Source: Pseudoxanthomonas daejeonensis (GTDB lineage Bacteria > Pseudomonadota > Gammaproteobacteria > Xanthomonadales > Xanthomonadaceae). Taken from it: 64,000 nucleotides of DNA. The position numbers and the translations under genes were made by a program. Below are positions 1 to 64,000 of the stretch, piece after piece. The notes under the pieces were generated by a model. It did not search any database. It saw nothing but the letters and a program-made list of their open reading frames with translations, and was not told the DNA's origin. Every line of letters begins with the position of its first letter. Position 1 is the first letter of the stretch. Location of the stretch: assembly GCF_010093205.1 (NCBI RefSeq), contig NZ_PDWN01000002.1, positions 248,001 through 312,000 of the forward strand, read 5' to 3'.

Positions 1-2649
1 CTGCGAGAGCTCGTTGCTTGCCCCGGTTTCAGAGAGGACGCTCGGCAGGCCGAAATAGGCGAACTCGAGCGTAGAGATGCTGAATCCCTCCAGCTGTGTC
101 GGGAGCAGCGCCACATGCGCGCGCGCAAACTCCTTCGACATCCGCCTGCGGCCCACTGACCCGGCCAGGGTGAGCGACCCGGATTCCACCAGTGGCGCCG
201 CCAGCACCTCAACGGCATGCCGCGCCTCGGCGTCCCCGCCCAGCGAACCGAGCATCACTAGGTGCGCGTCCGGGTAGCGCTTGACCACCTCAGCGAAGCT
301 CCGGATGACAAGCAGGTGGTTCTTCTGGAAATGCAGGTTCCCCGCGAACAGGAACCTAGGCGAGCCGATGGACTCGCGGCGATGCGCCGCTACCATAGGC
401 AGCGGTGGCCTGATGAAGCCGTGCGTGTTCAGGCCGTTGTTGATCAACGTGATGCTGCCCGGATCGAGCCCGAGCCGCTCGACGGAGTAGTCGCGCACGA
501 ATCCAGATACCGCGACGTACGCGTCGACGCTGCGCGAACGCAGGTGTGTGAACCAGTCGGATCCGACCTGCCAGTGATAGGCGTTGTGGAGCACCTCGAT
601 CACGCGCACGCCGTTGGCATGGATTGCGTCCAGGCCCGTGTAGGCATGGTGGGTGAAGCACACCTTCGCGCCAAGGCGCTCGGCCTCGGATAGCACTCCG
701 ACCGGGTCGTTCTTGCACGCCACCACTTCGATCCCGGCCTGCCGCGCCTCCTCGGCGATGTCGCCGAGATGGCCGAGCACGGCCACGGCGGGCCGGTACC
801 CCAGCCTGGTCATTTCGACGCAGAGGTCGAGAACCACACGCTCCAGGCCACCGCCCACGAAGTCCTGGACCAGGTGCAGGATGTCGGCCAGCGGCTCCTG
901 GGACTGCGGCTGCGACAGTGGCTCCACAGGTGGGCGGCGCACTTCATGCACCCGGGGCTCAATCGGAACGGCGGCCATACCGCTCGGCCGCATGCCCATC
1001 GATGCGGCCCGTCGGGCAGCGATCGAACGCTTGATCCGCCTGAGAAGCCGCGCGGCTTCCCGCAAGGGGGAGGTGATGCGCCAGCTCCTGCTGCGGTACA
1101 TGTCCGCCAGCTGTTGCTCGAGCGACTGGATGTGCGCCCCGCGCCCAGCCAATGCAGCGTCGCGGAACGCCAGCTCGATGCCGGACTGCCTTTGCTCGAT
1201 CTCGACCTGCCTGCGCAGATCTTCTATCCGGGCGCAGCGCTCGGCCAAGAGCACGGCGGCGGCCTCCAGTTCCGCGCCCAGCCGTTCGCGCTCGCTCGTC
1301 CAGTCGCGGGCCGCTACCTGCATCTCCTCGCGGCCCTCCTCCAGCTTCGACCTCGCCTGATCCAGCTCGGCCAGCAGGGCCGCCCTGTCCAAGAGCCCAT
1401 CCTGGACCTTCGTTTCGGCCTCGCTCGCGGAGCGGCGCGCTTCCTGGAGCTGCTCTTCGATCTCGCTCGCGGAGCGGCGTGCTTCCTGGAGCTGCGCTTC
1501 GGTCTGGCTCGCGGAGCGGCGCGACTCCTGGAGCTGTCCATCGAGGTCCATCTCGCGCAACTTCGATCCTTCGATCGCATCGCGCAATCCGTGCAGCTCC
1601 AGCGCAGCGGTGGCAGCGGACTCCTCGGCCGCGCGCGTCCTAGCCTGGAGGTCGGCCAATTGCTCGCCGATCGACCCGACCCGCTCGCGCATTTCCACCG
1701 AAACGGACTCGCTGATCAGCCAGGGAGCGATCGCCTGGACGGCGATTTCGAGCTGGCGCGCGTCCTTTTCCTCTCGCTCGGCCATGGCCCCGGTGAAAGC
1801 GGAGGTTCCGACGGACTGATTGGTGCGCGTGATGAGGACATGCCGCAGGAGGCGGCGCAGAGCCTCAGCCTCGCCCGCGGACTCCGGTCGCGACTCAGCG
1901 ACCGCCGCCAGTGCGCTGTCCAGCTCATGCGCCAGCCCTTCGACCTGCTCACGCACCGGCACGAACGTGCTAGGCGGCAGCAGCTCGATGTCCATGTCCG
2001 AAAGATGCAGGCCAAGCTCCCTGGCCCATTCCGGATCCACCCAGATCGCCAGCAGCTGCTCGCCCGGCCAGTTACAAGGCTCGTCGGAGCTCACGTCGCG
2101 TACGCGTACATGGGCGAGCACCTTGCCGTCTCCAAGCACCATCGGCACGTTGTCTGGATGGAAAGTCACGTGGTGCTCATCGATGCGCTGCCATTCGCGG
2201 AATGGCAACAGCAATGCGACCGCGCGTTGCGCCCGCGCCGATAAGGTCCCGATGACCTTCCACGGTTCGTGGAAGTGCTCCAGCGTATTGGAGCTGAAGA
2301 CCACATCGAAAGCCTCGCCTTCCGGATCCCTAGAGACCCAGTCCTCAGCGACGAACTTCTGGCCCGGGTAGTGCTGCCGGGCGTCCTCGATGGCGACTGG
2401 GGAGAAATCCACTCCGGTCATGTCGACGCCAGCCAGGTTGATGGCCAGCTCGTTGGTTCCATCGCCGAGCGCACAACCCCAGTCGCACCAGCTCAACCCT
2501 TCCGCCGAAGCGGCGATCAGCCATTTCGGCAGCAAGCTGAACGCAAGCGCACCGAAGAACCGGGATTGCGCGCGCCCTTGGCGCTCCTCCCAGTCCGACG
2601 TGAAGCGCGTATCCCAGTAATCCTTTGAATTGACCAAATTATCCGACAC
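1..2649 (-). CDS. Methyltransferase / coiled-coil / glycosyltransferase fusion, O-antigen locus (C-terminus off the window)
   Basis: The frame is open for 883 codons from a GTG at 2649 to the window edge, so the protein is larger than seen. Residues 1-240 form a class I SAM-dependent methyltransferase with the glycine motif GCALGDGT (58-65) and the post-II motif DVVFSSNTLEH (115-125). Residues about 270-510 are heptad-rich coiled coil with three near-identical 14-residue units. A linker of the SRSWRITSPLR type follows. From about 590 a GT4-like glycosyltransferase starts (LVQDFVGGGLERV), with FLFAGNLHFQKNHL at 766-779 and the E..GLPSVLSETG nucleotide-sugar region at the edge. The GTG overlaps the end of wzt by 11 bp, so the two are probably translated together. 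Role inferred: modification and elongation of the exported O-polysaccharide. The domains are certain, the exact sugar chemistry is not. Confidence 0.88.
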   Translation of the reverse strand, partial: MSDNLVNSKDYWDTRFTSDWEERQGRAQSRFFGALAFSLLPKWLIAASAEGLSWCDWGCALGDGTNELAINLAGVDMTGVDFSPVAIEDARQHYPGQKFVAEDWVSRDPEGEAFDVVFSSNTLEHFHEPWKVIGTLSARAQRAVALLLPFREWQRIDEHHVTFHPDNVPMVLGDGKVLAHVRVRDVSSDEPCNWPGEQLLAIWVDPEWARELGLHLSDMDIELLPPSTFVPVREQVEGLAHELDSALAAVAESRPESAGEAEALRRLLRHVLITRTNQSVGTSAFTGAMAEREEKDARQLEIAVQAIAPWLISESVSVEMRERVGSIGEQLADLQARTRAAEESAATAALELHGLRDAIEGSKLREMDLDGQLQESRRSASQTEAQLQEARRSASEIEEQLQEARRSASEAETKVQDGLLDRAALLAELDQARSKLEEGREEMQVAARDWTSERERLGAELEAAAVLLAERCARIEDLRRQVEIEQRQSGIELAFRDAALAGRGAHIQSLEQQLADMYRSRSWRITSPLREAARLLRRIKRSIAARRAASMGMRPSGMAAVPIEPRVHEVRRPPVEPLSQPQSQEPLADILHLVQDFVGGGLERVVLDLCVEMTRLGYRPAVAVLGHLGDIAEEARQAGIEVVACKNDPVGVLSEAERLGAKVCFTHHAYTGLDAIHANGVRVIEVLHNAYHWQVGSDWFTHLRSRSVDAYVAVSGFVRDYSVERLGLDPGSITLINNGLNTHGFIRPPLPMVAAHRRESIGSPRFLFAGNLHFQKNHLLVIRSFAEVVKRYPDAHLVMLGSLGGDAEARHAVEVLAAPLVESGSLTLAGSVGRRRMSKEFARAHVALLPTQLEGFSISTLEFAYFGLPSVLSETGASNELSQ
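1425..1536. repeat. 42-bp tandem repeat inside the coiled coil (about 2.7 units)
   Basis: Three units begin at 1425, 1467 and 1509, each with the core TCGCGGAGCGGCG on the plus strand and TCCTGGAGCTG further on. The third stops at about 1536. On the coding strand each unit encodes 14 residues (QLQEARRSAS plus four), which is two heptads, so gain or loss of a unit keeps the reading frame and the heptad phase. Confidence 0.85.
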
Positions 2650-4105
2650 GTGTCGACTCGCTGTAGCTGTGACTGATCCGTGGCTGATAAACGCCGAAGT
2701 ACCGCTTGTCGGCCACCGAGGAGAAGTAGCGGGCGCCTTCCAGATATTCGTAGTATTCGACTACTGGGCCGGTACGCCGCTCCAGCGCGGCGACGAGAAA
2801 ATACTTGCCTTCCACCAACCCATTCTCGAATTCGAATTCCACGGTGACTCGCTCGTCCGCAGACCAGTGCATGTCGCCGCCGCCGTCGCGGTCGTGGCTG
2901 CTGGATACGATAATGTCGGATCCCTTCAGGTCCTTTATCGAGAACGCGACTCCGAACGTCTCCGGCGAATACTCGTGCGGCAAGCTGAACCTGATACGTA
3001 TCCGGCAACACTCGCCCCAGCGCGCCAGATCCAACGGCTGGCCATCCCCATCCAGGATCTCCGCCGACTCGATCAGTCCGACCTGCTCGCCCCAATGGGA
3101 TACCGGCCGAGAATCTATGCCGGCTGGCGCAGACTCCACGACATGGCGCATCTGGTCGTATTCGTCCGGCGAGTGCACAGGGCTCCCATCCCCCAGGTCC
3201 GATACGCGCTCGGTCTCGGCCTCAGCCTCGGTCGGCTCCTCGGCGCCGGCCGCGACTTCCCCGACCTCCGGCCCGTCGCCCGCGGCATCCGCTGCGACGC
3301 CCTCGACCACAGGGCGGTCGGGCGAGGCGTCGGGGTCGTCGGCGAATATGGACTCCATGTAGCGCGACGTAACCTGCAGGACAGGTCCCAGCATCCTCAT
3401 CCTTCCCGAATCCAGCCAGAGCGCCCTCTGACAAAGCGTGCGAACGGTGGAGACGTCATGGCTGACGAACAATACCGACGCACCGCCGTCCTGAATCTGC
3501 CGTATCCGTTTCATGCACCGCGCTTGGAAGCGGGCATCGCCTACAGCCAGCGCCTCGTCGACTATCAGGACGTCGGCATCGACCGAGGTGGCGACCGCGA
3601 ACGCAAGGCGCACGAACATTCCGCTTGAGTACGTCTTGGTGGGCTCGTCGATGTACTGCCCGATGTCGGCGAATGCGGCGATTTCATCGAATCTCGACTC
3701 CACCGCATCCCGCGACAACCCCAGGAGCATTCCGTTTAGGAGTACGTTCTCGCGCCCGGTGAACTCCGGGTTGAACCCGGCACCGAGCTCCAGGAGTGCC
3801 GCAATGCGGCCGGATAACGAAAAATCGCCCTCGGTCGGCGACAGCGTCCCGCAGATCATCTGCAGGAGCGTGCTCTTGCCCGAACCATTGCGCCCGACGA
3901 TGCCCAGCGTCTCCCCGCGGACGACGTCAAAGTCGACATTCCGCACCGCCCAGACTTCTCGCCCCCTTGACTTCGCGCGCGACCCCAGCGCCCGCGACAC
4001 AGGACTAGTCAGCATATGCAGCAGCCGGTCGCTCGGCGAGGAGAATATCTCGAAGCGCTTGCCCAGATTGCTCGCCCGTATCACCGCCTCAGAGGACATC
4101 GGCAA
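2639..4105 (-). CDS. wzt: O-antigen ABC transporter ATP-binding protein with C-terminal sugar-binding domain (Wzt)
   Basis: This 488-residue ATPase drives export of undecaprenyl-linked O-polysaccharide across the inner membrane with Wzm. It has Walker A GRNGSGKST (71-79), the degenerate signature YSSGM typical of Wzt/TagH (159-163) and Walker B VLIVDEAL (179-186). After an acidic linker at about 255-300, a beta-rich C-terminal domain (about 330-470) resembles the carbohydrate-binding domain of long Wzt proteins, which recognises a modified chain end. The start overlaps the end of wzm, and an alternative Met lies six bases inside at 4099. The next gene downstream overlaps it too. Base composition is visibly less GC-rich than in the housekeeping genes to the right. 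Confidence 0.92.
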   Translation of the reverse strand: MPMSSEAVIRASNLGKRFEIFSSPSDRLLHMLTSPVSRALGSRAKSRGREVWAVRNVDFDVVRGETLGIVGRNGSGKSTLLQMICGTLSPTEGDFSLSGRIAALLELGAGFNPEFTGRENVLLNGMLLGLSRDAVESRFDEIAAFADIGQYIDEPTKTYSSGMFVRLAFAVATSVDADVLIVDEALAVGDARFQARCMKRIRQIQDGGASVLFVSHDVSTVRTLCQRALWLDSGRMRMLGPVLQVTSRYMESIFADDPDASPDRPVVEGVAADAAGDGPEVGEVAAGAEEPTEAEAETERVSDLGDGSPVHSPDEYDQMRHVVESAPAGIDSRPVSHWGEQVGLIESAEILDGDGQPLDLARWGECCRIRIRFSLPHEYSPETFGVAFSIKDLKGSDIIVSSSHDRDGGGDMHWSADERVTVEFEFENGLVEGKYFLVAALERRTGPVVEYYEYLEGARYFSSVADKRYFGVYQPRISHSYSESTRVG

Positions 4106-4895
4106 ACCCCTTACGGACGTAACGGAACCAAGCTAGACCGAGCACTGCGATCACCAGCGACGCAAGCATCTGCCAGCCGATCACCGACCAGTCCGGGAGC
4201 CGTCCAAAAACGAGTACTTCGCGGGCCGCGTCCACCACGCCTGTGATCGGATTCATCTCCACGATATGCCTATACCTCTCCGGGATTGCGGTGATCGGAT
4301 AGAAGACGGGGGACATGAACAGCAGGGCCATGGACAGCAGCGGCATCAGCTGACCGAGGTCACGGAGATAGACTCCGGTCGAAGCTAGGAACCACGATAC
4401 CCCGAGTGTAGCCAGCAACAGCGGGAATACCACCAGCGGGAAAAGCAGCGCCGTCCAAGGCACGCCACCCTGCACGAACAGCATTGCCATGAACAGGACC
4501 ACCAGACTCACCAGCATGTGAAAAATGGCAGCCAGCACGCACGAGACGGGCAGCACCTCAAGCGGAAAAACGACCTTTTTGACGAACTGCGGGTTGTTTG
4601 CGATCAGCGCCGGGGACTTCACCAGGCACTCGGAGAACATCCCGAATACGATCAGCCCGGCGAACAGGATCAGGGCGAACTCGGTCGTCGACTGCTGGCC
4701 GTCCGGAACCGTCCACTTCGAGCGGAAAATTACGCCGAATACGAACGTATAGACGCCGAGCATCAGCACTGGGAAGAAGAAAGACCAGGCGACCCCGACG
4801 GCCGAGCCCCGGTATCTTGAGTACACCTCGCGCTTGGCCATTTCCCACGCTAGCTTTCGGTTCGTCCACAGTCTTGAAACGAAATTCCCCTTCAT
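4089..4895 (-). CDS. wzm: O-antigen ABC transporter permease (Wzm)
   Basis: A 268-residue ABC-2 type permease that forms the membrane channel for Wzt. It has six predicted membrane segments, an amphipathic N-terminus (KLAWEMAKREVYSRYRGS) and the C-terminal motif MNPITGVVDAAREVLVFG that is common to polysaccharide ABC-2 permeases. The frame is open far upstream, but that part is the antisense of the metB-like gene. The ATG at 4895 is chosen because homologues start there and because it forms an ATGA overlap with the stop of the metB-like gene, behind AGCAGG. It is therefore probably translated by coupling from a transcript that starts in metB. Confidence 0.92.
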   Translation of the reverse strand: MKGNFVSRLWTNRKLAWEMAKREVYSRYRGSAVGVAWSFFFPVLMLGVYTFVFGVIFRSKWTVPDGQQSTTEFALILFAGLIVFGMFSECLVKSPALIANNPQFVKKVVFPLEVLPVSCVLAAIFHMLVSLVVLFMAMLFVQGGVPWTALLFPLVVFPLLLATLGVSWFLASTGVYLRDLGQLMPLLSMALLFMSPVFYPITAIPERYRHIVEMNPITGVVDAAREVLVFGRLPDWSVIGWQMLASLVIAVLGLAWFRYVRKGFADVL

Positions 4896-6082
4896 CGTAC
4901 CTGCTCCATTGCTCGTTCGAGATCCGACTTGAGATCCCCAACCCCCTCCACCCCCACACTCAACCGCACCAGGCCACCCGAAATCCCCAGCTTCTCCCGC
5001 CGCTCCACCGGCACCGACGCATGCGTCATCACCGCCGGATGGTTCACCAGGCTCTCCACGCCCCCCAGCGACTCCGCCAGGGTAAACAGCTCGGTCCGCT
5101 CGCAGAACCGCTTCGCCGCCTCGAATCCGCCCTTGAGCACCACCGAGACAATGCCGCCGAACCCCTGCATCTGCCTTGCAGCCAGTGCGTGCTGCGGATG
5201 CGACGCCAGGCCCGGATAGATCACCTTCTCCACCGCCGGCTGGCTCTGCAGCCACTGCGCCAGCGCCAGCGCATTCTCGTTGTGCGCGCGCATGCGCAGC
5301 GGCAGGGTCTTCAGGCCGCGCAGGGCGAGGAAGCTGTCGAACGGGCCCTGCACGGCGCCGATCGAATTCTGCAGGAACGCCATGCGTTCGCCGAGTTCGT
5401 CGTCGCCGGCCACGACCATGCCGCCGACCATGTCCGAATGGCCGTTGAGGTACTTGGTCGCCGAATGCATCACCAGGTGCGCGCCCAGCTCCAGCGGGCG
5501 CTGCACGATCGGCGAGGCGAAGGTGTTGTCGACCACCACCAGCAGGCCGTGCTTGCGCGCGATCTCCGCGACGGCGGCGATGTCGACGATCTTGAGCATC
5601 GGATTGGTCGGCGTCTCGATCCAGACCATGCGCGTCTTCGGCGTGATCGCGGCCTCGAACGCGGCCAGGTCGCACAGGTCGACGAAGCTGAAATCCAGGC
5701 CGGCGCTGCGTCGGCGCACGCGCTCGAACAGGCGGTAGCTTCCGCCGTAGAGGTCGTCCATCGCCACGATGTGGTCGCCGCTGTTCAGCAGCTCCAGCAC
5801 GGTCGAGGTCGCGGCCATGCCCGAGGCGAAGGCGAAGCCGCGGGTGCCACCTTCCAGCACCGCCACGCAGCGCTCGTAGGCGAAGCGGGTCGGGTTGTGG
5901 GTACGCGAGTACTCGAAACCCTGGTGCTCGCCCGGGCTGCTCTGGGCGTAGGTCGATGTGGCGTAGATCGGCGGCATCACCGCCCCGGTGCTGGGGTCCG
6001 GTGCCTGGCCGCCGTGGATCGCCAGGGTCGCAAGCGACAGCTTGCGCCCGTCCGGGGCGGCGTGGGTGGGCTGGTCCGTCAT
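4892..6082 (-). CDS. metB: Cystathionine gamma-synthase / gamma-lyase family PLP enzyme
   Basis: A full-length 396-residue member of the Cys/Met metabolism PLP family. The PLP lysine is K210 in HSATKYLNGHSD; the phosphate-binding loop is FASGMAAT (85-92) and ETPTNP lies at 156-161. Family members make cystathionine from O-acetyl- or O-succinylhomoserine (MetB) or cleave it to cysteine (CGL). The cystathionine beta-synthase gene just upstream favours the lyase, i.e. reverse transsulfuration from homocysteine to cysteine. Xanthomonas homologues are annotated either way. AGAGGAAGG precedes the ATG. The gene is the conserved edge of the LPS locus in Xanthomonas, and its stop overlaps the start of wzm. 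Confidence 0.92.
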   Translation of the reverse strand: MTDQPTHAAPDGRKLSLATLAIHGGQAPDPSTGAVMPPIYATSTYAQSSPGEHQGFEYSRTHNPTRFAYERCVAVLEGGTRGFAFASGMAATSTVLELLNSGDHIVAMDDLYGGSYRLFERVRRRSAGLDFSFVDLCDLAAFEAAITPKTRMVWIETPTNPMLKIVDIAAVAEIARKHGLLVVVDNTFASPIVQRPLELGAHLVMHSATKYLNGHSDMVGGMVVAGDDELGERMAFLQNSIGAVQGPFDSFLALRGLKTLPLRMRAHNENALALAQWLQSQPAVEKVIYPGLASHPQHALAARQMQGFGGIVSVVLKGGFEAAKRFCERTELFTLAESLGGVESLVNHPAVMTHASVPVERREKLGISGGLVRLSVGVEGVGDLKSDLERAMEQVR

Positions 6083-6313
6083 GGCCTTCCTCTGGAGATG
6101 ACCGCGAATTCTAGCAGCCCGGGCTTAACGGACCGGGAGCCCGGGAGCGAATGTCCCGCAGGCTTCCGGCGGCCAGGATTCACCCGGCTGCCCCGCCGGA
6201 CCCGCAGCCCGTGACCACGGTCACGGGACAGGCCGTCGAAGCAGAACCAGCCGCGCCCGTGCAAGTGGCGCCAGTCCCGATGCCCCACCGCCCACCGGGA
6301 CTCCAGCCGGCCC

Positions 6314-7693
6314 CTACTGCACCCGCCGCCGCAGATAGTTCAGCAGGTCGATCCGGGTGATCAGGCCCAGGAACCGCTCCCCGTCCATCACGATCGCCAC
6401 CTGGCCCCGGTCGAACACCGGCAGCAGGGCCTCGATCGGCGACTTCACGTCCAGCCGGTCCAGCTTGCTGACCATCGCCACCGAGACCGGGTCGCGGAAG
6501 CGGGCCTCGTCGCCGTACACGTGCAGCAGCACGTCGCTCTCGTCGATGATGCCGACCAGCTGCTCGCCGTCCATCACCGGCAGCTGCGAGACGTCGTACA
6601 GCTTCATCCGCTGGTAGGCGGTGGTCAGCAGGTCCTTCGGTCCGACCACCACGGTGTCGCGCTGGCTGTACGGGCGCAGGATCAGGTCGCGCAGGTCGCC
6701 GTGCTGCGGGCGCTCCAGGAAGCCGTTGTCCAGCATCCAGTAGTCGTTGTACATCTTCGACAGGTACTTGTTGCCGGTGTCGCACACGAACACCACTACA
6801 CGCTTGGGCACGGTCTGCTCACGGCAGTACCTGAGCGCCGCCGCCAGCAGGGTGCCGGTGGAGGAGCCGCCGAGGATGCCCTCGGTGGCCAGCAGTTCGC
6901 GCGCGGTGTGGAAGCTCTCGGCATCGGAGATCGCATAGGCCTTCTTCACCCGGCTGAAATCGGAGATCGCCGGCAGGAAATCCTCGCCGATGCCTTCCAC
7001 CAGCCAGCTGCCGGACTTGTCGCTGAGCACGCCTTCGTTGATGTACTGGGTGAGGATCGAGCCGACCGGATCGGCCAGCACCAACTCCACCCCGGGCGCC
7101 TCCCGCGCGAAGCACCGCGACAGCCCGGTCATGGTGCCGGAGCTGCCGCAGCCGAACACGATCGCGTCGAAACCGCCTACTTCAGCCATCTGCGCGATGA
7201 TCTCCGGGCCGGTGCCGGTCTCGTGCGCCACCGGGTTGTCCGGGTTGCCGAACTGGTTGATGAAGTAGGCACCCGGCGTCTCGGCGGCGATGCGCGCGGC
7301 CAGGTCCTGGTAGTACTCCGGATGGCCCTTGCCCACGTCCGAGCGGGTCAGCCGCACCTCGGCGCCCATCGCCTTGAGGTTGAAGATCTTCTCCCGGCTC
7401 ATCTTGTCCGGGACCACCAGGACCAGCTTGTAGCCTTTCTGCTGGGCCACCAGCGCCAGGCCCAGTCCGGTATTGCCGGCGGTGCCCTCGACCAGGGTGG
7501 CGCCGGGCTGCAGGTCGCCGCGTTTCTCGGCCGCCTCGATCATCGACAGGCCGATGCGGTCCTTGATCGAGCCGCCGGGATTGGCGTTTTCCAGCTTGAG
7601 GTAGAGCTCGCAGACGCCGGTGTCCAGGCGCCGGGCCTTGACCATGGGCGTGTGCCCGATCAGTTCGAGCACGGAGGCATGCGGGGCCATCAT
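6314..7693 (-). CDS. cbs: Cystathionine beta-synthase with C-terminal CBS pair
   Basis: A 459-residue PLP fold-type II enzyme that condenses homocysteine and serine to cystathionine. The catalytic lysine is K44 in PGGSIKDR; the substrate loop is EGTAGNTG and the glycine-rich phosphate loop is GCGSSGT. From about residue 335 two CBS domains follow (LLTTAYQRMKLYDVSQLPV and a second copy to the end), as in eukaryotic and Xanthomonas enzymes. The N-terminal heme domain of animal CBS is absent. The initiator may be either of two adjacent ATGs (7693 or 7690). It lies 231 bp upstream of the metB-like gene on the same strand and probably shares its pathway. Confidence 0.93.
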   Translation of the reverse strand: MMAPHASVLELIGHTPMVKARRLDTGVCELYLKLENANPGGSIKDRIGLSMIEAAEKRGDLQPGATLVEGTAGNTGLGLALVAQQKGYKLVLVVPDKMSREKIFNLKAMGAEVRLTRSDVGKGHPEYYQDLAARIAAETPGAYFINQFGNPDNPVAHETGTGPEIIAQMAEVGGFDAIVFGCGSSGTMTGLSRCFAREAPGVELVLADPVGSILTQYINEGVLSDKSGSWLVEGIGEDFLPAISDFSRVKKAYAISDAESFHTARELLATEGILGGSSTGTLLAAALRYCREQTVPKRVVVFVCDTGNKYLSKMYNDYWMLDNGFLERPQHGDLRDLILRPYSQRDTVVVGPKDLLTTAYQRMKLYDVSQLPVMDGEQLVGIIDESDVLLHVYGDEARFRDPVSVAMVSKLDRLDVKSPIEALLPVFDRGQVAIVMDGERFLGLITRIDLLNYLRRRVQ

Positions 7694-7998
7694 CGATCCG
7701 GTTGTGCTGGGCCGCGATGCGCGGCGGAACCGGGATTATCGGCCGGATGCGGGGGTCAAGTCAGCGTTCCGGCGCAGCCGCGCTGTCCGTCCTTGTAGGA
7801 GCGGGCATGACCGCGACACCGACGCCTTTGGCACGGGCGGCGCCTTCGTGGATTCGGCACCCTCGGTGTCGCGGTCATGCCCGCTCCTACAAGGAGGGAA
7901 AGCGCGGGGAGGTACTGGCGCAAGTGACGTGGGCGGTGGCGGACCGACGAGGAAGCCGCCACCGCCCACGACGTGAAGCGTTTACCGGTAACGCGCGG
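7694..7998. other. Non-coding gap with a REP pair
   Basis: These 305 bases hold no credible gene. The middle is taken up by the long GTAG inverted repeat at 7790-7895. Short open frames across it are produced by the repeat arms and have no signal of their own. Confidence 0.6.
7790..7895. repeat. Inverted GTAG-type REP pair (33-bp perfect arms)
   Basis: The arm 7790-7822 (containing TTGTAGGAGCGGGCATGACC) is matched perfectly in reverse by 7863-7895, with a 40-bp spacer. The GTAGGAGCGGGCATG head is the hallmark of GTAG REP elements known from Stenotrophomonas and other Lysobacteraceae. A related single copy is at 41812-41846. Confidence 0.8.
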
Positions 7999-8214
7999 TC
8001 AGTGCGCCCGGTCGTAGATGCGCAGCAGTTTTTCCTTGGCGTGCAGCTTTTCGCGCTTCATCTGCCCGAGCGTGAAATCGTCGATCGGCAGGACCCCGAG
8101 ATCGGCATCCATCACCTTCTTGTCCAGCGTGCGATGTCGCTGGTAGAGCTGCTTGAATTCGGGGTCGCGCTTCATGAGCGCATCGATTTCGGCCTGCGGC
8201 TGCCCTTCAAACAT
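7999..8214 (-). CDS. YdcH/DUF465 family small protein
   Basis: A 71-residue acidic/basic helical protein of the YdcH (DUF465) family, with the typical core FKQLYQRHRTLDKKVMDAD and the ending LKREK-like KREKLHAKEKLLRIYDRAH. The family is widespread in proteobacteria and has no established function. The start at 8214 is fixed by a perfect AGGAGGTG eight bases upstream; the open frame continues upstream, but that extension has no family similarity. Surrounding genes give no functional hint. Confidence 0.85.
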   Translation of the reverse strand: MFEGQPQAEIDALMKRDPEFKQLYQRHRTLDKKVMDADLGVLPIDDFTLGQMKREKLHAKEKLLRIYDRAH

Positions 8215-8624
8215 GTCTGCACCTCCTGGGGGTTTCGCGCATCCCTGCCGCGGATGCCGGCCTTCCTGGCCAGCCCTGGAAAGCAAAACGCCCCGGGCCT
8301 GCAAGGTCCGGGGCGTCGCATTTTTCGGAGCAGGGGTGGCACGGTGCGGCCCGGGCACCACCGGAAATCCCCGGGCCGGCTGCGGCCCGACGGCGATCTC
8401 CAGTGAAGCGTACAGCGGCTGCATCGGCAGGGTGCTCCTGTCAGCCAGATGGCGGAAGCACCATCCGGGTAATTGACCCTACTCCTCGCCCCGGAGGGCG
8501 GCAACCCGCCCTGCAACCTGTTGATTCGAAATAGGAATCGCCGTCAGGGCAGCCTCGGGCCCGGCCGGCCGAAAGCCTCGGTCTCTCGTGTAAATTCCTG
8601 ATGTAACTGCGATTTCCACTGCGC
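8215..8624. other. 410-bp intergenic region
   Basis: Between the YdcH gene and the end of the OmpA-like gene I see a strong hairpin at 8288-8316 and the ribosome-binding site of ydcH. I see no other gene, repeat or recognisable promoter. Confidence 0.5.
8288..8325. terminator. Hairpin terminator, possibly bidirectional
   Basis: ACGCCCCGG (8288-8296) pairs with CCGGGGCGT (8308-8316), with further inner pairs, and is followed on the plus strand by CGCATTTTT. On the minus strand the stem is followed by TTTTGC. Its position fits termination of the DUF4398/OmpA-like operon before ydcH. Confidence 0.55.
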
Positions 8625-9506
8625 CTACTGGGCGACGATGACTTCGGCCGCCTTCTTCGCCGTCGCCGCCGATTTTTTGCCCGCCGCCTGGATCTGGGAC
8701 GCAGGCACCCCGCCCGCCACCAGCGCCGCCTTCAACGCGTCGGCCCGTGCCTGGGCGACCTTGCCGTCCTTGTCGTATGCCTCGACCCGCACCCGCCCCC
8801 GCTTGCCGATCTGCAGGTAGGTGGCCAGCGCTCCGGCACCGGCCTTGCCGTCCGTGCTCAGGGCGCCCTTGCCCGGGGCATAGGCACTTGCCGGCAGGGC
8901 GAACACTTCCCCGCGCGACTCGAAGGCCGAGGGCGGCAGCTTCGTGCCCGACACCAGTTCGGCCTCCTGCCGCGCCAGCTCGGCTTCCTTGCGCCGCGCC
9001 GCGCTCAGCTGCGCCGTCTGCTTGCCAGTCACCGTGGAGAGGGTCTGTTCGACATCGGTCCGTGCCGCGGCTTCGGCCTCGGCGGCCAGGCGCAAACGCT
9101 CGGCTTCCTCGGCCTGGATCTGCGACTGGATCCGCAGATGTTCGGCCTCCTGGCGGGCGCGCTCGACTTCGCGACGGCTGGCCTGCAACAGCAGCTCGCT
9201 GCGCTGCAGGTCAAGTGTGGCCAGCTCGCGCCGTGCCATTTCGGCGCCCGCCGCGGTCTCGGCGATCTCGATACGGCGCTCGGCCAGGTAGAGCGCGCCC
9301 GGTCGCTCACCGCGACGGGCCTCGGCCAGGACGGTGATCGCCTGGCGCGCCTCCATCTGCTCGAACGCCGCAAGGCGGCCCAGCGCAGGGTCGGCCTGCA
9401 GCCGGTCCAGGCGCGCCTGCAGGCGCATTGCGTCCGGATCGTCCGCGGCCCGGGCGGGGGCAGGCATCAGCAGTGACGCAGCAAGGACAAAAGCGAGGGC
9501 CTTCAT
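8625..9506 (-). CDS. Exported coiled-coil protein with OmpA-like C-terminus
   Basis: A 293-residue protein with a signal peptide (MKALAFVLAASLLMPAPARA). A DUF4398-like helical region (about 25-120) is followed by a long charged helix rich in Glu, Arg and Ala (about 120-215) and a degenerate OmpA/MotB-like end (about 225-290, GRVRVEAYDKDGKVAQARAD, then VPASQIQ). The family probably bridges outer membrane and peptidoglycan, but this is inferred. The longer open frame upstream is antisense noise. The start at 9506 overlaps the stop of the preceding DUF4398 gene as ATGA, so the two are coupled and probably act as a pair. Confidence 0.8.
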   Translation of the reverse strand: MKALAFVLAASLLMPAPARAADDPDAMRLQARLDRLQADPALGRLAAFEQMEARQAITVLAEARRGERPGALYLAERRIEIAETAAGAEMARRELATLDLQRSELLLQASRREVERARQEAEHLRIQSQIQAEEAERLRLAAEAEAAARTDVEQTLSTVTGKQTAQLSAARRKEAELARQEAELVSGTKLPPSAFESRGEVFALPASAYAPGKGALSTDGKAGAGALATYLQIGKRGRVRVEAYDKDGKVAQARADALKAALVAGGVPASQIQAAGKKSAATAKKAAEVIVAQ

Positions 9507-9901
9507 GGCGCGCCCTCCGCAGGCAGACCAAGCGTCTGCCGTAGTCCCGCGATCTCTTCCCGACGCTGGTGCAACGCCGCGTCGGCCTGCGCGCGGTCGC
9601 TGCGCACCCGTGCCAGGTCGGCATCGGCTGCCGCACGCCTGGCCAGCTCGTCCGCATCGCGGCGCTCCCCCCGGCTGCGCGACAACGCCCCCGCCTGCGC
9701 CTGGATCAGCGCCTGCCGGGCCGTGTCGAGCAGGTCCGGTGCGTACTGGTCGGCATCGGCGGCCTGCGCGTTCTGCACGGCCTGCTGGGCGCGCAGCAGG
9801 TCCGGCGAGGCGACCTGGGCCTGGGCTGTGACCGCAAGCCCGGATGCGGCAACCAGCGCATACAGGCACCGGCGGAAGTGTGCGAAGCTAGAGTCGATCA
9901 T
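9503..9901 (-). CDS. DUF4398 family exported protein
   Basis: A 132-residue protein with a signal peptide (about residues 1-28, ending AVTAQA) and an alpha-helical DUF4398 domain with repeated QAA/DLLDTARQAL heptads. The function is unknown; paralogues are usually found beside OmpA-like proteins, as here. The start at 9901 is preferred over an upstream Met because it gives a clean signal peptide. No strong ribosome-binding site is seen. It is divergent from pilU with about 119 bp between the starts. Confidence 0.78.
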   Translation of the reverse strand: MIDSSFAHFRRCLYALVAASGLAVTAQAQVASPDLLRAQQAVQNAQAADADQYAPDLLDTARQALIQAQAGALSRSRGERRDADELARRAAADADLARVRSDRAQADAALHQRREEIAGLRQTLGLPAEGAP

Positions 9902-10020
9902 CAGGGGACGTCGTGTCGTTTCGGCACGGCCATTGTCTGTAGCCTGCGGCGCGCATGCAACGGCACCGCGCGGGCCAGACCGGGAATCGACAAAAAACGA
10001 GCAGTGGGGATCGTCGCGCA

Positions 10021-11157
10021 ATGGATATCGGCTACTTCCTGAAGCTGATGACCGAGAAGAACGCCTCGGACATGTTCCTGACCACCGGGGCCCCGGTCTA
10101 CATCAAGATCGAGGGCAAGCTGTACCCGCTGGGCAACACCGGCCTGCCGCCCGGCATGGTCAAGAAGATCGCCTACTCGCTGATGGACGAGGGCCAGGTG
10201 CCCCAGTTCGAGCGCGAGCTCGAGCTCAATATGGCCATTGCGCTGGCCGATGCCGGCCGCTTCCGCGTCAACGTGTTCAAGCAGCGCGGCGAGGTAGGCA
10301 TGGTGATCCGCGCGATCCGCAGCGTGATCCCCAGCATCGAGGACCTCAACCTGCCCGACGTGCTGAAGGACATCATCATGACTCCGCGCGGGCTGGTGCT
10401 GCTGGTCGGCTCCACCGGCTCGGGCAAGTCGACCTCGCTGGCCTCGATGATCGACTACCGCAACAGCAACACGACCGGGCACATCCTCACCATCGAGGAC
10501 CCGATCGAGTACCTGCACAAGCACAAGAAGTCGATCGTCAACCAGCGCGAAGTCGGCCTGGACACGCACGCCTTCCACAACGCGCTCAAGAACGCGATGC
10601 GCGAAGCGCCGGACGTGATCCTGATCGGCGAGATCCTGGACGCGACCACGATGGAGGCGGCGATCGCCTTCGCCGAAACCGGCCATCTGTGCCTGGCGAC
10701 GCTGCACTCCAACAACGCCGACCAGACCATCGAGCGCATCCTCAACTTCTTCCCCGAGAGCGCGCACAAGAACGTGCTGATGAACCTGGCGCTGAACCTG
10801 CGCGCCGTGGTTTCGCTGCGCCTGGTCAAGGGCCTGGACGAGCGCCGGATCCCGGCCACCGAGGTACTGATCAACACGCCGATGATCCGCGACCTGCTGC
10901 GCCGGGGCCAGGTGCACGAGATCAAGGCGGCGATGGAAGGTTCGCTGGAAGAAGGCATGCATACCTTCGACCAGTGCCTGTTCCGGATGGTCAAGCAGGG
11001 CCGCATCGAGCAGGAGGAAGCGCTGCGCGCGGCCGACTCGCGCGACGGCCTGGCGCTCAAGTTCCGCCTGTCCGAGGGTGCCGATGCCGAGCACGACCCC
11101 TACGCCGACGTGAACGCGATACCGGCCACGCCGACCATCACCCACGGCTTCACCTAG
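10021..11157 (+). CDS. pilU: Type IV pilus retraction ATPase PilU
   Basis: A 378-residue hexameric ATPase of the PilT/PilU group that powers pilus retraction at the inner membrane. It has an N-terminal PAS-like domain (1-100), Walker A GSTGSGKS (130-137), Walker B VILIGEILD (199-207) and the His box GHLCLATLHS (221-230). The GEILD and the extended, acidic C-terminus point to PilU rather than PilT, whose box reads GEMRD. In many relatives pilT lies directly upstream. Here the upstream neighbour is an unrelated divergent gene, so this copy is an orphan in the window. Confidence 0.9.
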   Translation: MDIGYFLKLMTEKNASDMFLTTGAPVYIKIEGKLYPLGNTGLPPGMVKKIAYSLMDEGQVPQFERELELNMAIALADAGRFRVNVFKQRGEVGMVIRAIRSVIPSIEDLNLPDVLKDIIMTPRGLVLLVGSTGSGKSTSLASMIDYRNSNTTGHILTIEDPIEYLHKHKKSIVNQREVGLDTHAFHNALKNAMREAPDVILIGEILDATTMEAAIAFAETGHLCLATLHSNNADQTIERILNFFPESAHKNVLMNLALNLRAVVSLRLVKGLDERRIPATEVLINTPMIRDLLRRGQVHEIKAAMEGSLEEGMHTFDQCLFRMVKQGRIEQEEALRAADSRDGLALKFRLSEGADAEHDPYADVNAIPATPTITHGFT

Positions 11158-11179
11158 GTACCAGCCTGGCGCGTGCCGG

Positions 11180-11206
11180 CCGGGGCGACCCCAGGGTCAC
11201 GCCCCC
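11180..11206. terminator. Hairpin between convergent pilU and maiA
   Basis: GGGGCG-ACCC pairs with GGGT-CGCCCC across a 2-base loop with a small bulge, partly inside the end of maiA. It has no clear T-run, so a terminator role is only likely from its position. Confidence 0.35.
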
Positions 11207-11880
11207 TTCGGCGCATCCGGCTGGGATTCGGGCGCCGCCTGGCGGAACGCCGGCAACACCTGGCAGGCCTGTTCGATCCGCGCCAGCGTCGGCCATTGCG
11301 CCACTTCCAGCCCGAAGCGCCGCGCGTTGTACAGCTGCGGCACCAGGCAGCAATCGGCCAGCCCGGGCGCGTCCCCGTGGCAGAACGCACCTGTGGCCGG
11401 ATCCTCGTCGACCAGCGCCTCGAATGCGGCGAGTCCATCCACGATCCAGTGCCGCACCCACTCGTCGCGCTCGGCCTGCGGCACGTTCCAGTGCTGCTCG
11501 AAGAACTGCAGCACGCGCAGGTTGTTGAGCGGGTGCACGTCGCAGGCGACCAGCTGTGCCAGCGCGCGGACCCGGCCGCGCTCGCGCGCGGTGCCGGGCA
11601 GCAGCGCCGGCGTGTCCGGCCAGACCTCCTCGAGGTACTCGAGGATCGCCAGCGACTGGCGCACCGCGCGGCGACCATGCATGAGCAACGGCACCAGCTG
11701 CTGAGGATTGAGTGCGGCGTAGTCGGCCGCGTGCTGCTGCCCACCATCCTTGAGCAGGTGCACAGGCACGGTCTCGAACTGCAGACCTTTCAGCGCCAGG
11801 CCTATTCGCACCCGGTAGGCGGCGCTGGAGCGCCAGTACGAATACAGGTGCAGGCCTTCGTCGGTGATCCTGTCCAACAT
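11197..11880 (-). CDS. maiA: Maleylacetoacetate isomerase (GST zeta class)
   Basis: A 227-residue cytosolic glutathione-dependent isomerase that turns maleylacetoacetate into fumarylacetoacetate in tyrosine breakdown. The zeta-class N-terminal motif LYSYWRSSAAYRVRIGL (residues 12-28) carries the catalytic serines, although the usual SSC is SSA here. NPQQLVPLL and the cis-Pro thioredoxin-fold loop follow, then an all-helical C-terminal domain with HPLNNLRVLQ. GGGAGG lies a few bases upstream of the ATG. It shares its strand and pathway with the fumarylacetoacetase gene 94 bp upstream. Confidence 0.92.
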   Translation of the reverse strand: MLDRITDEGLHLYSYWRSSAAYRVRIGLALKGLQFETVPVHLLKDGGQQHAADYAALNPQQLVPLLMHGRRAVRQSLAILEYLEEVWPDTPALLPGTARERGRVRALAQLVACDVHPLNNLRVLQFFEQHWNVPQAERDEWVRHWIVDGLAAFEALVDEDPATGAFCHGDAPGLADCCLVPQLYNARRFGLEVAQWPTLARIEQACQVLPAFRQAAPESQPDAPKGA

Positions 11881-11974
11881 GCGCCTCCCGGGAACGACCG
11901 TTCCGCGCGCACGATAGCGCGGCCTGCTCCACCTGCCACGGCCGCCGGTCGCGGCCGCGACACCGCCTGCCGGT

Positions 11975-12973
11975 TCAGGCCGCGCCGGGAGCCGGCTGCC
12001 GCTCGATCCGCTGCTCGATCGCGCCGAACAGGCTGCGGCCCTGGCGATCCAGCATCTCGATCCGGACCGTGTCGCCGAACTTCATGAAGGGCGTGCTCGG
12101 CTTGCCATCGCGCAGCGCCTCGACCGTGCGCCGCTCGGCGAAGCAGGACGCGCCGCGCGAGACATCCTGGTTGGCGATCGTGCCGGAGCCCACGATCGTG
12201 CCGGCCGCCAGCGGGCGGGTCCTGGCGGCATGGGCGACCAGCTGGGCGAAGTCGAACTGCATGTCCTCGCCGGCCTCCGGCGCGCCGAACCACTCGCCGT
12301 TGATGTGGGTCAGCAGTGGCAGGTGCAGCTTGTTGCCCTGCCAGGCCCCGTCCAGCTCGTCTGGCGTCACGAACACCGGCGACAGCGCCGAGCGCGGCTT
12401 GGATTGCAGGAAGCCGAAGCCCTTGGCCAGCTCGCCCGGGATCAGGTTGCGCAGGGAGACGTCGTTGACCAGGCCGACCAGCTGGATGTGGCCCGCCGCC
12501 TGTTCTGGCGTCACCGCCATCGGCACGTCGTCGGTGATGACCACGATCTCGGCTTCCAGGTCGATCCCGTGGTCCTCGCTGGTGACGCGCACCGGGTCGC
12601 GCGGACCGTAGAAGCCGGCGCTGGTGGCCTGGTACATCAGCGGATCGGTGTAGAAGCTCTCCGGCACCTCGGCACCGCGGGCGCGACGGACGCGCTCCAC
12701 GTGCGGCAGGTAGGCGCTGCCATCCACGAATTCGTAGGCGCGCGGCAGCGGCGCGGCCAGGCTCGCCGGATCAAGATCGAAGGCCTCGGTCGCTTCACCC
12801 GCTTCCAGGGCAGCCGCCAGCGCGTTCAGCCGCGGCGCCGCGCGCTGCCAGTCGTCCAGGGCCTGCTGCAGGGTCGCGGCGATGCCCGAGGCCCGGACCG
12901 CGCGTGCCAGGTCACGCGAGACCACCACCAGGGTGCCGTCGCGGCCGCCTTCCTTGAGGGAACCAAGTTTCAT
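11975..12973 (-). CDS. fahA: Fumarylacetoacetate hydrolase family protein
   Basis: A 332-residue FAH-fold hydrolase for the last step of tyrosine breakdown, giving fumarate and acetoacetate. It shows the metal-ligand segments of the family (DLEAEIVVITDD, the VNDVSLRN region and GSGTIANQDVSRG). It is shorter than the 420-residue eukaryotic FAH and matches the bacterial form found beside maiA. An in-frame ATG at 12985 lies only three bases after AAGGAG, so the ATG at 12973 (11 bases after it) is the better start. It is most likely cotranscribed with maiA. Confidence 0.9.
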   Translation of the reverse strand: MKLGSLKEGGRDGTLVVVSRDLARAVRASGIAATLQQALDDWQRAAPRLNALAAALEAGEATEAFDLDPASLAAPLPRAYEFVDGSAYLPHVERVRRARGAEVPESFYTDPLMYQATSAGFYGPRDPVRVTSEDHGIDLEAEIVVITDDVPMAVTPEQAAGHIQLVGLVNDVSLRNLIPGELAKGFGFLQSKPRSALSPVFVTPDELDGAWQGNKLHLPLLTHINGEWFGAPEAGEDMQFDFAQLVAHAARTRPLAAGTIVGSGTIANQDVSRGASCFAERRTVEALRDGKPSTPFMKFGDTVRIEMLDRQGRSLFGAIEQRIERQPAPGAA

Positions 12974-13361
12974 GGCGGCATGCACTCCTTCGGGCTGGGC
13001 TGGCGATTGTACGGATTCGCGTTCATGGTTTCATTGGAAACATTGGCTCCCCACCCGCATCCGCCCCGCTGCCGACCTCGTTCGCCTCGCCTAGCTGAAC
13101 GGATGGCTCGGCATCCTCCCCATTCATCGCGTAGAATCCGCGCCCTGATAGCTAGCGGCCGTCCGTTTCCCTCCGGGACCGGCAGCGTCGGTTCACCCCG
13201 ACGTCCGCCCCACTCCGACGCCATTCGCAGCCATCGGGCCGGACATTCCGGCCGTATACCCTCTCGCAGCGCGGTTCACGGGAACGCTCCGAGCCACTAG
13301 ATCGAATATCGATCCGCCCGCCGACACCTGTCCGCGGGCTGTTGCCATGGAGCTTTCCAAG
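12974..13361. other. Long intergenic region / rhlE leader
   Basis: 388 bases without a gene. They hold a possible -10 box TAGAAT at 13132-13137, which would give a leader of more than 200 nt for rhlE, and a perfect GATCGA-ATA-TCGATC inverted repeat at 13300-13314. No -35 box of quality is seen. Confidence 0.45.
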
Positions 13362-14732
13362 ATGTCCTTCGAGTCGCTGGGCCTGGCGCCCTTCCTCCTG
13401 CGTGCCCTGTCCGAACAGGGTTACGAGAACCCCACCCCGATCCAGCAGCAGGCGATCCCGCTCGCGCTGGCCGGCCATGACCTGCTCGCCGGCGCGCAGA
13501 CCGGTACCGGCAAGACGGCCGCGTTCGGCCTGCCGCTGCTGCAGCACCTGGGCACCGCCCCGCAGAGCGTGGGCCAGGGCCCGCGCAAGCCGCGCGCCCT
13601 GATCCTGACCCCGACCCGCGAGCTGGCCACCCAGGTGCACGACAGCCTGCGCGGTTATGGCAAGCACCTGCGCATCCCCAGCGCGGTGATCTACGGCGGC
13701 GTGGGCATGGGCAACCAGCTCGACGCGCTGCGCCGCGGCGTGGACCTGGTGATCGCCTGCCCGGGCCGCCTGATCGACCACATCGAGCGTCGCAGCGTCG
13801 ACCTGTCCGGGATCGAGATCCTGGTGCTGGACGAGGCCGACCGCATGCTCGACATGGGCTTCCTGCCCTCGATCAACCGGATCCTGGCCAAGCTGCCCAA
13901 GCAGAACCGGCAGACGCTGCTGTTCTCGGCGACCTTCCCCGAGAGCATCAAGACGCTGGCGATGGAGTTCATGCGCAACCCGCGCGAAGTGCAGGTCACC
14001 CCGCAGAACACCGTGGCCGAGAAGATCGCCCACCGCGTGCACCCGGTCGACGGCGGCCGCAAGCGCGAACTGCTGCTGCACCTGCTGGCGCAGGATTCGC
14101 GCGTGCAGACCCTGGTGTTCGCGCGGACCAAGCACGGCAGCGACAAGCTGGCCGGCTTCATCGAGAAGTCCGGCATCCAGACCGCGGCGATCCATGGCAA
14201 CAAGAGCCAGGGCCAGCGCATGCGCGCGCTCAGCGACTTCAAGGCCGGCAAGGTCAAGGTCCTGGTCGCCACCGACATCGCCGCGCGCGGCATCGACATC
14301 GACCAGCTGCCGCGGGTGATCAACTTCGACCTGCCGATGGTGGCCGAGGACTACGTGCACCGCATCGGCCGCACCGGGCGCAATGGCTCGACCGGCGAGG
14401 CGATCTCGCTGGTCGCCCAGGACGAGGCCAAGCTGTTGCGTGCGATCGTGCGCATGCTCGACCGCGACATGGACATCCGCGACGTGCCGGGCTTCGAGCC
14501 GCAGGTGCCGATCCGCTGGGGCAACAGCGCCCCGGGCAAGGCCGAGCAGCCGGGTGGAGATCGCGCACCGCGCAAGCCGGGCGGCGGTCGCGGTCGTCGT
14601 CCGCACGGCGGCGAAGGCCAGCGCCATGCGCATGCCGGCCCCAAGTCCCACACCGGCCAGCGCGACGGCGCACGCAAGCCTGCCGACGGCCGTGGCCGTG
14701 GCGGCGGTCCGCGCCGGGACGCGCAGCGCTGA
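13362..14732 (+). CDS. rhlE: DEAD-box RNA helicase RhlE
   Basis: An ATP-dependent RNA helicase of about 456 residues, involved in ribosome assembly and RNA turnover. All motifs are seen: Q motif (GYENPTPIQ), I (AQTGTGKT), Ia (PTRELA), II (LDEADRMLDMG), III (SAT), IV-V (ATDIAARGID) and VI (HRIGRTGR). From about residue 385 a basic Gly/Arg/His-rich tail follows, typical of RhlE RNA-binding extensions. An ATG at 13347 is also in frame, but the one at 13362 has GGAG nine bases upstream and starts at the usual MSFESLGL. The leader is unusually long. Confidence 0.93.
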   Translation: MSFESLGLAPFLLRALSEQGYENPTPIQQQAIPLALAGHDLLAGAQTGTGKTAAFGLPLLQHLGTAPQSVGQGPRKPRALILTPTRELATQVHDSLRGYGKHLRIPSAVIYGGVGMGNQLDALRRGVDLVIACPGRLIDHIERRSVDLSGIEILVLDEADRMLDMGFLPSINRILAKLPKQNRQTLLFSATFPESIKTLAMEFMRNPREVQVTPQNTVAEKIAHRVHPVDGGRKRELLLHLLAQDSRVQTLVFARTKHGSDKLAGFIEKSGIQTAAIHGNKSQGQRMRALSDFKAGKVKVLVATDIAARGIDIDQLPRVINFDLPMVAEDYVHRIGRTGRNGSTGEAISLVAQDEAKLLRAIVRMLDRDMDIRDVPGFEPQVPIRWGNSAPGKAEQPGGDRAPRKPGGGRGRRPHGGEGQRHAHAGPKSHTGQRDGARKPADGRGRGGGPRRDAQR

Positions 14733-14746
14733 CCTGATGTCGCAGT

Positions 14747-14770
14747 GGCCGGGCGCGAACGCGTCCGGCC
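14747..14770. terminator. Strong hairpin after rhlE
   Basis: GGCCGGGCGC pairs with GCGTCCGGCC around a GAAC loop, with one G-T pair. There is no T-run, so it may be a transcript-end stabiliser rather than an intrinsic terminator. Confidence 0.4.
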
Positions 14771-14815
14771 CGTTGCGTAGTATCGACCCGCATTCCCGTT
14801 CCACCGGATCCCGCC

Positions 14816-15169
14816 ATGGACATCTTCAAGGTCTTCACCCTGGAGGCGGCGCACCGCCTGCCCAACGTACCGGCGGGGCACAAGTGCGCGCGCCTGCACG
14901 GACACTCGTTCCGGGTGGAGATCCACGTCTCCGGCGAGGTCGACCCGCAGACCGGATGGGTGATGGATTTCGCCGAGATCAAGGCCGCGTTCAAGCCGCT
15001 GTACGAGCAGCTGGACCACCATTACCTCAACGATATCGATGGCCTGGACAACCCGACCAGCGAACGCCTGGCCGCCTGGATCTGGGCTCGCCTGAAGCCG
15101 GCATTGCCCCTGCTCAGCGAAGTGGTGGTGCACGAGACCTGCACTTCGGGCTGCCGCTTCCGCGGCTGA
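14816..15169 (+). CDS. queD: 6-carboxy-tetrahydropterin synthase (QueD/PTPS family)
   Basis: A 117-residue T-fold enzyme that converts dihydroneopterin triphosphate to 6-carboxytetrahydropterin in queuosine/7-deazaguanine synthesis. Zinc ligands H13 (EAAHRL), H28 and H30 (LHGHSF), the catalytic C24 (HKCARLHGH) and the HHYLN segment at about 68 are all present, as is the C-terminal E.....GCRFRG. Its size is that of bacterial QueD. No other queuosine gene is in the window. A TAGTAT element upstream (about 14778) may be its -10 box. Confidence 0.9.
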
Positions 15170-15299
15170 GCCGACGCACGCCCTTCAGGGGCTTGCCCGC
15201 CCCCGCCCGGCGCAAAATCGCCCACCGGAAGCGTCACAGCCCGCAAAGGGCGCGATGACTCAGCCCGTATCTATTTGATATTTATTGCATTATTCAAGG

Positions 15300-15316
15300 C
15301 GGGAAAATAATTCCCG
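15300..15316. repeat. Small inverted repeat upstream of the phasin gene
   Basis: CGGGAA-AATAA-TTCCCG lies in the AT-rich region before the phasin gene. It could be an operator or a weak hairpin. Confidence 0.35.
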
Positions 15317-15320
15317 AAAG

Positions 15321-15357
15321 TTGTTGCGTTGCAACAAAAGCAGGTCTATGCTGCGTC
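15321..15357 (+). promoter_or_regulatory. Probable phasin promoter with overlapping palindrome
   Basis: The palindrome TTGTTGC-GTT-GCAACAA (15321-15337) overlaps a weak -35 (TTGCGT) that lies 17 bp before TATGCT. TGC/GCA palindromes are typical of PhaR control of phasin genes, so repression by a PhaR-like protein is plausible but not shown. Confidence 0.4.
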
Positions 15358-15390
15358 GCACCATAGAGGCAAATCCTCACGGAGTCCGCC

Positions 15391-15780
15391 ATGTCCTACC
15401 AGTTCAATGACCAGTTCAGCGCCTACACCCACCAGTTCGCCGCCGTTGCCGCGCGCTTGAACCGGCTGGCCCTGGAAAACGCCGAGACCGTATTCGGTGT
15501 GCAGCTGCGCACGCTCGAGAAGAACGTCGATGCGACCACCAGCTTCCTGGGTGAGCTCGTCGAGGTCCGCGACCTCGAGTCGTACAAGACCCTGGTGCCG
15601 AAGGGCCTGCAGGTCGCCCGCGACAACGCCGAGCGCGTCGCCGCTGCCGGCCAGGAAGTGTTCGGCCTGACCCTCAAGACCACCGAGGCGTTCGGCCAGC
15701 TGGCCAAGAACCAGTTCGAGGCGGCCACCGAGCAGGCCCAGGCCACCGTGGCCAAGGTTGCCAAGGCCACCAAGCGCTGA
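15391..15780 (+). CDS. Phasin family protein
   Basis: A 129-residue all-helical protein of the phasin family (SAYTHQFAAVAARLNRLALEN ... ATEQAQATVAKVAKATKR at the ends, shown here in parts). Phasins coat polyhydroxyalkanoate granules, though related proteins act as general stress or surface-active proteins. No PHA synthase, depolymerase or PhaR gene is in the window, so the granule role is inferred from the family only. The gene stands alone, with its own AT-rich promoter region and a strong terminator. Confidence 0.82.
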   Translation: MSYQFNDQFSAYTHQFAAVAARLNRLALENAETVFGVQLRTLEKNVDATTSFLGELVEVRDLESYKTLVPKGLQVARDNAERVAAAGQEVFGLTLKTTEAFGQLAKNQFEAATEQAQATVAKVAKATKR

Positions 15781-15839
15781 TTCCAGTGCGGTAATGCTTC
15801 AAAGAATTTGCGCGGCTCCCCTCCCTCCGCGCAAACCCA

Positions 15840-15878
15840 GACCCGGCAGCTCCCTCCCGCTGCCGGGTCTTTTTTTTG
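15840..15878 (+). terminator. Rho-independent terminator of the phasin gene
   Basis: GACCCGGCAGC (15840-15850) pairs perfectly with GCTGCCGGGTC (15859-15869), followed by eight T. It is oriented on the plus strand, 60 bp after the phasin stop. Confidence 0.92.
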
Positions 15879-15953
15879 CGTCGTCATCGGCCAAGGTCGC
15901 CGCCGGGGTCGCCCGTCCTGCGCTCACGCATGCCGCCAGGCGTGGCGAGGGCG

Positions 15954-16619
15954 CTAGGGCAAAAGGATCCGGTGGGCCAGCTCCACGGGCTGCGGGTCCG
16001 CCATGGGCGGCAGGTACCCCAGGCGCGGGGCCGGCAGGCGCGCATCGAGCAGGGCCAGGTTCTCCTCGCGGCATGCCATCAGCGGGTCGACTCCGCAGGC
16101 GATCCAGCCGGCCAGTTCGCAGCCGTCCGCGCGGATCGCGTCCGCGGTAAGTCGCGCGTGGTTGAGGCAGCCAAGCCGCAGCCCGACCACCAGCACCACC
16201 GGCAGGCGCATCGCCCTCACCAGGTCACGCTGGTCCAGCGTTGCCGACAGTGGCGCCGCCCAGCCGCCCACGCCCTCCACCACCACCATGTCCGCATGCG
16301 TGCTCAGGCGCGCGAACGCGGCCAGGATCGGTTCGGCGGTGACTTCAATGCCGGCCGCACGCGAGGCCAGCTCCGGCGCCAGCGGCTCGGGCAGTGCGAA
16401 CGGATTGAGGTCTTCGTAGACCGGGCGCGGTTCGCTTGCCGACTGCAGCGCCAGTGCATCGGCATTGCGCCAGCCACCCGGCATCGATTCGCAGCCACTT
16501 GCGACCGGCTTCATGCCGATGGCGCGCAGGCCCCGCGCACGCGCAGCATGGAGCAGCGTCGCGCTGGCCAAGGTCTTGCCTGCGCCGGTGTCGGTACCGG
16601 TGACGAACAGACTACGCAT
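15954..16619 (-). CDS. bioD: Dethiobiotin synthetase
   Basis: A 221-residue ATP-dependent enzyme that closes the ureido ring of dethiobiotin from 7,8-diaminopelargonate. The P-loop GTDTGAGKT is at residues 8-16, the second lysine in MKPVASG (about 36-42), and VVVEGVGGWAAPL at about 111-123 is the family signature. The length is standard. It overlaps the upstream TMEM175-like gene by 8 bp, so both are on one transcript, although no functional link is known. The other bio genes are not in the window. Confidence 0.93.
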   Translation of the reverse strand: MRSLFVTGTDTGAGKTLASATLLHAARARGLRAIGMKPVASGCESMPGGWRNADALALQSASEPRPVYEDLNPFALPEPLAPELASRAAGIEVTAEPILAAFARLSTHADMVVVEGVGGWAAPLSATLDQRDLVRAMRLPVVLVVGLRLGCLNHARLTADAIRADGCELAGWIACGVDPLMACREENLALLDARLPAPRLGYLPPMADPQPVELAHRILLP

Positions 16620-17358
16620 TCGCCGCTTCCTGGACCGCCACGCCGCCCAGCCGGCGCAATGCCGCGCGCCGACCCAGCATGTGCACCAGCCCCGTCAGCG
16701 AAAGCAGGAAGTACAAAGACCCGGGAATGGCCACCTGCCACGGCGCGGCATGCGCCGGCAGCAGGAGCACCACGGTCGCCGACAGCAGCCCGACCGCGCA
16801 GAAATAGACATAGGCGGCCACTTCGCCCGCGGCCGTGGCCGCAGCGCCGTCGTCCAGTCCCAGCCGTGCGCGCCGGCACCACGCCAGCAGGTAGAGGCCG
16901 CCCATGCATGCGGGCATCGAAGCGAAGGCGAGGCCGTAGAACACGAACGCGATCTGCTTGGCGCCGGTGATGTTGGAGAGCGGCATCGGCAACCAGCCGC
17001 CGCTGATCCATGCGAAAAACGTGCCCAGCAGCAGGCGCAGCGGATAGACGTAGACCAGCACCAGGAACACCAGCAGGAGGCTGAGCAGCGTCGCGATCGC
17101 GCCGTCGAGCCGGTAGTTCCTGCTCCAGCGCACGTGTGCGTACCAGAACAGCGCCAGCAGGGCGAAGCCGGCGGCGAAGGCCGGGACCTGCTTGAGCGCG
17201 ACCAGCAGGGACTCGACGCTGTCGGGGATGCGCTCGGCGGAAATCACCAGCAAGGTCACCGCGAAGGCGAACGCGGCATCGACGAACGCTTCCAGCCGCG
17301 TCGTGGCGCCCCCCCGCCAGCCGTCCCGCGAACCCGTTTCGTTGTCCACTGCGGCCAC
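16612..17358 (-). CDS. TMEM175 / DUF1211 family membrane protein
   Basis: A 248-residue integral membrane protein with about six helices. The signature RLEAFVDAAFAFAVTLLVIS at residues 21-40 corresponds to the RxxxFSDGVFAIAITLLVL helix of TMEM175 potassium-selective channels; here the serine is a valine and the glycine is an alanine. Bacterial TMEM175 proteins are tetrameric K+ channels with one such repeat per subunit. A K+ or cation leak role is inferred. The end overlaps the start of bioD. Confidence 0.78.
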   Translation of the reverse strand: MAAVDNETGSRDGWRGGATTRLEAFVDAAFAFAVTLLVISAERIPDSVESLLVALKQVPAFAAGFALLALFWYAHVRWSRNYRLDGAIATLLSLLLVFLVLVYVYPLRLLLGTFFAWISGGWLPMPLSNITGAKQIAFVFYGLAFASMPACMGGLYLLAWCRRARLGLDDGAAATAAGEVAAYVYFCAVGLLSATVVLLLPAHAAPWQVAIPGSLYFLLSLTGLVHMLGRRAALRRLGGVAVQEAANA

Positions 17359-17454
17359 CCCCTTGCGTCATGGCGGCGATGATAGACCGGCCATGCCGGG
17401 AGGACGCCACGGACGCCCGCCAAGCCGGTGGACGGGAGGAGCGGCCATTGGGGT

Positions 17455-17469
17455 TAGACTCGTGCAATG
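17455..17469 (+). promoter_or_regulatory. -10 box that places +1 on the start codon (leaderless)
   Basis: TAGACT at 17455-17460 lies exactly six bases before the ATG of the fRMsr gene at 17467, so transcription would begin at the A of the start codon. No ribosome-binding site is seen. Confidence 0.45.
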
Positions 17470-17955
17470 TCCTTCTCCACCATTCCCCTCGACGGCAGCA
17501 AGCCGGAACAGTACGCACAGCTGCTCGGCCAGGCCCGCGCACTGCTCGCCGGCGAGCGCGATCGCATCGCCAACGCCGCCAACCTGTCCGCGCTGGTGTC
17601 CCACGCGCTGCCACAGTTGAACTGGGTCGGCTTCTACTTCTACGACGGCACCGAACTGGTGGTCGGCCCCTTCCAGGGCCTGCCGGCGTGCGTGCGGATC
17701 CCGCTGGACAAGGGTGTGTGCGGCGCAGCGGCGAGCAGTCGCCAGACCCAGCGCGTGGCCGACGTGCATGCATTCCCCGGCCACATCGCCTGCGATTCGG
17801 CATCACGCTCGGAACTGGTCGTGCCGCTGGTCGACGCGGACGGCGCACTGCTCGGCGTGCTCGACCTGGACAGTCCCGTGCCGGACCGCTTCGATGCCGA
17901 CGACCAGCGGGGCCTGGAAGCGATCGCCGCCGCTTTCATCGAGGCACTGCGGTGA
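17467..17955 (+). CDS. msrC: Free methionine-(R)-sulfoxide reductase (GAF domain)
   Basis: A 162-residue single GAF-domain enzyme that reduces free Met-R-sulfoxide. The three family cysteines are present: C75 (PACVRIP), C85 (KGVCGAA) and C109 (HIACDSASRSE), matching C84, C94 and C118 of the E. coli enzyme. The DLDSP substrate pocket is at the end. It is cytosolic, with thioredoxin as the usual reductant. The stop overlaps the next gene as GTGA, and transcription may be leaderless. Confidence 0.92.
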   Translation: MSFSTIPLDGSKPEQYAQLLGQARALLAGERDRIANAANLSALVSHALPQLNWVGFYFYDGTELVVGPFQGLPACVRIPLDKGVCGAAASSRQTQRVADVHAFPGHIACDSASRSELVVPLVDADGALLGVLDLDSPVPDRFDADDQRGLEAIAAAFIEALR

Positions 17956-18344
17956 GTACCTCGCAGTTGCGCAATATCGGTCCGAAGAGCGCAGCCTGGC
18001 TGCGCCAGGTCGGCCTGCGCAGCCCCGAGGACCTCGTTGCGGCAGGTGCGGTGCATGCATTCCTGAAGGTCAAGCGCGCCGGCTTCAAGCCCAGCCTCAA
18101 CCTGCTGTACGCGCTGGAAGGCGCGCTGCTGGACTGCCACTGGCACGACGTCCCCGAGCCGCGCCGGGCACAACTGCTGGCCGAACTCGAAACCGCAAGC
18201 GCCGCATTGCCGCCCCCACGCGGCAAGCCGGTCGGCGGGCCGGTGACCACCGCGTTCTATGGCGACAGTGGCGAAAGCACCGATGCGTCGCTCGCCTCGG
18301 AATCGCCTGCGTCCGAGGACGACGGCGGCAACCGTTTTACCTGA
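17952..18344 (+). CDS. TfoX C-terminal domain protein
   Basis: A 130-residue protein whose first 80 residues match the TfoX/Sxy C-terminal domain (LRNIGPKSAAWLRQVGL, LVAAGAVHAFLKVKRAGFKPSLNLLYALEGAL). The N-terminal domain of the full competence regulator is missing. The rest is a low-complexity, Ser/Glu-rich tail. In Xanthomonads such stand-alone forms are common and their role is not established. It starts with GTG in a GTGA overlap with the fRMsr gene, so it is translationally coupled to it. Confidence 0.83.
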   Translation: MSTSQLRNIGPKSAAWLRQVGLRSPEDLVAAGAVHAFLKVKRAGFKPSLNLLYALEGALLDCHWHDVPEPRRAQLLAELETASAALPPPRGKPVGGPVTTAFYGDSGESTDASLASESPASEDDGGNRFT

Positions 18345-18406
18345 TCGGCCGGTCCGGGCGGGTCCGTCCCATAACTCCCGGCACCACGCCACATAGCTGC
18401 CGCCAG

Positions 18407-18459
18407 GTGACCTGGATCAAGCCGGTCGCGGACGCGCGCGGGTGCCGATGGCATACAAT
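18407..18459 (+). promoter_or_regulatory. Promoter region of btuB with an FNR-like site
   Basis: GTGAC-CTGG-ATCAA at 18407-18420 matches eight of ten positions of the FNR/Anr consensus. TACAAT at 18454-18459 is a good -10, which puts +1 near 18466, at the start of the riboswitch. The site would be centred near -52.5 rather than -41.5, so its role is doubtful. Confidence 0.4.
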
Positions 18460-18469
18460 CCCGGCCCTG

Positions 18470-18680
18470 CAAGGTGACCTGGCCGGCGACCGCCGGACGG
18501 GTTGAAACGGGAAGCCGGTGCGTCCGCGGGTGAAACCAGGACAAGGCCGGCGCTGCCCCCGCAACGGTAAGCGACCGCAACGCGCGCGACATCCGCCACT
18601 GTGCACGGCACGGGAAGGCGTCGCCGCTGGAGTCCGGCACTCATGCCGGTTTCCCGATCGTGAGCCCGGAGACCGGCCTT
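18470..18680 (+). ncRNA. Cobalamin (B12) riboswitch
   Basis: The conserved cobalamin aptamer segments appear in order: GAAACGGGAAGCCGGTG near 18506, the B12 box GCTGCCCCCGCAACGGTAAG near 18552, GCCACTG near 18595, CACGGGAAGGCG near 18610 and GTGAGCCCGGAGACCGGCC at 18660-18678. It lies in the leader of btuB, about 136 nt before the start, and should lower expression when adenosylcobalamin is bound. Confidence 0.95.
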
Positions 18681-18816
18681 GCGGAACCCAGGTTGCGATG
18701 CGGAGGGCATTGCGGCGTGCCGACGCCGCGTGGCGTCTGTCCGCTCCGTGCACCTTCCTTTCGCGACTCCCCACACTGGCGCCGGGTGCGGCGCCACGCA
18801 CGCATGGAGTTGCCCG

Positions 18817-20658
18817 ATGACGTTCCGCCCGCTGACCACCGCCGTCGCCCTGGCGCTGGCCCTGCCCCTCACTGCCTGGGCCAACCAGGCCACCGACCTC
18901 GACGAAGTGCTGGTCACCGCCACCCGCACGCAGATCGCCCTGCGCGACAGCCTGTCGCCGGCCCAGGTCATCGGCCGCGCCGAGATCGAGCGCAGCCAGT
19001 CCACCTCGCTGCAGCAGCTGCTGGCCGGCCGCGCCGGCATCAACCTGACCAACACCGGCGGCATGGGCAAGCAGACCTCGCTGTTCCTGCGTGGCGCCGG
19101 CTCCAACCAGCTGCTGGTGCTGATCGACGGCGTGCGTATCGGTTCGGCCACCGCCGGCTTGCCGGCGCTGCAGGACCTGCCGGTCGAGCAGATCGAACGG
19201 ATCGAGATCGTGCGCGGCCCGCATTCGAGCCTGTACGGTGCTGATGCGATCGGTGGCGTGATCCAGATCTTCACGCGTCGCGACACCGGCGCCCTGCAGC
19301 CGCGCGCGATGGCCGGCATCGGCAGCAACAACCTGCGCGAAGCCAGCGCCGGCCTGGGCCTGGGCGGCGAGCGCGGATGGTTCGGCGCCGACTTCGCCTT
19401 CCTGCGCACCGACGGCATCAACGCTTGCGATGGCACCGCCGCCGGCTGGGGCGCCGGGTGCTTCGCCGACGAACCGGACCGCGACGGCTATCGCAACCGC
19501 TCGGCCAACCTGCGCGGCGGCGGCAAGCTCGGCGAGGCCTGGACACTCGAGGGCACCGCGCTGCGCGCCGAAGGCTACAACCACTACGACGGCAGCTGGG
19601 CCAACTACTCCGAGACGGTGCAGCAGGTGTTCTCCGGCAAGCTGCGCTTCGCACCCTCGACCGCGACCGCATTCCAGGCCACCGTCGGCCGCAGCTACGA
19701 CGAGTCCGACGACTACGGCGCCACCGGCTTCGTCGGCGGTCTGGAGACACGTCGCGACCAGGCCTCGGTGCAGGGCGATTTCATGCTGCGCGAAGGCCAG
19801 ACGCTGACCGCCGGCCTGGACTGGCTGGACGACCACATCACCGGCAGCACCGCCTACGACGTGGACAGCCGCGACAACACCGGCGTGTTCGCCGAGTACC
19901 AGGGCCGCTTCGGCGCCCAGCAGCTGCAGGCCGGCCTGCGCGGCGACGACAACGAGCAGTTCGGCAGCCACAACACCGGCAACCTGGGCTGGGGCTGGCA
20001 CTTCGATGGCGGCCTGCTGCTTTCGGCGCGCTACTCCACCGGCTTCCGCGCACCGAGCTTCAACGACCTGTACTACCCGTACTACGGCAACCCCGACCTG
20101 CAGCCGGAAGAATCGAAGAACATCAACGTCGGCCTGTCCGGCGAAGTGCAGACCTGGCGCTGGACGCTGGACGTGTTCGAGAACCGCGTCGACGACCTGA
20201 TCAGCTTCGATTCGGCCACCTTCCTTCCCGGCAACATCGACACCGCGCGCCTGCGCGGCGGCGAGCTGACGGTGGCGACCACGTTCGCCGGATGGGACCT
20301 GGCCGCGCAGTACAGCCATGTCGATCCGCGCAACCGCTCCAATGGCACCAACCGCGGCAACCTGCTGCCGCGCCGCGCGCGCGATACCGGCCGCATCGAC
20401 CTGGACCGCGACTTCGGCGACTTCGCCTTCGGCACCACGCTCAACGCCGCCGGCAGTCGCTATGACGATGCGGCCAACCTGGTGCGCGTGGGCGGTTACG
20501 CGACCTTGGACCTGCGCCTGGAATACGCGCTGGGCAGCGACTGGACCGTACTGGCTCGGGTGACCAACCTGTTCGACCGCGATTACCAGCTGGTGGACTG
20601 GTACAACCAGCCCGGCCGCGAGTACGGCCTGAGCGTGCGCTGGCAGCCGGCACGCTGA
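18817..20658 (+). CDS. btuB: TonB-dependent vitamin B12 receptor BtuB
   Basis: A 613-residue outer-membrane receptor with a signal peptide (1-23), a TonB box DEVLVTATR (29-37), a plug domain (about 45-150, LFLRGAGSNQLLVLIDGVR, EIVRGPHSSLYGADAIGGVI) and a 22-strand barrel ending in a C-terminal aromatic-containing strand (YGLSVRWQPAR). The ending lacks the usual terminal Phe/Trp, but W is four residues in. The ATG at 18817 has GGAG eight bases upstream; the frame is open further up, but that is riboswitch RNA. Riboswitch control supports cobalamin as the substrate. Confidence 0.95.
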   Translation: MTFRPLTTAVALALALPLTAWANQATDLDEVLVTATRTQIALRDSLSPAQVIGRAEIERSQSTSLQQLLAGRAGINLTNTGGMGKQTSLFLRGAGSNQLLVLIDGVRIGSATAGLPALQDLPVEQIERIEIVRGPHSSLYGADAIGGVIQIFTRRDTGALQPRAMAGIGSNNLREASAGLGLGGERGWFGADFAFLRTDGINACDGTAAGWGAGCFADEPDRDGYRNRSANLRGGGKLGEAWTLEGTALRAEGYNHYDGSWANYSETVQQVFSGKLRFAPSTATAFQATVGRSYDESDDYGATGFVGGLETRRDQASVQGDFMLREGQTLTAGLDWLDDHITGSTAYDVDSRDNTGVFAEYQGRFGAQQLQAGLRGDDNEQFGSHNTGNLGWGWHFDGGLLLSARYSTGFRAPSFNDLYYPYYGNPDLQPEESKNINVGLSGEVQTWRWTLDVFENRVDDLISFDSATFLPGNIDTARLRGGELTVATTFAGWDLAAQYSHVDPRNRSNGTNRGNLLPRRARDTGRIDLDRDFGDFAFGTTLNAAGSRYDDAANLVRVGGYATLDLRLEYALGSDWTVLARVTNLFDRDYQLVDWYNQPGREYGLSVRWQPAR

Positions 20659-20669
20659 GCGAGGGCGCG

Positions 20670-20700
20670 AAACCCGGCATCGCGACGATGCCGGGTTTCC
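20670..20700 (+). terminator. Rho-independent terminator after btuB
   Basis: AAACCCGGCATCG pairs perfectly with CGATGCCGGGTTT around CGA. The stem itself ends in TTT, 12 bases after the btuB stop. Confidence 0.8.
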
Positions 20701-20859
20701 GTGCGACGGCGAATCATCCCGACGCCCGCCAGCCGCGCCCTCGTGGCTTCCAACGACGCGCCAAGCCTGCTGCGCACGCCCAGCAACCACTGGCGCCACA
20801 CGTTCGACGTGCGCCGCGACAGCGACACGCACGCCCCTCTCCCGTTCACCGAAGCGCCG

Positions 20860-21025
20860 GCGCGGACTTCGAAGTCGAGGGCGATACCCTGCTGATCAAG
20901 GTCGTCCACGACGACGGAGCCGGCATGGTGCGGCTGCGAGAAGTGAGCGGATCGCACTGCGACGCTTCGCCCGCGACGAGACCCTGGATTCCCACTGGCA
21001 GGCCCGGGTCGGCCGACCGCTCGAA
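20860..21025 (+). pseudogene. Possible decayed coding remnant
   Basis: The gap between btuB and dinB (20659-21033) holds no intact gene. At about 20864-20950 one frame reads DFEVEGDTLLIKVVHDDGAG and MVRLREVSG; at about 20950-21020 the neighbouring frame reads IALRRFARDETLDSHWQARV. Both look like real protein, which suggests a frameshifted remnant of a small gene. I do not recognise the family, and the sequence could be chance. Confidence 0.3.
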
Positions 21026-21033
21026 CGGCACGG

Positions 21034-22125
21034 TCAGTCCGCGGCGAACAGGTCGGCCTGGGACGCGACCTCCTCCGGCTCGCGGAAGCCGGACAGGCCG
21101 ACGCCAACCAGGCGGTAGCGCGTGCCCGCCGGCATCGCCACCTTGGCCCGCAGCGCCAGCGCGATCGTGGCCAAGGCCTGCGCCGAGTCCGGTGGCGCAT
21201 CGGGCGTGAGGCTGCGGGTCAGGATCCGGAACTGGGCCGTCTTGAGCTTGAGCACGACGGTACGGGCGACCCGCCCGGTCTTGCGCGATGCCTGCCACGT
21301 CTTGTCCGCCAGCTGCCGGATCGCCGGTTCCAGGGCGTCCAGCGGCAGGTCTTCGGCGAAGGTGTCCTCTGAGGAGACCGACTGCACCGGCTGGTCCGGC
21401 TCGACCGGCCGCTCGTCGATGCCGCGTGCGCGCCGGTGCAGCGCGGCGCCGAAACTTCCGAAGCGCCGTTGCAGTTCCTCCAGCGACAGTGCGCGCAGGT
21501 CGCCAACCGTGGCTATGCCCAACGCTTCCAGCTTGCCCTGCATCACCTTGCCCACGCCCGGGATGCGGCCGACCGGCAGCGGGGTCAGGAACGTCTCGAC
21601 CTGGCGCGGACGCAGCACGAACAGGCCATCGGGCTTGTTCCAGTCCGAGGCGATCTTGGCCAGGAACTTGTTCGGCGCCACGCCGGCCGAGGCGGTCAGC
21701 GCGGTCTCCTCGCGGATCCGCGCGCGGATCGCCTCGGCCACGGCGGTGGCGCTGGGCAGGCCGGACTTCGCCTCGGTGACGTCGAGATAGGCCTCGTCCA
21801 GCGACAGCGGTTCGACCAGGTCGGTATGGGCCAGCATGATTTCGCGGATCTGGCGCGACGCGGCCTTGTAGCGGATGAAGTCCGGCGGCACGAACACCGC
21901 GTCCGGGCACAGCCGCTCGGCCCGCAGCGCCGGCATCGCCGAACGCACGCCGTATTTCCTGGCCTCGTACGAGGCCGCGCACACCACCGAACGCGCGCCG
22001 CGCCAGGCCACCACCACCGGCCGCCCGCGCAGCGAGGGGTCGTCGCGCTGCTCCACCGACGCGTAGAAGGCGTCCATGTCCACGTGGATGATCTTGCGCG
22101 ACGGCTGCGGAACTTCGGGAGGCAT
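21034..22125 (-). CDS. dinB: DNA polymerase IV (Y family)
   Basis: A 363-residue translesion polymerase. The catalytic metal ligands are D16 in [12 protein letters not shown] and D110-E111 in [11 protein letters not shown]; the fingers loop [14 protein letters not shown] and the helix-hairpin-helix [12 protein letters not shown] are in place, and a little-finger domain (about 240-350) completes the protein. It lacks the C-terminal clamp-binding pentapeptide in an obvious form; QADLFA near the end is a likely beta-clamp motif. No LexA box is evident. It is divergent from fabA. Confidence 0.95.
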
Positions 22126-22304
22126 GCCCGCCTATTGTGCCGGCAACCCCGGCGGACGGCCGTGCGTGCGCCGGGCCTGCCGTCCGCGCCGGTACACGGC
22201 GTCGGCTTGCGGGCGGGGCTTCCCGCGCAGCAGCAGCGGGCCTTCGCGCGGCGCACGCCGGAGACGCCCACGCGAACAGACGCCCGCGTATGTCCAACAT
22301 TTGA

Positions 22305-22333
22305 TTGAAACAGTATTTCTCGGGCACCATTTA
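22305..22333 (+). promoter_or_regulatory. Candidate promoter of fabA-fabB
   Basis: TTGAAA at 22305-22310 lies 17 bp before CATTTA at 22328-22333. The surrounding bases include GAAA-CAGTA-TTTC, a small dyad that could be an operator. The -10 is weak. Confidence 0.35.
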
Positions 22334-22357
22334 ACGCTTTTCCTGCCCGGAACCCCC

Positions 22358-22873
22358 ATGACTCGCGCCTCCTCGTTCACCCGCGAACAGCTGGTCGCCA
22401 GCGGTCGCGGTGAACTGTTCGCCTCCGGCGACGCCCGCCTGCCCGCCGACCCGATGCTGATGTTCGACCGCATCGTCGAAATCAACGACGACGGGGGCAA
22501 GTACGGCAAGGGCTTCATCCGCGCCGAACTCGACATCCGCCCGGACCTGTGGTTCTTCCAGTGCCACTTCATCGGCGACCCGGTGATGCCCGGCTGCCTG
22601 GGCCTGGATGCGATGTGGCAGCTGGTCGGCTTCTACCTGACCTGGCTGGGCGCGCCCGGCCGCGGCCGCGCACTGGGCTGCGGCGAGGTCAAGTTCACCG
22701 GCCAGGTACTGCCCAAGGCCACGCTGGTCACCTACGAGATCGACATCAGCCGGGTCATCAACCGCAAGCTGGTGATGGCCCAGGGCGACGCGCGCATGCT
22801 GGTCGACGGTCGCGAGATCTACACCGCCAAGGACCTGCGCGTGGGCCTGTTCACCTCCACCGAGGACTTCTGA
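22358..22873 (+). CDS. fabA: 3-hydroxydecanoyl-ACP dehydratase/isomerase
   Basis: A 171-residue hot-dog enzyme that introduces the double bond at the C10 stage of fatty acid synthesis. Active-site H70 ([10 protein letters not shown]) and D84 (LGLDAMWQL) sit at the E. coli positions. The length is the same as that of E. coli FabA. It is followed one base later by fabB, so the pair forms the classic anaerobic unsaturated fatty acid operon. Confidence 0.96.
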
Positions 22874-22874
22874 C

Positions 22875-24089
22875 ATGGCACGCCGCATCGCCATCACCGG
22901 CATGGGCATCACCTCGTGCCTGGGCAATGATCTCGACACCGTCTCCGCCGCGCTGCGCGAAAGCCGCGCCGGCATCCGCGCCCTGCCCGACCACGCCGAA
23001 CGCGGCCTGCGCAGCCAGGTCGGCGGCGCGGTCGAACTGGACCTGGACGCGGAGATCGACCGCAAGCTCAAGCGCTTCATGAGCGACGCGGCGGCCTACA
23101 GCTACGTGTCCATGCGCGACGCCATCGCCGACGCCGGCCTGGACGAGGCGCAGGTGAGCAACCCGCGCACCGGCCTGATCGCCGGTTCCGGTGGCGGCTC
23201 CAGCCGCTGGCAGGTGGAAACGGCAGACCTGCTGCGCGAGCGCGGGGTGCGCAAGGTCGGCCCGTACATGGTCCCGCGCACGATGTGCTCGACCGTGTCG
23301 GCCAACCTGGCCACCGCGTTCAAGATCAAGGGCCTGAGCTATTCGATCAGCGCGGCCTGCGCGACCTCGGCGCACTGCATCGGTGCCGCGGCCGACCTGA
23401 TCCGCCACGGCGCCCAGGACATCGTCTTCGCCGGCGGCGGCGAGGACCTGGACTGGACCATGAGCGTGATGTTCGACGCGATGGGCGCGCTGTCGTCCTC
23501 GTTCAACGACACGCCGGAGAAGGCTTCGCGTCCGTACGACGCCGGCCGCGACGGCTTCGTCATCGCCGGTGGCGGCGGCATGCTGGTGCTGGAGGACTGG
23601 GATCACGCGGTGGCCCGCGGCGCACGCATCCATGCCGAGCTGGTCGGCTACGGCGTGACCTCCGACGGCGCCGACATGGTCGCCCCGTCCGGCGAAGGCG
23701 CAGTGCGCTGCATGCACATGGCGCTGGAAGGTGTGCGTGGCCGCAAGGTCGATTACCTCAACACCCACGGCACCTCCACGCCACTGGGCGACGTGACCGA
23801 GCTGCAGGCGGTGCGCGAGGTGTTCGGCGAAGCGGTGCCGCCGCTGTCCTCGACCAAGGCCCTGTCCGGCCACTCGCTCGGTGCGGCCAGCGTGCACGAG
23901 GCGATCTACTGCCTGCTGATGATGCGCGACGGCTTCATCGCCGGATCGGCCAACATCGAGAACCTCGACCCGCGCGCGGAAGGCTTCCCGATCGTGCGCG
24001 AAAGCCGCGACGCGCAGCTGGACCTGGTGATGTCCAACAGCTTCGGCTTCGGCGGCACCAACGGCACGCTGGTGTTCGCGCGGCCCTGA
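22875..24089 (+). CDS. fabB: Beta-ketoacyl-ACP synthase I
   Basis: A 404-residue thiolase-fold condensing enzyme that elongates cis-3-decenoyl-ACP. The Cys-His-His triad is seen: C162 ([11 protein letters not shown]), the His of [11 protein letters not shown] (about 296) and the His of [10 protein letters not shown] (about 331). [11 protein letters not shown] closes the protein. It starts right after the fabA stop. A perfect terminator follows. Confidence 0.96.
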
Positions 24090-24120
24090 GCGCAGCGCCG
24101 GTTACGTGACGTGAAACGGA

Positions 24121-24146
24121 GAAGCCCGGCGCAAGCCGGGCTTCTT
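24121..24146 (+). terminator. Rho-independent terminator after fabB
   Basis: GAAGCCCGGC pairs perfectly with GCCGGGCTTC around GCAA, with TT following. It lies 32 bases after the fabB stop. Confidence 0.75.
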
Positions 24147-24304
24147 GTCATGGGGAAGCAGCGGCTCTGCGGGCAGCGAGGACGCTGCGCTGCCCGCATC
24201 CCGGCTACGCGCGCATCCGGGCCCGACCGGCAAGCAAAGGATCCTGGATCCCCTCGTAGCGCGGGGCCTGCGCCGTTACGAACGCTTCCCCATCCTGCGC
24301 CGGC

Positions 24305-26350
24305 TCAGGCCGCCATCCCCGAGTGCCGCAGCAGCGCATCGATGTTCGGCGCACGGCCGCGGAAGGCGGTGAAGTTCTCCAGCGCGCTGCGACTGCCACC
24401 GCGCGACAGCACCTCGGCGAGGAAGCGCGCGCCCGTGGCTGCCAGCTGGTCCGGGGCTTCCTCGAAGGCGGCATAGGCATCGGCGCTGAGCACCTCGGCC
24501 CACTTGTAGCTGTAGTAACCGGCACCGTAACCACCGGCGAAGATGTGGCTGAACTGGTGCGGGAAGCGATGCCAGGACGGCGCACGATTGACCGCGACCT
24601 CGTCGCGCACGCGTTCCAGCAGCTGCAGCACGCTTTCCTGTTCCGGCATGAAGCGACTGTGCAGTTCCATGTCGAACAGGGCGAACTCCAGCTGGCGGAC
24701 GGTGAACATGCCGCTCTGGAAATTCCGGGCTGCCAGCATCCTGTCGAACAGTGCGCGCGGCAGCGGCGCGCCGCTGTCCACGTGCGCCGTCATCGCCTGC
24801 ACGCGTGCCCACTCCCAGCAGAAGTTCTCCATGAACTGGCTGGGCAGCTCCACCGCATCCCACTCCACGCCGTTGATCCCGGCCACCGGCAGCTCGCCGA
24901 TCGCGGTCAACAGCTGGTGCAGGCCGTGACCCATCTCGTGGAACAGGGTGGTGACCTCGTTGTGGGTGAAGGTGGCCGGCTTGCCGTCCACGCCCTTGCC
25001 GAAGTTGCAGACCAGGTAAACGAGCGGTGTCTGAACAGCCGGCGGCGTCTGGGTAGCGGCCGCGCGGGCACGGCGATTGCGGCAATCATCCATCCAGGCG
25101 CCACCGCGCTTGCCTTCGCGCGCGTACAGGTCCAGGTAGAACTGGCCCAGCAGCTGGCCATGCGCATCCTCGACCCGGTAGAAGCGCACGTCCGGGTGCC
25201 ACGCCGGCGCGGTGTCCGGCTTCACCTTCACCGCGTACAGCGATTCGATCACCGCGAACAGGCCGGCCAGGACCGGCTCCTCGGAGAAGTACTGCTTCAC
25301 TTCCTGCTCCGAATAGCTGTAACGCGCCTGCTTGAGCTTCTCGCTGGCGTAGCCCAGGTCCCAGGGCTGCAGCTCGTCCAGGCCCAGTTCGGTGCGGGCG
25401 AACACTTCCAGCTCGGCGCGATCTCGGCGCGCGAACGGCAGCGCGCGGCCAGCCAGGTCGCGCAGGAAAGCCAGTACCTCGTCGGGTGATTGCGCCATCT
25501 TGGTGGCCAGCGAGTACTCGGCGTAGCTGGCGAACCCCAGCAGCCCGGCCAGTTCGGCGCGCAACGCGAGGATGCGGTCGATGAGGGCGCTGTTGTCCAG
25601 CTCCGCCGGACCGGCCTCGGAAGCGCGCAGGCCGTTGGCGCGATACAGCGCCTCGCGCAGCGCGCGGTCGTCGCCATAGGCCTGCACCGGCAGGTAGCAC
25701 GGCATCTGCAGGGTCAGCTTCCAGCCCGGCCTGCCCTCCTTCTCCGCGGCCGCGCGCGCGGCCGCGACCACGTCCGCCGGCAGGCCGGACAGCCGTGCCT
25801 GGTCCTCGACGTACAGCGCGAACGCGTCGGTCGCGTCGAGCACGTTCTGCGAGAACTTCGCCGACAGCGCCGCCAGCTCCTCCTGCACCGCCGAGTAGCG
25901 CTGCTTGCCGGCGTCATCCAGCTCCGCGCCGCCGAGGCGGAAATCACGCAGCGCGTTGTCGACCACCTTGCGCCGCACCGCGTCGTAGCCGGCGTACTCC
26001 GGTGCGGCCACCAATGCCTTGTACTGCGCGAACAGCTGCAGGTTCTGGCCCAGCGACGCACCGAAGCGGGTCACCTTGGGCAGGTTGGCGTTGTAGGCCT
26101 CGCGCAGCGCCGGGGTGTTGACCACCGCCTGCAGGTGCCCGACCTGGCCCCAGGCGCGCCACAGGCGTTCGGTGGCGTCCTCCAGCGGGACGACGAAGCT
26201 GTCCCAGGTCAGCGGCGCAACGGCCTCGGCATCCTTCACCGCCGCTTCGGCCTGGGCGAGCAGCGCGTCGATGGCGGGTGCCACGTGCTCGGGGCGGATC
26301 GCGTCGAAACGGGGGAGACCGGAAAAATCGAGCAGCGGATTGGCTTGCAT
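24305..26350 (-). CDS. prlC: Oligopeptidase A (M3 metallopeptidase)
   Basis: A 681-residue cytosolic zinc endopeptidase that degrades short peptides and cleaved signal peptides. The zinc motif HEMGHGLH is at 471-478; the third ligand Glu lies in NGVEWDAVELPSQFMENFC. The domain order and size match E. coli OpdA/PrlC. The start MQANPLLDF is typical. It follows the cysteine synthase-family gene on the same strand after 183 bp, with no obvious link. Confidence 0.95.
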   Translation of the reverse strand: MQANPLLDFSGLPRFDAIRPEHVAPAIDALLAQAEAAVKDAEAVAPLTWDSFVVPLEDATERLWRAWGQVGHLQAVVNTPALREAYNANLPKVTRFGASLGQNLQLFAQYKALVAAPEYAGYDAVRRKVVDNALRDFRLGGAELDDAGKQRYSAVQEELAALSAKFSQNVLDATDAFALYVEDQARLSGLPADVVAAARAAAEKEGRPGWKLTLQMPCYLPVQAYGDDRALREALYRANGLRASEAGPAELDNSALIDRILALRAELAGLLGFASYAEYSLATKMAQSPDEVLAFLRDLAGRALPFARRDRAELEVFARTELGLDELQPWDLGYASEKLKQARYSYSEQEVKQYFSEEPVLAGLFAVIESLYAVKVKPDTAPAWHPDVRFYRVEDAHGQLLGQFYLDLYAREGKRGGAWMDDCRNRRARAAATQTPPAVQTPLVYLVCNFGKGVDGKPATFTHNEVTTLFHEMGHGLHQLLTAIGELPVAGINGVEWDAVELPSQFMENFCWEWARVQAMTAHVDSGAPLPRALFDRMLAARNFQSGMFTVRQLEFALFDMELHSRFMPEQESVLQLLERVRDEVAVNRAPSWHRFPHQFSHIFAGGYGAGYYSYKWAEVLSADAYAAFEEAPDQLAATGARFLAEVLSRGGSRSALENFTAFRGRAPNIDALLRHSGMAA

Positions 26351-26533
26351 GGAGGGCCGTGGATCGTGGGTTCACCGGATAGATGCCGCCAGCCGGGGCG
26401 GAAATCAAGCGCGCCGGACCGTTGGCCAGACACCCGCGCAGGCCTGCGCCACGAATCCGACACGCGACGGGATCGTGGAACCAGCGGATTCGTCGCCCGC
26501 CGCTGGCGGCCCGGCCGCCGGCGAGGCGCCGCG

Positions 26534-27637
26534 CTACAGCTCGCCGCAGGCCGGCAGTCCGTCCAGCATCCCGCCCGCCACGGCCGCGGCGATTGCCTGG
26601 TCCGCGCCCTCCACGTCGATCCCGTGCCGCACGTACCAGGCCGGGTCGTAGTAGCTGTGCGCATAGCGCGCGCCACTGTCGCAGAGGATGCTCACGATCG
26701 AGCCGCCCTGCCCGGCTTCGTGCATCGCCTGGGCGGCGCGCAGCACGCCGACGAAATTGGTACCGGTCGAACCGCCCACGCGGCGACCCAACGCGGCGCT
26801 GACGTGCCGCATCGCGGCCAGGCTCAGCGCATCGGGCACCTTGACCATCGCATCGACGCAGCCGGCAATGAAGCTGCGCTCCACCCGCGGCCTGCCGATG
26901 CCTTCGATCCGCGAACCGCCGCCGATGGCCAGGCCGACATCGGCGCGACCCTCGCGACAGGACACGTAGTAGTCGTAGAACACCGACGTTTCCGGGTCGG
27001 CGCAGAGCACCCGCGTGTCGTGGCGTCGGTAGCGCACGTAGCGACCCAGGGTCGCGCTTGTGCCGCCGGTACCCGGGCCGCACACGATCCACGTCGGCAC
27101 CGGATGCGGCTCCTCGGCCATCTGCTTGAAGATCGACTCAGCGATGTTGTTGTTGGCGCGCCAGTCGGTGGCCCGCTCGGCGTAGGTGAACTGGTCCATG
27201 AAGTGGCCGCCGGTCTCGCGCGCCAGCGCTTCGGACTCTTCGTTGAGCGAGCAGGCGCTCTCGACCAGGTGGCAGCGGCCGCCCTGGAACTCGATCGCCG
27301 CGATCTTCTCGGGCGAGGTCGAGGCCGGCATCACCGCGATGAACGGCAGCCCGAGCAGGCGCGCGAAGTAGGCCTCCGACACCGCGGTCGATCCGCTGGA
27401 CGCCTCCACCACCGTGCTGCCTTCGCGCAGCCAGCCGTTGGCCAGCGCGTAGAGGAACAGCGAACGCGCCAGGCGGTGCTTGAGGCTGCCGGTGGGGTGG
27501 CTGGACTCGTCCTTCAGGTAGACGTCGACGCCCGGGTAGCCCGGCAGCGGCAGCGGGATCAGGTGGGTATCGGCCGAACGGTTGAAGTCGGCCTCGATCG
27601 TGTGGATGGCGGCGGCCACCCAGGCGCGCTGGGACAT
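26534..27637 (-). CDS. PLP-dependent cysteine synthase/desulfhydrase family protein (Cds1-like)
   Basis: A 367-residue fold-type II PLP enzyme. The Schiff-base lysine is K53 in [13 protein letters not shown], with the asparagine/serine loop [14 protein letters not shown] and the phosphate loop [12 protein letters not shown]. It is longer than CysK and has the C-terminal [14 protein letters not shown] extension of the Cds1 group, in which mycobacterial members degrade cysteine to H2S, pyruvate and ammonia. Whether this one makes or breaks cysteine cannot be told from sequence. It is divergent from the hydrolase gene. Confidence 0.85.
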
Positions 27638-27735
27638 GGACGTGCTTGCGGATTCGGTATCGCGATCTTACCGGGACGGATCGACCCCGCGGAGACGGGA
27701 AGCGCGACCGCGGTCACGTCAATGACCCGGGCCGC

Positions 27736-27785
27736 TATAGTGGTCCCGGGGGCGCCTTGTGCGCATACAGGCTAGGGGGAACCGG
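27736..27785 (+). promoter_or_regulatory. Probable promoter and ribosome-binding site of the alpha/beta hydrolase gene
   Basis: TATAGT at 27736-27741 is a good -10 without a clear -35. AGGGGGA lies six bases before the ATG at 27786 and decides that start over an upstream Met at 27759. Confidence 0.45.
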
Positions 27786-29531
27786 ATGGGAAACTCCGCG
27801 ACTGAAGCAGGTGACACACCCGGCAGGCGCGGCGGCGCCCTGGCCAGCACGATCCGCCAGCGCCTGTTCGGTCGCTTCGGCAACACCGGACTGGTGCTGG
27901 GTGCGCTGTTTTTCTTCGCCTCGCTCACTCCCAGCCTCACGCCGCGCATCACCGTCGCGCAGGCGGTGCTCTCGGGACTTTGCCTGGCCGCCGGCTACGG
28001 ACTGGGCGTGCTGCTGCGCTGGCTGTGGGCCTACCTCGAACTGCCGCTGCCGGGCGCTGGCGGCGAAAAACCGCGCCGCCGCATCGTGCTCGCGTCCTGT
28101 GCCGCGCTCGCCGCCATCGCTTTGTGGCGCAGCCAGCACTGGGACGACATCGTCCGCACCCTGATGCACCTGGAGCCGGCTGCACCCGCGCGCGCCCTGG
28201 GCGTGCTCGCGGGTGCGCTCCTGGTCGCCGTGCTGGCCGTCGTGGTCGGACGCGCGGCACTGGCGGCCGTGCGCGCGGTGATGGGCCTGGTCGCGCGTCG
28301 CGTGCCGCGCCGGATCGCCCGCGTCGTGGGCGCGATCGCTGGCGTGCTGCTGCTGGTGGGCCTGGTCAACGGGGTGATCTTCAGTGCGATCCTGGACATG
28401 CTCGACGCCTCGTACCGGCAGGCCGACAGCCTGATCCCGCCCGAAATGCAGGCGCCGCAGGCGCCGGACAGCCCCGGCAGCGCGCAGTCGCTGGTGGCCT
28501 GGAACGAACTGGGCCGGATGGGCCGGCGTTATGTCGATGCACGGCCCACGGCCGCCGACATCGCCCAGCTCGCAGGCCCCGGCGCCAAGGCGCCGCTGCG
28601 CGTCTACGCGGGCCTGCCCACCGGCGACACGCCGGAAGAACGGGCCCGCCTGGCACTGGAAGAACTCAAGCGGGTCGGTGGTTTCTCGCGCAAGGCGCTG
28701 GTGATCATCACCCCGACCGGTACCGGCTGGGTGGATCCGTCGGGCATCGACGGAATCGAATACCTGTACCGCGGCGACATGGCCAGCGTCGCGGTGCAGT
28801 ACTCGTACCTGTCCAGCCCGCTCACCCTGTTCCTCGACCCCGATACCGGCGGTGTCACCGCGCGCGCGCTGTTCCGCGAGGTGTACGGCTACTGGCGCAC
28901 GTTGCCGGCCGGGCAGCGGCCCAAGCTGTTCCTGCACGGCCTGAGCCTGGGCGCGCTCAATTCCGAGCGTTCGTTCGAGCTGTTCGAGCTGCTGGAAGAA
29001 CCATTCGATGGCGCGGTCTGGAGCGGGCCGCCGTTCGCGGCCTCGCAATGGGCCGGGCTGACCCGGGCGCGCACTCCGGGCACGCCGGTGTGGCTGCCGC
29101 AGTTCGAGGACGGCTCGTTCGTCCGCTTCATGAACCAGGAAGGCAGCTCCACCCCGCCCGGCACGCCCTGGGGACCGATGCGGCTGGTGTACCTGCAGTA
29201 CGGCAGCGACGCGGTGACCTTCTTCGACCGGAACAGCTTCTTCCGCCGGCCCGAACTGCTCGATGCCCCGCGCCCTCCGGATGTATCCCCGGCCATGCGC
29301 TGGTATCCGGTGGTGACCGCGATGCAGATGGCGATGGACACCTCGCTGTCGATGAGCGCGCCGATGGGTTTCGGCCACGTCTACGCGCCCTCGCACTACA
29401 TCGATGCATGGCTCGAAGTCACCGGCATCGATGACTGGTCGCCGGAGGACGTGGCCCGGCTGCAGCGCCACCTGGACGAACGCCGCGCCTCGGAACTGTC
29501 CAAGGTCCCGGACCAGACCGTCGACGGCTGA
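27786..29531 (+). CDS. Membrane-anchored alpha/beta hydrolase (Abhydrolase_9 family)
   Basis: About 581 residues. The N-terminal third has four or five membrane segments (about 35-205), with a periplasmic or cytosolic linker next. The C-terminal half is an alpha/beta hydrolase with the nucleophile elbow HGLSLGALNSE (Ser about 387) and a C-terminal His in GFGHVYAPSHYID. This arrangement matches the two-domain Abhydrolase_9 family, found in actinobacteria and proteobacteria, whose substrates are unknown; lipid or ester hydrolysis is the likely class of reaction. It stands alone between divergent and downstream genes. Confidence 0.83.
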   Translation: MGNSATEAGDTPGRRGGALASTIRQRLFGRFGNTGLVLGALFFFASLTPSLTPRITVAQAVLSGLCLAAGYGLGVLLRWLWAYLELPLPGAGGEKPRRRIVLASCAALAAIALWRSQHWDDIVRTLMHLEPAAPARALGVLAGALLVAVLAVVVGRAALAAVRAVMGLVARRVPRRIARVVGAIAGVLLLVGLVNGVIFSAILDMLDASYRQADSLIPPEMQAPQAPDSPGSAQSLVAWNELGRMGRRYVDARPTAADIAQLAGPGAKAPLRVYAGLPTGDTPEERARLALEELKRVGGFSRKALVIITPTGTGWVDPSGIDGIEYLYRGDMASVAVQYSYLSSPLTLFLDPDTGGVTARALFREVYGYWRTLPAGQRPKLFLHGLSLGALNSERSFELFELLEEPFDGAVWSGPPFAASQWAGLTRARTPGTPVWLPQFEDGSFVRFMNQEGSSTPPGTPWGPMRLVYLQYGSDAVTFFDRNSFFRRPELLDAPRPPDVSPAMRWYPVVTAMQMAMDTSLSMSAPMGFGHVYAPSHYIDAWLEVTGIDDWSPEDVARLQRHLDERRASELSKVPDQTVDG

Positions 29532-29555
29532 GCCGCCGGACCATCCACCGCCGGT

Positions 29556-29603
29556 TTGATCCAGATCAGGGGCCAACCGGGCACGTCGGCATAGGCTGCC
29601 CGC
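29556..29603 (+). promoter_or_regulatory. FNR/Anr-type box and leaderless promoter
   Basis: TTGAT-CCAG-ATCAG at 29556-29569 fits nine of ten positions of the FNR/Anr site. TAGGCT at 29592-29597 would set +1 at 29604, the A of the start codon, and then the box is centred exactly at -41.5, the class II activator position. Confidence 0.6.
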
Positions 29604-31568
29604 ATGTCCGACCCACGCCTGGCCAATGCCGCCCTCCCGATGGATTCCGCTGCCCCCGGCGCGGAGCAGCGTCGGCTCGACGCCTGCTTCCTGGGCCCCT
29701 ACGGCGAGAACGACTCGCTGCTGGAAAAGCTGGTGGTGGAATTCCTCCGCGACCACGTGCACTGGCGCCGCAATTTTCATCCCGAGGATCCGCCCGCCAT
29801 CCCCACCACCGCGGCGCAGCATCCGCAGTACCAGGCGCTGGAAGCGAAGATGCGCCGCGAGCTGCACCAGCTGTCGGCTGCGCTGAAGCAATCGGTGCCT
29901 TTCCACAGCCCGCGCTACATCGGCCACATGGCCTCGGACCTGCTGCTGCCCGGACTGGCGGCGCAGATCCTCGCCTTGCCCTACAACCCGAACAACGTCA
30001 GCGAGGACGCCGCGCCGATCACCGTGCAGCTGGAGATCCAGGCCGGGCTGCAGCTGGCGCGCATGCTCGGATATCCCAGCGACCCCACGCGGCCGGACTG
30101 CGCATTCGGCCACCTGACCTCCGGCGGCACCCTGGCCAACTACCAGGCCCTGCGGCTGGCGCTGGCGCTGAAGGCGTTCCCGGTCGCGCTGCGCGCGGCG
30201 GACGTACCGGACATCGGCGTGCCCGAAGACGATTGGCAGGCTTTCAACCTGGAGCCGGCCGCCGCGATCGCATTGCTGGTGCGATGGCAGGACTGGCTCG
30301 CCAGGCTGGATGACGGCGAGGCCCGGGCCTGGCGCGAACGCTTCCAGGCCCAGCGCCCGGAGACCCTGGGCCTGGTCGAATTCTTCGCCCGCCACCGCGA
30401 CCTGAAGGTCCCGCAGGTACTGGCGCCGATCACCGCGCACTACTCCTGGAGCAAGGGCCTGAAGATGCTCGGCCTCGGTCGCGCGCAGCTGCGCCTGGTG
30501 GCGACGCGCGGCATGCGCATGGATGCCGACGCCCTGCGCCAGGTGCTCGACGATTGCGAACGCGAGCGCCAGCCGGTGCTGACGGTCGTGGGCGTGCTGG
30601 GCAGTACCGAGTACGGCACGATCGACCCGCTCGACGAGATCGTGCAGGCGCGTCGCGACATGGCCGCGCGCGGGCTGGGCTTCGGCATCCACGTCGATGC
30701 GGCCTGGGGCGGCTACCTGGCCACGCTGTTCCGCAATCCCGACGGCAGCCTGCGCACGCCAGCGGAAATCCGCGGCGAGTACCGCGACTTCCCGCAGCCG
30801 GAGGTGCATGCCGCCTTCGCGGCCCTGGCCGAAACCGATTCGGTGACGGTGGATCCGCACAAGCTCGGCTACCTGCCCTACGGCACCGGTGCCTTCATCT
30901 GCCGCGACCATCGTGCGACCGCGCTGATCGCCGAACAGGCCGACTACGTGTTCATGGAAGGCGCATCCGGCGACTACATGGCGCGCTACCGGCAGCTGGG
31001 CCAGTACATCCCCGAAGGCTCCAAGTCCGGCGCGGCGGCCGCGGCCGTCTACGTCACCCACCGCGTGCTGCCCCTGGACCATGCCAACTTCGGCCTGATG
31101 CCCCGGCAGACGGTGCTGGCCGCCGAGGCGTTCCAGGCGCGCGCGCAACGGTTCGCGCGGGACATGCAGGGCGTGGTCTCGGCCTGCGTGCCGTTCCCCC
31201 CCGACAGCAACCTGGTCTGCCTTGCGCTCAACCCCCACGGCAACCGCGACCTGGCTACCGCCAACGCCTTCGTCCGCCGGCTCTACGACGAGCTGCGCTG
31301 CGACCCGCACAAGCCCCTGCAGGTCAAGCAGTTCTTCTCATCGATCACAACCTTGCAGCGATCGATGGTCGGCGACGCGGAGCTGCATCGCATCCTGGAC
31401 GGGCTGGGCATCGATACGGGGACGCTGGACCACGACCGGGCCGACCGGCTGGTGATCCTGCGGCACACGCTGATGAATCCCTACCTGATCGACCACGAGA
31501 ACGGCATCAGCTACATCGACCGGTACTTCGAATACCTGGGCGTGCTGCTGGGCACCGCGCGGGGATAG
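29604..31568 (+). CDS. Group II PLP decarboxylase, tyrosine-decarboxylase-like
   Basis: A 654-residue PLP decarboxylase close in architecture to bacterial tyrosine decarboxylases: YIGHMASDLLLPG, PYNPNNVSEDAAPIT, the LTSGGTLANYQALR cofactor loop, HVDAAWGG with the PLP aspartate, and the Schiff-base lysine K420 in VDPHKLGYLPYGTG. The reaction would give an amine and CO2 from an aromatic or acidic amino acid; the substrate is not fixed by sequence. No antiporter gene is adjacent, unlike in lactic acid bacteria. An FNR-type box suggests induction when oxygen is low. A second Met at 29640 is possible. Confidence 0.87.
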   Translation: MSDPRLANAALPMDSAAPGAEQRRLDACFLGPYGENDSLLEKLVVEFLRDHVHWRRNFHPEDPPAIPTTAAQHPQYQALEAKMRRELHQLSAALKQSVPFHSPRYIGHMASDLLLPGLAAQILALPYNPNNVSEDAAPITVQLEIQAGLQLARMLGYPSDPTRPDCAFGHLTSGGTLANYQALRLALALKAFPVALRAADVPDIGVPEDDWQAFNLEPAAAIALLVRWQDWLARLDDGEARAWRERFQAQRPETLGLVEFFARHRDLKVPQVLAPITAHYSWSKGLKMLGLGRAQLRLVATRGMRMDADALRQVLDDCERERQPVLTVVGVLGSTEYGTIDPLDEIVQARRDMAARGLGFGIHVDAAWGGYLATLFRNPDGSLRTPAEIRGEYRDFPQPEVHAAFAALAETDSVTVDPHKLGYLPYGTGAFICRDHRATALIAEQADYVFMEGASGDYMARYRQLGQYIPEGSKSGAAAAAVYVTHRVLPLDHANFGLMPRQTVLAAEAFQARAQRFARDMQGVVSACVPFPPDSNLVCLALNPHGNRDLATANAFVRRLYDELRCDPHKPLQVKQFFSSITTLQRSMVGDAELHRILDGLGIDTGTLDHDRADRLVILRHTLMNPYLIDHENGISYIDRYFEYLGVLLGTARG

Positions 31569-31649
31569 CCGCCACGGCGCTGACGCGGGCGGCCGTTGGC
31601 CGGCCACGCGGCGGAGCGGCCGCCACCGGGCAGGCCAGAGCGTCACCAA

Positions 31650-31668
31650 GGACGGGCCTGGCCCGTCC
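31650..31668. terminator. Hairpin at the end of glmS
   Basis: GGACGGGC-CTG-GCCCGTCC, a perfect 8-bp stem, lies two bases after the glmS stop, between glmS and the convergent decarboxylase gene. There is no T-run. Confidence 0.4.
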
Positions 31669-31670
31669 GG

Positions 31671-33503
31671 TCACTCCACCGTGACCGACTTGGCCAGGTT
31701 GCGCGGCTTGTCCACGTCGGTGCCGCGCGCCAGGGCGGTGTGGTACGCCAGCAGCTGCACCGGGATCGTGTGGATCACCGCGCTGAGCACGCCGGCGTGG
31801 CGCGGGGTGCGAATCACGTGCACGCCTTCGGACTCGCTGAAGTGGCTGTCCTGGTCGGCGAACACGAACAGCTCGCCACCGCGCGCGCGCACTTCCTGCA
31901 TGTTCGACTTCACCTTCTCCAGCAGGCGGTCGTTGGGCGCGATCACCACCACCGGGATGGAGGCATCCACCAGCGCCAGTGGACCGTGCTTGAGCTCGCC
32001 GGCCGGGTAGGCCTCGGCGTGGATGTAGGTGATTTCCTTGAGCTTGAGCGCGCCTTCCAGTGCGATCGGATAATGCAGGCCGCGGCCCAGGAACAGCGCG
32101 TTCTGCTTGCCGGCGAAGCGCTCGGCCCACAGCGCGATCTGCGGCTCCAGGTTCAGCGCGTGCTGCACGCTGCCCGGCAGGTGGCGCAGCTGCTCGAGGT
32201 AGTCGGCTTCCTGCTCCGGGGTGATCCGCCCGTGCAGCTTGCCAAGCACCATGGTCAGCTGGAACAGCGCGGCCAGCTGGGTGGTGAACGCCTTGGTCGA
32301 AGCCACGCCGATCTCGGCGCCGGCGCGGGTGTAGCAGACCAGTTCGCTGGCGCGCGGAATCGCGCTCTCGGGCACGTTGCAGATCGACAGGGTATGGCGA
32401 TGGCCCAGCGACTTGGCGTACTTGAGCGCCTCCATCGTGTCCAGGGTTTCGCCGGACTGGGAGATGGTGACGATCAGGTGGTCCGGATCGGCGTAGGCAT
32501 CACGGTAGCGGTACTCGCTGGCGATCTCGACCGAGCACTGCAGGCCGGCGATCGCCTCGATCCAGTAGCGCGCGGTCAGGCCCGCGTAGTAACTGGTGCC
32601 GCAGGCCAGGATCTGTACGCCGGTCACGCCGCGCAGCACTTCTCCGGCCTTGGCGCCGAACAGCCCGGGCTCGAATCCGCCCGCGTCGATCGCCGCTTCG
32701 ATCGTGTCGGCGATCGCGCGCGGCTGCTCGTGGATTTCCTTCTGCATGAAGTGCCGGTACGGGCCCAGCTCAAGCGAAGCCAGCGACACGTCGGAGACGT
32801 GCACCTCGCGCTCCACCGGGGCATCGTCGCCGTCGAACACGCGCACGCCGGCGCGGGTGAGTTCGGCGGTGTCGCCTTCTTCCAGGAAGATCACCCGGCG
32901 GGTGGCCTGGAGGATCGCCGAAACATCGGACGCGACGAAGTTCTCGCCCTCGCCCAGGCCCACCAGAAGCGGGCACCCCATCCGCGCGCAGACCAGGCGT
33001 CCGGGCTCGGAACGGCTGAGCACGGCCAGGGCATAGGCGCCGGTCAGTTCCTTCACCGCCGCCTGGAGCGCGGCCAGCAGGTCGCGGCCACCGGCCATGT
33101 GGTGGTGGATCAGGTGCGCGATGACCTCGGTGTCGGTCTGCGACTCGAAGACGTAGCCCAGCGAAGCCAGCCTTTCGCGCTGGGCTTCATGGTTCTCGAT
33201 GATCCCGTTGTGGACCAGGGCCAGGTCGCCGTGGCTGATGTGCGGGTGCGCGTTGGCCTCGGTCACTCCGCCATGCGTCGCCCAGCGGGTATGGCCGATG
33301 CCCAGCACGCCGCGGAAGCCCTCGGCCACTGCCGCCTGCTCCATCTCGGCCACGCGCCCGGTGCGGCGTACGCGGCGCACGCTGGTGGCGTCGGCCACCG
33401 CGATGCCGGAGGAGTCATAGCCGCGGTACTCAAGGCGCTTGAGGCCCTCGACCAGGACCGGTACCACATCGCGATCCGCGATCGCGCCGACGATGCCGCA
33501 CAT
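31671..33503 (-). CDS. glmS: Glutamine-fructose-6-phosphate aminotransferase
   Basis: A 610-residue enzyme that makes glucosamine-6-phosphate from fructose-6-phosphate and glutamine, the entry to peptidoglycan and LPS precursors. The N-terminal glutaminase has the nucleophile Cys2 (MCGIVG), RWATHG and GNHNGIIEN-like VHNGIIENH. Two SIS domains follow ([18 protein letters not shown]) and the end NLAKSVTVE carries the catalytic lysine. Only the start at 33503 leaves Cys2 exposed; an upstream Met at 33557 is excluded for that reason. glmU lies 8 kb away on the same strand. Confidence 0.97.
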
Positions 33504-33616
33504 GCTGTCATCCAGTTGCAGGGAAGATCGCGATTCTAGCGGAGTCGGTCCCGCCACTGGCCGGGCCCTGTCCCTCCACGACCCGGATCTGTCTTCGCGC
33601 TGTCCGCCCGGCGCGG

Positions 33617-33654
33617 AAGTGTCCGGGAGTGTCCGCTGGACGCGACGGACACTT
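33617..33654 (+). promoter_or_regulatory. Dyad upstream activating sites for the sigma-54 promoter
   Basis: AGTGTCCG occurs at 33618-33625 and 33628-33635, and its inverse CGGACACT at 33646-33653, so the second and third form AGTGTCCG-N10-CGGACACT. The dyad is centred about 80 bp upstream of the predicted start site, the usual place for an NtrC-type activator. Confidence 0.65.
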
Positions 33655-33694
33655 TCTTGCGAGCAAGTTTTTCTTTCAATTCATATAGTTGAAG

Positions 33695-33711
33695 TTGGCA
33701 CGCCGCATGCG
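33695..33711 (+). promoter_or_regulatory. Sigma-54 promoter of the export module
   Basis: TTGGCACG at 33695-33702 is a perfect -24 element and ATGCG at 33707-33711 a near match to the -12 element. GG and GC are separated by exactly ten bases, as required by RpoN. Transcription would begin near 33722, 25 bp before the first gene. Confidence 0.75.
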
Positions 33712-33746
33712 TTGTTGGGTACGACCTTTCTTGCCCGTGGCCGCGC

Positions 33747-35021
33747 ATGATCCCCGACACCTCCGCCCAGGACCGCCCGCTCTCCTCCGCCTCGCAAGCC
33801 CGCCCGGCCTGGCGCCGCTGGCTGTGGCCGGCGCTGGCGGCGCTGCCGGTCCTGGCGCTGCTGGCCTGGGTGGTCGCCGGCTGGGGCGCTGGCTCGCGCT
33901 CCTATGACGCCTCGCGGGTCCGCGTGGCCGAGGTCAAGCGCGGCGACCTGGTCCGCGACATCTCCGCCGACGGCCGGGTCATCACCGCCAACAGTCCGAC
34001 CCTGTACGCCATCGCCGGCGGCACGGTCAGCCTGCAGGTGGTCGCCGGCGATGCGGTGAAGAAGAACCAGCCGCTGGCGGTGATCGACAGCCCGGAACTG
34101 CGCAGCAAGCTGGTGCAGGAGGAATCGACCCTGGCCAGCATGGAGGCCGAGGCCAGCCGCGCCCAGCTCGACGCGCGGATCGCCCGGCTCAATGCGCGCA
34201 AGGCGCTGGACCAGGCCGAGATCGACCATGTCGCCGCGCAGCGCGACCTGGAACGCTACGAGCGCGGCCACGCCGGCGGCGCGGTTTCCAACATCGAACT
34301 GGCCAGCGCCCGCGACGAACTGAAGAAGGCGCAGATCGGCCTGAAGACCACCCAGAGCGACGCCGGCCTGCAGGACCAGGGCGCGAGCCTGGACGCGCGC
34401 AACAAGCGCCTGCTCGCCGACCGCCAGCAGGCGGTGGTGGCCGAGCTGCAGCGCCAGGTCGCCGCACTGACCCTGCGCGCGCCGTTCGACGGCCAGGTCG
34501 GCCAGGTGCAGATTTCGCAGGGCACCAACGTGGCGATCAACGCGCCGATCCTGAGCGTCGTCGACCTGAGCGAGTTCGAGGTCGAGATCCGCGTGCCGGA
34601 AAGCTTCGCCCGCGACCTGGCGATCGGCGTCCCGGCGCAGGTGACCAGCCAGGGCACGCCGTTCGCGGCCAAGGTTTCGGCGGTGTCGCCGGAAGTGGTC
34701 AACGGCGAGGTCACCGCGCGCCTGCGCTTCGACGACGGCAAACAGCCACCGGGCCTGCGCCAGAACCAGCGCCTGTCCGCGCGCATCGTGCTCGACACCC
34801 GCCAGGACGTGCTGATGGTCGAGCGCGGCCCGTTCGTCGAGCAGGACGGCGGCCGCTGGGCCTGGGTGGTGGACGGCCGCAGCGCCACGCGCCAGCCGAT
34901 CCAGACCGGCACCAGCAGCCTGGGCTACGTGGAAATCGTGTCCGGGCTGAAGGAAGGCGACCGCATCGTCGTCTCCGGCAGCGACCAGTTCGGCGACGCC
35001 GAACGCGTGGCGATCAACTGA
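33747..35021 (+). CDS. Periplasmic adaptor subunit of a MacAB-like exporter
   Basis: A 424-residue membrane-fusion protein. A cytosolic N-terminus precedes one membrane helix (about 23-45). A lipoyl domain (residues about 75-110 and 240-270), a long coiled-coil hairpin (about 115-230, rich in QLDARIARLNARKALDQAE-type heptads), a beta-barrel and a membrane-proximal domain follow. This is the MacA/HlyD plan and the protein should connect the inner-membrane ABC permeases to an outer-membrane channel, which is not encoded here. It is the first gene of the sigma-54 operon. Confidence 0.87.
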   Translation: MIPDTSAQDRPLSSASQARPAWRRWLWPALAALPVLALLAWVVAGWGAGSRSYDASRVRVAEVKRGDLVRDISADGRVITANSPTLYAIAGGTVSLQVVAGDAVKKNQPLAVIDSPELRSKLVQEESTLASMEAEASRAQLDARIARLNARKALDQAEIDHVAAQRDLERYERGHAGGAVSNIELASARDELKKAQIGLKTTQSDAGLQDQGASLDARNKRLLADRQQAVVAELQRQVAALTLRAPFDGQVGQVQISQGTNVAINAPILSVVDLSEFEVEIRVPESFARDLAIGVPAQVTSQGTPFAAKVSAVSPEVVNGEVTARLRFDDGKQPPGLRQNQRLSARIVLDTRQDVLMVERGPFVEQDGGRWAWVVDGRSATRQPIQTGTSSLGYVEIVSGLKEGDRIVVSGSDQFGDAERVAIN

Positions 35022-35079
35022 ACCCCTGCATCCCTCCCCCTTTCCCGCACCACCCGACATCACCAAGAGGAATCCCGCC

Positions 35080-35808
35080 ATGCTGGAAATGCGCCAGGTC
35101 TCCAAGATCTACCGGACCGCGATGGTCGAAACCCACGCACTGCGCTCGCTCGACCTGCACGTGCGCGAAGGCGAGTTCGTCGCGGTGACCGGCCCGTCCG
35201 GCTCGGGCAAGACCACCTTCCTCAACATCGCCGGATTGCTCGAAACCTTCAGCGAAGGCGACTACCTGCTCGACGGCGAGAACGTGCGCGGTCTGTCCGA
35301 CGATGCGCGCAGCCGCCTGCGCAACCACAAGATCGGCTTCATCTTCCAGGGCTTCAACCTGATCCCGGACCTGAACCTGTTCGACAACGTCGACGTGCCT
35401 TTGCGCTACCGCGGGCTGTCGGCCGCCGACCGCAAGGCGCGGATCGAGAAGGCGCTGGGCCAGGTCGGCCTGGCCTCGCGGATGAAGCACTACCCGGCCG
35501 AACTGTCCGGTGGCCAGCAGCAGCGCGTGGCGATCGCCCGCGCCCTGGCCGGCGAACCCAGGCTGCTGCTGGCCGACGAACCGACCGGCAACCTCGACTC
35601 GCAGATGGCGCGCGGGGTGATGGAACTGATGGAGCAGATCAACGCCGCCGGCACCACCATCGTGATGGTCACCCACGACCCGGAACTGGCCGCGCGCGCG
35701 CAGCGCAACGTGCACATCGTCGACGGCGTGGCCACCGACCTGTCGGTCGAGCCCAGCCTGAGCCGGCTGGCCCGCACCGATGTCGCCGCATCCGACGCTA
35801 CGGCCTGA
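35080..35808 (+). CDS. ABC transporter ATPase (MacB/LolD family)
   Basis: A 242-residue ATPase with Walker A GPSGSGKTT (about 37-45), the Q-loop FQGFNLIPDLNL, the signature LSGGQQQR and Walker B LLLADEPTGNLDS, which are typical of the LolD/MacB/FtsE group. It works with the two FtsX-type permeases downstream as separate subunits, not fused as in E. coli MacB. AAGAGGAA lies upstream of the ATG. The end precedes the next start by ten bases. Confidence 0.9.
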   Translation: MLEMRQVSKIYRTAMVETHALRSLDLHVREGEFVAVTGPSGSGKTTFLNIAGLLETFSEGDYLLDGENVRGLSDDARSRLRNHKIGFIFQGFNLIPDLNLFDNVDVPLRYRGLSAADRKARIEKALGQVGLASRMKHYPAELSGGQQQRVAIARALAGEPRLLLADEPTGNLDSQMARGVMELMEQINAAGTTIVMVTHDPELAARAQRNVHIVDGVATDLSVEPSLSRLARTDVAASDATA

Positions 35809-35818
35809 GGAGGTGTCC

Positions 35819-37120
35819 ATGTTCGCCTACTACTGCAACCTGGCCCTGCGCAGCTTCCGCCGCGACAAGGCCCTGACCGCGCTGATGGTGTTCGCCATCG
35901 CCCTGGGCATCGGCGCGTGCATGACCACGCTCACCGTGTTCCATGTGCTTTCCGGCGATCCGATGCCGGGCAAGAGCCACCAGCTGTTCTACGTGCAGCT
36001 GGATCCGGCCGAGATGAATGATTTCACCCCGGGCGAGGAACCCAGCGAGCAGGTCACCCGCTACGACGCCGAGACCCTGCTGCGCGAGAAGCGCGGCGAC
36101 CGCCAGGCGATGATGACCGGCGGCGGCGTATCGGTCACGCCCGACCGCGAAGGCCTGGTCCCGTTCGTGTCCGACGCGCGCTACACCACCGCCGACTTCT
36201 TCCCGATGTTCGACGTGCCGATGCTGTACGGCAACGGCTGGAGCGCGAAGGAGGACGAGGCGCATGCGCGCGTGGCGGTGATCTCCAAGTCACTCAACGA
36301 GCGCGCATTCGGCGGCGCCAACAGCGTCGGCAAGCAGCTGCGCATCGACCAGACCGACTTCACCGTGGTCGGCGTGATCGAGGACTGGCGGCCGACCCCG
36401 CGCTTCTACGACATGAACAGCGACCGCTACGGCGCGCTGGAAGACGTGTTCCTGCCGTTCTCGACCTCGCGCGACCTGGAGATGGGCCGCAACGGCAGCA
36501 TGGACTGCTGGGGCGACAGCAACGGCGACTCCACCAGCGTCAGCGCGCCGTGCGTGTGGATCCAGTACTGGGTCCAGCTCGATACCGCCGAGAAGGCCGG
36601 CGCCTACCGTGACTACCTGGTCAACTACTCCGACCAGCAGCGCACCGCCGGCCGCTACAAGCGCCCGACCAACGTGCGCCTGCGCAACGTCATGGAATGG
36701 CTGGAGTTCAACCGCGTGGTCCCCAACGACGTGGTGATGCAGCTGTGGCTGGGCTTCGGCTTCCTGCTGGTGTGCCTGGTGAACACCGTCGGCCTGCTGC
36801 TGGCCAAGTTCCTGCGCCGCGGCAGCGAGATCGGCGTGCGCCGCGCGCTCGGTGCCTCGCGCGGGGCGATCTTTACCCAGTGCCTGGTCGAAGCCGGCGC
36901 GATCGGCCTGGCTGGCGGCATCCTCGGCCTTGGCCTGTCGCTGCTGGGCCTGTGGGCGGTACGCCTGCAGCCGGCCAGCTACGCCGAGCTGGCGCACCTG
37001 GACGTGGGCATGCTGCTGCTGACCTTCGTGCTGGCCATCGTCGCCAGCGTCCTGGCTGGCCTGCTGCCCGCCTGGCGCGCGATGCAGGTCACCCCGGCGA
37101 TCCAGCTCAAGAGCCAGTGA
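35819..37120 (+). CDS. MacB-like ABC permease 1
   Basis: A 433-residue FtsX-type permease with one N-terminal membrane helix (about 20-42), a large periplasmic MacB_PCD domain (about 45-295) and three C-terminal helices (about 310-425), in which EIGVRRALGASRGAIF is the family coupling helix. AGGAGGTG nine bases upstream sets the start at 35819; the frame is open further up inside the ATPase gene. It probably pairs with the second permease as a heterodimer that moves substrate from the periplasm side outwards. Confidence 0.88.
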   Translation: MFAYYCNLALRSFRRDKALTALMVFAIALGIGACMTTLTVFHVLSGDPMPGKSHQLFYVQLDPAEMNDFTPGEEPSEQVTRYDAETLLREKRGDRQAMMTGGGVSVTPDREGLVPFVSDARYTTADFFPMFDVPMLYGNGWSAKEDEAHARVAVISKSLNERAFGGANSVGKQLRIDQTDFTVVGVIEDWRPTPRFYDMNSDRYGALEDVFLPFSTSRDLEMGRNGSMDCWGDSNGDSTSVSAPCVWIQYWVQLDTAEKAGAYRDYLVNYSDQQRTAGRYKRPTNVRLRNVMEWLEFNRVVPNDVVMQLWLGFGFLLVCLVNTVGLLLAKFLRRGSEIGVRRALGASRGAIFTQCLVEAGAIGLAGGILGLGLSLLGLWAVRLQPASYAELAHLDVGMLLLTFVLAIVASVLAGLLPAWRAMQVTPAIQLKSQ

Positions 37121-37247
37121 CGCAGCGCGGGGCCCGCCCCGCGACTGCCGTCAATCGAAACAGCGGTCGACCGGGCCTGCCCGCCGACTACAAGGTCCGA
37201 AGCAGCGGGCACGCCCCGCTCTACGCAAGACAACCCGGAGACGTTCC

Positions 37248-38486
37248 ATGGACATCCGACCGATCCTCTCGACCCTGATGCGGCACAAGACCGCCGCATC
37301 GCTGATCGTCATCGAGATCGCGCTGACCTGCGCGATCATCTGCAACGCGCTGTTCATGATCAGCGACCGCCTCACCCAGATCCGCGAGGTCAGCGGCCTG
37401 GCCGAGGACGAGCTGGTCCGCGTGCAGATCCTCAGCATCGGCAGCGACGCCGACCAGAACGCGCGGACCCGCACCGACCTCGCCACGCTGCGCGCCATCC
37501 CCGGGGTCAAGGACGCGACCGTGCTCAACCAGGTGCCGTTCGTGAATTCGTCCTGGAACAGCGGCGTGCGCCTGAAGCAGGAGCAGCAGCAGTCCACGCT
37601 CAGCGCGACCACCTACATGGCCGAAGACCAGTTCATCGAGACCCTGGGCCTGAAGCTGGTCGCCGGTCGCGACTTCAACGCCGACGAATACAGCGACGCC
37701 TCGTCCCTGCTGGATGGCCTGACCGACGGCGACAACGGCATCCCGGGGGCGATCATCACCCGCGCGCTCGCCGACAAGCTGTTCCCCGGCGAGGACCCGA
37801 TCGGCAAGGGCTTCTACAGCTGGAGCGACAAGCCGACCCGCGTCGTGGGCGTGGTCGAGCACCTGGTCCGCCCGAGCAACCAGGGCGGCCCCACCGCGCG
37901 CGAATACTCGATGGTTTTCCCGCTGCGCCCGCACTACAACCTGGGCGGCAACTACCTGATCCGCACCTCGCCCGAGCGCCGCGCCGAAGTGCTTGAAGCG
38001 GCCAAGAAGGTGCTGCAGGCCAACGGCGCCGACCGCATCATCATGGAAGAAAACACCAAGACGGTCGAAGAGCTGCGCGGCGAATTCTTCCAGGCGCCGC
38101 GCGCGATGGCCTGGCTGCTGGGCATCGTCTGCGTGGTGCTGCTGCTGGTGACCGCCCTGGGCATCGTCGGCCTGGCCAGCTTCTGGGTGCAGCAGCGGAC
38201 CAAGCAGATCGGCGTTCGCCGCGCGCTGGGTGCGACGCGCGGCCAGATCCTGCGCTACTTCCAGACCGAGAACTTCCTGCTGGCCAGCATCGGTATTGCG
38301 CTTGGCATGCTGCTGGCGTTCGCGATCAACCAGCTGCTGATGGGCAAGTACGAGATGGCGCGCCTGCCGCTGTTCTACCTGCCTGCCGGCGCGGTCCTGC
38401 TGTGGGCGCTGGGCCAGGTCGCGGTCTGGGCGCCCGCGCGGCGCGCCGCCTCGATCCCGCCGGCCGTGGCGACCCGCAGCGTATGA
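37248..38486 (+). CDS. MacB-like ABC permease 2
   Basis: A 412-residue FtsX-type permease with the same plan as its neighbour: N-terminal helix (about 16-38), periplasmic domain and three C-terminal helices with QIGVRRALGATRGQILRYF. The two share the family but are clearly diverged, which suggests a heterodimer. A 127-bp gap separates it from permease 1; the rest of the operon is tighter. Its stop overlaps the start of the next gene as ATGA. Confidence 0.88.
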   Translation: MDIRPILSTLMRHKTAASLIVIEIALTCAIICNALFMISDRLTQIREVSGLAEDELVRVQILSIGSDADQNARTRTDLATLRAIPGVKDATVLNQVPFVNSSWNSGVRLKQEQQQSTLSATTYMAEDQFIETLGLKLVAGRDFNADEYSDASSLLDGLTDGDNGIPGAIITRALADKLFPGEDPIGKGFYSWSDKPTRVVGVVEHLVRPSNQGGPTAREYSMVFPLRPHYNLGGNYLIRTSPERRAEVLEAAKKVLQANGADRIIMEENTKTVEELRGEFFQAPRAMAWLLGIVCVVLLLVTALGIVGLASFWVQQRTKQIGVRRALGATRGQILRYFQTENFLLASIGIALGMLLAFAINQLLMGKYEMARLPLFYLPAGAVLLWALGQVAVWAPARRAASIPPAVATRSV

Positions 38487-39037
38487 ACCGCCGCTACCAG
38501 CACGCACGCCCGTCCACCACCGCGCGGATCGTGGCGCCCAATGCCGCATGGGCCTGCGTGCTGGCCGGCATCGCCTGGCTGGCGTCCGGACTCCCCGCTT
38601 CGGCGGCCGAGCCCGAACAGCCGCCCACCGGAGCCGGGCTCACCGCGACCATCGCCGCGCTGGACGCGGCCGTGTTCGACGCGTTCAACCGCTGCGCCGA
38701 ACCGGGCCAGCTCGACCGCCACGCCAGCTACTTCGACCCGGCGGTCGAGTTCTACCACGACACCGGCGGGGTGACCTGGACGCGCGAGGCGATGCTGGAC
38801 AACACGCGCAAGTACGTCTGCGGGAAGTTCACCCGCGAGCTCGTGCCCGGCAGCCTCGCCGTATATCCCGTGGCCGGCTTCGGCGCGATCGCGCGCGGCG
38901 AGCACCGCTTCTGCCAGTCCGGCGCGGGCACGTGCGACGGCCAGGCGGAGTTCGTCATCGTCTGGCGCCTGCGCGACGGCCAGTGGCAGATCACCCGCGT
39001 GCTCAGCTTCGGCCACCGCGCCGCCGGGAACGGGTAG
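38483..39037 (+). CDS. Exported SnoaL/DUF4440-fold protein
   Basis: A 184-residue protein with a long N-terminal signal region (hydrophobic stretch about 20-41, ending PASAA) and an NTF2-like domain (ALDAAVFDAFNRCAEPGQLD, FDPAVEFYHDTGGVTWTREA, WRLRDGQWQITRVLSFGH). Such folds are small enzymes or ligand-binding proteins. Four cysteines in the mature part may form disulfides in the periplasm. ATGA overlap with permease 2 makes it a true operon member, so it may bind or process the exported or sensed compound. No substrate can be named. Confidence 0.75.
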   Translation: MNRRYQHARPSTTARIVAPNAAWACVLAGIAWLASGLPASAAEPEQPPTGAGLTATIAALDAAVFDAFNRCAEPGQLDRHASYFDPAVEFYHDTGGVTWTREAMLDNTRKYVCGKFTRELVPGSLAVYPVAGFGAIARGEHRFCQSGAGTCDGQAEFVIVWRLRDGQWQITRVLSFGHRAAGNG

Positions 39038-39073
39038 CCTTTACCCTCCCGCCAGGAACACGACCCCGCCTGC

Positions 39074-40411
<1,338 letters not shown>

Positions 40412-40450
40412 CCCCCACCCACGCCAGCGCCCCCGCGTGAGCCGCCCCGG

Positions 40451-41788
40451 ATGATCCGTCGCACCCTCACCCTTCGCCTGTTCCTGCGCCTGCTGCCGGT
40501 GCTGGCCCTGGCCGCGGCGCTGCCCTGGGCATTCGGCTACTGGATCGACCGGGGCTGGCTGCTGGCCGTGCTTTCGGTGCTGATCCTGCTCGGGTTGATG
40601 TGGTGGAGCCTTTACCGGGCGCTGGCACCGCTGCGCGCCCTGTTCCGCGCGCTGGCCGGCAGCGTCAACACCTACCGCGACGGCGAATTCAACTTCGGCG
40701 TGCACTGGCGCAGCGACGACGAGCTGGGCGAGCTGGTCCGCGCGCACGGCGAACTCGGCGAGGTGCTGCGCGAGCAGCGCCTGGAACTGGTCCAGCGCGA
40801 GCTGCTGCTGGACACCATGGTCCAGAACACCCCGGTGGCGATGCTGCTGTCGGCCGACGGTGGCGACGGCGTGCGCCGCGTGGTCTACGCCAACGTGGCT
40901 TCGCGCAAGCTGCTCAACGACGGGCGCAAGCTCGAGGGCCAGCGCATCGGCGAACTGGTCGACGGCCTGCCGGTGGAGCTGCGCGAGGCGCTCGCCCGCG
41001 GCGCCGACAGCCTGTTCGCCGTGCCGGCCGAGGAAGGCGACGAGGAAGAGGTCTACCACCTGTCGCGCCGCAATTTCAGCCTCAACGGCCGCCGCCACGA
41101 GCTGATGCTGATCCGCCTGATGACCCCGGAGCTGCGCCGCCAGGAAGTGCAGACCTGGAAGAAGGTGATCCGGGTGATCAGCCATGAACTGAACAACTCG
41201 CTGGCCCCGATCGCCTCGCTGGCGCACTCCGGCGCCGAACTGGTCCGGCGCGAGCGTTACGAGCGGCTCGGCGAGGTGTTCTCCACGGTCGAGGACCGCG
41301 CGCGCCACCTGGAAGGCTTCATCCGCGGTTACGCGCGCTTCGCCAAGCTGCCGCAACCGCAGCTGCAGCCGGTGGTCTGGCGCGACTTCCTCGGTCGCCT
41401 GCAGCGGCAGATCGGCTTCGAGCTGGAAGGCGCGAGCGCGGAACTGCAGGCGCGGGTCGATCCGGCGCAGATGGAACAGGCCTTGCTGAACCTGCTCAAG
41501 AACGCGCACGAGGCCGGTGGCGACGCTTCGCCGCCCAGCGACGAGGTGCGCGTGCGCCTGCTGCGCCTGCCCGGGTGGACCCGGATCGAAGTGCTGGACC
41601 GCGGCGCCGGCATGAACGACGCGGTGCTGCAGAACGCGCTGCTGCCGTTCTATTCGACCAAGCGCAATGGCACCGGCCTGGGGCTGGCGCTGACCCGCGA
41701 GATCATCGAAGCGCACGGCGGGCGCCTGTCGCTGCAGAACCGCAGCGATGGCGGCCTGTGCGTGGCGGTGATGCTGCCGGAGAGCTGA
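40451..41788 (+). CDS. Sensor histidine kinase (NtrY-like)
   Basis: A 445-residue kinase with two close membrane helices (about 13-31 and 36-54) and almost no periplasmic loop, a HAMP-like segment (57-110), a PAS-like domain (about 120-225), a His box with H245 (VISHELNNSLAPIASL) and an HATPase domain (N box NLLKNAHEA, G boxes DRGAGMND and GTGLGLAL). With so little outside the membrane it probably senses in the bilayer or cytosol, as kinases for cell-envelope stress do. It is the partner of the NtrC-type regulator. Confidence 0.9.
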   Translation: MIRRTLTLRLFLRLLPVLALAAALPWAFGYWIDRGWLLAVLSVLILLGLMWWSLYRALAPLRALFRALAGSVNTYRDGEFNFGVHWRSDDELGELVRAHGELGEVLREQRLELVQRELLLDTMVQNTPVAMLLSADGGDGVRRVVYANVASRKLLNDGRKLEGQRIGELVDGLPVELREALARGADSLFAVPAEEGDEEEVYHLSRRNFSLNGRRHELMLIRLMTPELRRQEVQTWKKVIRVISHELNNSLAPIASLAHSGAELVRRERYERLGEVFSTVEDRARHLEGFIRGYARFAKLPQPQLQPVVWRDFLGRLQRQIGFELEGASAELQARVDPAQMEQALLNLLKNAHEAGGDASPPSDEVRVRLLRLPGWTRIEVLDRGAGMNDAVLQNALLPFYSTKRNGTGLGLALTREIIEAHGGRLSLQNRSDGGLCVAVMLPES

Positions 41789-41811
41789 GCCGTTCGCGGG
41801 CCGGTATGTGG

Positions 41812-41846
41812 CCCGGGCCGTGCTGCAGCAGCATGCCCGCTCCTAC
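41812..41846 (-). repeat. Single GTAG-type REP element
   Basis: On the minus strand the element starts GTAGGAGCGGGCATG and folds as GGGCATGCTG-CTGC-AGCACGGCCC. It lies between the convergent kinase and glmU genes and shares its first 15 bases with the arms of the pair at 7790-7895. Confidence 0.7.
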
Positions 41847-41872
41847 AAAAAACACAAGCCAGCGCGTGGAGC

Positions 41873-43246
41873 TCAGTCCTTCGGCTTCTTCTGCGGCCGC
41901 TTCCAGCCTTCCAGCGTGCCCTGACGCGCGCGCGCGACCGTCAGCTCGCCAGCGGGCGCGTTGCGGGTGATCACCGAACCGGCGCCGATGGTCGCGCCGG
42001 CGCCGATCTCCACCGGCGCCACCAGCGCCGAGTTCGAGCCGATGAAGGCGCCGTCGCCGATGGTCGTGGTCGACTTGTTCACGCCGTCGTAGTTGCAGGT
42101 GATGGTACCGGCACCGATGTTCACGCCCGCGCCGATATTCGCGTCGCCCAGGTAGGTGAGGTGGTTGGCCTTGCTGCCCACGCCAAGCACCACCTTCTTG
42201 GTCTCGACGAAGTTGCCGACGTGCACGCCGTCGGCCAGCACCGTGCCCGGTCGCAACCGCGCGTAGGGACCGATCTGCGCCGCCCCCTCGCTGACCACGC
42301 CATCGAGGTCGCAGTGCGCGCGCACCACGGTCCCCGCTCCCAGCCGCACGTCCTTGAGCCGGGTGAACGGGCCGATGCGCACGCCATCACCCAGTTCGAC
42401 TTCGCCTTCGAGCACCACGTTGGCATCGATCTCGACGTCGCGGCCGACGCGCACGCTGCCGCGCTGGTCCAGGCGTGCCGGGTCGAGCAGGCGTGCGCCT
42501 TGCGCGCACAAGGCCTTCGCGCGGCGCAGCTGGAATGCGCGCTCGAGCTGGGCCAGCTGCCACGGATCGTTGGCGCCCTCGGCCTCCAGCGGGTCGGCGA
42601 CCAGGACAAGTTCGGCCGGGTTGTATTCCTCGGCGGCCATCGCGAACACGTCGGTCAGGTAGTACTCGCCCTGGCTGTTGCCGTTGGAAAGCCGCGCCAG
42701 CCAGCGCTTCAGCGGATCGGCCTCGGCGGCGATGATGCCGGTGTTGATGGTGCGGATCCGGCGCTGCTCCTCGTCGGCATCGCGATGTTCGACGATCGCC
42801 GCCACCCGCCCCTGCGGATCGCGCACGATGCGTCCGTAGCCGCTCGGATCCTGCGGCTCGGCCACCAGCACGCGCAGCAGGCCGGGGGCATCGAGCAGCC
42901 GGCGCAAGGTGTCGGGCGCGGTCAGCGGCACGTCGCCGTACAGCACCAGCACGTCCACCGCCTCGGGAATGGCCGGCATCGCCTGCTGCACCGCATGGCC
43001 GGTGCCCAGCTGCTGCGCCTGCACCGCCCAGTGCAGGTCGTCCTGGCCGGCGAAGGCCGTGCGCACCGCATCGCCGCCATGGCCGTAGACCACGTGGATG
43101 CCGGCCGGCTGCAACGCGCGCGCGGTGTCGATCACGTGCGCCAGCATCGGGCGTCCGCCGATGGGCTGCAGCACCTTGGGCAGGGCCGACTTCATCCGCT
43201 TGCCCTCGCCGGCGGCGAGGATGACCACGTGCAATGGCTGGCTCAT
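41873..43246 (-). CDS. glmU: Bifunctional GlcNAc-1-P uridyltransferase / GlcN-1-P acetyltransferase
   Basis: A 457-residue enzyme that makes UDP-GlcNAc from glucosamine-1-phosphate in two steps. The N-terminal pyrophosphorylase carries [17 protein letters not shown] (10-26) and YGDVPL; the C-terminal left-handed beta helix has the hexapeptide repeats and the [14 protein letters not shown] acetyltransferase site. The length is the same as that of E. coli GlmU. It provides the substrate for peptidoglycan and LPS and works two steps after GlmS. The ATP synthase genes that often precede it are not in view; gtrA is divergent upstream. Confidence 0.96.
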
Positions 43247-43314
43247 CTGGAACCCGATCCTGGAAGTGGCTCGATTCTACGCCGGGCCTTGTCTTTCATT
43301 GCAGGCCAGGACCC

Positions 43315-43359
43315 TACAATGCGCTTTCGCGATGCCCGTCGTCGCCAGGAAACCACACG
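43315..43359 (+). promoter_or_regulatory. Candidate promoter and ribosome-binding site of gtrA
   Basis: TACAAT at 43315-43320 is a good -10 but has no clear -35. CCAGGA lies nine bases before the ATG at 43360. Confidence 0.4.
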
Positions 43360-43743
43360 ATGCCGCTCCTTCGCCAAGGCAGCCATTACCTCGCATTCGG
43401 CATCCTGCAACTGGTGCTGGACTGGTCGCTGTTCGTGGCGTTCACCACGTTCGGCATGGCCGCCGCACCGGCCAACCTGGCCAGCCGCACCGCGTCCGCC
43501 GTGCTGGGTTTCTGGCTCAACGGGCGCTACACCTTCGCCGACAGCCAAGGCAGCCGCCTGGGGTGGCGCCGCTTCGTTCGCTTCTGGGCGCTGTGGATCG
43601 TGATGACCGTGCTCAGCACGGTGCTGGTGGCTTCGGTCGAAGCCCACCTCGGCCTGCGTTGGGCATGGCTTGCCAAGCCGGTAGTCGAGGTCGGCCTGGC
43701 GGCGGCCAATTTCTTCCTGCTGCGCCGGCTGGTGTACCGCTGA
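43360..43743 (+). CDS. GtrA-like membrane protein
   Basis: A 127-residue protein with four membrane helices and the family motifs FGILQLVLDWSLFVAF, ASAVLGFWLNGRYTFAD and the end ANFFLLRRLVYR. GtrA-family proteins move undecaprenyl-phosphate-linked sugars or help glycosylate surface polysaccharides, usually next to a gtrB glycosyltransferase, which is absent here. The ATG at 43360 is preceded by AGGA; a longer frame upstream overlaps glmU and has no family similarity. Confidence 0.82.
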   Translation: MPLLRQGSHYLAFGILQLVLDWSLFVAFTTFGMAAAPANLASRTASAVLGFWLNGRYTFADSQGSRLGWRRFVRFWALWIVMTVLSTVLVASVEAHLGLRWAWLAKPVVEVGLAAANFFLLRRLVYR

Positions 43744-43771
43744 GGCGCCCCGGGCATCGATCGCCCACGGC

Positions 43772-43819
43772 ATGACCTGGATCAGGGCGCGGGTGCGCCG
43801 CTGGCCGCAGGCTGGCGTT
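43772..43819 (+). promoter_or_regulatory. FNR-like box and promoter of the DUF2249 gene
   Basis: ATGAC-CTGG-ATCAG at 43772-43785 matches seven of ten FNR positions. CAGGCT at 43808-43813 would set +1 at 43820, and the box is then centred at -41.5, the same geometry as at 29556. Confidence 0.5.
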
Positions 43820-43837
43820 CCCGACCAGGAAGCCGCC

Positions 43838-44095
43838 ATGACCGCCCAGGCCGAAAGCCCCGACTACACCGCCCATCCCTTCGACGCGCGCGGCATCGCC
43901 CGGCGTTTCCGCCATTCGGCCATCTTCGGTGCCCTGGCCGCGCTGGAGCCGGGCGAAGCGATGCGCTTCGTCAACGACCACGACCCGCTCCCGTTGCTGG
44001 ACCAGATCGGCACCCGCTTCGGCGATCGCGTCGAGATCGCCTACCGCCAGCAGCAACCCGGCGCGGTGGTGATCGATTTCATCGTGCGGGCCTGA
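43838..44095 (+). CDS. DUF2249 domain protein
   Basis: An 85-residue soluble protein that is a single DUF2249 domain (DARGIARRFRHSAIFGALAA, GEAMRFVNDHDPLPLLDQI, then YRQQQPGAVVIDFIV). The domain is common near denitrification and nitric-oxide genes and in hemerythrin fusions, and is often under FNR/DNR control, but its activity is not established. AGGA eight bases upstream supports the ATG at 43838. The FNR-like box in front agrees with a low-oxygen role. No nitrogen-oxide genes are in the window. Confidence 0.82.
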   Translation: MTAQAESPDYTAHPFDARGIARRFRHSAIFGALAALEPGEAMRFVNDHDPLPLLDQIGTRFGDRVEIAYRQQQPGAVVIDFIVRA

Positions 44096-44125
44096 AAGCG
44101 GCGCACGCGGACGCAGCGCACCACC

Positions 44126-44704
44126 TCAGCGTTCGAGGAAGTTCTTCAGCAGCGCGTGGCCGTGCTCGGTCAGGATCGACTCGGGGTGGAACTGCACGCC
44201 CTCGACCGGATGCTCGCGATGGCGCAGGCCCATGATCTCCTCGAACGACCCGTCGGCGTTCTCGGTCCAGGCGGTGATCTCCAGCGCCTCCGGCAGCGAA
44301 GCGCGCTCCACCACCAGCGAGTGGTAGCGCGTGGCTTCGTACGCGTCCGGCAGCCCGGCGAAAACGCCGCGTCCCTCATGCCGGATGCGCGAGGTCTTGC
44401 CGTGCATGATGTTGCCCGCGCGCACCACCTTGCCGCCGTACGCCTGGCCGATACCCTGGTGGCCGAGGCACACGCCCAGGATCGGGGTGTTCGCGCCCAG
44501 CCGGCGGATCACCTCCAGCGACACCCCCGCCTCGTTCGGCGTGCACGGCCCGGGCGAGATCACGATGCGCTCCGGCGCCAGCCCCGCGATCTCCTCGACG
44601 GTCATCGCATCGTTGCGCACCACCTTCACCTCGGCCCCCAGCGACTGCAGGTACTGGACGAGGTTGAAGGTGAAGCTGTCGTAGTTGTCGATCATCAGCA
44701 GCAT
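44126..44704 (-). CDS. trpG: Anthranilate synthase component II (glutamine amidotransferase)
   Basis: A 192-residue class I glutaminase that supplies ammonia to TrpE. The catalytic Cys79 is in [15 protein letters not shown], with the His and Glu of FHPESIL near the end; [10 protein letters not shown] and the oxyanion region are also normal. Many bacteria share this subunit with aminodeoxychorismate synthase (PabA). It follows trpE after 10 bp. trpD and trpC, often next in Xanthomonads, are not the next genes here. Confidence 0.94.
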
Positions 44705-44714
44705 GGTTTTCCCC

Positions 44715-46247
44715 TTACAGCCCCTTCGCCGCCTGCGCCACCGCGCGGAACAACGCGCGACCCTTGTTCATCGTCTCGTCCCATTCCTTCTGCGGGTCGG
44801 AGTCGTAGACGATGCCGGCCCCGGCCTGCACGTGCAGGCGGCCGTCCTTGATCACCGCGGTGCGGATGGCGATCGCAGTGTCGGCGTCGCCGTGCCAGCC
44901 GATGTAACCGATGCTGCCGGCATAGACATTGCGCTTGATCGGCTCAAGTTCGCGGATCACTTCCAGCGCGCGGATCTTCGGCGCGCCGCTGACCGTGCCG
45001 GCCGGGAACGTCGCGCGCAGCACGTCGGCATAGCTCAGGCCCGGCAGCAGTTTTCCGGTGACTTCGCTGACGATGTGCATGACATGGCTGTAGCGTTCGA
45101 TCACGAAGCGCTCGCCGACCTCGACGCTGCCGGCCTCCGAGACGCGACCGACGTCGTTGCGGCCCAGGTCGATCAGCATCAGGTGCTCGGCGCGCTCCTT
45201 CGGATCGGCGAGCAGGTCCTGCTCCAGCGCCAGGTCCTCGGCCGGGGTGGCGCCGCGCGGGCGGGTGCCGGCGATCGGGCGCACGGTCACTTCCTCGCCC
45301 TGCTGGCGGACCAGGATCTCCGGCGAGGAGCCCACCACCTGCACCTCGCCGGTATCGAGGAAGTACATGTAGGGCGACGGGTTCAGCGCGCGCAGCGCGC
45401 GGTACACGTCCACCGGCCGGGCGTTGAACGGCACGCTCAGGCGCTGGCTCAGCACCACCTGGAACACGTCGCCGGAACGGATGTATTCCTTCGACTTCTC
45501 CACCGCCTCGATGAAGCCTTCGCGGGTGAAGCCGGAGACGAAGTGGCTCTCGTCGAGCACGTCGCGGCTGAGCGGCACCGGATAGCTGCCCGGCTGGCGC
45601 AGCTTGTCGACCAGACCGTCCAGTCGCGCCTGCGCGCCATCCCAGGACCCTTCCTCGCGCGGGTCGGCATGCACCACCAGGTACAGCCGGCCCTTGAGGT
45701 TGTCGAACACGGCCAGCTCTTCGGACAGCATCAGGTAGATGTCCGGCGTGCCCAGTTCGTCGCGCTTGTCGCCGCCGGCCAGGCGCGGCTCGATGTAGCC
45801 GATGCACTCGAAGCCGAACCAGCCCACCAGGCCGCCGGTGAAACCGGGCAGGCCTTCCAGCTTCGGAACCGAGTACGACGCACGCAGCGCCTCGACCTCG
45901 GCGAACGGATCGGCGACTTCGCGCGATTCCACGACCTGGCCGTGCTCGCGCACCTCCATCGTGTGTCCGCGAAAAGCGATCGTGCGTTTCGCCGGCAGTC
46001 CGATGATCGAATAGCGGCCGAAGCGCTCGCCACCTTCCACCGATTCGAGCAGGTAGGTATGCGGGGCGTCGGCGAGCTTCAGGTAGACCGACAGCGGCGT
46101 GTCCAGGTCGGACAGCACCTCGCGGGTGACGGGGATGCGCACGTTGGCGCCGGGCGAATCGATGCCGGGCGCGTGGCCGTCAGCGGCGTACTGCTTGAAG
46201 TGTTCGGGCGTGACCAAGGCGGGCTTCCTTCCGGCGGATCGGGGCAT
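44715..46247 (-). CDS. trpE: Anthranilate synthase component I
   Basis: A chorismate-utilising enzyme of about 510 residues that makes anthranilate, the first step of tryptophan synthesis. The feedback motif LLES (in [17 protein letters not shown]) is intact, so inhibition by tryptophan is expected. The catalytic core shows [29 protein letters not shown] and [14 protein letters not shown]. Of several in-frame Met codons the one at 46247 is preferred by length, but no ribosome-binding site decides it. I see no leader peptide or attenuator in the 159 bp before it. Confidence 0.94.
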
Positions 46248-46406
46248 GGCTATCGACGGCAACAGGCCGCCATCGCCAGCACCCGGGCGCGGAGGAAAGG
46301 TGGAGCCTGATCGTCTGGCCGAACATGCCGCCAACTTTAACCGCATCGGCCTGCGCATGCAGCCGTTGCAGCGGGAACCTGTGCGCGCGCGGCGACGCCG
46401 CGCCGG

Positions 46407-47390
46407 TCAGGCCGGCGGCGAAAGCAGCGGGCAGTCGGCCGGCAGGTGCATGCGCACGCGCGCCGGCATGCACTCGACGCGGAAGCGGCGGGCTTCCACC
46501 GGTTCCCCATCCAGGTTCAGGGTCATCGTCCCCTGCAGCGATTCCACCTCCACCCATGGCAGGCGCGCGCGCTCGGCACTGCGTTCCAGCGCGGCGTTCT
46601 GGCCATCCTTGACCAGGGTGCCCAGCGTGGCCAGCAGTTCTCCCGACAGCTCCGGGATCACGGTCACGTCGAGCAGGCCGTCGTCCGCCAGCGCTTCCGG
46701 GCACAGGGGCTGGCCACCGCCGGCCTGGCGCCCGTTGCCCAGGCCCAGTGCGATCAGCCCGCCCTCCCATGCGAAGCCCGGCCCGCGCAGCCGCACCGGC
46801 AGCGGCTCGATGCGGCCCACTTTCGAGATCCCGGTGAGCACGTAGGCCAGGCCGCCGAGCAGCTTCTTCAGGCCTTCGTCGGTCTCGACGGTGACCTGCG
46901 TGCCGAAGCCGCCACTGGCCAGGTTGGCGCACCAGTGTTCTTCGCCGTCCGCCTCGATCCGGAGCAGGTCGAGCGCCTGCGCCGGTTCGGCCGCCACCAG
47001 TTCCAGCGCCTCCAGCGGCGCGGAAGGCAGGCCGGCGGCGGTCGCGAAATCGTTGGCCGTTCCCAGCGGCAGCAGGCCCAGGGTCGGCAGCGTGTTGGCG
47101 GGCTGGCCGCGCCGGGCCAGGGCCGCTGCGACCTCGCTGAGGGTGCCATCGCCACCGGCGGCCACCAAGGTCGCGGCACCGGCGGCGAGCGCGTCATCGA
47201 CCCAGCGCGCGGCGTCGCCGTTTTCCCAGGTCACCCGCACCTGCAGGGGCAGGCCGCGCATGCGCTGCGTTGCAACCGCCTCACGCACCGCGTCATCGCC
47301 AGCGGACTTGCCGTTGAGGATCAGCCATGTGGAAGCTGCGGCATCAGGAGTCGGCGGCATGCGGGCGGGCTCGTGGGAGGGGAGATGCAT
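46407..47390 (-). CDS. Diacylglycerol/lipid kinase (YegS family)
   Basis: A 327-residue lipid kinase of the DAGK catalytic fold. The nucleotide loop is [14 protein letters not shown] (about 73-86) and [13 protein letters not shown] (about 104-116); the C-terminal beta-sandwich holds [11 protein letters not shown]. coli YegS phosphorylates phosphatidylglycerol in vitro; the natural substrate is unknown. The start may be 47390 or, eleven codons in, 47360; neither has a clear ribosome-binding site. The 252 bp upstream of it contain nothing I recognise. Confidence 0.88.
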
Positions 47391-47642
47391 CGGCGGCTCA
47401 CGCTAGCAATCGCCACGGCGGTCCCGCGTGAACCGCATCGGAGCCGATCCGGCAACCGATCGGACTCCCCCTCGCGGACCGCTCCGTGCCACGGATGCGG
47501 TCACCACCCTGTCATCGTGTCCCACCAGCATCGAAGGCCATGGCAGGGACGACGGGCGGAGGCGGGATTGCCTCCAGGGCGGCAGGGGCCGGTCGCGCGT
47601 GGAGGCGCTCCGGCCAGCGGCCAGCAAGGCCGAACCGCCGGA

Positions 47643-48329
47643 TCAGCCGCGCGTGGCGGCCACCGCCGCCTTCATCCGGCCGACCATCCCGGCGTAGTTC
47701 TCGCGGGTGCGCGGCGCGGTGAAGATCGCCGAGCCGGCGACGAAGGTGTCGGCACCCGCGGCCGCGATCTCGGCGATGTTGTCGGCCTTGACCCCGCCGT
47801 CGATCTCCAGCCGGATCGGCTTGCCGGTCTTGTCGATCATCGCCCGCACCGCGCGCAGCTTGTCCAGCGTCGACGGGATGAACGCCTGCCCGCCGAAGCC
47901 CGGGTTGACCGACATCAGCAGGACCAGGTCCAGGTCGTCCAGCACCCAGTCCAGCACTTCGACCGGCGTGGCCGGGTTGAGCACGAGCCCGGCCTGGCAG
48001 CCGTGCGACTTGATCAGCTGGACGGTGCGATGCACGTGCCGGCTGGCCTCGGGGTGGAAGCTGATGATCGTCGCCCCGGCTTCGGCAAAGTCGGGGACGA
48101 TCCGGTCCACCGGCTCGACCATCAGGTGCACGTCGATCGGCGCGGTGACGCCATGCTTGCGCAACGCCTGGCAGACCATCGGGCCGATCGTCAGGTTCGG
48201 CACGTAGTGGTTGTCCATCACGTCGAAGTGGACCCAGTCGGCGCCGGCCGCCAGCACATTGTCCACTTCCTCGCCCAGGCGGGCGAAGTCGGCCGAGAGG
48301 ATCGAGGGGGCGATGACGGTGGGCTGCAT
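47643..48329 (-). CDS. rpe: Ribulose-phosphate 3-epimerase
   Basis: A 228-residue TIM-barrel enzyme that interconverts ribulose-5-phosphate and xylulose-5-phosphate. Active-site residues lie in [13 protein letters not shown] (Ser, Asp), [36 protein letters not shown] and LEIDGGV. The size is normal. The open frame continues more than 600 codons upstream, but there it is antisense to other genes; the ATG at 48329 is the family start. The J-domain gene lies upstream on the same strand. Confidence 0.95.
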
Positions 48330-48394
48330 GGTCGGCTCGCGGAGTTGCGGAATCTGGCGACGGGAACTCTGACGACGGGAACTAAGGGTCCGCC

Positions 48395-48730
48395 TCAGCG
48401 ACGGCGCAACACGCGGATCCGGTCGTAGGCGGCGTTGATCGCACGCGCGCGCTTCTCGGCCTGCTCGCGCAGCTCCGGCGCCGCGCCGGCGACCTTGTCG
48501 GGGTGGTACTGCGACATCAGGCGGCGGTAGGCCTGGTCGATCTCCGCGTCGCTGGCGTCGGAGGTGAGGTCCAGTTCGGCGTAGGGATTCTCGCGCGCAC
48601 GCAGGCGGAACCAGTCGCGGTCGAAGGCATGGCCGATCAGCAGTCCGACCACCGCGCCGAACAGCGGATTGGGGCGGAACAGCAGCGCGCCGGCGATCAG
48701 GCCCAGCAGTTTTCCGTACCAGCGGTTCAT
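48395..48730 (-). CDS. Small membrane-anchored J-domain protein
   Basis: A 111-residue protein with an N-terminal hydrophobic segment (about 6-34, rich in Gly) and a C-terminal J domain (about 48-108) that contains the HPD motif at 76-78 ([10 protein letters not shown]). The plan is that of E. coli DjlA without the central TerB-like domain. It should recruit DnaK to the inner membrane. It sits between rpe and the divergent purC with no functional link evident. Confidence 0.85.
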
Positions 48731-48872
48731 CCGGTGGGTGTGCCCAGGGCCAATACATGCGGAGCGGCAATTCTACGGCACAGCGAACCCCGCTCGCCGT
48801 ACACTGTGCGGCCGGTTGTCGCCCGGCGCGGCCGGGACGCCCCAAGCCACTGTGCCCGCCCCGGAGACCGCG

Positions 48873-49826
48873 TTGTCCACGACCCTGCTCCAGTCCGACC
48901 TGCCCGGCCTGCCGCTGCGCCATCGCGGCAAGGTGCGCGACGTCTTCGACCTGCCCCGCGAAGCCATTCCCGAAGCGGCGCTGGCCGCTGCCGGCCAGGA
49001 TGGCAGCTCGCCCGACGGCTACCTGCTGATGGTCGCCACCGACCGGCTGTCCGCGTTCGACGTGGTCCTGCCCGACCCGATCCCCGGCAAGGGCGAGATG
49101 CTGTGCCAGATCTCCAACTTCTGGTTCGGCAAGACCGCGCACCTGATGCCCAACCACCTGACCGGCATCGACGTGGCTTCGGTCCTGCCCGCCGGCGTGG
49201 ACGCCGGGCTGTACGCCAGGCGCGCAGTGGTCTCGAAGAAGCTCAAGCCCGTGCCGGTGGAGGCGATCGCCCGCGGCTACCTCATCGGCAGCGGCTGGAA
49301 GGATTACCAGCGCACCGGCCAGGTCAGCGGTATTGCCCTGCCCGACGGCCTGCGCCAGGCCGAGCAGCTGCCCGAGCCGATCTTCACACCCTCGACCAAG
49401 GCCGCCGTCGGCGACCACGACGAGAACATCGACTTCGACGCGATGGTGCGCGTGGTCGGTGGCGAACTGGCCGAGCGCGTGCGCGACGCGACCCTGCGCC
49501 TGTACCGCTACGCCGCCGCCTACGCGGCCGAGCGCGGCATCCTGCTGGCCGACACCAAGTTCGAGTTCGGCACCGACGTCGATGGCCGCCTGTACATCAT
49601 GGACGAGATGCTGACCCCGGATTCCTCGCGCTACTGGCCGGCCGACGAGTACCGGGTCGGCACCAGCCCGCCCAGCTACGACAAGCAGATCGTCCGCGAC
49701 CACCTGGAGACGCTGGACTGGGACAAGACCCCACCGGGCCCGAAGCTGCCGGCCGAGGTGATCGAGCGCACCCGCGCGCGCTACGCCGAGGCTTTGCAGA
49801 AGCTGGCGGGCATCAGCGTCGACTGA
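48873..49826 (+). CDS. purC: SAICAR synthetase (phosphoribosylaminoimidazole-succinocarboxamide synthase)
   Basis: A 317-residue enzyme that ligates aspartate to CAIR in purine synthesis. [51 protein letters not shown] and [13 protein letters not shown] are the family motifs. The length is that of the longer, yeast-like PurC of Xanthomonads. It starts with TTG at 48873: GGAG lies seven bases upstream and the sequence then begins [19 protein letters not shown] as in relatives. A GTG at 48852 is in frame but has no such signal. TACACT at 48800 is a likely -10. Confidence 0.94.
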
Positions 49827-49967
49827 GTCCAGGCCCGGGGCCCACCGGGTCCGTTCCCCGCGGCGCCGCGTCCGTGCCGGAAAAGGCGACCGCGCGCCGG
49901 CGCCGTGGCATGGATGTCCTCGCGGGGGGCCGGGGGTTATCCTCACCCGAATCCTGGGAGGGAACCG

Positions 49968-50450
49968 ATGAACGCGACAATGCCGATGCGGCCGATCGAC
50001 CGCTATTTCGCCAGTTACTCCGACGACCATCGCAATGTGCTCAACCAGCGCATCCATGTGGTCGCCGTGCCGGCGATCCTGTGGTCGGTCGTGGCGCTGA
50101 TCTGGTGCATCCCGACCTTCGGCACGTGGATGAAGACCGGGATCTGGGCCGCGCTGGCGATGTTCTTCGCCTGGATGTTCTATTACCGGATGTCGCGCCC
50201 GCTCGGGCTGGGCATGTTGGCGGTGTTCTTCTTCTGCGGCTGCCTGTGCCGCCTGGTCGAGATGCGCTTCGGCCTGGCCGCGCTGCTGTGGTCGGCGGTG
50301 ACCGTGTTCGTCGTCGCCTGGATCGCCCAGTTCATCGGCCACAAGTTCGAAGGCCGCAAGCCGAGCTTCCTGACCGACCTGGTCTACCTGCTGGTCGGAC
50401 CGGCCTGGGTGCTGGCCAAGCTGTACCGCGTCCTCGGCTGGAAGTACTGA
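49968..50450 (+). CDS. DUF962 / Mpo1-like membrane protein
   Basis: A 160-residue protein with four membrane helices and the family histidines in [13 protein letters not shown] (about 24-36) and [13 protein letters not shown]. Yeast Mpo1, the best-known member, is an iron-dependent dioxygenase that shortens 2-hydroxy fatty acids. A lipid-oxidation role here is inferred from the conserved histidines only. GGGAGG eight bases upstream sets the start. A REP pair follows the gene. Confidence 0.84.
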
Positions 50451-50470
50451 GGGCGCGCGCCCTTCCGCCG

Positions 50471-50565
50471 GTGCAGGAGCCGGATCCAGCCGGCGACACG
50501 GGTATCGGAATGGCGGGCGTCGCCAGTGCGAAGGCGTCAGGCCGCCGGCTGAAATCGGCCCCTAC
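50471..50565. repeat. Inverted REP pair between convergent genes
   Basis: A left unit GTGCAGGAGCCGGATCCAGC (50471-50490, continuing CGGCGACAC) faces a right unit that on the minus strand reads GTAGGGGCCGATTTCAGCCG (from 50565). The GTAG of the right unit contains the TAG stop codon of the SDR gene. The left head has decayed from GTAG. Confidence 0.65.
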
Positions 50566-51461
50566 GAAGGCGGGGCGAACATGTCCGCGGTGGGGTTGAA
50601 GCCCCGCGGGGTGTAATCCAGCTCGCGCCGCGCCAGCGCCGCGTCGAATACGAGATCTTCCCGCAGCCGGGCCAATACCGCCGGGCCCGCGTCGTGCACG
50701 CCCAGCCGGCGCGCCAGGCGCGCCGCCAAGGCGAACATCGGCCCCGGCAGCAGCAGCAAGCGTGCCCGAGGCTGCGAGGTCGCCAGCACCCGCGCGACCA
50801 TGTCGCGATAGGCCAGCGTCTCGCCACCTGGCAGGTCGTAGGCGCGCATGCCGTCGTCGATCCGCGCCAGCGCCGCCACGGCCGCGGCCGCCAGGTCGTC
50901 GACGTGCACCGGCTGGCGCAGGCCCCGGGCATCCCGGGGCAGCGCGAAGAAGCCGCGGCGACGCGCCAGCGACGCGATGCGGCTCAGGTTGCGATCGCTG
51001 CCGGCACCGTAGACCAGCGTCGGGCGCAGCAGCGTGGCGGCCGCGCCACGTGCGATGGCGTTGTCGGCCACCCGCTGTTCGCCCTCGCGCAGGCGCGCGG
51101 CGAGGTCGCGTTCGGCCGCATCCGGCGAATCCCCCTTGACGTGCACGCTGGTCGAGCCGAATGCGACCACCCGGGCCTGCCCGGTCGACGCACGCGCGTA
51201 CCAGTGCGAGAACAGGTCCAGTGGCCCGCAGCTGAGGATCGCGTCGAAGCCCGCGCCGCTGCCGGCTTCGTTCGGCAAGGTGCCGTGCCGCCATTCCACG
51301 CCGTGCTGCGAGGGCCTGGTGTCGCGCGACAGCGCCACCACCTGCCAGCCCCGCGCCACCAGCAGCGCCACGACACGCCGGCCGATCTGCCCGCTGGCAC
51401 CGAACAGCAGCGCGCGCGGCGGCGCGGCGCCGGGTTCGGGAGGGTTGGCTGCGGAGATCAT
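50562..51461 (-). CDS. NAD(P)-dependent epimerase/dehydratase family protein (SDR)
   Basis: A 299-residue extended-type short-chain dehydrogenase. The Rossmann motif LLFGASGQIGRRV (18-30) is the atypical GxxGxxG form; FGSTSVHVKGD and RPTLVYGAGSDRN follow at the usual places, while the YxxxK catalytic pair is not in its normal form, so it may bind nucleotide without classical dehydrogenase activity. No pathway partner is adjacent. Its TAG stop is part of a REP element. Confidence 0.8.
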   Translation of the reverse strand: MISAANPPEPGAAPPRALLFGASGQIGRRVVALLVARGWQVVALSRDTRPSQHGVEWRHGTLPNEAGSGAGFDAILSCGPLDLFSHWYARASTGQARVVAFGSTSVHVKGDSPDAAERDLAARLREGEQRVADNAIARGAAATLLRPTLVYGAGSDRNLSRIASLARRRGFFALPRDARGLRQPVHVDDLAAAAVAALARIDDGMRAYDLPGGETLAYRDMVARVLATSQPRARLLLLPGPMFALAARLARRLGVHDAGPAVLARLREDLVFDAALARRELDYTPRGFNPTADMFAPPS

Positions 51462-51653
51462 GGGCTACAGGATAGCCACCCGCGTCCTCGCTGGAGGATG
51501 GGACGCCAGTCATGGCTCCATCGATCACGGTCCCCGCACGCGCGATATGCCGGCATGCGTGAGCCTCGCGCGCATGCCGCATCGCACGCCGATGCATCTT
51601 TTGGATGACGCAACTTCACATTTCCGCGGTTCCGGCGGCGTGGAACCGGCTGT

Positions 51654-51659
51654 TACACT
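51654..51659 (+). promoter_or_regulatory. Candidate -10 box of the mrp operon
   Basis: TACACT, 33 bp before the ATG of mrpA, is the best -10 in the 231-bp upstream gap. The -35 is poor. Nothing else is recognised in this gap. Confidence 0.35.
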
Positions 51660-51692
51660 CCAACCTGTTCCACGCAGATCGATCCTGTTCGG

Positions 51693-54530
51693 ATGATCCC
51701 CTTCCTGGAAATCCTGCTCGCCCTGCCGTTCGTGGCGGCCGTGGCGATGGTCTTCATGCGCTCCCGCTCGCGCGGGCAGGTGGCATGGGTGGCCGCGGCC
51801 GCGCCATTGCTGGGGCTGCTGGTGCTGGCCTGGGCGACGCCTTCGGTGCTGCAGGGCTGGATCCTGCGCGCCGACCACGACTGGATCCCCCAGATCGGCC
51901 TGGATTTCCAGCTGCGCCTGGACGGCCTTGCGTGGATGTTCGCCGGCCTGGTGCTGGCGATCGGCGCGCTGGTGGTGATGTACGCGCACTACTACCTGGC
52001 CGAGGAGGACAGTGCGCCGCGCTTCTTCGGCTGCCTGCTGTTCTTCATGGGCTCGATGCTGGGCGTGGTGATCGCCGGCAACCTGCTCCTGCTGCTGGTG
52101 TTCTGGGAACTGACCAGCCTCAGCTCGTTCCTGCTGATCGGATTCTGGTACCGGCGCCAGGATGCGCGCGAAGGCGCGCGCATGGCGCTGGCGATCACCG
52201 GCGGCGGCGGCCTGGCGCTGCTGGGCGGCGTGCTGCTGATCGGGCGCATCGTCGGCAGCTACGACCTGGACACGGTGCTCGCTTCCGGCGACCTGATCCG
52301 CGGCAGCGAACTGTATCCGTGGGTGCTGGGCCTGGTCCTGGCCGGGATATTCACCAAGAGCGCGCAGTTCCCGCTGCATTTCTGGCTGCCGCATGCGATG
52401 GCCGCGCCAACCCCGGTCTCGGCCTACCTGCATTCGGCGACGATGGTGAAGGCCGGCGTGTTCCTGCTGGCGCGGCTGCATCCGGCGCTGGCCGGCACCG
52501 ACCTGTTCTTCTACGTGGTCAGCGGCATCGGCGCGATCACCCTGCTGCTGGGCGCGTGGTACGCGATCTTCCAGCACGACCTCAAGGGCCTGCTCGCGTA
52601 TTCGACGATCTCGCACCTGGGCCTGATCACCCTGCTGTTCGGCCTGTCCACGCCGATGGCGGTGGTCGCCGGCGTGTTCCACATCATCAACCACGCCACG
52701 TTCAAGGCCTCGCTGTTCATGGCCGCGGGCATCATCGACCACGAGACCGGCACCCGCGACATGCGCCGGCTGGGCAACCTGCGCCGCTACATGCCGTGGA
52801 CCAGCGCGCTGGCGATCACCGCGACGCTGGCGATGGCCGGCATCCCGCTGCTCAACGGCTTCCTGTCCAAGGAGATGTTCTTCACCGAGGCGCTGGACAT
52901 CGATGGCGACCGCAGCATGGCCATTGCGATCAGCGGGGCCGCGCTGCTGTACGCGGTGTTCGGCGTGGCCTACAGCCTGCGCTTCGTCCACGAGACCTTC
53001 TTCGGCGACGGCCCCCACGACCTGGACCGGGTGCCGCACGAGCCTCCGCGCTGGATGAAGATCCCGGTCGAGGTGCTGGTGCTGCTGTGCGTGGCAGTGG
53101 GCGTGTTCCCGGCCTGGACCGTGGCGCCGGTGCTGCATGCGGGTGCCTCGGCGATCCTGGGCAACGACATGCCGTCCTACAGCCTGGCCATCTGGCATGG
53201 CTTCAATGCCCCGTTGATGATGAGCATGGCCGGCACCGCGGGCGGCATCGCGTTGTACCTGGGGTTGCGCCGGCTGCTGGACCTGCACGCGATCGCGCGC
53301 CTGTCGTTCGGCCGCCGCCTGTTCCGCTGGAACATGGACGTGCTGCATGCGCTGGCCGAGCGCTTCACCTCGCGCATCGCCAACGGCAGCCTGCAGCGCA
53401 GCCTGGTGTGGCTGGTGCTGGCGGCGCTGGCCGCGGGCGCGGCGCCATTCCTGTCCGGTACGCATGCACCGCTGACGCTGCGCGCACCGCAGCCGATGCC
53501 TTTGCTGGGCTGGCTGTTGTGGCTGGTGCTGGTCGCCTGCGCGCTGTACACGGTCCGCACGTACCGGCAAAGGCTGCTGGCGCTGATCGTGCTCGGTGGC
53601 GCGGGACTGATGGTCAGCCTGGTGTTCGTGTTCCTGTCCGCACCCGACCTGGCCCTGACCCAGCTGCTGGTGGAAATGGTCAGCCTGGCCCTGCTGCTGC
53701 TCGGCCTGCACTACCTGCCACCGCGCTCGCCACCCGAACGCGCGCCACGCCGGCGCGCGCGCGACGTCGCCGTCGCCTTGGCCGCCGGACTGGGTATCGG
53801 CCTGCTGTCCTACGCGGTGATGACCCGTCCCCTCGGCGAGCCGGCAAGCCTGGAGATGCTGGCCCGCGCGCTGCCCGAAGCGTACGGCCGCAACGTGGTC
53901 AACGTGATCCTGGTCGACTTCCGCGGCTTCGATACCTTCGGCGAGATCACCGTGTTCGGCATCGCCGCGCTGATCGTGCACGCGCTGCTGCGGCGCGCGC
54001 GGCTGGCGCCGGAAAAGGTGATGTCGGGCCCGCCGATCAAGCTTCCCGTACCGGCCGACCTGGCCCAGCTGATGTTCCCGCTGACCCTGACCGTGTCGGT
54101 GTTCCTGTTCCTGCGCGGGCACAACGCGCCCGGCGGCGGCTTCATCGCCGGCCTGGTCCTGGCGGTGCCGCTGCTGATCCAGTACGTGATCCAGGGCGCG
54201 GCGTCGGTCGAATCGCGCTTCGGCTTCGACTACATCCGCTGCATTGGCGTCGGCCTGGTGGTGGCCGGGATCAGCGGCGCGGCCTCGATCCTGTTCGAAG
54301 TGGAGTTCCTCACCAGCGGCCACGTGGACCTTGACGTTCCCCTGGTCGGCGAGGTGCCGCTGGCCAGCGCGATCGGTTTTGACACCGGCGTGTACCTGGT
54401 GGTGTTCGGCGGGGCGATGCTGATCCTGTCGATGCTGGGCACGATCAAGCCTTCGCGCACGCTCGTGGCGCACCTGGGCGTGATGGAGACGGGCGACCGC
54501 TCCACCCGCACCGGGGAGTTGCGCCAATGA
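51693..54530 (+). CDS. mrpA: Mrp/Mnh cation antiporter subunit A fused to subunit B
   Basis: A 945-residue membrane protein. Residues 1-500 resemble the proton-pumping NuoL subunit, with the helix-breaking motifs HFWLPHAMAAPTPVSAYLHS and NHATFKASLFMAAG. A lateral helix region and an MbhD-like domain follow (about 600-700). The last 140 residues are an MrpB domain (FLFLRGHNAPGGGFIAGLV). The A-B fusion marks a group 2 operon, which has six instead of seven genes. The complex exchanges Na+ for H+ and keeps internal pH and Na+ in check. The gene opens a gapless series A-C-D-E-F-G. Confidence 0.93.
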   Translation: MIPFLEILLALPFVAAVAMVFMRSRSRGQVAWVAAAAPLLGLLVLAWATPSVLQGWILRADHDWIPQIGLDFQLRLDGLAWMFAGLVLAIGALVVMYAHYYLAEEDSAPRFFGCLLFFMGSMLGVVIAGNLLLLLVFWELTSLSSFLLIGFWYRRQDAREGARMALAITGGGGLALLGGVLLIGRIVGSYDLDTVLASGDLIRGSELYPWVLGLVLAGIFTKSAQFPLHFWLPHAMAAPTPVSAYLHSATMVKAGVFLLARLHPALAGTDLFFYVVSGIGAITLLLGAWYAIFQHDLKGLLAYSTISHLGLITLLFGLSTPMAVVAGVFHIINHATFKASLFMAAGIIDHETGTRDMRRLGNLRRYMPWTSALAITATLAMAGIPLLNGFLSKEMFFTEALDIDGDRSMAIAISGAALLYAVFGVAYSLRFVHETFFGDGPHDLDRVPHEPPRWMKIPVEVLVLLCVAVGVFPAWTVAPVLHAGASAILGNDMPSYSLAIWHGFNAPLMMSMAGTAGGIALYLGLRRLLDLHAIARLSFGRRLFRWNMDVLHALAERFTSRIANGSLQRSLVWLVLAALAAGAAPFLSGTHAPLTLRAPQPMPLLGWLLWLVLVACALYTVRTYRQRLLALIVLGGAGLMVSLVFVFLSAPDLALTQLLVEMVSLALLLLGLHYLPPRSPPERAPRRRARDVAVALAAGLGIGLLSYAVMTRPLGEPASLEMLARALPEAYGRNVVNVILVDFRGFDTFGEITVFGIAALIVHALLRRARLAPEKVMSGPPIKLPVPADLAQLMFPLTLTVSVFLFLRGHNAPGGGFIAGLVLAVPLLIQYVIQGAASVESRFGFDYIRCIGVGLVVAGISGAASILFEVEFLTSGHVDLDVPLVGEVPLASAIGFDTGVYLVVFGGAMLILSMLGTIKPSRTLVAHLGVMETGDRSTRTGELRQ

Positions 54531-54552
54531 GCAAGCCCATGGAGGTGCCCTG

Positions 54553-55011
54553 ATGGAACTGGCGATGGCGAGTGCGATCGGCATCCTCACCGCCGCGGGC
54601 GTGTACCTGCTGCTGCGGGCGCGCAGCTTCGACGTGATCCTGGGCCTGACCCTGCTCTCGTACGCGACCAACCTGCTGATCTTCGCCGGCGGCCGGCTGG
54701 TGGCCGGCAAGCCACCGGTGCTGCGCGATGGCGTCGCCCCGGATCTGGCCCACTACACCGACCCGTTGCCCCAGGCGCTGGTGCTGACCGCGATCGTGAT
54801 CGCCTTCGCGATGACCGCGGTGAGTATTGTCATCGCCATCCGCAGCCGCGCCGACAACGACAGCGACCACGTCGACGGCAGCCGCGCCCAGCGCGAGTTC
54901 CAGCGCAACGAGTTGCGCAGGCACCAGCAGGCGCGTGGCCAGGCGCCCGATTCCCGCCATGGCGAGGGCGCCGGCACCCGCGACGCCGACGCACAGGACG
55001 ACGACGCATGA
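54553..55011 (+). CDS. mrpC: Mrp/Mnh antiporter subunit C
   Basis: A 152-residue NuoK-like subunit with three membrane helices (about 4-24, 30-48, 76-100) and the family segment GLTLLSYATNLLIFAGG. The last 45 residues are a hydrophilic, Arg/Asp-rich tail that goes beyond the usual length and probably lies in the cytosol. GGAGGT precedes the ATG. The stop overlaps the start of mrpD as ATGA. Confidence 0.9.
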   Translation: MELAMASAIGILTAAGVYLLLRARSFDVILGLTLLSYATNLLIFAGGRLVAGKPPVLRDGVAPDLAHYTDPLPQALVLTAIVIAFAMTAVSIVIAIRSRADNDSDHVDGSRAQREFQRNELRRHQQARGQAPDSRHGEGAGTRDADAQDDDA

Positions 55012-56573
55012 GCCACCTGCCCGTCCTCGCGATCCTGGTCCCGCTGTTCGCCGCGGCCAGCGTGCTGTTCTTCGAGAACCGCCGCTTCGGCGTGCCCGTG
55101 CAGCGCATCGTGGCCTGGGCGTCGCTGGCGGCGATGCTCGTCGTGTCGGTGCTGCTGTTGATCGAGGCGTCCAGCGGACGCATCCCGGTGTACCTGGTCG
55201 GCGACTGGCCCGCACGGCTGGGCATCGCGCTGATGGTCGACCGGCTGTCGGCACTGATGTTGCTGGTGGGCCAGCTGCTCGCCGCGGCCTGCCTGCTGCA
55301 CGCCTGCGCCGGATGGGACCGGCGCGCGCCCCACTTCCATGCGTTCTTCCAGTTCCAGCTGATGGGACTCAATGGTGCGTTCCTGACCGGCGACGCCTTC
55401 AACCTGTTCGTGTTCTTCGAAGTCCTGCTGATCGCCTCCTACGGGCTGATGCTCAGCGGCGGCCGCGGCGAACGCATGCGCGCGGGCCTGCACTACGTGG
55501 CCTTCAACGTCGCCGCCTCGACCCTGTTCCTGATGGCCCTGGGCCTGCTGTACGGCTTGCTGGGTACGCTCAACATGGCCGAAATGGCGGTGCGCGTGGC
55601 CCAGGCCCCGCCGGAGGACCTGGTCCTCATCCAGTCCGCGGCAGGATTGCTGCTGGTCGTGTTCTGCGCCAAGGCTGCCCTGCTGCCGCTCTATTTCTGG
55701 TTGCCACAGACCTATACCCACGCGCCCGCCGCGGTCGCCGCACTGTTCGCGGTGATGACCAAGGTCGGCCTCTACGCGGTGCTGCGCTTCGGCACGCTGA
55801 GTTTCGGTGCGGCCGGTCCACTGGCCGGGTTCGCATGGCCTGCGTTGCTCGTGCTGGGCGGCGCCACGCTGGCGCTGGCCGCGCTGGGCGTGCTGGCGTC
55901 GCGTCGGCTGCGCTCGCTGGCCGCCTACCTGGTGCTGGGCTCGGCAGCCACGCTGTTCATCGCGTTCGCGCTGGCCACCTCCGGCACGATCGCCGCCGGC
56001 CTCTACTACCTGGTGCACAGCACCTTCGCCGGGGCCGCCCTGTTCCTGCTCGCCGACCTGATCCGCCGGCGTCGCGGCAGCGCCGGTGATCGCAAGGACC
56101 TGGTCTCGGCCCTGCCGGGACGCATGGTGCCCGGCGTGCTGTTCCTGTTCGCCGCGGTGTCGCTGGCCGGGCTGCCGCCGCTGTCGGGCTTCCTCGGCAA
56201 ACTGATGCTGCTCGAAGCGGTGCCCGCCGGCGCCACCACCGCCTGGGTCTGGGCGCTCGTGCTGGGCAGCAGCTTCCTGATGCTGGTGGGCCTGGCGCGC
56301 GCGGGCACCCGCCTGTTCTGGCGCGTGGAGCCGTGGCCGGATGCGCCCCCGGAACGGATGGCCGCCTACACACCGCTCGACGCGATGCCCGCGGTGCCGA
56401 GCCGGCCACTGGAGACGGCGGCGACGATCCTGCTGCTGGGCTACGGCATCGCCCTGGTGGTGGCGGCCGCGCCGTTGCTGGACTACACCCGCGCCACCGC
56501 CGCGCAGCTGCAGTCGCCTGGCGACTACGTGCAGCAGGTGCGCGCGGCCAAGCCGGCGATGAGGCAGCCATGA
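55008..56573 (+). CDS. mrpD: Mrp/Mnh antiporter subunit D
   Basis: A 521-residue NuoN/NuoM-like subunit with 14 membrane helices, one of the two ion-translocating subunits. The lysine/histidine helices include KAALLPLYFWLPQTYTHAP and YLVLGSAATLF, and LPPLSGFLGKLMLLEA is the conserved loop. It overlaps both neighbours by four bases, so translation is coupled along the operon. Confidence 0.92.
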   Translation: MSHLPVLAILVPLFAAASVLFFENRRFGVPVQRIVAWASLAAMLVVSVLLLIEASSGRIPVYLVGDWPARLGIALMVDRLSALMLLVGQLLAAACLLHACAGWDRRAPHFHAFFQFQLMGLNGAFLTGDAFNLFVFFEVLLIASYGLMLSGGRGERMRAGLHYVAFNVAASTLFLMALGLLYGLLGTLNMAEMAVRVAQAPPEDLVLIQSAAGLLLVVFCAKAALLPLYFWLPQTYTHAPAAVAALFAVMTKVGLYAVLRFGTLSFGAAGPLAGFAWPALLVLGGATLALAALGVLASRRLRSLAAYLVLGSAATLFIAFALATSGTIAAGLYYLVHSTFAGAALFLLADLIRRRRGSAGDRKDLVSALPGRMVPGVLFLFAAVSLAGLPPLSGFLGKLMLLEAVPAGATTAWVWALVLGSSFLMLVGLARAGTRLFWRVEPWPDAPPERMAAYTPLDAMPAVPSRPLETAATILLLGYGIALVVAAAPLLDYTRATAAQLQSPGDYVQQVRAAKPAMRQP

Positions 56574-57085
56574 TCACGTCACCCCGCTTCCGCCGATGGC
56601 GCCGGCGCTGGCTGCCCTCGTTGCCGCTGGCCACGATGGTGTTCTGCTTCTGGCTGCTGCTGAACGACCAGGTCACCACCGGCCACGTCCTCATGGCGCT
56701 GGTGCTGGCGCTGCTGATCCCGCCGTTCGCCGCGCGCCTGGACCGCGAGTTCGCCCGCATCGGCAGCCTGCGTGGCGTGCCGCGGATGTTCGGGATCCTG
56801 CTGCTGGACATCGTCCGTTCCAACATCACCGTGGCCCTGCAGGTGCTTGGCCCGGAAGAGAGGATCACCCCGGGTTTCATCTGGGTGCCGCTGGACATCG
56901 CCAACATCCACGGGATCGCGGCGCTCACCAGCATCATCACCCTCACCCCCGGCACGGTGTCCGCGGCGCTGTCGGACGATCGCCGTTACCTGCTGGTGCA
57001 CGTGCTCCACCTGGAGGATGCGGACGAGGTGGTGCGCCAGATCAAGAGCCGCTACGAGGGACCGCTGATGGAGATCTTCCCGTGA
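56570..57085 (+). CDS. mrpE: Mrp/Mnh antiporter subunit E
   Basis: A 171-residue subunit with two N-terminal membrane helices (about 20-60) and a cytosolic domain. The motif LLLDIVRSNITVALQVLG and the block TSIITLTPGTVSAALSDDRR are the family hallmark. ATGA overlap with mrpD sets the start at 56570, and its stop overlaps the GTG of mrpF. Confidence 0.92.
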   Translation: MITSPRFRRWRRRWLPSLPLATMVFCFWLLLNDQVTTGHVLMALVLALLIPPFAARLDREFARIGSLRGVPRMFGILLLDIVRSNITVALQVLGPEERITPGFIWVPLDIANIHGIAALTSIITLTPGTVSAALSDDRRYLLVHVLHLEDADEVVRQIKSRYEGPLMEIFP

Positions 57086-57366
57086 CCCCGCAGTCGCTGG
57101 TGGCCTTCGCCATCGTCGGTTCGATGCACGTGGTCGGCCTGGCCATGCTGCTGGCGCTGTACCGGCTGCTGAAGGGACCCAGCGTGCCGGACCGGATCCT
57201 GGCCCTGGACACGTTGTTCGTGGCCGCGATCGCGCAACTGGTGCTGTTCGGCATGCACCTGGGCACGGCGGTCTACTTCGAGGCGGCGCTGGTCATCGCC
57301 ATGCTCGGCTTCGTCGGCACCGTGGTGATGAGCAAGTACGTGCTGCGCCGGGACATCGTCGAATGA
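57082..57366 (+). CDS. mrpF: Mrp/Mnh antiporter subunit F
   Basis: A 94-residue protein with three membrane helices and the motif RLLKGPSVPDRILALDTL. It begins with GTG at 57082 in a GTGA overlap with the mrpE stop. A shorter form from an internal ATG would lose the first helix, so the GTG is preferred. It ends in a four-base overlap with mrpG. Confidence 0.9.
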   Translation: MTPQSLVAFAIVGSMHVVGLAMLLALYRLLKGPSVPDRILALDTLFVAAIAQLVLFGMHLGTAVYFEAALVIAMLGFVGTVVMSKYVLRRDIVE

Positions 57367-57719
57367 GCTGGCTGTTCGCCATCGTGCTGGTGATGCTTCT
57401 GGCGGCCAGCTGCTTCTTCATCCTGGTCGGCTCGCTGAGCCTGGTGAGGCTGTCGGAGTTCTTCAAGCGCCTGCATGGCCCGACCAAGGCCAGCACGCTG
57501 GGCGTGGGCTGCGTGCTGCTGGCGTCGGTCGGCTACCACGCGCTCAGCGGCACCGACCCGCAGCCGCGCGAGCTGCTGATCACCGCGTTCCTGTTCATCA
57601 CCGCGCCGATCAGCGCGCACCTGATGGCCAAGGCCGCGTTGTCCTTGCACATGGCCGAACGGCCGCCGCAGCCGGGTACCGACGAGACGGACGGCGACAC
57701 CCCGCCGCGTGACGCGTAG
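57363..57719 (+). CDS. mrpG: Mrp/Mnh antiporter subunit G
   Basis: A 118-residue subunit with three membrane helices; the family motif LVRLSEFFKRLHGPTKASTLG is seen in two parts at about 28-48, and ITAPISAHLMAKAA ends the last helix. It closes the operon. Its TAG stop lies within GTAG, the first bases of a REP-like hairpin. Confidence 0.9.
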   Translation: MSWLFAIVLVMLLAASCFFILVGSLSLVRLSEFFKRLHGPTKASTLGVGCVLLASVGYHALSGTDPQPRELLITAFLFITAPISAHLMAKAALSLHMAERPPQPGTDETDGDTPPRDA

Positions 57720-57744
57720 GGAGCCGGCCCCCCGGCTCTCCTAC
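57716..57744. repeat. GTAG...CTAC hairpin supplying both stop codons of convergent genes
   Basis: GTAGGGAGCCGG pairs with CCGGCTCTCCTAC (one bulged base) around a short C-rich loop. TAG at 57717-57719 ends mrpG on the plus strand, and TAG read from 57743 to 57741 ends the exchanger gene on the minus strand. It may serve as a bidirectional terminator. Confidence 0.75.
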
Positions 57745-58691
57745 AGGAACAGCAGCAGCTCCAGCGCGATCCAGGCCAAGAACACCAGGCACAGGATGCC
57801 GCCTTCCTGCTGCGTGATCCGGCGTCCGCTGCGCAGCAGCGGATACACCAGCAGGGTAAGCACCAGCACGGCGGGCAGCTCGAATTTCACGAACGAGGCC
57901 GGCAACGCCAGCGGACGGAACACCGCCATGCCACCGACGATCGCCAGCAGGTTGAACAGGCTCGAGCCGATCACGTGGCCGGCGACCATGTCGCCCTGCC
58001 CGCGCCGCGCCGCCGCGATCGCCGCGGCGATCTCGGGCAGCGCGGTGCCGATGGCGACCGGCAGCAGGCCGACCATCAGCGGCGACAGGCTCCAGGCTTC
58101 GCCCAGGCCCAGGCCACCGGCAACGACCCAGCGCGCGCCGAAATACAGCAGCCCGATGGCGATCGCCAGGCGGACCAGGTTCAGGCCCAGCCCGGGCCGG
58201 GTGGTGGCGAAGCCGGTGATCTCCGCGCGCACCTCGTCGGCTTCGCGCTGTCCCCGGCGCAGGAGGAACGCGGTGGTGGCGAAGAAGCCCAGCAGCAGCA
58301 CCGCGCCTTCGATCCGGCCGACGTAGCCATCGAGGCCGAACACCATCAGCGCGAAGGTGGCTACCGCCAGCAGTACCAGCAGCGGCACCAGCATCCGCGC
58401 CCGCAGCAACAGCGGGGCGGCAAGCGCGGCCAGGCCCAGGGTCAGGCCGAGGTTGGTCACGTTGCTGCCTACCGCATTACCCAGCGCCAGGTGCGTCTGG
58501 CCCTCCCATACCGCGCGGAGGTTGACCGCGAGCTCGGGAATCGAAGTGCCGAAGGCGACCAGCAGCAGGCCGGCCACGAACGGTCGCAGCCCCAGGTGCT
58601 GGGCCAGGCCCGACACGCCCTTGATCACCGAGTCCCCGCCCAGGGCCAGCAGCAGCAGACCCAGCGCGAACAGTCCCAACGCTTCCGCCAT
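57741..58691 (-). CDS. Calcium/sodium exchanger (CaCA, YrbG-like)
   Basis: A 316-residue membrane protein with ten helices in two inverted halves. The alpha repeats are GTSIPELAVN with GNAVGSNVTNLGLTLG (48-86) and GTALPEIAAA with GHVIGSSLFNLLAIVG (about 205-250), which hold the ion-binding acidic residues. E. coli YrbG is the nearest well-known relative and its ion preference is not settled. It is convergent with the mrp operon and may share its ion-balance role. Confidence 0.92.
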   Translation of the reverse strand: MAEALGLFALGLLLLALGGDSVIKGVSGLAQHLGLRPFVAGLLLVAFGTSIPELAVNLRAVWEGQTHLALGNAVGSNVTNLGLTLGLAALAAPLLLRARMLVPLLVLLAVATFALMVFGLDGYVGRIEGAVLLLGFFATTAFLLRRGQREADEVRAEITGFATTRPGLGLNLVRLAIAIGLLYFGARWVVAGGLGLGEAWSLSPLMVGLLPVAIGTALPEIAAAIAAARRGQGDMVAGHVIGSSLFNLLAIVGGMAVFRPLALPASFVKFELPAVLVLTLLVYPLLRSGRRITQQEGGILCLVFLAWIALELLLFL

Positions 58692-58797
58692 CGCCGCATC
58701 CTCCCAGGGCCAGCCGTGATTCTATGCCGCGTTCCGTGCCCGCAGTCGTCCTGATACGTCCGACCCGGCTCGGGGCAGGCGCCCGGGCGATCACACG

Positions 58798-59427
58798 TCA
58801 GCCGCAGCGCTCTACGTAGTCCACCTGCGGCGGCAGGCCGATGCGCCACTCCTGCACCCGGCCCTGCGCATCGGCCTCGAACAGCAGCACGGCGTCGCTG
58901 CCATCGCGGGTCACGCGCAGGGACTGCGCTCCTTCCACGTACTTGTGCGGGCTGGCGCTGAGGCCGGGGTACAGTGCAGCGACCTCGTCCACGGACATGC
59001 CGATGCGGCCGCCACCGGGGGCCGTGGTAGCCGGATCATCGGTATCCACGCGCACGAAGCGGCGACCCTCGATCATGAAAGTGGTGCCCTGGCCCTGCTC
59101 CGGTCGCGGCTGCGGGAACAGGTAGTGGCAGGCATCGGGCGACTCCGTCGCGCCTTCCTCCAGGGATCCGCCCAGGGCCCGCTTGAGTGCCTGCGCTTCG
59201 GCACCGAAAGGCACCGGTCCGAAACCCGTGAAGTCCGGCGTCGTTGCGGCGGGCGCGATGGCCGGCGGCACCTCCTCGGAGGGCTCGTCCAGGGCGGGAT
59301 CGGAAGCGGTGGCGCCCTCGGCCGCGGCGTCGCCACTTCCGGTTGCGTTGTCACCGGGCGCCTGTGTGCAGGACGCAAGGACCAGCGCCAGGCTCAACAG
59401 GCAGGCATCAAGCATCCTGGACGACAT
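58798..59427 (-). CDS. Lipoprotein of unknown function
   Basis: A 209-residue protein with a lipobox LVLASC (modified Cys20) and a Ser/Glu/Pro-rich spacer (about 22-65). The rest (PVPFGAEAQALKRALGG, CHYLFPQP, RIGMSVDEVAALYPG, LRVTRDGSDAVLLFEADAQG) resembles proteins that pack two SmpA-like or DUF-type halves. A disulfide between the CHYLF and terminal cysteines is possible. No family is recognised and the neighbours give no clue. Confidence 0.78.
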   Translation of the reverse strand: MSSRMLDACLLSLALVLASCTQAPGDNATGSGDAAAEGATASDPALDEPSEEVPPAIAPAATTPDFTGFGPVPFGAEAQALKRALGGSLEEGATESPDACHYLFPQPRPEQGQGTTFMIEGRRFVRVDTDDPATTAPGGGRIGMSVDEVAALYPGLSASPHKYVEGAQSLRVTRDGSDAVLLFEADAQGRVQEWRIGLPPQVDYVERCG

Positions 59428-59562
59428 TGCATTCCCCTGTGCATTCGATGCGCGAAGGCTGACAAAGCCCCTGTCAACGGCAGGCGAAGGGACACGCCTC
59501 CGGTCCCGCGGGCCGCATGCGCCTACCGGGCCCCTACCCGATCAGCGGATCGGCTTCCGGAA

Positions 59563-59595
59563 CCGGCACGCGTACGGCCCGCCGGAGCGTGCCGG
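59563..59595. terminator. Hairpin after hmgA
   Basis: CCGGCACGC (59563-59571) pairs with GCGTGCCGG (59587-59595), just after the hmgA stop on the minus strand. There is no T-run. Confidence 0.4.
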
Positions 59596-59600
59596 CCCGG

Positions 59601-60914
59601 TCAGGCCGGCGCGACGAAATTGCGCTTCAGCCCCGCCCAGCAGCGCTGGTAGTCGCGCTGCCGGTGCGACGCCTCATGGGCCTGCGCCGTCGGCCGCAGC
59701 ACTGCGCGGGTCTCGAACATGAAGGCCATGGTGTCGGCGATCACGTCCGGCCCGGAAAGGTCGGCGTGCGAGGCTTTCTCGAAAGTCGCCGCATCCGGGC
59801 CGTGCCCGCTCATGCAGTTGTGCAGGGAGGCACCGCCGGGCATGAAGCCCTCGGCCTTGGCGTCGTAGGCACCCTGCACCAGGCCCATGAACTCGCTGGC
59901 CACGTTGCGGTGGAACCACGGTGGACGGAACGTGTGCTGCGCCACCAGCCAGCGCGGCGGGAAGATCGCGAAGTCCACGTTGGCCGTCCCCGGCGTGTCG
60001 CTGGGCGCGGTGAGCACGGTGAAGATCGACGGATCGGGATGGTCGAAGCTGATCGAGCCGATGGTGTTGAAGCGGCGCAGGTCGTAGCGGTAAGGCGCGC
60101 AGTTGCCGTGCCAGCCGACCACGTCCAGGGGGCTGTGGCCGATGTCCGCGCGCCACAGGTGGCCCTGGAACTTGGCGACCAGTTCGAAGTCGCCTTCGAC
60201 GTCTTCGTACGCGGCCACCGGGGTCTCGAAGTCGCGCGGGTTGGCCAGGCCGTTGGAACCGATCGGACCCAGGTCGGGCAAGCGCAGCGGCGCGCCGAAA
60301 TTCTCCAGCACGTACCCGCGCGACGGGCCATCGGGCAGCTCGACCCGGAAACGCACGCCGCGCGGCACCACCGCGACCTGTTGCGGCTCCACGTCCAGCA
60401 CGCCCAGTTCGGTGGCGATGCGCAGGCGGCCCAGTTGCGGCACCAGCATCAGCTCGCCGTCGGCGTCGTAGAAGAAACGACCGTCCATGTCGCGGTCGGC
60501 GGCGTACAGGTGGATCGCCACGCCCTGCTGGGCAGCCGGCGATCCGTTGCCGGCCATCGTGTACAGGCCTTCAAGGAAGTCGTTCGGCGTCGACGGCAGT
60601 GGCAGCGGATCCCAGCGCAACTGGTCGGGCGTGACCGGACCATCGCCGAAGTCGTTGTGGAAACGCGGTACGCCGGCGTGCGCGCTGAACGGCGCGAACG
60701 TGCCATGCATCGCCGCCGGCCGGATCCGGTACAGCCAGCTGCGCCGGTTCTGCCCGCGCGGCGCGGTGAATGCGCTGGCCGACAGCTGCTCTGCATACAG
60801 CCCGTGCGCGACGCGCTGCGGCGAGTTCTGTCCGACCGGCAACGTGCCGGGCACCGCTTCGGTCGCGAACTCGTTGCCGAAGCCGGTCATGTACGCGGAG
60901 CGGGGGTTGGCCAT
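59601..60914 (-). CDS. hmgA: Homogentisate 1,2-dioxygenase
   Basis: A 437-residue iron dioxygenase that opens the ring of homogentisate to maleylacetoacetate. [12 protein letters not shown], the GWHGN-like [35 protein letters not shown] and the [12 protein letters not shown] segment hold the Fe ligands and core of the family. The length is standard. It follows hppD after 31 bp on the same strand, and its product is the substrate of MaiA encoded 48 kb away at 11.2 kb. Confidence 0.96.
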
Positions 60915-60945
60915 GTCTGCCTCGTTGCGGGTCGACGTGTCGCGA

Positions 60946-62070
60946 TCAGAGCACGCCGCGGCGCATCTGGTCGCGTTCGATGCTCTCGAACAGGGCCTGG
61001 AAGTTGCCCTCGCCGAAACCCTCGTTGCCCTTGCGCTGGATGATCTCGAAGAAGATCGGACCCACCGCGTTCTGGGTGAAGATCTGCAGAAGCTTGCGCT
61101 GCTTGGTCTCGACGTCGGCGTCGATCAGGATCTTGTTCCGGCGCAGGCGTTCCACGTCCTCGCCATTGTCGGGGATGCGCTGGTCGATCACGTCGAAGTA
61201 GGTATCGGGCGTATCGAGGAACTCCACGCCGACTTCGCGCATCTTCTCCACCGTCGCGTAGATGTCGTCGGTGAAGCAGGCGATGTGCTGGATGCCCTCG
61301 CCCTGGTAAGCGTCCAGGTATTCGTTGATCTGCGACTTGGGGTCGGACGACTCGTTGAGCGGGATGCGGACCATGCCGTCGGGCGCGGTCATCGCCTTGG
61401 AAAGCAGGCCGGTCTTGGCGCCCTTGATGTCGAAGTAGCGGATCTCGCGGAAGTTGAACAGCCGCTCGTAGTAGTCGGCCCACTTGGCCATGTTGCCGTG
61501 GTACAGGTTGTGGGTCAGGTGGTCGATGAAGGTCAGGCCGAAGCCCGCGGGCATCAGGTCGACGCCCGGCAGGTATTCGTAGTCCGGGTCGTGGATGGTG
61601 CCCTTCTCGTCGTAGCGGTCGACGATGTAGAGCATGCAATCGCCGATGCCCTTGATCACCGGCGCGGCGACCGCCTTGCTCAGTTCGTCGCGCGCGTCGA
61701 GCGCCTCGGCGCCGTTCCTCAGCGCCTGGGTACGCGCCCAGTCGGCCAGTTTCTTCACCCGGATCGCGAAGCCGCAGGCGCTGGGGCCGTGCTGGGCGGC
61801 GAAGCGGCCGGCGAAGGAGTCCGGATCCTCGTTGATCAGGAAGGTACAGTCGCCCTGGCGGTAGGTGCTGATCGGGCGGGTCTTGTGGCGCGCGACCTGG
61901 ACGAAGCCGAGCCTGCGGAAGTAGTCGTGCAGTTGCTGCGCCTGCCCGGCCGGGGCGGCGAACTCGACGAATTCGAAGCCGTCGATCCCCATCGGGTTGT
62001 CGAACTGGCTCGCGGCGACGCCGGCGTTTGGGGTCGATGTGGCGGAGAGGACTTGCGAATGCGCGCTCAT
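60946..62070 (-). CDS. hppD: 4-hydroxyphenylpyruvate dioxygenase
   Basis: A 374-residue Fe(II) dioxygenase that makes homogentisate. The metal ligands are H184 (FIDHLTHN), H262 (GIQHIA) and E342 (IFFEIIQ), as in the Pseudomonas enzyme. The C-terminal helix [17 protein letters not shown] gates the active site. The ATG at 62070 is chosen because GGAAG lies before it and because the longer frame runs through the promoter. A strong sigma-70 promoter with an operator-like dyad precedes it, with the regulator gene divergent. Confidence 0.96.
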
Positions 62071-62118
62071 GATGGCTTCCTGAACACCCCGTCGGGGAGC
62101 GGTCTGATCGAATCCCCT

Positions 62119-62147
62119 TTTATAGTTACTTCTGCAACCACTAGCAA
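62119..62147 (-). promoter_or_regulatory. hppD promoter with embedded operator
   Basis: On the minus strand TTGCTA (62147-62142) and TATAAA (62124-62119) are 17 bp apart. The spacer contains the imperfect dyad GTTGC-AGAA-GTAAC (62138-62125). A repressor bound there would block polymerase. The divergent MarR-type gene starts 15 bp away and is the natural candidate. Confidence 0.7.
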
Positions 62148-62161
62148 GGTGCCCTGCCGCA

Positions 62162-62674
62162 ATGTCAGTTCCGAACGCTCCTGAAGCCTCCGGCACCGCG
62201 CCTTCCGCGGATGCCGCCCGCCACGCCCAGCTCGAGCTGGAAAACTTCCTGCCCTATCGCCTCAGCGTGCTCTCCAACCGGGTCAGCCAGACCATCGCCG
62301 ACATCTACCAGAAGCGGTTCGGGCTGGCGATCACCGAATGGCGGGTGATGGCGGTCCTGGGCCGCTTCCCCGACCTGTCCGCCAACGAGGTCGCCGACCG
62401 CACCGCGATGGACAAGGTCGCCGTCAGCCGCGCCGTCGCGCGCCTGCTCGAGCGCAGCCTGATCAAACGCGAGATCCACAGCGACGATCGCCGCCGTTCC
62501 GTGCTGGCGCTGTCGGAGGTCGGTTACACCGTGTACGACGAGATCGCGCCGATGGCACTGGGCTGCGAGCAGCGGCTGATCGCCACGCTCGACGAGGAGG
62601 AACGGGCCATGCTCGACCGGTTGCTGGTCAAGCTCGCCGGCCCGGGCCTGATCGCGTTGCGCGACGGCGGCTGA
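62162..62674 (+). CDS. MarR family regulator of tyrosine catabolism
   Basis: A 170-residue winged-helix dimer. Helix-turn-helix VADRTAMDKVAVSRAVARLL and the wing KREIHSDDRRRSVLALSEVG are in place (about 80-125), with a longer N-terminal arm (SNRVSQTIADIYQKRFGLAITEWRVM). Its divergent position next to hppD, with an operator-like dyad in the shared 91-bp gap, suggests that it represses hppD-hmgA and itself, with homogentisate or 4-hydroxyphenylpyruvate as the probable signal. Confidence 0.85.
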   Translation: MSVPNAPEASGTAPSADAARHAQLELENFLPYRLSVLSNRVSQTIADIYQKRFGLAITEWRVMAVLGRFPDLSANEVADRTAMDKVAVSRAVARLLERSLIKREIHSDDRRRSVLALSEVGYTVYDEIAPMALGCEQRLIATLDEEERAMLDRLLVKLAGPGLIALRDGG

Positions 62675-62788
62675 GCCGCGTAGCCCTCACCCACCGGGCC
62701 GCCGAAGGCGGGCGCATTGCCATGCGCCCGCTTCCTCGATGCCACCGGGTTGTCCTTGCCCTCGGTCCGGCGTGACCGGCGGGGAATT

Positions 62789-63409
62789 TCAGGGCGCTGC
62801 CGGCGGCGGCGCCCACTGCTCCCGGAACTCGCGGCTCCGGCGACGATCCGGCTTGCCCTTGCGCAACAGCTCGTGCCCCGACTGCGCGTGCAGCACCTGC
62901 GCATCGGCATCGAGCACCAGCAGGTGCGGCGCCGGTGCTTCCGTGCTGCCCGGATAAGCGGCCAGGAACGGCGCGTTCCCCGGCGCGCTGCGGTCGATCT
63001 TCACCCAGACGAAGCCCGCGTCGCGCAGGTGCCGCAAGGGCGTCTCGCCTTCGATGCGCTGGTCCAGCGCCGCGCATTCGCCGCAGGCCGCATCGCCCAG
63101 TTCCAGCACGATGCGCTTGCTGCCGCGCTTGGCTTCGACCTTGGCCGTTTCCAGGTCGTTGGCGGCGCTGCGGTTGGGATCGAACGACGCGCCGAGTGCC
63201 GCGATCGCGGCGATGTCGGCCGCCGCGGGCGTGTTGCCCGAAGCGACCCGCTCGCTGGTGTCGGCCACGACCGGCTTCTGTGGCGTGGTGTCCACCGGCA
63301 GCGGCGGTCCCGACGGCGGCGGCGCCTCCTGCCCGCCACAGGCGGACAGGAGCATTGCGACCAGGAGCAGGGGCAGCACCATGACCGGCGGACGACCGCG
63401 ATCGGCCAT
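62789..63409 (-). CDS. Thioredoxin-like lipoprotein with CGEC motif
   Basis: A 206-residue protein with a lipobox LLSAC (modified Cys24) and a Pro-rich spacer (to about 55). A thioredoxin-like domain holds CGEC at 110-113 (ELGDAACGECAALDQ), a VWVKIDRS strand and a PAPHLLVLDADAQV cis-Pro-like region. The CxxC suggests disulfide exchange or a copper/heme chaperone-like role in the periplasm. An internal Met at 63382 would still give a signal peptide. It follows the peptide transporter gene after two bases. Confidence 0.82.
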   Translation of the reverse strand: MADRGRPPVMVLPLLLVAMLLSACGGQEAPPPSGPPLPVDTTPQKPVVADTSERVASGNTPAAADIAAIAALGASFDPNRSAANDLETAKVEAKRGSKRIVLELGDAACGECAALDQRIEGETPLRHLRDAGFVWVKIDRSAPGNAPFLAAYPGSTEAPAPHLLVLDADAQVLHAQSGHELLRKGKPDRRRSREFREQWAPPPAAP

Positions 63410-63411
63410 CC

Positions 63412-64000
63412 TCACTTGACCCCGTGCATCAGCTTCTGGATGAGCGGCGCGATCAGGAACAGCAGCAGGCCGCTGCCCATCAGGATCCAGAACCCGATGG
63501 TGTAGCCGGCGAAGGCCGATTCCACCGTCATGCCGGTCTCGCCGCTCACATGGCTGGCGAAGATGCCCGACAGGTTGTTGCCGATCGCCGTGGACAGGAA
63601 CCAGCCGCCCATGCCGAAACCGACCAGGCGCACCGGCGCGAGCTTGGTCACCATCGACAGGCCGATCGGCGACAGGCACAGCTCGCCCACCGACTGGATG
63701 ACGTAGACCATGAACAGCGTCCAGAACGGGATCTTCAGCGTCTGCGGATCGACCATGCTCGACAGGGCGACCATCAACAGCAGGAACGCGACGCCGTTGA
63801 AGATGATGCCGAAGCCGAACTTGCGCGGGATCGACGGATTGAGCGACCCGGCCGTGTTGCCCAGGTCGATCCGGGTCGCCCACAGGCCCAGCACGACGAT
63901 CAGCGCGGCGATCACGAAGAACGCCCAGCCCGGCATGACGCCCAGCCCGCTCAGGCGGTACATCGCCAGCACCGAGAACACGGTGGCGACGACGCCCACC
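63412..64000 (-). CDS. POT family peptide transporter, C-terminal part
   Basis: The last 196 residues of a proton-dependent oligopeptide transporter (POT/PTR2) whose N-terminus is beyond the right edge. Five or six membrane helices are visible, with QSVGELCLSPIGLSMVTKLAP, the loop GFGMGGWFLSTAIGN and the ending LLFLIAPLIQKLMHGVK. These are hallmarks of the DtpT group, which imports di- and tripeptides with H+. The stop lies two bases before the start of the CGEC lipoprotein. Confidence 0.9.
   Translation of the reverse strand, partial: VGVVATVFSVLAMYRLSGLGVMPGWAFFVIAALIVVLGLWATRIDLGNTAGSLNPSIPRKFGFGIIFNGVAFLLLMVALSSMVDPQTLKIPFWTLFMVYVIQSVGELCLSPIGLSMVTKLAPVRLVGFGMGGWFLSTAIGNNLSGIFASHVSGETGMTVESAFAGYTIGFWILMGSGLLLFLIAPLIQKLMHGVK

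What the first reader, a model, noticed from the sequence alone, without database searches (positions are those of the whole stretch)
1..2649. One polypeptide joins methyltransferase, coiled coil and glycosyltransferase next to a Wzt with a sugar-binding tail
In E. coli O9a, the capping enzyme WbdD carries a methyltransferase and a long coiled coil that acts as a ruler for the separate polymerase WbdA; the capped chain is then recognised by the C-terminal domain of Wzt (established knowledge). Here a methyltransferase, a coiled coil and a GT4 enzyme are in a single chain that overlaps wzt, and this Wzt has the extra C-terminal domain. I infer a fused terminator-ruler-transferase that caps and measures O-antigen. 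Fusions of this type are often annotated only as glycosyltransferase.
Basis: partly seen in the sequence, partly recalled or inferred. Interest (0 to 1): 0.75.

Follow-up and report, generated by a model that had tools for sequence, protein, structure and literature searches.

The report
Sugar-chain capping enzyme with repeat-built ruler
A bacterium carries one long protein that probably builds, measures and caps a surface sugar chain before export; proteins of this kind are already known, but the measuring rod here is encoded by a repeated 42-base DNA unit, which suggests that its length can change easily.

Summary
Window 1-2649(-) is the first 883 residues of a 976-residue ORF: methyltransferase (MT), proline-free helical linker, GT4 glycosyltransferase. 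It overlaps by 11 bases a wzt with a Wzt_C domain, in a metB-etfA-type LPS locus. "Cap, ruler and transferase in one chain" is the best explanation but not new in kind: K. pneumoniae O7 ORF6, O12 WbbB and Geobacillus WsaE are characterised fusions. Of 56 loci with this MT family, 38 have it directly after a wzt with the C-terminal domain, 33 of them fused to GT modules. In two Stenotrophomonas-group genomes MT-coil and GT4 are separate proteins at the same locus. MT and exporter co-diversify; GT modules do not. No kinase was found. New: the linker is encoded by a 42-bp (two-heptad) tandem array. Arrays occur in 20 of 71 relatives' linkers, in none of their MT or GT parts; one 99.5%-identical pair differs by one 21-bp heptad unit. 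This suggests, without proving, a length-adjustable ruler. No control with unrelated coil genes was made.

The parts
1..2649 (-). MT - coiled coil - GT4 fusion, first 883 of 976 residues (GTG start at 2649; stop lies 282 bases beyond window base 1)
1996..2634 (-). methyltransferase domain, residues 6-218 (DWGCALGDG SAM loop; N7, Y11, W12, R15, E158, H159 invariant in 22 aligned relatives)
1093..1995 (-). helical linker / predicted coiled-coil ruler, residues 219-519 (proline-free from 310)
1400..1536 (-). 42-bp tandem array, 3.3 copies, 86% match, in frame: 14 aa = 2 heptads (QLQEARRSASEIEE)
1015..1092 (-). SRSWRITSPLR motif and basic amphipathic stretch at the end of the coil, residues 520-545
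1..882 (-). GT4 glycosyltransferase domain (residues 590 on; last 93 residues outside window)
2639..4105 (-). wzt, ABC transporter ATP-binding subunit, 488 aa
2696..3097 (-). Wzt_C domain (residues 337-470)
4089..4889 (-). wzm, ABC transporter permease
4892..6082 (-). metB-like gene (named by my reading of the translation), flank of the xanthomonad LPS locus
   Evidence: locus border as described in PMC2238763

Best explanation
The 976-aa protein is a fused O-polysaccharide terminator-ruler-transferase of an ABC-transporter-dependent LPS locus. The C-terminal GT4, with the neighbouring glycosyltransferases, extends the lipid-linked chain near the membrane. The SRSWRIT/amphipathic segment holds that end at the membrane. 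The coiled coil (about 210 proline-free residues, roughly 30 nm if fully helical) holds the MT away from it. Only a chain long enough to reach the MT is methylated at its tip. Methylation stops growth and makes the end recognisable to the Wzt C-terminal domain, which admits it to export. The fusion replaces the recruitment that joins separate terminator and polymerase elsewhere (WbdD-WbdA; Stenotrophomonas MT-coil plus GT4). Shown here: architecture, gene context, homologues, unfused homologues at the same site, no detectable kinase, tandem-repeat coding of the ruler. Inferred: methyl cap, length control, membrane attachment, recognition by Wzt.
For: Domains and context. Co-occurrence: 38 of 56 loci with a full-length MT of this family have it directly after a same-strand wzt with CTD, 33 fused and 5 not (of the 5, L065 is cut by the contig end and L020 is interrupted inside its array). 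Co-diversification with the exporter but not with the fused GT4 module (38 and 19 loci). Unfused homologues at the same metB site: Wzm 39%, Wzt 45%, MT-coil 39%, GT4 34% on a 675-aa protein, the two other GTs 35% and 38%. Coil-end motif: 40 of 71 loci (37 of 66 distinct) with 40 hits against 1.9 expected from other six-frame ORFs (two of the hits, in L035 and L058, are not at the coil end); a stricter form in 36 of 66 distinct loci; WbdD has SRSWRMT at 592. WbdD calibration: 132 residues x 1.485 A (rise recalled) = 196 A against about 200 A in print. The MT profile reaches WbdD's MT at 33 bits. Methyl-only terminators are in print: O8 WbdD, WsaE, E. coli O101 MT.
Against: 7 of 56 loci pair the MT protein with a Wzt without CTD, 4 have wzt with CTD elsewhere in the locus, 7 show no wzt in the held stretch, which in L038 and L045 is cut by the contig start. 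Two relatives (G146, G039) have MT-coil near recJ and their wzt elsewhere in the genome. The MT-CTD link is weak once NBD distance is removed (partial r 0.17, 24 of 499 permutations as high) and no stronger than MT-Wzm (0.26, 17 of 499), so it may reflect linkage. The window's own GT4 is of another group and is not in the 19-locus GT comparison. A second MT gene could be the capping enzyme. Heptad periodicity is clear in only part of the linker. Only one GT module is fused, against two in O7, O12 and WsaE. WbdD is not named among the 60 shown of 168 PDB matches of the MT profile, and the Wzt CTD profile does not find the O9 Wzt CTD. No structure model was possible.
Confidence: 0.72

Rival explanations
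1. The MT decorates sugars within the chain (not the end) and the coil only oligomerises the enzyme; fusion merely keeps two enzymes together.
For: No biochemical test of this family was found or made; some homologues go with a Wzt without CTD (7 of 56) or are unlinked to wzt.
Against: MT distances follow wzm-wzt while those of the fused GT4 module do not; the coil-end motif is shared with WbdD; within 3.6 kb of one near-identical pair the only internal length change is a whole heptad in the coil.
Confidence: 0.15
2. The separate 270-aa methyltransferase (L003:1828-2640) makes the terminal cap and the fused MT does something else.
For: It lies in the same operon.
Against: It matched none of the six Stenotrophomonas-group proteins compared, which fill that locus from wzm to wecB without room for another gene, while the other five wzm-to-GT products of the window locus each matched; the place directly after wzt belongs to the fused MT.
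Confidence: 0.08
3. The tandem array is a neutral by-product of slippage in coil-coding DNA, without use in chain-length variation.
For: Heptad periodicity itself favours in-frame duplication; tandem coil repeats are known in other surface proteins (recalled). Only one length-variant pair was found, and that array (L094) is matched by 4 of 60 synonymous shuffles. 46 of 66 distinct loci have no array at the threshold used. No set of unrelated coiled-coil genes was run as a control.
Against: E. coli wbdD, a gene of the same proposed role, has no array in its coil and is 2127 bp in each of the 32 full-length rows listed, out of 263 matching genomes; no array in the MT or GT parts. None of this shows function.
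Confidence: 0.45

Closest known systems
Klebsiella pneumoniae O7 ORF6 (PMC11231755: abstract, passages, first part of the Discussion read)
   Same: One chain: N-terminal MT, central coiled coil, C-terminal GT modules, in a locus with wzm and wzt; phosphorylates and methylates a repeat-unit mimic in vitro
   Different: O7 has a 223-aa kinase domain, a CBM-like fold and two GT2 modules; ours has no detectable kinase and one GT4
Geobacillus stearothermophilus WsaE (passages of PMC2943079 and PMC3898925 read)
   Same: N-terminal MT fused to glycosyltransferase modules, wzm-wzt-wsaE with overlapping codons, methyl-only cap
   Different: Two rhamnosyltransferase modules; S-layer glycan; coil not mentioned in the passages seen; its sequence was not compared here
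K. pneumoniae O12 WbbB (as described in PMC11231755)
   Same: Terminator, coil and polymerase in one protein
   Different: Terminator is a Kdo transferase; two polymerase GT modules
E. coli O9a WbdD + WbdA (passages of PMC3482155 and PMC5082667; gene read from E. coli HS)
   Same: MT first, coil, SRSWR(M/I)T at coil end, gene next to a wzt with an extra C-terminal part
   Different: WbdD has a kinase and no GT; polymerase separate; coil without DNA tandem array
E. coli O101 MT (passages of PMC13168486 read, abstract in part)
   Same: MT plus coil in a locus with wzm-wzt; intact MT needed for O-methylation
   Different: Not described as fused to a GT; sequence not compared here
NeuO heptad VNTR (passages of PMC3046976 read)
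   Same: Slippage-prone DNA repeat encoding protein heptads in a polysaccharide-modifying enzyme
   Different: 7-nt unit at the 5' end, on/off switching, heptads disordered in the crystal; not a ruler

Membership tests
Fused terminator-ruler-polymerase (O7 ORF6, O12 WbbB, WsaE) | N-terminal terminator catalytic domain | tested here: met
   MT models within residues 48-139; activity untested
Fused terminator-ruler-polymerase (O7 ORF6, O12 WbbB, WsaE) | coiled coil between terminator and GT | tested here: inconclusive
Fused terminator-ruler-polymerase (O7 ORF6, O12 WbbB, WsaE) | C-terminal glycosyltransferase module(s) in the same chain | tested here: met
   GT4 models from residue 600 of 976; one module, not two
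Fused terminator-ruler-polymerase (O7 ORF6, O12 WbbB, WsaE) | adds a terminal group that stops elongation | not testable with these tools
   needs biochemistry
WbdD O9a type | kinase domain between MT and coil | tested here: not met
   No APH/Pkinase match in ours; WbdD gives both
WbdD type (including methyl-only O8) | MT plus coil gene directly after wzt | tested here: met
   11-base overlap; E. coli HS order wzm-wzt-wbdD-wbdA
WbdD type (including methyl-only O8) | separate polymerase recruited by the coil's C-terminal part | tested here: not met
   GT4 is fused; the separate state is seen in the Stenotrophomonas group
O-antigen ABC exporter with carbohydrate-binding C-terminal domain | Wzt NBD plus Wzt_C domain, Wzm partner | tested here: met
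   PF00005, PF14524, PF01061
O-antigen ABC exporter with carbohydrate-binding C-terminal domain | C-terminal domain binds the capped end | not testable with these tools
   needs binding assay

The most novel reading that the evidence does not exclude
The ruler is built as a variable-number tandem repeat whose unit is a whole number of heptads (21 or 42 bp). Slippage or unequal exchange adds or removes units in frame, moving the terminator nearer to or farther from the polymerase without breaking the enzyme, so lineages tune O-polysaccharide length in steps of about 1-2 nm of coil: a heritable, gradual length switch in the same gene that builds and caps the chain.
Probability: 0.33. Interest if true: 0.75.

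Novelty: new variant of a known kind. Interest (0 to 1): 0.5.

Why it matters
The fusion extends a characterised kind to a widespread family (record titles include Proteobacteria, Firmicutes, candidate phyla and archaea), with fused and split versions at one locus, so fusion and recruitment can be compared directly. If the heptad arrays vary in populations, natural alleles would supply a ready-made ruler-length series to test how coil length sets glycan length, and a new route of stepwise surface variation.

Tried and rejected
Rejected or left: (1) WbdD-like methyl-phosphate cap: no kinase match. (2) A specific MT to Wzt-CTD coevolution signal: partial correlations are weak and not specific; kept only as co-diversification with the exporter as a whole. 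(3) Copy-number differences among relatives: searches at E 1e-40 of the genus of G198 (Pseudomonas by L025's title; 2 of 398 genomes with a match), the family of G209 (5 of 200), the genus of G202 (2 of 40), of G206 (4 of 91), of G201 (1 of 175) and the family of G203 (8 of 398), each count including the query's own genome, gave one near-identical pair with different length (L093/L094) and one identical pair (L100/L101). (4) Plasmids: 1 record. (5) E. coli O101 MT: the locus reached through a wbdD fragment was another one; not pursued. (6) Structure prediction: not available; fold search therefore not used. (7) A profile search of 237 genomes of the own family at E 1e-15 gave 5, own included, and none of the 11 other same-genus genomes: patchy distribution.

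Rows dropped before counts: 13 of 69 loci without a full-length MT. In the 71 loci five are records seen twice (L083, L090, L082, L099, L103; 100% identical) and L100/L101 are identical to each other; none of the five carries a counted array, so 20 of 71 loci is 20 of 66 distinct loci or 19 of 65 distinct sequences. In one search, 16 of 20 periods are multiples of 21 (not L021, L028, L088, L097); 14 of 20 arrays exceeded all 60 synonymous shuffles, the window's among them; L021, L028, L051, L067, L094 and L100 were reached by 1 to 5 of 60. Unit comparison was given 12 of the 20 array loci, 11 of them with two or more whole units. The loci were collected by a pattern search built on five seed sequences, so counts describe that sample. 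Gene names metB, wecB, etf, rfb and manC rest on my reading of the translations, not on a search.

Full report
WHAT IS THERE. The window is G000:C22:248001-312000. Its family group holds two genomes whose contigs match Lysobacter changpingensis and L. gilvus records by length, so it is a Lysobacter/Xanthomonas-type bacterium by inference. The reported ORF starts at window 2649 on the minus strand and runs off the window; in the genome it is 976 residues without an internal stop. Pfam places MT models within residues 48-139 and GT4 models within 600-889; no kinase model matches, whereas the same library finds APH and Pkinase models in E. coli WbdD. wzt overlaps by 11 bases and carries Wzt_C; wzm and a metB-like gene follow. 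On the other side come a 365-aa GT-like protein (weak Pfam match only), a 270-aa MT, a 424-aa GT, an 823-aa sulfatase-family protein, wecB and etf-like genes (some names by my reading). This is the metB-etfA LPS locus described for xanthomonads (passages of PMC2238763). Third-position G+C along the fused gene (0.69-0.88 per 75 codons) resembles that of its neighbours (0.72-0.85).

IS THE FUSION REAL AND COMMON? A scan with the MT family returned 66 loci. Together with the window locus and two loci from whole-genome search, 56 of 69 have a full-length MT of the family: 38 directly after a same-strand wzt with C-terminal domain (33 fused to GT modules, 5 not, of which L065 is cut by its contig end and L020 interrupted in its array), 4 with such a wzt elsewhere in the locus, 7 with a Wzt lacking that domain, 7 with no wzt in the held stretch. 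The fused part is often a GT4-like module followed by a GT2; the window's GT4 is of another group. In its own family the gene is rare: 5 of 237 genomes, 0 of 11 other genomes of the genus.

A NATURAL UNFUSED COUNTERPART. In two genomes of the Stenotrophomonas group (G930, G879; genus of L014's genome) the same metB site carries wzm, wzt with CTD, MT-coil (377/384 aa, ending SHSWRLTAPFRSIRRLF), a GT (35% to the window's 365-aa protein), a 675-aa protein whose residues 305-641 match the window's GT4 at 34%, and a GT matching the 424-aa GT at 38%. So the window protein joins two proteins that are separate in a related bacterium. Bordetella loci L017 and L019 also have MT-coil and a GT4-bearing protein apart.

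MODULE EXCHANGE. Over 38 loci, MT distances correlate with Wzt CTD (0.65), Wzt NBD (0.71) and Wzm (0.69). Over 19 loci with a comparable GT4 module (the window's not among them), that module correlates with none (MT 0.09, CTD -0.03, NBD -0.06, Wzm 0.06), although it is in the MT's own chain. The MT thus behaves as part of the export machinery, as a cap made for a transporter checkpoint should. The test does not single out the CTD: partial correlations given NBD are 0.17 for MT-CTD, 0.26 for MT-Wzm and, in the 19-locus set, 0.21 for MT-GT4 (67 of 499 permutations as high). The GT comparison may also suffer from saturation.

THE RULER. WbdD's coil from residue 460 to its SRSWRMT motif (592) is 132 residues, 196 A as ideal helix (rise recalled), in line with about 200 A in print (PMC5082667 passages). 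The window protein has SRSWRIT at 520 and no proline from 310 to 519, about 30 nm. Among 36 distinct loci with the strict motif the MT-to-motif distance runs from 75 residues to the window's 303, leaving aside L058, whose motif at 570 lies beyond its GT match. The motif is strongly enriched (40 of 71 loci, 37 of 66 distinct; 1.9 hits expected). That it is the membrane end is inferred from WbdD, whose C-terminal region is described as membrane-associated.

THE NEW OBSERVATION. The coil is encoded in part by a 42-bp array, 3.3 copies (window 1400-1536), the stronger of two arrays in the 64-kb window (scores 197 and 73). Among 71 loci (66 distinct), arrays of period 15 or more and score 70 or more occur in 20 linkers (49.1 kb) and in no MT (45.1 kb) or GT part (76.8 kb); 16 of 20 periods are whole heptads; 14 of 20 score above all 60 synonymous shuffles, hence repetition of DNA beyond that of protein. 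MT and GT parts are not coils, so this control does not say how common such arrays are in other coil genes. In most of the 11 genes with two or more whole units compared, units are more alike within a gene than between genes (third positions: window 0.90 within, 0.10-0.64 against others; L031 1.00; L088 0.94 and L097 0.86 within, 0.70 between); L060 is an exception (0.56 within, up to 0.57 with others). This is the mark of recent or continuing turnover. L093 and L094 are 99.5% identical over 3.6 kb and their only internal length difference there is one 21-bp heptad unit in the array (a second 21-bp gap is at the edge of the stretch). Over 16 kb the two loci are 97.5% identical with 8 gap openings, so other length changes exist outside this gene. 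By contrast E. coli wbdD has no array in its coil and each of the 32 full-length rows listed, of 263 matching genomes, has the same 2127 bp. I found no paper on such arrays in glycan rulers in three searches of the open library. NeuO is a partial precedent for heptad repeats.

HOW IT MOST LIKELY WORKS. As in Best explanation. Known steps from others' work: coil length sets chain length in WbdD, and the cap is read by the transporter's binding module (passages of PMC11231755, PMC3482155, PMC5082667). Methyl-only capping is reported for O8 WbdD and WsaE and indicated for E. coli O101. What this family adds is fusion of a methyl-only terminator to a GT through a repeat-coded coil.

WHAT IS NOT KNOWN. 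No structure model could be made. Whether the array varies within the window's own species is unknown. Which sugar is capped is unknown; rfbA, rfbB and rfbD-like genes nearby (my reading) make rhamnose plausible only.

VERDICT. Observation confirmed; interpretation plausible but not new in kind; the repeat-coded ruler raises the interest moderately.

Noticed in passing
window 1400-1536: 42-bp in-frame tandem array encoding two-heptad units in the coiled coil; arrays also in 19 other of the 71 loci examined.
   Followed up: yes
L109 (7733-8866) and L110 (7654-8808): Near-identical MT-coil genes in two Stenotrophomonas-group genomes that differ by one 21-bp heptad unit.
   Followed up: yes
L020 2344-5485: In a Rugosibacter MAG the MT-coil ORF ends in a 21-bp array and a GT4-GT2 ORF starts 50 bases later, still with the repeat: an interruption in the array or an assembly error.
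   Followed up: no
L047 7198-9915; L050 7209-9935: The glycosyltransferase protein just upstream of an unfused MT-coil has its own N-terminal coil-like stretch and SSSWR/SSSWK motif, as if two coils pair.
   Followed up: partly
L011 9040-10632 (-); L012 9227-11614 (-): MT-coil proteins near recJ with no wzt nearby; a Wzt-like match lies elsewhere in both genomes.
   Followed up: partly
L003 1828-2640 (-): Second, 270-aa methyltransferase gene in the same operon, without a match among the six Stenotrophomonas-group proteins compared.
   Followed up: partly
L002 13160-15631 (-): 823-aa sulfatase-family membrane protein with a weak LTA-synthase match at the end of the LPS operon, possibly a phosphoglycerol transferase for the polysaccharide.
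   Followed up: no
L100 and L101: 3648 bp with the MT gene are identical in two different genomes of one family: recent transfer or near-duplicate assemblies.
   Followed up: no
Xanthomonas BXO8 and Xac 306 LPS loci (PMC2238763): ORF3 and ORF4, which the authors thought might be a frameshifted WsaE homologue, may be the natural split state; ORF3 is 386 aa in one and 563 aa in the other, possibly a ruler-length difference (sequences not seen).
   Followed up: no
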